Part shown: positions 1 through 27,847 of the stretch, piece by piece
How the letters are laid out: the number at the start of each line of letters is the position of its first letter
Position numbering within the stretch: position 1 is the stretch's first letter
IMG/VR virus record: IMGVR_UViG_3300020442_000341
Location: 1 to 27,847 of that record
Source: a virus
DNA length: 27,847 nucleotides
Direction: 5' to 3' (one strand)
Program-made: the position numbers and the translations under genes
The notes under the pieces: generated by a model
Seen by the model: only the letters and a program-made list of their open reading frames with translations
Database searches by the model: none
Told to the model about the DNA's origin: nothing

Positions 1-626
1 CCACGAATAGCATTTGAAGCACCTCCAGCCCACATTCTTGCTGTTGCTAAATCACCAAAACTTTGTGAATTACCAATTGTTGCAATATTAAAAAAATTTA
101 TGCTAGTTTGATTACTACTACCAGAGTCTCTTCCACCAGCAAAAACACCTCGACCACGATTACCAGTATCTGATTGATAATTAAACTGTCTCCACTCATT
201 TCCATTAAAGAACTCCATCGTTCCAAGATCTCTATTATATCTTACAGTTCCTTCAAGGTATCCACTCGATTTATTTCTTCCAGCAGTGTCTCCAACTGGA
301 ACAGAGAAATGATGTTTAACACTTATACATTCAACCGATCCAACACATGCAGTCGATCCCAATCCAACTGTAAGAATTGCACCAGGCTCAACAACTATAT
401 CTCCTGTTGTGCTGTATTCTCCACTAAGAGAAACATCTTTATCAAATCTTGCTTCCTCTCCTTCAAATCCTGCATACCTAGTGAAGGTGGATACACCAAC
501 ATCAAGATCAGTTGTCTTTATTGTTCCTTCTACTTTTAAATTTCCAAGACCAGTTGACTCCGTGCCGATACCAACAGCACCGTCTTTTAAGTTAAATGAT
601 CCTATGCCAATACGGTAACTTGCCAT
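1..626 (-). CDS. Tail-fibre protein, N-terminal part (runs off the left edge)
   Basis: This open frame starts with ATG at 626 and stays open to base 1, giving 208 visible residues and no stop, so the gene is partial. It begins MASYRIGIGSFNL, then has GIGT and GVSTF beta-repeat segments (about residues 18-50) typical of cyanophage fibres. A segment around residues 123-148 (LEGTVRYNRDLGTMEFFNG) resembles the short module that often closes such fibres. From about residue 158 a glycine-rich unit of the GRGVFAGGRDS type begins, followed by an IATIGNSQSFGDL unit. I read this as the first of a series of kelch/RCC1-like repeats that would continue beyond the window. AGGTGA lies upstream of the ATG as ribosome binding site, and the preceding gene stops 10 bases away, so it is probably cotranscribed. 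The fibre assignment is firm; the receptor is unknown. Confidence 0.8.
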   Translation of the reverse strand, partial: MASYRIGIGSFNLKDGAVGIGTESTGLGNLKVEGTIKTTDLDVGVSTFTRYAGFEGEEARFDKDVSLSGEYSTTGDIVVEPGAILTVGLGSTACVGSVECISVKHHFSVPVGDTAGRNKSSGYLEGTVRYNRDLGTMEFFNGNEWRQFNYQSDTGNRGRGVFAGGRDSGSSNQTSINFFNIATIGNSQSFGDLATARMWAGGASNAIR

Positions 627-636
627 TTTACGTCAC

Positions 637-1293
637 CTATATTGTTATCTTATCAATAATTGTCGTAACCGTTGCTATTCCTGAACTTGCCATAGTCACT
701 TTCAACTCTGCATTAGAGTTGTTGATATCACCAGTGAATGACCCAAGCATATCTCCAGTTGCAACAGCAGCTTCTTCAACCACTGTGACTGTTGTTCCAT
801 CATGAATCATTAGATATCTACCAACTTGATAGTTAGCACCCTGATCTATCTGCACTCGTATGGATGCAGAACGATGTGTTGCGACTGCAAATGATCCAAC
901 ACCGACTGCAGTTGTTCCGTTGACTGATGTATCTACTTCTGATCCACCCGATCCTCCACCACCAGCAATACTAATATCTACAGTATTACCAGATGTTGCG
1001 AATGTATTTCCCGTTCCAATGAAGTTTAGAGTTGTGAACCCGTATCCTATGACACCACCAGCAGTTCTAATTCCTACACCAGCACCAGGCCCTGTGACTA
1101 TACCTGCGAATATTGTATGACATGTGACAACACCAACAGCTATCTTACCTGCATTAGTTACCTTAACTGGATCACTTGCAAGTGTAGTTCCAATACCAAC
1201 TTTCTGATCAAAAGAAAATCCATCACCTTTGAAAGAAAAGGTATTAATACCTGATCTTCCCTTAATGGTATCTACTCTAATTTCAGCAGCCAT
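637..1293 (-). CDS. Tail-fibre-like structural protein, 218 aa
   Basis: A fibre-like protein starting MAAEIRVDTIKGRSGINTF, an N-terminus used by many cyanophage fibre proteins. Residues 31-80 carry GIGTT/GVVT beta-repeat units. Residues about 69-115 (GPGAGVGIRTAGG, then GYGFTTLNF and a glycine-rich GGGGSGGS linker) match a module near the C-terminus of the 795-residue fibre gene at 3198-5585. The C-terminal half after the linker is a probable beta domain with no catalytic motif. The start is only 4 bases after the preceding stop, and its ribosome binding site (GGAGGGAGG) is encoded by the last codons of that upstream gene, so the two are translationally coupled. The function is inferred from composition and neighbours; a short accessory fibre or fibre-tip protein is likely. 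Confidence 0.75.
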   Translation of the reverse strand: MAAEIRVDTIKGRSGINTFSFKGDGFSFDQKVGIGTTLASDPVKVTNAGKIAVGVVTCHTIFAGIVTGPGAGVGIRTAGGVIGYGFTTLNFIGTGNTFATSGNTVDISIAGGGGSGGSEVDTSVNGTTAVGVGSFAVATHRSASIRVQIDQGANYQVGRYLMIHDGTTVTVVEEAAVATGDMLGSFTGDINNSNAELKVTMASSGIATVTTIIDKITI

Positions 1294-1297
1294 TTAT

Positions 1298-3157
1298 CTA
1301 ACCTCCCTCCAGTGCAGCGACTTTTGTTTCAAGAGTTTCAATCTTGGTGATAGCCTCTTGTAAGGCTGCCGTCAAGAGAGGCACAAGTTTTGATTGATCT
1401 ATACCTTGATATTTTGGATCACCAGATTTTATGTTTCTAGTAGAGTCACTCTCCGTATAAATTTCATCTTTAGTTCCTGAGATTGCTTCTGGAACTGCTG
1501 TTACTTCATGTGCTATGAATCCATCACGAGTGCTGCTTGTATCTCCTATCCAATTAAATCTTGATGGTTTAAGAGTTTTTAATCTTGTAATACCATCAGT
1601 TATTGCTACTATATTCTCTTTTAATCTATAATCAGATGATGTGTTATAAGTCACACTGTTGGTTGCAATAGTAATGGTTCCACCAGCACCCCAACCTTTT
1701 CTAAATTCAACTATATCTCCGTCACTACCATTTCTGTTAAGAAGAATTGGATTAGCATTTTCTCTTGACATCTGAACTTGAGGGCCACCACTTAAGGATG
1801 AACCAAACAGAGTGAACCCTGTATTACCAAACAAAGTTCCATAATTACCAATTCTAATATCTCCATTCTCTTCAAATCTCATTCTTGTTGTTGGTGAACT
1901 AGCACCATCGGCAGTTGTCTGAATATCAAGTTGACCTGGCATATCATCTGCACCAGGAGTTCCATCAACACTTGCAACTATTGCTGCACCATTGACAAAC
2001 TGTGATCCATCGGAACCAGTAAAGAATAATCCTCCTAATTCGTCACCATCTTGAACTATTGTATGACCATTTCCAGAGGTATTTCTTGTGTTAGCAAGGA
2101 ATAATTTTGGAGCACCAGCATCAGCAGTTGCTCTTATCCATGCCTGACATGAACCAGATAAGTTTGTTCCTCTTACTTGCAATCTTGGTGCTGTAGAGGA
2201 ATTTTCAAAATTATTATAGGCACTAGTTCCACCCATAAGAATTTGACTATCTGAGTTGATCAGCATCATTGTGGCACCATCAACTTGTAGTCTCATATCA
2301 CTATTTGCTAATGTTCCACTAGTGTCTGATATTATTTTTAAAGATGTTCCATTCTGCTCTATCGAAGATCTCGTAGAACTATCAATTATATTAATTACAG
2401 CACCTGTATCACCACTCTTAACATTAAGAATTGTGTTACTAGTTGCGTGATATAAATCTAATACTCCACCTGGTGATTGACTTCCGATACCAACTAAGCC
2501 ACTTGAGTCAATGCGAAGTCTTTCTGTTGGTGATGCTGCACCATCAGCAGTTGTATAGAATACTAATCTGCCAGGCATATCATTTGAGCCAGGTGTTCCA
2601 TCAACTTGCCCTTGAATTTGAGCACCTTTTGATATTAAATCTGTTCCATCATCACCAGCAAAAAGAATGGTTCCCAATTCATCACCATCTTGAACTATGG
2701 TATTTGAACCAGCAGTAGTGGCTCTTGATTTTGCTAAACTTAAAAAGGGCCCACTACTGCTATTTACATATCTTGCACCACCAAATACTACAGAGGATGT
2801 TGCTGATACTTGTAATGGTGAATTGTCTCCTCCTCCTATTGCTAAACTGGAATTATGCCCTACCATCAGACGACCACTTGAGTCAATAAGAGCTCTTTCA
2901 TCACCACCAGTTCCAAATGACAATGTATTAGCGTTATGTTGAGATATTGACGCACCTAAACCTATATTAATACTCTTCCCTGCACTATTATCTGTTGCTG
3001 CAGTTCCTACTGAGATTGTAGAAAATGTAGATATTCCACTACTTGAAGTAATAGTTCTTATTAACTCACCATTAGCCTTATGCACAGCAAGAGAATTACC
3101 ACTTTGAACTGTGATAGAATTTATACCAGCGACGCTATTTGGTCTTATTACTGTCAT
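1298..3157 (-). CDS. Tail fibre with C-terminal S74 intramolecular chaperone/autoprotease domain, 619 aa
   Basis: Residues about 508-619 form a peptidase S74 (endosialidase-type intramolecular chaperone) domain. It starts at SDYRLKENI, contains GFIAHEV and KLVPLLTAAL, and ends in a coiled coil (IETLETKVAALEGG). In the family this domain trimerises the fibre and then cuts itself off at the serine. Ser508 and Lys513 have the S-x4-K spacing of the known catalytic pair. The stalk contains two copies of a module of about 112 residues (about 114-225 and 325-437), both with TIVQDGDELG, VDGTPG and TTADGA signatures. A late-promoter-like GCTAAATA lies upstream and the leader has GGGGGAGAG as a strong ribosome binding site. 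Downstream fibre genes follow within a few bases. The mature fibre would lack the last 112 residues if cleavage occurs. Confidence 0.88.
   Translation of the reverse strand: MTVIRPNSVAGINSITVQSGNSLAVHKANGELIRTITSSSGISTFSTISVGTAATDNSAGKSINIGLGASISQHNANTLSFGTGGDERALIDSSGRLMVGHNSSLAIGGGDNSPLQVSATSSVVFGGARYVNSSSGPFLSLAKSRATTAGSNTIVQDGDELGTILFAGDDGTDLISKGAQIQGQVDGTPGSNDMPGRLVFYTTADGAASPTERLRIDSSGLVGIGSQSPGGVLDLYHATSNTILNVKSGDTGAVINIIDSSTRSSIEQNGTSLKIISDTSGTLANSDMRLQVDGATMMLINSDSQILMGGTSAYNNFENSSTAPRLQVRGTNLSGSCQAWIRATADAGAPKLFLANTRNTSGNGHTIVQDGDELGGLFFTGSDGSQFVNGAAIVASVDGTPGADDMPGQLDIQTTADGASSPTTRMRFEENGDIRIGNYGTLFGNTGFTLFGSSLSGGPQVQMSRENANPILLNRNGSDGDIVEFRKGWGAGGTITIATNSVTYNTSSDYRLKENIVAITDGITRLKTLKPSRFNWIGDTSSTRDGFIAHEVTAVPEAISGTKDEIYTESDSTRNIKSGDPKYQGIDQSKLVPLLTAALQEAITKIETLETKVAALEGG
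1847..2818 (-). repeat. Two-copy internal module repeat in the S74 fibre
   Basis: Within the 619-residue fibre, bases 2483-2818 and 1847-2185 encode two related modules of about 112 residues separated by about 100 residues. Each contains, in the same order, an LQV strand, a TIVQDGDELG block, a VDGTPG-x2-DMPG block and a TTADGA-x-SPT block. The similarity is clear in protein, so this looks like an old intragenic duplication that lengthened the stalk. Confidence 0.75.
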
Positions 3158-3159
3158 TT

Positions 3160-3175
3160 GGGTTCACTCTCCCCC
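3160..3175 (-). promoter_or_regulatory. Duplicated 16-base leader with strong ribosome binding site (copy 1)
   Basis: On the minus strand these bases read GGGGGAGAGTGAACCC just before the ATG of the 619-residue fibre. The identical 16 bases occur at 5588-5603 before the 795-residue fibre. The GGGGGAGAG part is a Shine-Dalgarno sequence; the GTGAACCC part has no obvious reason to be conserved unless the leader was duplicated together with the gene start or serves a regulatory role. Confidence 0.8.
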
Positions 3176-3188
3176 GTTTGTATATTTT

Positions 3189-3196
3189 TATTTAGC
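3189..3196 (-). promoter_or_regulatory. Candidate T4-type late promoter (GCTAAATA)
   Basis: On the minus strand the octamer is GCTAAATA, two bases from the T4 late consensus TATAAATA. It lies about 32 bases upstream of the ATG at 3157 and just past the stop of the preceding gene. The position matches the other fibre promoters here, but the match is weaker. Confidence 0.45.
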
Positions 3197-3197
3197 A

Positions 3198-5585
3198 TTA
3201 TACCACCACATAATTACCATCGACAGTCAAAACTCCGTTAATCGTAACGGGGCCTGCCATCATACCACCGAACGCAGTTCCAATGTAATGATTTCCATTC
3301 AATGCATTGTCATTTAGAACCATACCATTACCAATGTAAAGACCTTGGAATGTGTTACCAATACCTTGAAGATCTGCATCTGTAATAGAGTTAGTATTAA
3401 TACCAACAGATTTAGTGGTATGGATACCAATGTCACCTGATGCTGACCATGTTCCAGCAGCACCTGCCTGACCACCTCCACCTTGGAAGAATATAGTAGC
3501 AATACCTGTAGTGCTTGATGCGAATACAGTGCTAACACCTGGCCCCTTGAAGTTAATAAAGGTGAATCCATAACCAACAAGACCAGTTGTTGATCCAATA
3601 CCAACACCAGCACCACCAGCAGATGTAAATACACCTACAAATTCCTTGGCAGTTACAATTCCTGTTACCGCTAAATTACCATTCGTGGCCAGTGTGATCG
3701 CTGATCCGACTTGAACTCCACCATTCGCAGTGGTGAGACCAGCAATCGAAACTCCACCATTTCCTTGAATTGTTACTCCAGTTCCGACTGTTAATGATGT
3801 GTTTACAGTCGCAGCCTCATCAACATCTAACGTGTCAATATGAGCAGTTCCATCAATGAATAAATCTTTGAATTCTAATCCAGATGCACCTAAGTCTCTT
3901 GCTCCATCAGTTGAAGGAACAATGTCACTATCGAATCTACCTGTTGCAGTAATTGTATCAGAAGTTGCATTACCAAGATTAACATCACCATTTACATTCA
4001 CTACGTCTGCAAATGTTGTGATACCTGTAATGTTTAAGTTTCTACCAGTAATTTCATCATAAGTGATGTCACCTTTAACAAATAAATTTCCACCAATTGT
4101 TGTAATACCTGCAATGGATACTCCACCATGAGGTTGGATTGTTACACCAGATCCTACGTTAAACTTTTCTCCATCAAATGTTAGATTAGCATCATCCTCA
4201 AGTTCACCAGAAGAGCCAGCAATAACAATTCTATTATTTGTTAAATCTCCGATTGCGGCTGTATCAGCAGCAAGAGTGTCAATATTTGCAGTTCCGTCTA
4301 TGAATAAGTCTTGAAACTCTTTTGAACTTGATCCAAGATCTCTTGATCCATCTTCATCTGGTAAAATGTCTCCACCAGCAAGTAAATTACCACCAACTGT
4401 TGTAATACCTGCAATGGATACTCCACCATGATTCTGTATTGTAACTCCAGATCCAACAGTTATATCAACACTTACTGTCTCTTTTCCAGTGACTGCTAGT
4501 GTAGTTCCATCAAATGTGAAGTTACCATCATCTTCTAACTCTCCAGAAGTTCCAACAATTACAACTCTATTGTTTGTTAGATCTCCAATCTTAGCAGTGT
4601 CTGCCTCCAATGCATCAATCTTAGCAGTTCCGTCTATGAATAGATCCTGCCACTCACTACCAGCAGCACCAATATTTCTACTTCCGTCTGTATCAGGAAT
4701 TAAATTACTACCAATGGATGTGAAGGTAGATACTCCACTGATGTTTAATCTATTACTTGTTGTGACTCCACTGACATTGATACCTTGTGGAGTGGTCTGA
4801 ACTACGTTTCCGTTATCATAGAAGAGACTGACAGCCCCATTCTCTGTGAATGTTGCTTGTGTTTCAGTTCCCGTAGCATTTCTTATCTGTAAACTATTAC
4901 TATCAACATATAAATTTCCTGTTCCTAAATCTTGAATGAAGCTATTTGATGAGTCGTGGAATATCTTTAGATCTGAGTCATCTCCAAAGTAAATAGCCGC
5001 ACCATCTTGGAAGAATGCACTCGTTCCAAATCCAACTGTTGCACCTAAAGCAACTCCAGCATGATCTGTAGTTCCAGCAAAACCAATTCTAAGTGGTGCA
5101 CCGAAGGTTGAGACACCTGAGACAACATCTAAACCTGTGGCAAAAGTAGCAATCCCTACAAATGTAGAAATTCCAGAGACCTTTAGATCACTGAAACTGT
5201 TAGGGCCTACCCTGATTGCTTCTTCAATTGTTGCTGTTGTTACTGCGTCAAGTGATGCAATACCACTTAAACGTAATCCTCTATCTATTACTTCTGTTGT
5301 TCCTATGGAAAGTGCTTGAGCACTCACCATTCCTGAGACACTTATATCATTCGCAAATGTGGATAATCCAGTAACATTAAAGTTGGTTACTGTACCTACA
5401 CCAGTTATATTTAAATCTGTCGCACCTATACCACCTCTACCACCAACATTTGTCGCACCAACATGTAAGGTATAACCAGCTATCGTGGTTCCTATACCTA
5501 CTTTCTTGGTGTCTGAATCACCAACGATCAGATCTGTAGCGACCTGAACCCCATTTTTTATGACAAAATTCTTATTGATTGCCAT
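3198..5585 (-). CDS. Repeat-rich tail fibre, 795 aa
   Basis: A long fibre starting MAINKNFVIKNGVQVATDL and made almost wholly of short beta repeats (GIGTT, GVSTF, GSGVTIQ, GGVSIAGITT). Three larger units share an RxLGxxxxEFxDLFIDGTA-type block; the first two also have an IGDLTNNR block and a GELEDD block. The C-terminus ends in a fibre-tip cassette: VGINTNSIT, GNTFQGLYIGNG, then MAGPVTINGVLTVDGNYVVV. The same cassette, diverged, forms the small genes at 15873-16199 and 16225-16773. A GAGVGI plus GYGFTFINF module before the tip is shared with the 218-residue gene at 637-1293. A CATAAATA octamer and a strong GGGGGAGAG ribosome binding site lie upstream. It is a structural fibre, probably trimeric; whether it is a long-tail-fibre segment or a separate adhesin cannot be told from sequence alone. 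Confidence 0.82.
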   Translation of the reverse strand: MAINKNFVIKNGVQVATDLIVGDSDTKKVGIGTTIAGYTLHVGATNVGGRGGIGATDLNITGVGTVTNFNVTGLSTFANDISVSGMVSAQALSIGTTEVIDRGLRLSGIASLDAVTTATIEEAIRVGPNSFSDLKVSGISTFVGIATFATGLDVVSGVSTFGAPLRIGFAGTTDHAGVALGATVGFGTSAFFQDGAAIYFGDDSDLKIFHDSSNSFIQDLGTGNLYVDSNSLQIRNATGTETQATFTENGAVSLFYDNGNVVQTTPQGINVSGVTTSNRLNISGVSTFTSIGSNLIPDTDGSRNIGAAGSEWQDLFIDGTAKIDALEADTAKIGDLTNNRVVIVGTSGELEDDGNFTFDGTTLAVTGKETVSVDITVGSGVTIQNHGGVSIAGITTVGGNLLAGGDILPDEDGSRDLGSSSKEFQDLFIDGTANIDTLAADTAAIGDLTNNRIVIAGSSGELEDDANLTFDGEKFNVGSGVTIQPHGGVSIAGITTIGGNLFVKGDITYDEITGRNLNITGITTFADVVNVNGDVNLGNATSDTITATGRFDSDIVPSTDGARDLGASGLEFKDLFIDGTAHIDTLDVDEAATVNTSLTVGTGVTIQGNGGVSIAGLTTANGGVQVGSAITLATNGNLAVTGIVTAKEFVGVFTSAGGAGVGIGSTTGLVGYGFTFINFKGPGVSTVFASSTTGIATIFFQGGGGQAGAAGTWSASGDIGIHTTKSVGINTNSITDADLQGIGNTFQGLYIGNGMVLNDNALNGNHYIGTAFGGMMAGPVTINGVLTVDGNYVVV
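3844..4650 (-). repeat. Intragenic repeats in the 795-residue fibre
   Basis: The block encoding DLFIDGTA recurs near 3844, 4288 and 4624, so the spacings are 444 and 336 bases. A second block encoding GGVSIAGITT is identical over 34 bases at 4099-4132 and 4399-4432, exactly 300 bases apart. Such near-identical direct repeats in one gene can recombine to shorten or lengthen the fibre in frame. Confidence 0.85.
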
Positions 5586-5587
5586 TC

Positions 5588-5603
5588 GGGTTCACTCTCC
5601 CCC
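5588..5603 (-). promoter_or_regulatory. Duplicated 16-base leader with strong ribosome binding site (copy 2)
   Basis: The minus strand reads GGGGGAGAGTGAACCC, identical to the copy at 3160-3175. It lies immediately upstream of the ATG of the 795-residue fibre and supplies its Shine-Dalgarno sequence. Confidence 0.8.
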
Positions 5604-5615
5604 TTTCTTTTTTAC

Positions 5616-5623
5616 TATTTATG
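5616..5623 (-). promoter_or_regulatory. Candidate T4-type late promoter (CATAAATA)
   Basis: The octamer CATAAATA on the minus strand is one base from the T4 late consensus. It lies about 31 bases upstream of the ATG at 5585, in the 46-base gap after the 1794-residue gene. An A-rich stretch (GTAAAAAAG) follows, as at other fibre promoters here. Confidence 0.65.
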
Positions 5624-5631
5624 AAAATTAA

Positions 5632-8600
5632 TTAGTGTAAATCGACCCATGCTGCACCAGTAAATCCTTGGAACTTACTTGTAGCAGTGTTAAACATCAT
5701 TGCACCAGCAGTTGTTCCTAATCCAACAATGCTGCTTACTTTAGGTAGTATCATGAATGTGTTGATTCCAATCGCACCCTGTGAAAGATCTAGTGTTGCT
5801 CTTGGAGCCGCAGTTCCTACACCAATCGAACCAGCAATTGATACATTGCCACTTGATGTATACGCACCATCAGATGTAATTGTTACACCTGTTCCGATGT
5901 GTAGTTTGTCAACCGTATGATAATCGAAGTTTGCTTCGGTGCTAATGCTACCAAATCTCTTCCATGCATTGTTAGTTGTATAAACCCAACCAAGATACTT
6001 ACCACCTTGTGGATTGTTACTGAATACAATATCACCAGCAGTTCCTGCAGATGTTGGAGTTGCAATTCCAACTGTAAGTTTTCTAGAAACTGTTGCATCT
6101 CCCTGTAAGAATAAAGATGATGCCTCAATACCCTTAGTAGAAGAAGATGTTATCTTATTACTAAAGACAACTGGGCCTTTAAATTCAGAGATTGATTTAT
6201 TGTTGTCACCACCAGTTACGTTGATAGATGATGAGAAGTCACCTTCTGTTGCCTTGACTATGTTGATGCCTTTCTTGACAGAGATATCTTCACCTGTGAC
6301 TGTTCTGATTGGAGTGCTATGTATCTCTTCCTTACCAGCGATTGGATCTAGTTTCTTGTTACCAGCAAATAGAATACCTTTATCATTAGTTCCAGAGAAG
6401 TAGTTTACACCACCATCTTTTCTAAGAGATTGACCTATGAGTTCCTCTGCTTCTGATAAGTTACGATCCTGTCTTTCTGGTAGAGATGTTGAATAGTTTC
6501 CAGGCCCAAATCCAAGATACTCAAATGTATGACCCGTTGCTCTGTTGATAGACTGTCTTCTTAATTCGATAGGTATTGGTTTAATCTTACGAACTACAGA
6601 CTTCGCAACGTGTGCTGCTGCCCTAGTTCCAAGAACTGCACGATAAACAGTTAGAGGGCCTGATGGATCACTATCCGATGAATGTGGATGTGGATTATTC
6701 TTAACTCTAACAATTTCATCATCAATCTGATAGTAATCACCTATCTTAACACCAATTTGGTTGGTAAGACCAAGACCCACAGGGCTCATTTCTGTGGTTG
6801 TCTTTGTCATTGCACTCTCAAGATATGTCTCTACCCCATCAAATATTGACACCATTCTACCACTTAGACTTTCATCTTCAACTGTTGGTGTGCCATCATT
6901 TGATGAGATGCCTTCTGGCATTACAAACATTGATGAACCAACTGATAATGTTGTTGTGGTTGTAGCAGCAATACCTAGATTTATCTCAAACTTCTGATCT
7001 CCACTATCCTTAACCACAGTGAATGATCCAGTGAAGTTACCTAATTCTCTTGCTAAAGGAATTGTTGTATCACCATCAGTTCTAACACCGACTGTAGATA
7101 TTGCAACAGTCACTTTAGAGTTAACACCCAATCCATGGTATGTTGATGTTCCAACAGTTGCTATACCCGTAGCAACATCATATGTGTATGTGCTGATTCC
7201 GATTGGTTTACCAGTTAGAGAAACTACAGCATTTGCAGTCAAGACTGATCCTATTCCAGCAGTTGTAACACCAGTTACAGCAGAGTTACCAATGACTGTG
7301 AAACTTCTTGCAGCACCAACATGAATATCACTAACACGATACAAATCATTGTATTGTGAATAAGTTTCTGATGATACACCAGTGATTCTAACTATATCTC
7401 CAATATTACTATCAATCTTTGTGACTGTAATCTTCGCAGCACTATGGCCTCCACCAATATTAGCAGCAGCTGTTGTGATACCAGCAATGAACATTGTGTT
7501 ACCAATACCAAATGCACTACCAGCATTCATAATGGTAATCGCAGTGATACCACCATTGTGTTTATCTACAGTTACTTTTGCAGTCGCATGCTTACCAGTT
7601 GTTGTTCCAACACCGACTGCATTCTCGTTTCCATCACTGTTAAATGTAGGAACTCCAAGCTCTTCAGAGTTTAATAACTGTGCATTAAAATATATTTCAT
7701 CACTAGCACCACCAGTTCCATATCCAGAACCACTACTTGCGATACTAACTTTTTGTATTCCATTGAATCCATGATCAACATCTGTGAATATTGTATGTTT
7801 TTTAGATAGTGGATATTGGAAATGATCTACAGGTATCTTGGTATGATCTGTCTTAATACCAGCATCTGTGATGATCTGTGTGATTCCTATGCCAATATTA
7901 TTATCACGAACAAATGCATCGACTGTCTCTTTAGTTAAACTATCTCTTACATCATTGATGGTTGTCTCACCAATCGTTCTTGAAAGTGCATGTGATGTGG
8001 CTGCGTCAGGATCTGCAACAGGATTATCACGATTGACTTGAGGGAAGAGATACTTAATTGGTTGAGTAAACTTCTCTCCTGTAAACGGTGTGACTGTAGG
8101 AGATACAGATGAATTTAATACGGTGAGATAGTAGATACCATCTTGTGTTCCAGTAATATACTCTTGAACTTCCTCTGTGTCTTGTATATAATATGTTGTC
8201 TTATAATCTTTTCTTTTGAAATGTGGAAGAGTTGTGTCTCTGGTTAAAGTATCAACTACAGTAAATGTGCCAGGATCTGTTGACATTCCGACTGTAAACT
8301 CTCTTGCACTACTGATACCTGTGACTCTGAATGTTCCGTTGAATCCAGAATTACCAGCACCCGTACTATTGTTACCACTCTTTGCATTTATAACTTCAAC
8401 TAAAGATCCTACAGATAGATTGTGTGGCATCTCTGTGATAATATTTGCACTTGAAGATGAGAAGTTTGCATTTGCAATGAAACTAAAGTTTCTCTGTTGT
8501 GCTACGTTTGTAAAGTTCTCAGATCCAAAGTATGTCTGAATCTCAGCAGTTGTAGATCCAATTGAAGTATTTGATTCTTGTAGAATATAGCCAGTCTTTG

Positions 8601-11016
8601 GTGGTCTTGCAACTGCAACTCCAGTTGCTGCTGGAATTACATATCTTAAACGATAAGTTGTATCAGCCTCTGTTCTTTCATCAGATTTTCTCTTAATATA
8701 TGAACGAGGAGAAGCATTTCCTAATCCTGCTGTTCCTTGATTTAAGAAGTAACTGTAAATAGTATCTTTATTCTTTGCACCAGAATCTGTAGTGTCAATA
8801 CCAACCTTGATATACCATTGATTCTTAACAACGTCATCATATTGTATTGGATGACCGATATCACCAGAGTTTTTATCAGATACTCTACTTACAATCTTTA
8901 ATGATCCACCACGATTATTAATTGTCAATGCAGATGCGTTCTCTGCATCAGATAAAGTTTTAGCAACTTTTAGACCAACGTTTGTAGATACACCACTTGT
9001 AATTGCATAATACACCTCATTTGACTCTAAACCATCAGGTAAAGAACCATCATCACTTATAATTCTAATAGATTCACCATTCTCAAACGTATGTGCTGCA
9101 GTTAATTCAAATTGATTACTTGTAATACTATTGATACCAGCAGAGCTTCTGTTTACATTGAATGACTTCTCACCACTTGACTGTGAGTTAGGCATCACAA
9201 TTCTAGAACTGAATTCTGATGTGACACCTGCTGAGATAGGAATTAGAACATGTAGTCTATCAGATGTTCCTGCACCGATTCTATATCCATCTAAAACATT
9301 CTCTGGTTTGACTGATGGATTTGTTTGATCCTTTAGATATAAGCGTTCAGTCGTTGTTGTAACACCTACAGTCGTAGCAATGTCTAAAGTCTGAAACTCA
9401 ACGGTTTTATCTAGAGTTGAAAATTCCTTTGGTGGAACTATGTGTGTAATATATCCTACATCATCCTGTGAGAATGCGTTTTTCTTGAATCCCTCTGCAA
9501 CTAATGCCTTTGCTCCAAAGTTTGAGTTGGAGTTAGTGATTGACATTTCACTACCAGTTCCTGATAGGAAGTGCTCTGCATAACCAATCGCAAATACTGA
9601 TGCAGCCTGAATAGTCGCACCATTGATTGCTTTAATATGTGAACCTGAGTATGTTGGTTTATATACTGCTCTTGAATCTGTGTTTAGACTTTCATTACCA
9701 GAGACTGTGCCATCATCATATGCACCTGTGGTTGAGTTATACTTTAAGAATGCATTATTATCTTTCTGTAATCCAATACCTGTGAACTGAGCAACCATCA
9801 TAGAAGCAAATCCAGATGCTTTGCTACCATCTGCAAGTAAACCATTCATTCCAAATACAGAACGAAGTGATATATTGAAGATATAAGGAGATGCAGAGGT
9901 TACTGTATCAATTGTTAACGCTGCTGTAGATCCAGATACTGAAGGAAGTGGATCAGATGGTGAGTTCTGAACACTATACTTGAATATTGTGTTGCTAACT
10001 TTATCAGTCACCACATGCTGGCCATCGTATCCAGTTGCGGTAATTCCATCAATTACAATCGCAGTGTCTACGTCAACACCAGAAAGTGCAGAACTTGTTG
10101 TGACTGTAATAACATTTGATGATGTTGTTCCATCACCAGCCTTGATACTGCTGATACCAACAGATCCAGTCTTAGGCCCAGTAATACGGAACTCATCAAT
10201 TTTTGCTTGAATATCTAATCCAGTGGATGGATAGTCTGGTTCAATCTGACGACCAGATGTAACACCATATACTAAACCAACCTTTTCATAATACATGTCA
10301 AGGTCAGTTCTAGTATTTGATCCGTATGTTTGGTATGTGTCGTTGATTCTTACTTTGTTTACACCATCAGCATACTCAAATGCAGTCAATTTATGGTGTG
10401 AGAAGTTTGGTTTATATGTGTTTTCAGTATAGTCAAGATACACAACACCATTTGGATCTGCATCAAATATAGAGAACTGCCAGAAATAACTAGCACCAGT
10501 TACACGGAATATTGCTGAAGTATCAATACCATCATTCAATGGATTTGGAACATACTTTGGTCTTATCTTTGTTTTTCTTAAATCTAAACCTACTAATGAA
10601 GTTCCACGGGGTATTATCACACCACCATGAATACTATTCATCTTGAATAGAGCATTATTTACGTTTGCTAACTCATAGTTTGTTGTTAAATCCCATGCAC
10701 CAAAGTCTGAGGTAGTAGAACCAAATCGAGTTCTAAAATTACCTGATCCATCAGGAATATAACCAGGCCTGTTGTCTATGACATGATCGCCAGGATATAG
10801 TAGAATTGTTGTTTGTGCAAATCTATCGTTGTTTAACCCTGACTGATATGAGAATCTTGCTGCTTCTATTAAAGCTCTCTGAATTGTCTTGAAAGGGCGA
10901 GTGAGAGAATTACCTTTATTTTCGATACTATCAGTCGCATCCAAGTCATTAGGACTTACATACAGGATGTTCCCGCGAACGTTCTTTAAAAAATTCTCTA
11001 ATCTGGAAAGACCCAT
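5632..11016 (-). CDS. Giant virion structural/tail-fibre protein, 1794 aa
   Basis: The largest gene in the window. It starts MGLSRLENFLKNVRGNILYV, a beginning I recognise from large structural proteins of T4-like cyanophages. Residues about 40-80 (TRPFKTIQRALIEAA, then TTILLYPGDHVIDNRPG) look like the entry of a pectate-lyase-type right-handed beta-helix, as in many phage appendages. The middle is a string of beta-sandwich-like units of the pattern HxLxxGxxVxI, then YNG/FNG, then a FTV or FKY strand (for example near residues 300-350, 900-950 and 1270-1400). The C-terminus has the GVGTAAPRATLDL and MMFNTATSKFQGF signatures that commonly close cyanophage fibres. No enzyme motif was recognised. 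A perfect TATAAATA lies 37 bases before the ATG, with GGAAT as a weak ribosome binding site. It could be a long tail fibre, a whisker or a baseplate-wedge-associated protein. Confidence 0.8.
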   Translation of the reverse strand: MGLSRLENFLKNVRGNILYVSPNDLDATDSIENKGNSLTRPFKTIQRALIEAARFSYQSGLNNDRFAQTTILLYPGDHVIDNRPGYIPDGSGNFRTRFGSTTSDFGAWDLTTNYELANVNNALFKMNSIHGGVIIPRGTSLVGLDLRKTKIRPKYVPNPLNDGIDTSAIFRVTGASYFWQFSIFDADPNGVVYLDYTENTYKPNFSHHKLTAFEYADGVNKVRINDTYQTYGSNTRTDLDMYYEKVGLVYGVTSGRQIEPDYPSTGLDIQAKIDEFRITGPKTGSVGISSIKAGDGTTSSNVITVTTSSALSGVDVDTAIVIDGITATGYDGQHVVTDKVSNTIFKYSVQNSPSDPLPSVSGSTAALTIDTVTSASPYIFNISLRSVFGMNGLLADGSKASGFASMMVAQFTGIGLQKDNNAFLKYNSTTGAYDDGTVSGNESLNTDSRAVYKPTYSGSHIKAINGATIQAASVFAIGYAEHFLSGTGSEMSITNSNSNFGAKALVAEGFKKNAFSQDDVGYITHIVPPKEFSTLDKTVEFQTLDIATTVGVTTTTERLYLKDQTNPSVKPENVLDGYRIGAGTSDRLHVLIPISAGVTSEFSSRIVMPNSQSSGEKSFNVNRSSAGINSITSNQFELTAAHTFENGESIRIISDDGSLPDGLESNEVYYAITSGVSTNVGLKVAKTLSDAENASALTINNRGGSLKIVSRVSDKNSGDIGHPIQYDDVVKNQWYIKVGIDTTDSGAKNKDTIYSYFLNQGTAGLGNASPRSYIKRKSDERTEADTTYRLRYVIPAATGVAVARPPKTGYILQESNTSIGSTTAEIQTYFGSENFTNVAQQRNFSFIANANFSSSSANIITEMPHNLSVGSLVEVINAKSGNNSTGAGNSGFNGTFRVTGISSAREFTVGMSTDPGTFTVVDTLTRDTTLPHFKRKDYKTTYYIQDTEEVQEYITGTQDGIYYLTVLNSSVSPTVTPFTGEKFTQPIKYLFPQVNRDNPVADPDAATSHALSRTIGETTINDVRDSLTKETVDAFVRDNNIGIGITQIITDAGIKTDHTKIPVDHFQYPLSKKHTIFTDVDHGFNGIQKVSIASSGSGYGTGGASDEIYFNAQLLNSEELGVPTFNSDGNENAVGVGTTTGKHATAKVTVDKHNGGITAITIMNAGSAFGIGNTMFIAGITTAAANIGGGHSAAKITVTKIDSNIGDIVRITGVSSETYSQYNDLYRVSDIHVGAARSFTVIGNSAVTGVTTAGIGSVLTANAVVSLTGKPIGISTYTYDVATGIATVGTSTYHGLGVNSKVTVAISTVGVRTDGDTTIPLARELGNFTGSFTVVKDSGDQKFEINLGIAATTTTTLSVGSSMFVMPEGISSNDGTPTVEDESLSGRMVSIFDGVETYLESAMTKTTTEMSPVGLGLTNQIGVKIGDYYQIDDEIVRVKNNPHPHSSDSDPSGPLTVYRAVLGTRAAAHVAKSVVRKIKPIPIELRRQSINRATGHTFEYLGFGPGNYSTSLPERQDRNLSEAEELIGQSLRKDGGVNYFSGTNDKGILFAGNKKLDPIAGKEEIHSTPIRTVTGEDISVKKGINIVKATEGDFSSSINVTGGDNNKSISEFKGPVVFSNKITSSSTKGIEASSLFLQGDATVSRKLTVGIATPTSAGTAGDIVFSNNPQGGKYLGWVYTTNNAWKRFGSISTEANFDYHTVDKLHIGTGVTITSDGAYTSSGNVSIAGSIGVGTAAPRATLDLSQGAIGINTFMILPKVSSIVGLGTTAGAMMFNTATSKFQGFTGAAWVDLH

Positions 11017-11052
11017 GTTGTTATTCCAATCTTATATTGATGCGTTATGGAT

Positions 11053-11060
11053 TATTTATA
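11053..11060 (-). promoter_or_regulatory. T4-type late promoter (TATAAATA)
   Basis: A perfect TATAAATA on the minus strand, 37 bases before the ATG of the 1794-residue gene and inside the 65-base gap after the small gene at 11082-11243. Unlike the other fibre promoters it is not followed by an A-run. Confidence 0.75.
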
Positions 11061-11081
11061 GTGTATATGAATCCAATATAT

Positions 11082-11243
11082 TTAGTCTGCGGCTTCTGGG
11101 GTGTTTCCCTCGGCAACCCAGGCCAAATAGTCTTGGTAATCTATGTTTTCTTCATCAAATGGAATCCAAGCACCATCAGATATTCTTTTAATCTGATCTG
11201 TTCTTACGTTTCCTTCTGAATCTTTTGTTTTTTTATAAGACAT
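11082..11243 (-). CDS. Small fibre-coupled protein, 53 aa (possible tail-fibre chaperone fragment)
   Basis: A short gene starting with ATG at 11243 (MSYKKTKDSEGNVRTDQIKR) and ending with the motif YLAWVAEGNTPEAAD before TAA. The start is only 2 bases past the stop of the 392-residue fibre at 11246, so it is cotranscribed and probably coupled. A second gene of nearly the same size, at 12445-12603, sits in the same place after the paralogous fibre and ends with the same YLAWVAEGNT motif. That conservation in protein and position supports it as real. Position immediately after a fibre gene and the short acidic, aromatic C-terminus resemble small tail-fibre-assembly proteins, but the role is inference. 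No domain can be assigned with certainty. Confidence 0.75.
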   Translation of the reverse strand: MSYKKTKDSEGNVRTDQIKRISDGAWIPFDEENIDYQDYLAWVAEGNTPEAAD

Positions 11244-11245
11244 AA

Positions 11246-12424
11246 TTAAATCTCCGCTTCTGCAGTAAAACTAAAAATACCAGCACTTGAACCACCTAAA
11301 CTACCATAAGTTACATAAAAACCAGTATTACTTGTACCAGTAGCAATAATAGAACCACTACCTGCGTTAGTTGTTGTTAATGTTGGTGTTGATCTCATTT
11401 GCACTGAATATACGCAACCTGCTCTAGCATAACCATTTGCACTTCCATAACCAGCACCAATACTAGAACCTACTTGATAATAACGAGCACAACGTCTAAG
11501 TTCATTTATAAAATTGCAATGTTCAAATGGGGTGGCCACTGAGCCAACTTCTAATTGAACTCCCGTAATTTCTAGAGTTGCATCATTTGTATTATACCAT
11601 GTTGCAGTTTGATCTTTACTTCTTCCAGAACCACCACTCCAATTTGCCCAAGCATCATTAGTAACTGAGGAGGATGTATAATTTGTTCCAGCAAAAAAGA
11701 TTGGAAAGACTTGAAAACCTGATGCAGTGTTATCATCAATAGTAAGATTAGAATTACCAGGTATTGATTTTGTTATTTTTGTCCATGTATTTGCAGATAG
11801 AGTTCCAGTTTCATAAGGATAAATATAATTTGTTCCATCTACTGTTTTTACAAAACCATGATAGTTTTGCTCAACACTTGCTCTTACCCAAAAAGATAAA
11901 GTTATATAACTTGAACTTGATGTATAATTCCAACCACTATTTCTAATATCTTGTGCTTCTATTTGTTGATTAAAGTTTATTAAACTGGATGCCTGTAAAT
12001 CACTTGTTTGGTCTCCGTTTGTTATTTTTGCTGTTCTAGTTAAACCTAATGTATATGGTGTATCACTTGTTGTAAGAGAAACTTGAGCAAATGTTGGGTT
12101 TTCATTCGTTCCAGCATATTCATGTTTCCAACGATCTAAATCTCCATAACCATTAGTTGTTGATGAACTTCCTCTTTGGGCTATACGCATAGCTCCATTA
12201 ATGATCAAATTACGATTCGTAAGAGGTGTTGCGTTTATTAAATTTGTTGTATTTACAGTCGTTACAGTTGCTATTCCAGTAGGCCCTACCTGAAATCCAC
12301 CATTTCCTATGTCTAAACGAGTCTTAGGTTGTGTGCTAGCTATACCAACATTACCAGCAGAGTCTTGATAAACTCCACCAGTTCCGCTTCTATGTAACCA
12401 ACCTTCAAATCTAATGTCTGACAT
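11246..12424 (-). CDS. Tail-fibre/adhesin with NLIINGAM and VQLEVGSVATPFEH motifs, 392 aa
   Basis: The N-terminus (about residues 1-70) carries fibre-type repeats (GNVGIASTQP, GIATVTTV). Residues 71-85 (RNLIINGAMRIAQRG) begin a lectin-like or carbohydrate-binding-module-like beta domain. That domain closes at residues 288-317 with VQLEVGSVATPFEH and ELRRCARYYQ. This pair of motifs is typical of distal tail-fibre proteins in marine and other phages and is expected to contact surface glycans. The last 75 residues are a variable beta domain. The gene at 12600-13781 is a paralog with the same layout. The leader from the ACTAAATA octamer to the ATG is about 18 bases, AT-rich, and has no Shine-Dalgarno sequence. 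A small coupled gene follows 2 bases downstream. Confidence 0.82.
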   Translation of the reverse strand: MSDIRFEGWLHRSGTGGVYQDSAGNVGIASTQPKTRLDIGNGGFQVGPTGIATVTTVNTTNLINATPLTNRNLIINGAMRIAQRGSSSTTNGYGDLDRWKHEYAGTNENPTFAQVSLTTSDTPYTLGLTRTAKITNGDQTSDLQASSLINFNQQIEAQDIRNSGWNYTSSSSYITLSFWVRASVEQNYHGFVKTVDGTNYIYPYETGTLSANTWTKITKSIPGNSNLTIDDNTASGFQVFPIFFAGTNYTSSSVTNDAWANWSGGSGRSKDQTATWYNTNDATLEITGVQLEVGSVATPFEHCNFINELRRCARYYQVGSSIGAGYGSANGYARAGCVYSVQMRSTPTLTTTNAGSGSIIATGTSNTGFYVTYGSLGGSSAGIFSFTAEAEI

Positions 12425-12441
12425 TTTTATTACTTTTTAGT

Positions 12442-12449
12442 TATTTAGT
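12442..12449 (-). promoter_or_regulatory. Candidate late promoter (ACTAAATA) overlapping the upstream stop codon
   Basis: The minus-strand octamer ACTAAATA overlaps the TAA of the small gene at 12445-12603. It is followed by ACTAAAAAGTA and the ATG of the 392-residue fibre. The downstream bases are nearly identical to those after the promoters at 13798, 15242 and 16797, which is the main support, since the octamer itself departs from consensus at two positions. Confidence 0.5.
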
Positions 12450-12603
12450 CAGCATCTTTTGCTGTATTTCCCTCTGCTACCCAAGCTAGATAATCTGGGC
12501 ATTCTGCAGTACAAGTTATTTTGTAAGACCCATCATCCTCTACTCTTTTATAAATTTGAATAGAATCTGACTCTCTTTTTGCTATTTTTTGATAATACTT
12601 CAT
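12445..12603 (-). CDS. Small fibre-coupled protein, 52 aa (paralog of 11082-11243)
   Basis: It starts MKYYQKIAKRESDSIQIYKR and ends YLAWVAEGNTAKDAD. The ATG at 12603 overlaps the TGA of the 393-residue fibre as ATGA, a classical translational-coupling junction. The C-terminal motif YLAWVAEGNT is shared with the small gene at 11082-11243, which follows the paralogous fibre; the N-terminal halves differ. The likely role is a fibre-specific assembly or folding helper, inferred from position only. The gene is below the length cut of many gene finders and could easily be missed. Confidence 0.75.
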   Translation of the reverse strand: MKYYQKIAKRESDSIQIYKRVEDDGSYKITCTAECPDYLAWVAEGNTAKDAD

Positions 12604-13781
12604 AATTCTGCTGAAAAACCTAAGACAGCATCTGCACTTGCTGACCTACCAAAACAAGCCTGTCCACTTGTAAATCCATGACTAGCAGAGGTAAAATTAA
12701 GATTAGCATTTTTTGTAGTTGTATTAGATAAAGTTGGCACAGAAGTACCAGTAGCATTAGTAGTCACTCTTATTGAGTAATGACTAGCTGTTCCTGATGT
12801 GTCTAAAGTTGTAGGTGCTGTTCTCATCTCTGTAACAAAGTTGATAAGTATTTGTGCTTGATTAGCTCCATCAACATTACCAACACCAAAATAACTTAAA
12901 TTAGATCCACTTAGTCTTTGATAATATCTCTGGCAACGTGTAAGTTCCTCTCCAACAGTGCGGTGCTCGAACGGGGTGGCCACTGAGCCAATTTCTAATT
13001 GAACTCCTGTAACATAAAATTCGTTATTAGTGCTATCCAAAAAGTTGGATTGACCTGTGACACAAGTAAATAAATTAGTAGTTGTCCAAGAAGTATGTTG
13101 TGATGCAATATCATCAGGCCCAGAAGCTAAATGCCAATCAAGTTCCATTCCTAAAGCACTAGTATTAATTATGTCAACTGCTGTATCCCCATCAAACGTA
13201 AAGGTAAATCTTTGAAAACTTGAAGTTATTGTAAATGCTGCATTTTGAGATCTTGATGTGCCATCGGTAGCAAAATGTCTTAACTGAAATGTATATTGAT
13301 CACCATTGTTTGCTGATGCTGATTTTGCATAAAAAGAAACTGTTACTTGTTTTGCAGAAGAACTGCCATAATCCAAATCTTGACAATCTTGACCTTCAAT
13401 TTTCATTCTGAAACAAGCATTTCCACTACCAGTGGGTGTATTTGTTGCATCGGGTGTTACTTTATATGACCTATCAAATCCATCTGGTGCAGAGGTACTC
13501 TGTGTAACAGTTGCATCAAAGGAAGCTCCACTTGTAGCGATATGTTGAAATTGATCTATGAAATATTTTTGATCTGATGCACCAGGAGAAAACGATGTTC
13601 CTCTTTGGGCGATAGTAACAGCTCCATTAATTATCTTGTTGCGATGAGAGAGTTGTGTATTGTTTACTATACTTGTTGCATTAAGTGCTGCTACAGTGCT
13701 CACTCCAGTAACACTCAACCCATCCGTAATATTAACGGTTGGAGTTTCTGATAAAATTGTATTGACCTTGAGTGTGCTCAT
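12600..13781 (-). CDS. Tail-fibre/adhesin, 393 aa (paralog of 11246-12424)
   Basis: The N-terminus MSTLKVNTILSETPTVNITD is a typical cyanophage fibre beginning, followed by GVSTVAALN. Residues 47-62 (RNKIINGAVTIAQRGT) and about 271-300 (VQLEIGSVATPFEH, then ELTRCQRYYQ) frame the same beta domain as in the 392-residue fibre. The sequence between is diverged, and the C-terminal 90 residues are unrelated by eye, as expected when receptor-binding tips diversify. A stretch of about 35 bases encoding the GVQLE-GSVATPF block is nearly identical to that in the paralog. A GATAAATA late promoter overlaps the stop of the gene before, and the leader lacks a Shine-Dalgarno sequence. Its own stop overlaps the start of the small gene at 12445-12603. 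Confidence 0.82.
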   Translation of the reverse strand: MSTLKVNTILSETPTVNITDGLSVTGVSTVAALNATSIVNNTQLSHRNKIINGAVTIAQRGTSFSPGASDQKYFIDQFQHIATSGASFDATVTQSTSAPDGFDRSYKVTPDATNTPTGSGNACFRMKIEGQDCQDLDYGSSSAKQVTVSFYAKSASANNGDQYTFQLRHFATDGTSRSQNAAFTITSSFQRFTFTFDGDTAVDIINTSALGMELDWHLASGPDDIASQHTSWTTTNLFTCVTGQSNFLDSTNNEFYVTGVQLEIGSVATPFEHRTVGEELTRCQRYYQRLSGSNLSYFGVGNVDGANQAQILINFVTEMRTAPTTLDTSGTASHYSIRVTTNATGTSVPTLSNTTTKNANLNFTSASHGFTSGQACFGRSASADAVLGFSAEL

Positions 13782-13797
13782 TTTTATACTTTTTAGT

Positions 13798-13805
13798 TAT
13801 TTATC
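13798..13805 (-). promoter_or_regulatory. Candidate T4-type late promoter (GATAAATA)
   Basis: The minus-strand octamer GATAAATA, one base from consensus, overlaps the TAA stop of the 174-residue gene. It is followed by ACTAAAAAGTATAAAA and the ATG at 13781. The spacing and the A-rich downstream bases match the promoters at 15242 and 16797. Confidence 0.65.
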
Positions 13806-14325
13806 CAGAGACTTCCATAGCAGTTATCGTGCTAATCCCATAATAATTAGAGGTATTATAAAACTTGTTAATAGTTCCTATATTACTTGTCACAGCCATT
13901 TGAATTTTATATGTCGTTTCTGAAGTAGTAGCAGGTTCATCAAGTATTTCAATAACAGTAGAATCTTGCCAATTATCAGCATTATAATATGCAAAAGCAT
14001 GTGCATTATAATTAGCACCACTTGACGATGTGCCTGATGGTTGCTCAATAAATGTACTGCCACGAAGAACTCTGAAAAAATTAACAGCATTAGCATTACT
14101 ATTATAAATGACAGCTTTAATTAATACTTTACTATCAGATCTTGTAGGAGTTATAGCAACACTTAAACCAGTTAAATCAACATAACCACCACTAGATACA
14201 GTTGATGCTGTGGTAAACTGATCTTTTTTAATAGTTTGTTTTATCTGAATAATACCACCAGCTATACCTGTGCCAGAGGTTAATCCATCTCTTGGTATGA
14301 TTCGATTGGTTCTAAGTTCTGACAT
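13801..14325 (-). CDS. Tail-fibre head-domain protein, 174 aa
   Basis: It begins MSELRTNRIIPRDGLTSGTG, a fibre N-terminus, with GGIIQIKQT, YVDLTGLSVAITP, SKVLIKAV, RVLRGSTFI, TTYKIQM and a final TAMEVSG. The neighbouring gene at 14325-14858 has the same blocks in the same order, so the two are tandem paralogs. The predicted fold is a single beta-sandwich like small fibre-tip domains; no catalytic residues were recognised. The ATG overlaps the upstream stop as TAATG, and GGAGGT in the last codons of the upstream gene acts as ribosome binding site. A short tail fibre or adhesin component is likely. Confidence 0.75.
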   Translation of the reverse strand: MSELRTNRIIPRDGLTSGTGIAGGIIQIKQTIKKDQFTTASTVSSGGYVDLTGLSVAITPTRSDSKVLIKAVIYNSNANAVNFFRVLRGSTFIEQPSGTSSSGANYNAHAFAYYNADNWQDSTVIEILDEPATTSETTYKIQMAVTSNIGTINKFYNTSNYYGISTITAMEVSG

Positions 14326-14858
14326 TATGCTGATACCTCCATGAGAGTCATATATGATTGACCATTCTCACCACTTGCTTGATATTGTGCTCTTACTTGA
14401 GCAGAATTACCCGAAGAAACCAAAGACATTTGTGTTTTATATGTGGTTGCACTGGTTGTTGATGGTGAATCCAAATACATTATATTATATCTACTAAGGT
14501 GAGCAGTTGTAGTTGTATTAGAGCCATCCACTTCAACATCTATCCCGAAAGCTCCAGAACCAGTGCTATTGTTTGGGCCAGTTTGAATGACAGTAGATCC
14601 TCTTAAAATTTGAAATCCACCTGATGCTCTTGTTGTTGATCTTGTTACTCTAAATTGTTGACTGACAATTATAAGAATCTTACTCGTCGAAAACTTTGGT
14701 GTGATAGTACAAGTCAATCCAGTATCCACATAAGCGGTACTTGTCGAAGACACTTCACTATCGTAGGAATTTTGTATGACCTGTACGATACCACCGCCAC
14801 CACCAGTGGGAGCTCCATCGACTGGTAATATTTTATCTACTCTTAATTGTGATGACAT
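14325..14858 (-). CDS. Tail-fibre head-domain protein, 177 aa (paralog of the next gene)
   Basis: It starts MSSQLRVDKILPVDGAPTGG with a glycine-rich hinge, then GIVQVIQNS, AYVDTGLTCTITP, SKILIIVS, QILRGSTVIQ, TTYKTQMS and a final MTLMEVSA. These blocks line up with those of the 174-residue gene immediately downstream, indicating tandem duplication with strong divergence. It follows the chaperone-like gene at 14863 with a 4-base gap and has only a weak upstream ribosome binding site. The role is inferred as a short fibre or tip protein. Confidence 0.75.
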   Translation of the reverse strand: MSSQLRVDKILPVDGAPTGGGGGIVQVIQNSYDSEVSSTSTAYVDTGLTCTITPKFSTSKILIIVSQQFRVTRSTTRASGGFQILRGSTVIQTGPNNSTGSGAFGIDVEVDGSNTTTTAHLSRYNIMYLDSPSTTSATTYKTQMSLVSSGNSAQVRAQYQASGENGQSYMTLMEVSA

Positions 14859-14862
14859 AATA

Positions 14863-15225
14863 CTATGAAGGTTCTGTTGGCCAGGTGACTGATGTTGAAT
14901 CTAGATTGTAATCAGAATCTAACTTCGGTGATGCACTTGCAGGTAAATCACGAAGTGCCTGACGATATGTTTTCCATGCATCTGCTAATGTTAGATCAGA
15001 TGATGCTCTCCAATCACATGCTGCTAATTTCTTATCTCTCTCCACACGCAATAATCTCATTGGTTCAAGAGCATCAAGTGCTGCAATTTTGGCAGTTACT
15101 TGATCTTCTGTTGGTATTGTTTGACCACTATCAAGCCAAGTGATTCCAGAATAAACATTACCAAGGCAACTCCACTGTGCTCCAGGCTTTAATGCTTGTA
15201 ATGCGTCTGCGACTCCGTATTTCAT
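14863..15225 (-). CDS. Tail-fibre assembly chaperone-like protein, 120 aa
   Basis: Residues about 57-96 (LLRVERDKKLAACDWR, then AWKTYRQALRDLP) match the C-terminal pattern of phage tail-fibre assembly/tail chaperone proteins (R-x2-RD-x2-L-x3-DW, then W-x2-YRQALRDLP). The N-terminal half (ALKPGAQWSCLGN, then GITWLDSG and PTEDQV) also fits that family, which promotes trimerisation of fibre tips without joining the virion. The final 20 residues are acidic and unstructured. A perfect TATAAATA lies upstream, so this gene starts a transcript that covers two fibre genes. The leader has no Shine-Dalgarno sequence. Confidence 0.75.
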   Translation of the reverse strand: MKYGVADALQALKPGAQWSCLGNVYSGITWLDSGQTIPTEDQVTAKIAALDALEPMRLLRVERDKKLAACDWRASSDLTLADAWKTYRQALRDLPASASPKLDSDYNLDSTSVTWPTEPS

Positions 15226-15241
15226 GATTTTATTTTTTAGT

Positions 15242-15249
15242 TATTTATA
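15242..15249 (-). promoter_or_regulatory. T4-type late promoter (TATAAATA)
   Basis: A perfect TATAAATA on the minus strand, followed by ACTAAAAAATAAAATC and the ATG at 15225. It sits in the 34-base gap between two genes. Confidence 0.8.
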
Positions 15250-15259
15250 AGTTAAATGG

Positions 15260-15862
15260 TCAACTATCTTTCGACATTGCACCAGATGATCCAACTTCGT
15301 ATACAGTAAAGTAACAATTACTTGAAAGACCACCCACATTATCATGGAAATGATATGTATGGTTTCCTCCCTGTTCTCTCATATAAAGAGAAACTGATAT
15401 TGCTGATCCGTCATTTGGATAAGTTGATATAGGTGTTGAGAAAAATCCCGAATGTGGAACTAAATAAGCAGAGCTGTAGTTGTAACAACCCATATAACCA
15501 TAAAATTGAGCACTGTTACCATCATTTACATCAATATAAAGTGATGTTACTCCACGAGCACTTGTATCATCCACTCGTTGAGCACCACCTTGAACACTTG
15601 CAATAATTCTAGCATCACTTCCTTGTATTGGAACAAATGAGGTTGTCAATCCAGTCGTGACATTACCATCTGAAGATGTTGATAAGTCAACAGTAAGTCT
15701 ACATGTATGAACTTGAAGAATATGCCCTGCTGGAAAAGTTGATACTGTTGAATTACCTAATTGTAGAGTTCCAGCATGATTTAATACACCAGTATTCGTA
15801 ATACTTGTCGCATCTGCTCCAGAACCTAGACTAATTGAATTTCCTGTGATACTTGTTGGCAT
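15260..15862 (-). CDS. Tail-fibre/adhesin protein, 200 aa
   Basis: The start chosen is the ATG at 15862 (MPTSITGNSISLGSGADATS) because TAGGAG lies 8 bases before it. The longer frame from 15895 would overlap the end of the upstream gene and adds a basic, non-fibre N-terminus. The beginning is a short fibre repeat, then a beta-rich domain with RIIASVQGGAQ, TSLYIDVNDGN, YGYMGCYNYSS, SVSLYMREQGG and a final FTVYEVGSSG. The ending resembles those of the tandem fibre proteins at 13801 and 14325 (MEVSG/MEVSA), so it may share their fold. No enzyme motif was seen. Confidence 0.75.
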   Translation of the reverse strand: MPTSITGNSISLGSGADATSITNTGVLNHAGTLQLGNSTVSTFPAGHILQVHTCRLTVDLSTSSDGNVTTGLTTSFVPIQGSDARIIASVQGGAQRVDDTSARGVTSLYIDVNDGNSAQFYGYMGCYNYSSAYLVPHSGFFSTPISTYPNDGSAISVSLYMREQGGNHTYHFHDNVGGLSSNCYFTVYEVGSSGAMSKDS

Positions 15863-15872
15863 AATTTTTCTC

Positions 15873-16199
15873 CTATACAATAACCCAAGTGCCATGAACA
15901 GTCATGGTAGCGTCAAGAGTGACTGGCCCTGCATTTAGACCGTTTGCATGCGTGGCTATATAATAGCCTCCCGAATTTTTCAACGTATTATTAAATAATA
16001 AGGAACCATCACCAATAAACATCCCAACCATTGAATTTCCCGCACCTACAAGAGGAACGTTTGTAATGCTATTCGTGTTAATACCGACATTATTAGCATA
16101 TACAGCACCACCACCAGAAGCTGTGATGATACCACTTACGCTGATATTACCAGTTCCTCCATCAAGGGTAACTCCAGTTCCAACTCGTAAATTCGCCAT
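15873..16199 (-). CDS. Short fibre-tip protein, 108 aa
   Basis: It starts MANLRVGTGVTLDGGTGNIS and ends AGPVTLDATMTVHGTWVIV. The run VGINTNSIT, a GNSMVGMFIGDGSL block, YYIATHANG and GPVT-x8-GTWVIV matches the C-terminal tip of the 795-residue fibre, so this is a stand-alone version of that tip cassette. A CATAAATA octamer lies about 23 bases upstream of the ATG. The next gene starts just past its stop. It is probably a short trimeric fibre component. Confidence 0.75.
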   Translation of the reverse strand: MANLRVGTGVTLDGGTGNISVSGIITASGGGAVYANNVGINTNSITNVPLVGAGNSMVGMFIGDGSLLFNNTLKNSGGYYIATHANGLNAGPVTLDATMTVHGTWVIV

Positions 16200-16221
16200 T
16201 TATCGAAAAATTCCTTTTTTG

Positions 16222-16229
16222 TATTTATG
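16222..16229 (-). promoter_or_regulatory. Candidate T4-type late promoter (CATAAATA)
   Basis: The minus-strand octamer CATAAATA, one base from consensus, lies about 23 bases before the ATG at 16199 and overlaps the end of the 182-residue gene. It is followed by CAAAAAAGGA, which has the A-run seen at other fibre promoters here and a possible weak ribosome binding site. Confidence 0.6.
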
Positions 16230-16773
16230 CTATAAGTAGCGTAGCACCAGATTCGATGGTAATTCCAATTCCCGTCGCAACTGTGACTGGGCCTATTAAT
16301 ATGCCATTTTTGTCTTCTGGTAAAGTTAGGTGTTTATCAATTTGCTTGTCTGTCATGATAAATCCGTCAAAAACAGAAACATTACCATGTGCTTGAACTG
16401 CTCCCTCTGACGTAGCAGCACCAGCAGCAGTTCCTTTGAGACCTGTAGTGTTGATACCAGCAGTTTTAATTGTTGATACACCGACAGCAGTCTCTGTCCA
16501 TACACCAGCTGCCACACCCGTAAGTGCAGAACCATCTCCAACAAATGCTGATGCAGTAACTATACCCGAATGAGTTGCATTACCATTCGCAAAGATTGTG
16601 TGTGCAACCCCTATATTAAATTGACCAGTGGAATGAATTGTAGCAGCAGTTCCAACTTTTATACCACCTGTTGCTGTTACCATACCAGAGGTGTTTATGG
16701 AGAGACCTTCTACCGTAAGCGTACCATCAGCAGCATTTATTAGATCAGTATTTCCATCTATGCGAATACCCAT
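16225..16773 (-). CDS. Short fibre protein, 182 aa
   Basis: It starts MGIRIDGNTDLINAADGTLT, followed by GVST/GIVTA-type beta repeats (GIKVGTAATIHSTG, GIVTASAFVGDGSALTGVA). The C-terminal cassette, GVWTETAVGVSTIKTAGINT followed by IGPVTV and TIESGATLLIA, aligns in layout with the tips of the 108-residue gene and the 795-residue fibre. It is the first gene after the terminator at 16830-16849 and the promoter at 16797, so it opens the fibre region. A short fibre or fibre-tip role is likely. Confidence 0.75.
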   Translation of the reverse strand: MGIRIDGNTDLINAADGTLTVEGLSINTSGMVTATGGIKVGTAATIHSTGQFNIGVAHTIFANGNATHSGIVTASAFVGDGSALTGVAAGVWTETAVGVSTIKTAGINTTGLKGTAAGAATSEGAVQAHGNVSVFDGFIMTDKQIDKHLTLPEDKNGILIGPVTVATGIGITIESGATLLIA

Positions 16774-16796
16774 TTTAACTCGCGATACTTTTTAGG

Positions 16797-16804
16797 TATT
16801 TATA
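16797..16804 (-). promoter_or_regulatory. T4-type late promoter (TATAAATA) opening the fibre region
   Basis: A perfect TATAAATA on the minus strand, followed by CCTAAAAAGTATCGCGAG and the ATG at 16773. It lies just downstream of the terminator that ends the baseplate operon. Confidence 0.82.
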
Positions 16805-16829
16805 AAAAAACTAATAGGGCAAAAAAATT

Positions 16830-16849
16830 GGCGGGATTTTTTTCCCGCC
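16830..16849. terminator. Rho-independent terminator (works on either strand)
   Basis: A perfect 7-base stem (GGCGGGA at 16830-16836 pairing with TCCCGCC at 16843-16849) has a 6-base T loop. It is flanked by T runs in both directions: TTTTT after it on plus and AATTTTTTT after it on minus. The GC-rich stem stands out in this AT-rich DNA. For the minus-strand genes it lies between the stop at 16882 and the promoter at 16797, separating the baseplate operon from the fibre genes. Confidence 0.9.
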
Positions 16850-16881
16850 TTTTTGTAAGCTAAAGCTGATTTTGGTGGCCG

Positions 16882-17064
16882 TCAAAGAGGATTGACGTAT
16901 GATAACACCTCATCACCTGCTGTATCACGCACGAACCGTAACATATTCATAAACTGATCCACGGTTTCACAGTCTACGGTTTTCTCATCACCCTCACTAG
17001 AATACATATAAATTTTACGCTTGAGTGGATCAACAACACAACGTGTCAAATACGCATCATTCAT
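16882..17064 (-). CDS. Small conserved-type phage protein, 60 aa
   Basis: The start chosen is the ATG at 17064 (MNDAYLTRCVVDPLKRKIYM), which overlaps the end of the oxygenase gene by 8 bases (ATGAATGA). A longer frame reaches back to 17118 but would overlap that gene further with no better ribosome binding site. The protein has two beta-like stretches (RKIYMYSSEGDEKTVDC) and a helix (VDQFMNMLRFVRDTAGDEV). I do not recognise a named family; small acidic proteins like this occur in cyanophage structural clusters. It is the last gene before the terminator. Confidence 0.65.
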   Translation of the reverse strand: MNDAYLTRCVVDPLKRKIYMYSSEGDEKTVDCETVDQFMNMLRFVRDTAGDEVLSYVNPL

Positions 17065-17605
17065 TAGATTTGGGATATTTATACCAAAATGATAACACAT
17101 ACCTTTCGCTCTTGTCAACCCTAGTCACATAGTGAAGATACTTTGAATTTGAAAATACAATGAGTTTACCTGTCTCTGGTTTTACTTCCATGTGTTCAAA
17201 CACCGTAGATCCACCCTCAAAGTCATCATTTAGATACAACATGGCAGCAAATACATCTTCACCATAAACATCATTCTTGTCAAAGTGCGGTTTCATAAAC
17301 GTTCCCACAGGCCATCGAACGACACCCACATAATCAAGTATTATATCAGGGTCAAAACTTTTACATACATCATTTACATTAGTTACAACCTTATCATCCA
17401 ATGATGGTATGGTTGGTTCAACATCACCACCAAGATAAACAGCAGTGTGATCTTTCCATTCAACAGTGGTTAAATAAGTATCTCCACCTCTCGTTTCATC
17501 ACCATAAGGCATCTCTTTTCCCTTATTTGTAAGAGATAAATCAATAAATTTTTGACAATCATCAGGAGAAATAAAGTTCTCCTCAACATAAATTAATTTC
17601 TTCAA
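17057..17605 (-). CDS. 2OG-Fe(II) oxygenase, prolyl-4-hydroxylase-like, 182 aa
   Basis: The double-stranded beta-helix signature is complete. The iron ligands H107 and D109 lie in MKPHFDKND, the distal H158 in YLHYVTRV, and the 2-oxoglutarate-binding R168 in ERYVLSFWY, with the usual H-x-D, about 50-residue, H and 10-residue, R spacing. W98-P99-G101 before the first histidine is also typical of prolyl-4-hydroxylase-like members. Such enzymes use Fe(II), O2 and 2-oxoglutarate to hydroxylate proline or other residues; the substrate here is unknown. The length matches a minimal catalytic domain. The only plausible start is TTG at 17605, which overlaps the upstream TGA as TTGA; no in-frame ATG is near. 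The position at the end of a baseplate operon suggests a virion protein as substrate. Confidence 0.88.
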   Translation of the reverse strand: MKKLIYVEENFISPDDCQKFIDLSLTNKGKEMPYGDETRGGDTYLTTVEWKDHTAVYLGGDVEPTIPSLDDKVVTNVNDVCKSFDPDIILDYVGVVRWPVGTFMKPHFDKNDVYGEDVFAAMLYLNDDFEGGSTVFEHMEVKPETGKLIVFSNSKYLHYVTRVDKSERYVLSFWYKYPKSNE

Positions 17606-18438
17606 ATTGTTATGGTATTCCTTTTAGTTCTATACTCTGGATCGTTAAAGTTAGGATTCTCTGGTGTGATCTCAGGATTAAAGTTTGGATCAGGATAATC
17701 TTTCCAACTTTCACCTTGGTATTCAACATATAATGGATTCACATCTTTCCTTGCAGCATATACATGATAGAAACAATTTACGGGCATACCACCTTGTGCT
17801 TGTAGGTAAACAAACTCCTCATCCCATCTCTTGACAATAATGTCTTGGTGCGATCCTATTGGTTGTAATTGAACGGAGATACTTTCAACATCCACAAGAT
17901 CTTTCCAATAATCAGGTAATCTTATTATTTTTTCATTTCTTACTCTACCTCTACAATATACACCTACCTCTGGGCCTTCAATACAAGCATATCTAAGTCT
18001 CCATCCCTCTTTACTTGGGTGTTTGATATCAAATGGTTTTGGTCTACCATCAGCAGCACCAAATCTAGAAGCAAGTCTACCTTTATTTCCACCATCAATT
18101 GATCCACTTACAAATAAATCACCCACAACATAAAGTGAATCAACGGAGGAACCGCCACTTACTAACAAACCATTAGCCATTCCAGAGTCACCATCTATTT
18201 GCTGACAACCTTTTACATTGAGTGACATGGGAGTTCCTTTAGTATCCTCTCTACCAACCATCAATGTTGCAGTAGCACTTGAGAAAGCATCAACTTTTCC
18301 TATCTGTGTATTTCCCTCAATATATGCAGAATGATCAATCTTCTGCTCTCCTATCCCTAATGCTTTAGGAACTCTTTTTTTCGCAGCAACTATAAGTTGC
18401 CCACCGTATGCGAATATTTCGTCGAATGCAAATGCCAT
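17602..18438 (-). CDS. Structural protein with EGPE-GVY-RGR domain, 278 aa
   Basis: Residues about 136-241 contain FDIKHPSKEGWRLRYACIEG followed by PEVGVYCRGRV, then IRLPDYWKDLV, SISVQLQPIG and YHVYAARKD. This arrangement is found near the C-termini of tail-fibre and other virion proteins of marine phages and may act as a folding or capping domain. The N-terminal half has a short helix and then beta-repeat-like sequence (SLNVKGCQQ, GLLVSGGSSVDSLYVVGDLF). The last 35 residues are Pro/Asn-rich. The ATG is one base after the spike gene's TAA, and AAGGAG is encoded by that gene's last codons. It lies in the hub operon, so it could be a tip or baseplate attachment protein; no enzyme motif was seen. 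Confidence 0.72.
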   Translation of the reverse strand: MAFAFDEIFAYGGQLIVAAKKRVPKALGIGEQKIDHSAYIEGNTQIGKVDAFSSATATLMVGREDTKGTPMSLNVKGCQQIDGDSGMANGLLVSGGSSVDSLYVVGDLFVSGSIDGGNKGRLASRFGAADGRPKPFDIKHPSKEGWRLRYACIEGPEVGVYCRGRVRNEKIIRLPDYWKDLVDVESISVQLQPIGSHQDIIVKRWDEEFVYLQAQGGMPVNCFYHVYAARKDVNPLYVEYQGESWKDYPDPNFNPEITPENPNFNDPEYRTKRNTITI

Positions 18439-18439
18439 G

Positions 18440-18997
18440 TTACTCCTTGTTTACTTCTGCGGGTTCTGGTAGTTTTAATTTAGACATAGCAGCAGAGACT
18501 CCCTCAATGAGTGGTGATAACATTTGAGTTCCAAGACCACCTCTCATCGTTAGTAATCCCGATGTCATAATTTTTAAAGACTGCTTTCCATCTATTGTAA
18601 CATTTTTTGAGTCAAGTTTCAAGGTCTCATACGCGTTTGCCCAAATAACACCCTGTGGAGCGTTACCATTAGCAATTAATTCAATATCAAGTGCCTCTAA
18701 TTTAATCTTACCATTCGCTGCTTTTAAATGTATATCACCATTATTTGCAAGAATCATGATTGCTTCTTGCTGTTGTTCTAAATCCTCACCGCTATGAATA
18801 AAGGTTGAACCTGGTGAATTTAATAAAGTGTAACCAGTTCGTGGGCCATCTTCATCGAAAGACATGAAGTGTCTACCATCTAGTGCTTGAATATGAACAC
18901 TCGAAGTCACATCACCTTTTGGGCTTATTTTTCCAAACGTGATAGCACCATTCATGGCACTCCATACTTGGTTCCAAAAATTCTTTTTCTCAGACAT
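18440..18997 (-). CDS. Baseplate spike protein, gp5 C-terminal/VgrG-like beta-helix, 185 aa
   Basis: The middle of the protein (about residues 85-150) is a run of short strands: ILANNGDIHLKAANGKIKLE, then ALDIELIANG, LKLDSKNVTIDGKQ and LKIMTSGLLTM. This is the pattern of the trimeric beta-helix needle in T4 gp5, VgrG and related spikes. The first 60 residues include GAITFGKISPKGDVTSSVHI, HFMSFDEDGPRTGY and FIHSG, which also suit a spike entrance. No lysozyme residues were seen. In T4 the OB domain, lysozyme and needle are one protein; here the OB-fold protein is encoded separately at 20256-22562. The ATG overlaps the previous stop as TAATG, with a ribosome binding site formed by the GGA codons of that gene's glycine tail. 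Confidence 0.75.
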   Translation of the reverse strand: MSEKKNFWNQVWSAMNGAITFGKISPKGDVTSSVHIQALDGRHFMSFDEDGPRTGYTLLNSPGSTFIHSGEDLEQQQEAIMILANNGDIHLKAANGKIKLEALDIELIANGNAPQGVIWANAYETLKLDSKNVTIDGKQSLKIMTSGLLTMRGGLGTQMLSPLIEGVSAAMSKLKLPEPAEVNKE

Positions 18998-20256
18998 TAG
19001 TATCCTCCTCCGTATCCACCGCCACCACCGCTAGGTGGGCTAGATGATGGTGGTGCTGGTGTTGATGGTGTTGATGGTGCAGGTGCTGGTGTAGATGGAG
19101 TCGAATATCCACCACCAGTTGCTGGTGTTGTAGTTGTTGATGGTGTTGCTGGAGTGGTTGATGGAGCACTCGTTGGTGTAGTAGAGTAACTTCCTCTTGA
19201 TGGAGAACTTATAGCTTCTATAGTATCTTCTTGAGTTTCAGTCTCTTCAATTTGACTTGGAGCAATCGCACCCTCAATAGGTCTTTTCTGAATACTAGCA
19301 AGTTGAGTGTCATAAACGACAATGTTAGTTCCAGAATTAGCAGTAGTTCCCGCATATCTGATACCATTTACATAATATACGTTTCCATAGTATGGTTTAC
19401 CATCAACGTAACCATTTATATTTAACCCAACTAAATCAAATACCTGAACAACATCTGTTAACACTGGTTCCACTGGTTGTGGATCACGAACAATACTAAA
19501 ATCAGGAACAAAAGTTGCATTAAATCCAGTTTCAGTATTCATTCTAATTTGTGGTAACTCTGTAAATCTACCACCCTTATCAACAGATACAGATCTAATC
19601 TTTCCAAAAGGATCACAACTGTATGAAAGAACTGTTCCATTACTTGGTATTACCTCTATGGTATCAACTCCACAATTATGATTGAAGCCTGGATTTGTAA
19701 CAGTTACACCAGTAAGTTCTATAATAGCAGGATATTGTGGAACTGTTTGTGGTGGTGGAAGATAACCTTGACCACTATCCTTAATAATAACTCGCACAAC
19801 AACTCCAGTTAAATCACCAGTTCCTAATATTGACTGAAGAACAGCACCACTACCATTTTTACAAGGATCAAGAACTTGAACTTGTGGAGGTGAAGTATAT
19901 CCAAAACCACCACTCACGAGATCGACTGCAATTAAGTTACCATTAACATCTACCACTGGATTTGCACTTGCTCCAACACCACCACCTCCAAAAAACTTAA
20001 GTTTTGGTGGGCCACAAGGTTGATCACCAGTTAAACAAGGATCGGATCTGAGTAGATTTTTGGGAGTTAATGCGTTGACTTCATTAATTGTCAAAAATCT
20101 GACCTTCTCATCTCCATCTATAAAAATAAATTCTGTCTCTGGATTTAATTCAGCATAAGCATTTGCATCTGCAATAGACACACCTTTAACGTATCCATCA
20201 GTTTCGCTAATGTATCCTACTTTAATATTATCGAATGATGTCGGTGAAATTGGCAT
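18997..20256 (-). CDS. Baseplate-associated structural protein with Pro/Ser/Thr/Gly-rich tail, 419 aa
   Basis: Residues about 105-255 contain repeats of a phage beta motif: a GGFGYTSPPQVQV strand pair, then SGQGYLPPP, then KGGRFTELPQIRM. Six to eight cysteines lie between residues 74 and 214, unusual for this neighbourhood. Residues 282-320 (GYVDGKPYYGNVYYVNGIRY, then VVYDTQ) match the C-terminal module of the gp5-like protein encoded just upstream, so the two share a domain. From about residue 350 the sequence is low-complexity Ser/Thr/Pro and ends GGGGGYGGGY. Start and stop both overlap neighbours as TAATG. Position between hub and spike genes suggests a virion protein of the baseplate tip; the flexible tail may be exposed. 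No enzymatic function is claimed. Confidence 0.7.
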   Translation of the reverse strand: MPISPTSFDNIKVGYISETDGYVKGVSIADANAYAELNPETEFIFIDGDEKVRFLTINEVNALTPKNLLRSDPCLTGDQPCGPPKLKFFGGGGVGASANPVVDVNGNLIAVDLVSGGFGYTSPPQVQVLDPCKNGSGAVLQSILGTGDLTGVVVRVIIKDSGQGYLPPPQTVPQYPAIIELTGVTVTNPGFNHNCGVDTIEVIPSNGTVLSYSCDPFGKIRSVSVDKGGRFTELPQIRMNTETGFNATFVPDFSIVRDPQPVEPVLTDVVQVFDLVGLNINGYVDGKPYYGNVYYVNGIRYAGTTANSGTNIVVYDTQLASIQKRPIEGAIAPSQIEETETQEDTIEAISSPSRGSYSTTPTSAPSTTPATPSTTTTPATGGGYSTPSTPAPAPSTPSTPAPPSSSPPSGGGGGYGGGY

Positions 20257-22562
20257 TATTCTAGACTCTCTTGAACTGTGTCAAATATAACATCATGTGG
20301 TGTTGTAGTGTGTGCAATACCAACCATCTTAACAACACTTCCGTCATCTCTTGTATGAGAATGGAACGGGCCATAATATGGTTGACCTTTAACATAACCA
20401 ACTAAATTAGTTAGGTCTTTTGTTCTTGATTTTGGTTTAGCAAATACTTTCTTTATTGTAACACCTTGTTTACTAGAACTCAACTTCTCTATGCCTGTTC
20501 CATAAGATCTTCTTGATTCTGTAGATTGTGCAGTGGTTTGTGCAGAATCTGCGATAGATGCATTGCTAGGATTATCTGAAGATCCACCACCACCTTGCAT
20601 GGTATGAGAATCATTAGGTGAGCACTCTGGATCAGGATCACAATCAAATATCTTAGTAATTGAGTTAACAAATGTCAATGCAGTTGTAATATCAAAATTC
20701 ATACCACCAAGTGCACCTAAACCTAATCCACCAGATGTCAAACCAGAAAGAGAGGATCCTTTGCCAGCAATAGCAGTCAAGATTCTTGGATTATATGATG
20801 CAAGACTACCTGCAGCAGTAATTAAATCAGGAATGTTACCAGTTCTAATTGCTTGAAATGCATTTCCTATTCCTGTTAAAACATTTTCATTAACTCCTAG
20901 TAAATTTGATGCTAAAACTAATCCAGCTGCTATACCATTTGGATCTGATTTATCATCAATTAATAATAATGCATCTGCGATTAATTGTTGATTATCTGGA
21001 GTGTCTTGACCAACAGCACCAATGAATCCAAGTAATCCACGACCATAATTTCCATCTGCCCAGAAACGATTTGCACCTCCAACATTATTAGGATCTAATC
21101 CTGCTTGATCTGCTACGGTTTGAGAGAAACTTAAAACTAAATCTCCAGATGATAAAGATGAAAGAACATTATTTTCATTGATAGCATGGTCAATTGTTCC
21201 CCTATCTTCTGATCCAGTTTCTGTTGATGATCCTCCTAGAGAATTAGATATCTCATCAATCACAGGGCCAATCGCACCATCAAACCCTTGTAAAATTGTA
21301 TTGATTGTTCCTCCTAACACTTCACCAATAATTTCTTCAGTTTCACAAAGAGGTGTTGGCCTATAAAATCCATCGGCAGAGGGAGGTGGAACATCTTCAG
21401 AACCTGGTGTATCTAATGTAGGAACACTTGGTATCACTAATGATGTGCTCACACCAGCAACTCCTGCTTCAGATACAGCAGCGTTAGCAGCAGCATCTTC
21501 TGCTTTCTTTTTCTTTCTATTAAAAGCTTTCTTCAACGCAGCAGCAATTAATCCTGCGAGTGCAAGACCTGCCATACCGTTAAACATACAAGCAATTTTT
21601 TCTAATCCCTCTACCTTTTTATTCAATAATTCTAACGTATGTGAAGGTGGAGCAAGATTTTCCATAGATGCAAGTTTTTCATTATACTCTTTGGTAGTGA
21701 ATTGTTGCACCTGATTCATTATACCTTTCATATATTTTGACATCTCTTTAGAGGCCTTCTCAATTGCTTCATCTATGTCTTTGTTGATTTCAAGAACTGG
21801 TAATCCACCAGCCTTATCAGCATCTAAAAGAGATTGTTGAAATCTTTCTATTTTTTCAGTCAACTTTTGTATTACAGTCTGTATATTTTTTGTGTCAGTT
21901 TTTGTATCTGGATTAGGGCATGCTAATGCGTGTGGTTCATCCAATACATAATTTGTTCTTTCATCAGACACTTTATATAAATTATTTGCATCTGATGCTT
22001 CTGCGGATACGTTTGAATCTGATGGTGAATTATATGCCTCATTTCCTGCTTGCTTTGGTGCAAAATCTCCATCCTTGAGAACTCTATCTTTAAAATCACT
22101 TATTTTTTGTTGAACAGAATGAAAACTTTGTGGCACAAAATTCTTACCACCACTACCTTCAGTTCCCATTTTTCTCTCAAGTTTAGTCTTGGCATTGTTA
22201 CCAAGACAACCCATAATTATAGGTGTCTGTTCATCTTTTCCATCTAGAAAAAATCCAAAGACAAACATTCCCTGTTTAAGGGCTGGTGTCATGAAAGATC
22301 CACCAATACCATTACCAGCAGTCACGGGATACATCACCTGTGCCCAAGGCAATTCCTCTGCACTTACATCAGACTCCTCTTGTTCATGTTGACCTACAAT
22401 TCTAACCTTATATCTGTATCCCCATGCTGGTATATCTTCTACCTTATTAAACTTGGCAGGGTTTTGATTTTCTCTCCACGTTGAATCATCAGCAATCTGG
22501 CCTATAAACCAATGAAAACTTGATCCTAGAAAGCCAGGATTGAATAGTGACCCTCCCTCCAT
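20256..22562 (-). CDS. gp5: gp5-like baseplate hub protein with OB-fold, 768 aa
   Basis: Residues about 17-125 (FHWFIGQIADDSTW, WGYRYKVRIVGQH, LPWAQVMYPVTAGNGIGG, FVFGFFLDG, PIIMGCLGN) form the OB-fold that in T4 gp5 and VgrG sits on the gp27 ring. Residues about 200-350 are helical and partly coiled coil, followed by an Ala/Lys-rich stretch with a hydrophobic segment (AGLALAGLIAAAL). The C-terminal 53 residues hold GYVKGQPYYGPFHSH and two more histidines (H734, H736, H751, H756). The lysozyme domain of T4 gp5 is not visible, and the needle is a separate gene at 18440-18997. The ATG follows the CP12-like stop by 3 bases and has no upstream ribosome binding site; a GGAGGGAGG run falls directly after the ATG instead. 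Confidence 0.8.
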   Translation of the reverse strand: MEGGSLFNPGFLGSSFHWFIGQIADDSTWRENQNPAKFNKVEDIPAWGYRYKVRIVGQHEQEESDVSAEELPWAQVMYPVTAGNGIGGSFMTPALKQGMFVFGFFLDGKDEQTPIIMGCLGNNAKTKLERKMGTEGSGGKNFVPQSFHSVQQKISDFKDRVLKDGDFAPKQAGNEAYNSPSDSNVSAEASDANNLYKVSDERTNYVLDEPHALACPNPDTKTDTKNIQTVIQKLTEKIERFQQSLLDADKAGGLPVLEINKDIDEAIEKASKEMSKYMKGIMNQVQQFTTKEYNEKLASMENLAPPSHTLELLNKKVEGLEKIACMFNGMAGLALAGLIAAALKKAFNRKKKKAEDAAANAAVSEAGVAGVSTSLVIPSVPTLDTPGSEDVPPPSADGFYRPTPLCETEEIIGEVLGGTINTILQGFDGAIGPVIDEISNSLGGSSTETGSEDRGTIDHAINENNVLSSLSSGDLVLSFSQTVADQAGLDPNNVGGANRFWADGNYGRGLLGFIGAVGQDTPDNQQLIADALLLIDDKSDPNGIAAGLVLASNLLGVNENVLTGIGNAFQAIRTGNIPDLITAAGSLASYNPRILTAIAGKGSSLSGLTSGGLGLGALGGMNFDITTALTFVNSITKIFDCDPDPECSPNDSHTMQGGGGSSDNPSNASIADSAQTTAQSTESRRSYGTGIEKLSSSKQGVTIKKVFAKPKSRTKDLTNLVGYVKGQPYYGPFHSHTRDDGSVVKMVGIAHTTTPHDVIFDTVQESLE

Positions 22563-22565
22563 ATT

Positions 22566-22793
22566 TTAGTCGTCGTATACTAAACACTCTGGTTCATCAG
22601 GGTGAATATCACAAAATACTTCTAATACATTAGGATCGTGATGATCACCTGATTCAATCTCATCTTTATGATGCTCTACATATTCTTCTAAATCATGCAA
22701 TTCATCTTCAATATGATGACGCATTGGTTCTGATGTGTTTGGATCGGCAAGAATTTCCTTGTCTTTTTTAATGTGATCTTCTATGCTTTTCAT
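22566..22793 (-). CDS. cp12: CP12-like Calvin-cycle regulator, 75 aa
   Basis: The C-terminus VFCDIHPDEPECLVYDD matches the CP12 tail (C-x8-C with a conserved Pro, acidic residues and a final Y-[DE]-[DN]), which forms a disulfide loop and inserts into GAPDH. Here the pair is C61 and C70. The rest (MKSIEDHIKKDKEILADPNT, ELHDLEEYVEHHKDE, HHDP) is helical and acidic, like the short CP12 forms of marine picocyanobacteria and their phages. The N-terminal cysteine pair of plant-type CP12 is absent. In the family, CP12 joins GAPDH and phosphoribulokinase in an inactive complex, so a phage copy would slow carbon fixation and favour NADPH use through the pentose-phosphate pathway. AGGAGG in the last Arg codons of the gp27-like gene is its ribosome binding site. 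Its place between two hub genes implies late expression. Confidence 0.85.
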   Translation of the reverse strand: MKSIEDHIKKDKEILADPNTSEPMRHHIEDELHDLEEYVEHHKDEIESGDHHDPNVLEVFCDIHPDEPECLVYDD

Positions 22794-22796
22794 GAG

Positions 22797-24110
22797 TTAC
22801 CTCCTGCTGTGATTACCTTTTCTTCCGAAGGAATCTCTTGCTAAATTTAACTTAGTATAAGTTCCTGCGGAGTCAACATAGTGGCATAAGTCGGCTATAA
22901 TATATAGACCACCACTCTCCTTGTTTACTGTATCATCTTTTTCACCTTTGACAGAAAATATGTCAACAAATATTACATCTCCTGCATGTAAACTAAAGTC
23001 TCCAGCGATTGTTATCTGCATCATGCTAGAGAAAAGTTGATTGTATCTACGAATGGCTTGATTCAATGTTTGTGCTGCTTTAAAATTATCTTTTTGATTT
23101 TCTTTGATTTGTTCTTCAGTAGCACCAGATGGTAAAGTTCCACTATCAATCATCATGAATGTTGTTCTTGTGAAATCTTTAGTTGGAGTTTTAAATTTTT
23201 CATTGAATACAGGTAATCCTTTTCCAGCAAGTTTTACTTTCTTTTTCTCCACAGCTTCATCAGCAGTTTTTTCATCAACAACATACTTACAGTTATAGGG
23301 ATCAAACATAACCAATTTAGTTTTATATGCACCCATGTTCATTTTAGATTGAACATTAATAGAACTATCTGCTTGATGTTGTAATATTTTTCCATCATAA
23401 CCAGCTGGGATACCCTCTTTTGCATCAGTAGAATTGTTAAAAATATATGATTTCTTTTGTTGTTTATCAAATAATTTATCAATTGATTTGAATTGATATC
23501 CATCTGCAGTTTCAAAGAAAAGAAATCCAGCACTACCATCTTCACCACCTTCAGGTATTGATTGTTTAGAAAGAATATTTAATATGTAATATGGTTTGCG
23601 ACCATTACCAAGAAAATTATAATCATTAGATGTTCTCTCTATATCTAAAGGTTTCTTAGTTTTTAATCTATCTTTAAATATCTTTTCAATATTATCAGAT
23701 ATATTTCCATTAAATCTAGCACGGCATCTTGATTCACCCATTTCATTACGAAGAAACTCCTCTGATACTAGACTTAAATTAATTACATTTTTACTACCAT
23801 CCTCATATAAAGGAGTCATGGAATTAACCACCATGTTAACCTTAATTTTTTCATCATTATTATCCTTCATTTCTAATTTAAAATCTTCTGTTCCAACGAT
23901 TGGTAATCCCTCCACCGCAGATTTTTCATCCACCGTATTACCAGCATCACCAAAAACGATAGATGCCTTAATACTATCCTGTAGAATACTTTCAAAGTAA
24001 GTCAAACGAATTATACCATTAACCAAACTAGCAGTCTTCTCTGGATCTGAATTAGAAACTATATCTGCTTTTGATATAGTTGCTGGTTGTGATTTAAATG
24101 CTTCGCTCAT
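22797..24110 (-). CDS. gp27: gp27-like baseplate hub protein, 437 aa
   Basis: The N-terminal region has IIRLTYFESILQDSIKASIV and an IVGTEDFKLEM strand, then VNSMTPLYEDGSKNVINLSL and NISDNIEKIFKDRL. Residues about 165-210 contain KPYYILNILSKQSI and FLFFETADGYQFKSIDKLF. This is the beta-domain pattern of T4 gp27 and phage P2 gpD-type hub proteins, which form the trimeric ring at the end of the tail tube. The C-terminal part has FSLHAGDVIFVDIFSV and GGLYIIADLCHYVD, also expected for hub domains. The length (437) is close to T4 gp27 (391). The gene lies just upstream of the gp5-like gene, separated only by the CP12-like gene, matching the gp27-gp5 complex. GGAGGT in the end of the preceding gene is the ribosome binding site. 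Confidence 0.82.
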   Translation of the reverse strand: MSEAFKSQPATISKADIVSNSDPEKTASLVNGIIRLTYFESILQDSIKASIVFGDAGNTVDEKSAVEGLPIVGTEDFKLEMKDNNDEKIKVNMVVNSMTPLYEDGSKNVINLSLVSEEFLRNEMGESRCRARFNGNISDNIEKIFKDRLKTKKPLDIERTSNDYNFLGNGRKPYYILNILSKQSIPEGGEDGSAGFLFFETADGYQFKSIDKLFDKQQKKSYIFNNSTDAKEGIPAGYDGKILQHQADSSINVQSKMNMGAYKTKLVMFDPYNCKYVVDEKTADEAVEKKKVKLAGKGLPVFNEKFKTPTKDFTRTTFMMIDSGTLPSGATEEQIKENQKDNFKAAQTLNQAIRRYNQLFSSMMQITIAGDFSLHAGDVIFVDIFSVKGEKDDTVNKESGGLYIIADLCHYVDSAGTYTKLNLARDSFGRKGNHSRR

Positions 24111-24113
24111 ATC

Positions 24114-25973
24114 TTATTTACCTCCATACATAGCGAGTTCAGTGTCATCTAGAACAACTGTTCTTGTTCTCATTCCACTACCTCTTCTTCTTTGATTTCC
24201 AGTTGAAACTGTTTTAGTTTGTTGAACTGGAACTGGGATAATTACAGCTTCACCCTCACCACTTTCATAAGTTGTCTCTGCTGCCACCGCGTCAGCATCT
24301 GCACCATTCTTATTATTTTGTTCATCAGCAACAACTGCAGCCTCACCACCACCACCAGCACTAACCTCACTTTCATCTCTCTTACCAAAGAAAGATTTGA
24401 ATAGTAAAGGATAGAACTTAAGTGGATTAAGTATATTAAGAAGATTTGGAAACTTATCTATTTGACCATCCTTTCCACCAGCAAATCCAAGACCTGCAAA
24501 GAAATCATATAAACCAAAAGTCTTAAGACCTTTAGTAAGTGCAGACCTAACACCAAGACCTGACTTTACGTTAATAGGATCTGTTGTAAGCACATTGTTT
24601 ATAAAGGCTTTGATTCCTCCACCAACCCAATCTGCTACCATCTTTCCTCCCTTGAAGAGAGTAGTAAATGTATCTTTTAATTTCTGACCAACACCTTCGA
24701 TACCACCACCCATTAATAATTCATACAATAAATCACCAACGAACACACCAATCGTCTCACCAATCAATGTTCCAAGTATTGGTATTGGTATAAATGTTCC
24801 AAGTGCACCACCTAACGCAGCACCCAATCCTTTGAAAATGGCTTGAGATGCTGGTTCTCCTGATAGTAAAGATACAATGGTAACAACAAGAGGCCCCACA
24901 ATTGGAACTTTACCAAAGAATTTAGAAAGAAATGGTTTAGCACCTTTAAATGCAGGTGAAATTACTCCTGCAGCCTTACCAAATATCTTCGCAGCAAATC
25001 CACCTACTTTTGCAACACCTTTACCTACTAATCCTTTTCCTGCTTGTAATAATTTCGTCGCACCTTTAGCTACATTTGGAAATAATTTAGATGCAAGATT
25101 CAGGCCTTTCTTAATAAAATTCTTAACGAGTTTAAATGCATTCTTTATATTCTTAATTACTCCTTTAATTATTTTTTCATATATGACTTTGAATACTATA
25201 GCACCGTTGATTAAATTTCTTACATTCTCCATGAATGTTCTGAATTTTTCAGCACCCTCTTCACCAAAAATTTTACCAACTAATTTTTCTGCACCATCAG
25301 CGATTTTATATCCAAAGTCAACAAAAGTAACTAGTAAATCAAATGCACCTCCAACTAAATTTGTGATTAAATTAAACAATGGTTGTGCTGCTTTAAAAAG
25401 ATTAAGAACTCCCTTAAGTTTAGGAAGAAAATCTATTAGTTTCATTATAACAACACCATATATAAACTTCGTAATAAAACCAAAAATACCCTCTAGTAAT
25501 CCAACACCAGGAACTTTAATTTTACCACCACTATCTTTTTTCTTTGGTTTATCTGGTTTCTCTATATCAGATTCTTGTGCTGCACGTTTATCTCTCTCTG
25601 CTGCCTTTCTTTTTTTATTTTGTGCCTTCTCTTTTAATGTAAGACTATTTTGCATACTCTCGGCAATCGCAGATACAGCAACACTAATATCTTGAACAAT
25701 TTTTATATCACCACTACCACCACCTGAACTCACAGGAGAGTCAGACCCTAAAGCAGTCACATTAATAGTCTGCCTTGATGCTGGAATATCTGCTCCTCCA
25801 GTGTCTCCACCAACTTGTCTACCCATTAAATTAGAGGGATTTACTTTTGGTTTTTGCTCTCCTGTCTTTTTTAAAGCACCACCTTTTCCTTTACCCTTTC
25901 CAGTGATAAAACTTTTTGCTTTTTCTTTGGCAAGTGACTTAGCACCTGCTTTTACTATCGCTCCTAATGGCAT
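24114..25973 (-). CDS. Tape-measure-like tail protein 2, 619 aa
   Basis: The start is lysine-rich (AKSLAKEKAKSFITGKGKGK), residues 107-148 are a charged helix, and the middle is long amphipathic and hydrophobic sequence. It includes IFGFITKFIYGVVIMKLIDF (163-182) and several Gly/Ala-rich membrane-like segments (VPIVGPLVVTIVSLLSG; LGTFIPIPILGTLIGETIGV). This composition suits a tape-measure protein, which fills the tail tube and is ejected through the host membrane. The IFGFI-MK-D motif has a counterpart in the preceding gene at 25978-27624. The C-terminal 55 residues are basic and unstructured (GNQRRRGSGMRTRT). It could instead be a hub plug or membrane-acting partner of the tape measure. AAGGAG lies upstream of the ATG. 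Confidence 0.65.
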   Translation of the reverse strand: MPLGAIVKAGAKSLAKEKAKSFITGKGKGKGGALKKTGEQKPKVNPSNLMGRQVGGDTGGADIPASRQTINVTALGSDSPVSSGGGSGDIKIVQDISVAVSAIAESMQNSLTLKEKAQNKKRKAAERDKRAAQESDIEKPDKPKKKDSGGKIKVPGVGLLEGIFGFITKFIYGVVIMKLIDFLPKLKGVLNLFKAAQPLFNLITNLVGGAFDLLVTFVDFGYKIADGAEKLVGKIFGEEGAEKFRTFMENVRNLINGAIVFKVIYEKIIKGVIKNIKNAFKLVKNFIKKGLNLASKLFPNVAKGATKLLQAGKGLVGKGVAKVGGFAAKIFGKAAGVISPAFKGAKPFLSKFFGKVPIVGPLVVTIVSLLSGEPASQAIFKGLGAALGGALGTFIPIPILGTLIGETIGVFVGDLLYELLMGGGIEGVGQKLKDTFTTLFKGGKMVADWVGGGIKAFINNVLTTDPINVKSGLGVRSALTKGLKTFGLYDFFAGLGFAGGKDGQIDKFPNLLNILNPLKFYPLLFKSFFGKRDESEVSAGGGGEAAVVADEQNNKNGADADAVAAETTYESGEGEAVIIPVPVQQTKTVSTGNQRRRGSGMRTRTVVLDDTELAMYGGK

Positions 25974-25977
25974 ATTT

Positions 25978-27624
25978 TTATCTCCTTATCCCCAATGTTA
26001 ATTCCTTTGCCCTACCGCCAGGTGCAATGACATCAAATGCGGGTATTCTATCATCTGGGCCATCAGGTGGTGTAACATTATCTATTGATGGAGCTGGTGG
26101 AACTCCTCCAAGACCTTTAAGTGCTTTAAGTGCTTTTGATACTGGTGGTGTAACTCCAGATTTTTTAATTTGATTTGCTGCAAATTTTATAAGACGAGCC
26201 TGTGGTGTCTTAGCAATTAAACCTCCAACTTTCTTGACTAAACCACCCATAAAGTAATTCTGTACAGGAACTTGCCCACCACCTGCGTATGACATATTGT
26301 TTGTCATGCCACCCATCTTCAACCCACCCATCTTCATCATGGTTCCGACAGTTGAAGTTTTCATTTTCTTCTTCGCAGGTTTAGCCTTTGGTTGTTGTGA
26401 AGGTTTACCAACACCACCAGCAGCAGCATTCATTCCATATAAAGTATCAGCACCAACTTGATTTACTGCCTCCTTGGTCAACACAAATTCACCAGGTGTC
26501 AACATCGCAGGAACAGTGTCTGTGTTTCCTTGGCCAGGAACCTCTCCACCTTGATTAAATTGTTGGGGTTCTTGAACGCTTGGTTTTTCTCCTGCACCAG
26601 TGGTGTCTAATTTTTCTTCAGTCTCTGGTGGTGGTGGATCCTCTCCTCCCTGTTCATCAAGTTTTACATTCGTATCACTTTTTTCTAAATCTTTTTCATT
26701 CTTTGCAATCTCCTCGTCTACTTGTTTACCAAATCCAAATAACATTTTGACAGTATCAATTATCTTAGGAAGAAATCCTACTGCTAGTGCTACTACAGCT
26801 ATCACTAAAGGTATGCCACTAAGGAAGGGTATGAGAGCAGCAACGATAGCAGGCCACCAATCTTTCAGGAACCTGAATATGGAAGTTATCTTTGATTTAT
26901 TTTTAGAGTCACCAAACCAATCAAGTATCTTCATCAATCCTGCACCGAGTATGAATAACTTTATGAAATTAAATATCGATTCAAAAATTCCTTTTGCTGG
27001 TTCTAAAACTTTTCCAAATGCACCAGCAACTTTATCATACATTTTCTTCCCACCTTCTAAAAGGTTTTCTTTCATAGTTCTTTTCTTTTTCTCTCGTGCT
27101 TCTCTAGTATCATCGATTTTTTCTTTTTCAATAGACTCTTGACTTGCGACAATACCTTTGATGATGTTTACATCACCTGCGATCTTTGTTAATACTGATG
27201 ACATATCTCTACCACCATCAGCCTCTGCTGGAGGTAGTGTAGCAGGTGCAGAGCCTGGTGATATAAAATTCATCGCATCTTTTTTCTTCTTCGCCTTTCT
27301 ATCTGCTATTGCTTTATCTTTCGCATCTATCTCTGCCTGTATTTGCTCTAATGACTTGGCATCTTTTCTTCTCTTTCTTGTTGTCTTTAATTTACCAGTT
27401 GTATCTTTTTCTACTTCTCTTTGAGATCTTAAATTTTTTGTTGCAATCTGTAGTTGTATTAATCGAGGATCTTTTGGATCTTTTATTTGAAGTGTATTGA
27501 AACTTTCTTTTAACGCACGAATTTGACCCGTGTAAGATTCAAGATCAACGGGTTCGTATCCAAAGTCATTAATAAGCAGTTGCTTAGTTTCTTTATCTAT
27601 AGTAGCATTTAGACGCTTAGCCAT
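25978..27624 (-). CDS. Tape-measure/tail-length protein 1, 548 aa
   Basis: Residues 1-120 and 165-200 are highly charged helices; residues 217-236 (IFNFIKLFILGAGLMKILDW) and about 257-295 are hydrophobic. Residues about 358-400 hold GGEVPGQGNTDTVPAML followed by TPGEFVLTKEAVNQVG, a segment common near the end of tape-measure and tail-associated phage proteins. The gene lies directly after the tail-assembly chaperone, the standard place for the tape-measure gene in tailed phages, and overlaps it by 8 bases (ATGGCTAA). Length is close to T4 gp29 (590). The residues after 400 are Gly/Met/Lys-rich and contain PPVSKALKALKGLGG. The related protein encoded next raises the question of which one sets tail length. 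Confidence 0.72.
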   Translation of the reverse strand: MAKRLNATIDKETKQLLINDFGYEPVDLESYTGQIRALKESFNTLQIKDPKDPRLIQLQIATKNLRSQREVEKDTTGKLKTTRKRRKDAKSLEQIQAEIDAKDKAIADRKAKKKKDAMNFISPGSAPATLPPAEADGGRDMSSVLTKIAGDVNIIKGIVASQESIEKEKIDDTREAREKKKRTMKENLLEGGKKMYDKVAGAFGKVLEPAKGIFESIFNFIKLFILGAGLMKILDWFGDSKNKSKITSIFRFLKDWWPAIVAALIPFLSGIPLVIAVVALAVGFLPKIIDTVKMLFGFGKQVDEEIAKNEKDLEKSDTNVKLDEQGGEDPPPPETEEKLDTTGAGEKPSVQEPQQFNQGGEVPGQGNTDTVPAMLTPGEFVLTKEAVNQVGADTLYGMNAAAGGVGKPSQQPKAKPAKKKMKTSTVGTMMKMGGLKMGGMTNNMSYAGGGQVPVQNYFMGGLVKKVGGLIAKTPQARLIKFAANQIKKSGVTPPVSKALKALKGLGGVPPAPSIDNVTPPDGPDDRIPAFDVIAPGGRAKELTLGIRR

Positions 27625-27805
27625 TCTTTGATTGCTGTCGTTTAAGTTCCTCTTCTTCGAGATGCTGTTTTAGTAATCCAACATAGATGTCTCGTTCCCA
27701 AGGCATCATGTTTTCAATCTCAGTTAATGAGTATTTATGGTATTGCATCAACGAAAAGTTTAACTTGTAGTAGCTAGCAAGATCCATATGGATCATTGCT
27801 ACCCG
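27617..27805 (-). CDS. Tail-assembly chaperone, -1 frame extension (partial system)
   Basis: This 62-residue segment (RVAMIHMDLASYYKLNFSLM, then YSLTEIENMMPWERDIYVGL) ends at TAA 27617-27619, overlapping the start of tape-measure gene 1. The helical PWERDIY-x-GLL pattern resembles the T domain of G/GT-type tape-measure chaperones and gp26/gp51-type hub assembly proteins. The zero-frame protein ends at 27799; a slip at 27805-27811 would join the two frames. An independent start at the ATG 27796 is possible but has no ribosome binding site. The expected role is to coat the tape measure before the tail tube polymerises. Confidence 0.7.
   Translation of the reverse strand, partial: RVAMIHMDLASYYKLNFSLMQYHKYSLTEIENMMPWERDIYVGLLKQHLEEEELKRQQSKNG
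27775..27801 (-). other. Hairpin 3 bases after the slippery heptamer
   Basis: On the minus strand TAGCAA (27801-27796) pairs with TTGCTA (27780-27775) and GATCC (27794-27790) pairs with GGATC (27785-27781). There is one bulged T and a 4-base loop, giving 11 base pairs. It is well placed to act as a frameshift stimulator, and it also covers the possible independent ATG at 27796. Confidence 0.65.
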
Positions 27806-27847
27806 AAAAAAGACGCTAAACCCTCAAGCACAACTTCACTTTCGACC
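27799..27847 (-). CDS. Tail-assembly chaperone, zero-frame C-terminus (partial, right edge)
   Basis: The last 15 codons of a gene that enters from the right edge: VESEVVLEGLASFFG, stop TAG at 27799-27801. Too little is visible to assign a family by itself. It is read as the G-type chaperone because of the slippery site two codons before its stop and the extension frame that runs directly into the tape-measure gene. Confidence 0.55.
   Translation of the reverse strand, partial: VESEVVLEGLASFFG
27805..27811 (-). other. Candidate -1 programmed frameshift site (TTTTTTC)
   Basis: In the zero frame the minus strand reads TCT TTT TTC GGG TAG, so the heptamer T-TTT-TTC has the X-XXY-YYZ form. After a -1 slip the tRNAs re-pair on TTT TTT and translation continues CGG GTA GCA ATG through 62 codons. 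The stop follows one codon later in the zero frame. A hairpin begins 3 bases downstream. Confidence 0.7.

Follow-up and report, generated by a model that had tools for sequence, protein, structure and literature searches.

The DNA analysed here, called the window throughout, is a 27.8-kb record (IMGVR_UViG_3300020442_000341) of a cyanophage, a virus of marine cyanobacteria, with its tail genes on the minus strand. The right edge of the window holds the final 15 codons and the stop codon of gene 26; the remainder of this gene lies beyond the edge and its identity is therefore drawn from relatives. Read on the minus strand, the zero frame at this edge runs ...CTT GAG GGT TTA GCG TCT TTT TTC GGG TAG. 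The features of the locus are:

27799..27846, minus strand: 3' end of gene 26 (last 15 codons plus TAG), encoding the putative short chaperone TAC-N; PF12322 in close relatives
27822..27825, minus strand: GAGG, a Shine-Dalgarno (SD)-like element ending 10 nt upstream of the heptamer, with the same spacing in relatives
27805..27811, minus strand: candidate slippery heptamer T TTT TTC, in frame and conserved in relatives
27799..27801, minus strand: zero-frame stop codon TAG, one sense codon past the heptamer
27775..27801, minus strand: hairpin of 11 bp, 3 nt past the heptamer, a putative 3' stimulator on the basis of folding and of a structure excess in relatives
27617..27811, minus strand: -1 frame from slip site to stop, the putative C-terminal extension TAC-C, matching phrog_634 and the C-terminus of phrog_150
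25978..27624, minus strand: next open reading frame, 548 aa, a putative tape measure with weak matches to tape-measure PHROGs

A first-pass annotation of the bare sequence had singled out the heptamer, the stop, the hairpin and the open -1 frame; all are present, and its description is correct in every detail that can be checked. The T-TTT-TTC stands in the zero frame at 27811-27805, one sense codon ahead of the TAG, and the 11-bp hairpin follows at 27801-27775 after a spacer of three bases, GGG. Read from the heptamer, the -1 frame translates as FFRVAMIHMDLASYYKLNFSLMQYHKYSLTEIENMMPWERDIYVGLLKQHLEEEELKRQQSKNG: this amounts to 64 codons, or the 62 originally reported when those past the two phenylalanines (FF) are counted. 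The frame terminates in PWERDIYVGLLKQHLEEEELKRQQSKNG, with its stop codon at 27619-27617, and overlaps the gene downstream, as had been proposed, by 8 nt, the ATG of the next open reading frame being at 27624. The tape-measure label of that frame derives from its position and the weak PHROG matches, and no Pfam match was found for it.

Relatives were gathered from IMG/VR, by single-sequence searches, and from GenBank phages, giving 266 loci with 215 distinct junctions. The junctions were read independently of the heptamer: the upstream gene was located with a hidden Markov model built without the last ten residues and its end was then read. An in-frame heptamer of six T and any following base occurs at the end of gene 26 in 264 of the 266 loci, and TTTTTTC lies exactly one sense codon ahead of the stop in 253, in a sample that leans towards loci keeping FF, since part of the searching took the FF of the -1 frame as its starting point. 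All 266 have a -1 frame without a stop for 50 codons or more, so that two of the elements whose conservation the first-pass annotation had put forward as a check, the heptamer and the open frame, are kept across the relatives. Elsewhere in the gene-26 open reading frames of these relatives, in-frame TTTTTTC is absent from all 18,635 other codon positions, and in the window it is found a single time in 8,834 codons (minus-strand open reading frames of at least 100 codons). Such rarity, together with the recurrence at the same exact place in 253 loci, indicates that the heptamer is not there by chance. At two loci (L223 and L254) the zero-frame stop is 8 codons past the heptamer, not one, which implies that a stop adjoining the slip site is not strictly required. 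The two loci lacking the T6 heptamer belong to an outgroup, Vibrio phage D532 and Escherichia phage CBA120, which have ACTTTTC and GATTTTC in its place; both have an open -1 frame and a related extension, and CBA120 has no ATG nearby. This Ackermannviridae-like branch may use another slip site or another mechanism.

The choice of codons is equally rigid. Across 203 distinct junctions the first phenylalanine codon is always TTT and the second always TTC, compared with 146 and 57 expected from the codon usage of the same genes, and the preceding base is T in every case. These junctions were chosen for TTTTTTC, a selection that dropped only about a dozen loci; in a first set, chosen by the amino acids FFR alone, the pair is TTT TTC in 79 of 79. 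Where FF occurs elsewhere in the same open reading frames, it is written TTT TTC in just 8 of 242 cases. On these sequence counts, the codon choice at the slip site is forced. No formal probability is attached, because the loci are related and the counts are not independent; the codon contrast, by comparison, is internal to the same genes. A conceivable explanation is that the terminal FF of gene 26 is kept just for the function of the short protein and that the overlap of frames is coincidental. T4 gp26 does end in GLKEFF without a downstream extension, in keeping with such a role. A constraint on amino acids, however, cannot account for the invariance of TTT TTC or of the T that precedes it, and T4 gp26, freed of the extension, keeps FF and encodes it as TTC TTT. 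T4-type phages thus provide a natural control, since without a downstream extension the phenylalanine codons are free, and the probability of this explanation appears vanishingly small. A further bias in codon choice concerns the codon GCG at 27814-27816, near the end of gene 26: in relatives GCG stands there in 46 cases compared with 8 expected, and the third base is seldom T, though the -1 frame is untranslated at this point.

Upstream of the heptamer, GAGG is found at a spacing of exactly 10 nt in 131 of 213 distinct junctions, 70 of which have GGAGG. Measured in 22-nt windows within the same genes, GAGG is present in 64% at the site against 6% elsewhere and GGAGG in 33% against 0.44%. The bias extends to the glutamate codon that precedes glycine, where the ratio of GAG to GAA is 125:46 at the site and 22:92 elsewhere. 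Few phages other than cyanophages have the element, and about a third of junctions lack it. SD-like sequences are known to stimulate -1 frameshifting from a distance of 9-14 nt, dnaX being the example named (PMC5009743), and the GAGG in the window probably stimulates the slip in the same manner. Its sequence combines the features of dnaX-type dual stimulation, namely a GAGG at 10 nt, within the 9-14 range, and a downstream hairpin. The Escherichia coli dnaX cassette likewise consists of an upstream SD-like element, a slippery heptamer and an 11-bp downstream stem-loop. Its heptamer, however, is A AAA AAG, the gene and its purpose are different, and slippage in dnaX truncates the product, whereas here it would extend it.

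The spacing of the GAGG also bears on the possibility of transcriptional slippage, in which the T run would give rise to mRNAs with a base more or fewer that are then read normally. The site is indeed a run of six T, and of seven in a few relatives. Nevertheless, the bacterial cases described in PMC5009743 involve runs of nine A or T, the run here is fixed at exactly TTTTTTC with no lengthening, and an SD-like element at 10 nt is a stimulator of ribosomal events. Transcriptional slippage is, on this evidence, extremely unlikely.

Downstream of the heptamer, the hairpin TAGCAA(T)GATCC-ATAT-GGATC-TTGCTA comprises 11 pairs and one bulged base, and the stop codon forms part of its stem. When the 50 nt past the heptamer are folded as RNA, the energy is -16.9 kcal/mol (z = -4.27), a value equalled by none of 200 shuffled sequences. 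The 3-nt spacer is short. As regards conservation, also proposed as a check, the outcome is divided: the relatives do not share this particular stem, as 43% of cells are paired compared with 26–37% when the partner is slid, and the window's own hairpin was rejected as a common structure on this ground. An excess of structure is, by contrast, shared, and the folding z across relatives is lowest, -1.78, in the 50 nt directly past the heptamer, other windows ranging from -1.1 to 0.2. Different lineages have different stems at this position. The simplest reading of these patterns is that a hairpin is useful while its sequence changes over time, with the coding frame setting part of the limits, and the hairpin just past the heptamer probably stimulates the slip. 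A second, weaker dip in z (-0.90) is seen in relatives about 90 nt past the heptamer, within the -1 frame.

The -1 frame was first described as a C-terminal extension that is annotated as a gene of its own, and many GenBank records do give it as a separate coding sequence, named gp51 and described as 'baseplate hub assembly catalyst'. In S-SSM4 and ACG-2014d (L086 and L104) no gp51 is annotated in GenBank, and in S-RIM12 and Syn19 (L087 and L102) the entry is a 46-codon remnant beginning at an internal ATG. The principal alternative takes these records at face value: gp51 would be an independent gene, started at the ATG at 27796 or 27787 by reinitiation past the stop of gene 26. In the window an ATG follows the TAG by 2 nt, and the same codon is ATG in 84 of 215 loci. 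The first-pass annotation had pointed to the lack of a ribosome binding site for the ATG of the second frame. This lack is real, and yet it is uninformative as evidence and no obstacle to an independent start, since 133 of 214 starts of gene 26 are likewise without an SD-like sequence. A stronger argument is that at 99 of 215 loci the -1 frame has no ATG within its first 12 codons, the earliest one being at codon 12 or later. About 70 of the 215 have no ATG, GTG or TTG ahead of codon 20, and an independent start in these would lose the conserved block from L11 to F19. That this block is under coding selection is evident from 97 loci that have no ATG in the -1 frame before codon 20: in codons 4–19, which lie past the zero-frame stop and ahead of any ATG, substitutions per site are 0.29, 0.22 and 0.53 at codon positions 1, 2 and 3. 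This bias implies that the -1 frame is translated from further upstream, and an independent start fails because it would delete a conserved, coding-selected block. No relative examined has a stop codon in the stretch from the heptamer to the downstream ATG, an interruption that had been named in advance as evidence against a fusion. Nor does the GAGG serve as the initiation signal for the downstream ATG, as a distance of about 25 nt is too far. An independent gene also leaves the invariant T TTT TTC and the synonymous choices unexplained, and the annotation in some records is a 46-aa remnant or missing altogether. Expression of gp51 as a gene in its own right is, on balance, very unlikely, and the reading as an extension is retained here.

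The protein families on the two sides of the junction are related to those of T4. In two relatives, locus L003 and phage S-SM2, the zero-frame protein belongs to PF12322 (T4_baseplate, the T4 gp26/gp51 family) with scores of 255.6 and 263 bits against a curated cut-off of 24.5 bits. T4 gp26 consists of the PF12322 domain alone and T4 gp51 of the same domain followed by a C-terminal extension, which the -1 frame matches (phrog_150 positions 231–281; phrog_634). Alignment of the -1 frame (A1) by hhalign to the single T4 gp51 sequence fell in the right place with a probability of only 11%; the PHROG profiles are decisive for this match between sequences. The structure predicted for TAC-N of relative L003 (mean pLDDT 86; matched region residues 1–96) has as its three best VIA-align matches HK97 gp13 (2ob9, Z 8.0), 3fgx (Z 7.7) and YqbN (3klu, Z 7.3), with an rmsd of 4.1–4.3 Å over 84–86 residues, a Z of about 8 being borderline by itself. 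Foldseek against the PDB gave weak matches, the HK97 chaperone ranking second with an E of 0.8, and a sequence search of the PDB with the TAC-N profile retrieved nothing relevant. HK97 gp13, 3fgx and YqbN are described together as tail-assembly chaperones (PMC9603447). As these are the three best structural matches, the modelled short protein most likely has a tail-assembly-chaperone fold.

Taken together, the locus very probably harbours a programmed -1 ribosomal frameshift of the lambda G/GT type in a tail-assembly-chaperone gene. That cyanophages use the G/GT mechanism had been suggested at the outset and is supported by the conservation of site, frame and codon choice, by the homology of the parts and by the chaperone fold. 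From these we infer the slippage and its rate, the action of the stimulators and the role in assembly as follows. The short chaperone, TAC-N, would come from the majority of ribosomes, which read gene 26 as far as the TAG. On U UUU UUC, with both the P and the A site occupied by tRNA-Phe, a minority would slip back by one base onto UUU UUU, probably stimulated by the GAGG 10 nt upstream and the hairpin just downstream, and would read 62 further codons to make the long form, TAC-NC. Both forms would coat the tape-measure protein, as in lambda G/GT, and the extension would recruit tail-tube subunits. In lambda gpG/gpGT the heptamer is G GGA AAG; the present system differs in its T TTT TTC, a PF12322 N domain of about 239 aa, an extension of about 64 aa and the SD-like element upstream. 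It resembles lambda gpG/gpGT and its counterparts in other long-tailed phages (Xu et al. 2004; PMC5009743) in that a short chaperone acquires a -1 C-terminal extension, by a putative slip near the end of the first open reading frame directly upstream of the putative tape-measure gene, and in the chaperone fold of the first domain. Pakpunavirus/Vandenendeviridae and Andersonviridae offer a further parallel, with a poly-T slip site, an invariant GTTTTT, and an uninterrupted -1 frame at a myovirus chaperone locus (PMC12846349); those families and that slip sequence are different, and the available part of the source mentions no SD-like element.

In T4 the PF12322 domain and the C-terminal extension are the same and a short and a long form also exist, but each has a gene of its own; the two genes are paralogous and divergently transcribed, with gp51 as the long form, whereas here there would be a single gene with a frameshift. 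The first-pass annotation had the T4 counterparts as separate genes, which is correct as to their number and incomplete in that gp26 and gp51 are paralogues without a frameshift site. Two PF12322 genes, 26 and 51, are present in each of T4, Acinetobacter phage 133, a Krischvirus, a Bragavirus and a Roskildevirus; these five T4-type phages have neither a heptamer at the end of gp26 nor a -1 extension past it. A single PF12322 gene is found in each of 5 large virus records and 18 named phages, the window, as a fragment, standing outside this count; every heptamer-bearing phage among those counted has just one. The phages that have the heptamer include cyanophages, Sinorhizobium phages phiM7 and phiM9, Rhizobium phage RHph_I9 and Agrobacterium phage OLIVR6; Pseudomonas phage Astolliot and Stenotrophomonas phage Moby also have it, as do, within T4's own family, Vibrio phage ValKK3 and Aeromonas phage 65.2. 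In an unrooted tree a branch with 99/97 support has genes 26 and 51 both on the same side, consistent with the origin of the pair by one duplication. As the tree is unrooted, the direction of the change rests on the taxonomic spread. One scenario, whose merits we regard as evenly balanced, is that the one-gene frameshift is ancestral in the T4 superfamily and would have been kept in cyanophages and in rhizobial, Pseudomonas/Stenotrophomonas and KVP40-like phages. The cyanophages would have a dnaX-style cassette in which T TTT TTC is preceded at 10 nt by the SD-like element and followed by hairpins that differ between lineages and turn over in place. T4 and its close kin would have switched to two genes by gene duplication and in-frame fusion, the ratio of short to long form then being set by the two genes.

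T4-like chaperones are the subject of Vladimirov, Gautam and Davidson 2022 (Virology 566:9-15), known here through PMC10885494 and the Adele paper, PMC12846349. The PRFect paper (PMC10885494) cites that work for some T4-like phages having two genes, one short and one long and fused, with no frameshifting, and the core claim may already be in print there. A literature search, outside which Vladimirov et al. 2022 fell, found no paper describing the frameshift in cyanophages. The apparently new points are the fixed spacing of the SD-like element, the turnover of the hairpin, the breadth of the survey and the mutual exclusivity of the one-gene and two-gene arrangements.

According to a 2016 review (PMC5009743), G-T frameshifting is widely conserved in long-tailed phages 'except T4'. 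The frameshift site occurs in nearly every T4-like lineage sampled, and the two genes of T4 look like a derived substitute. Marine cyanophages are among the most abundant viruses, and the annotation of their 'gp51' is often wrong: it is entered as a gene of its own, entered as a truncated gene, or left out. A single gene that yields two products is probably the right reading, and proteomes are to be searched for the extension as part of a fusion. Slippage and duplication represent two ways to fix the same protein ratio, and these phages offer a clean evolutionary comparison between them.
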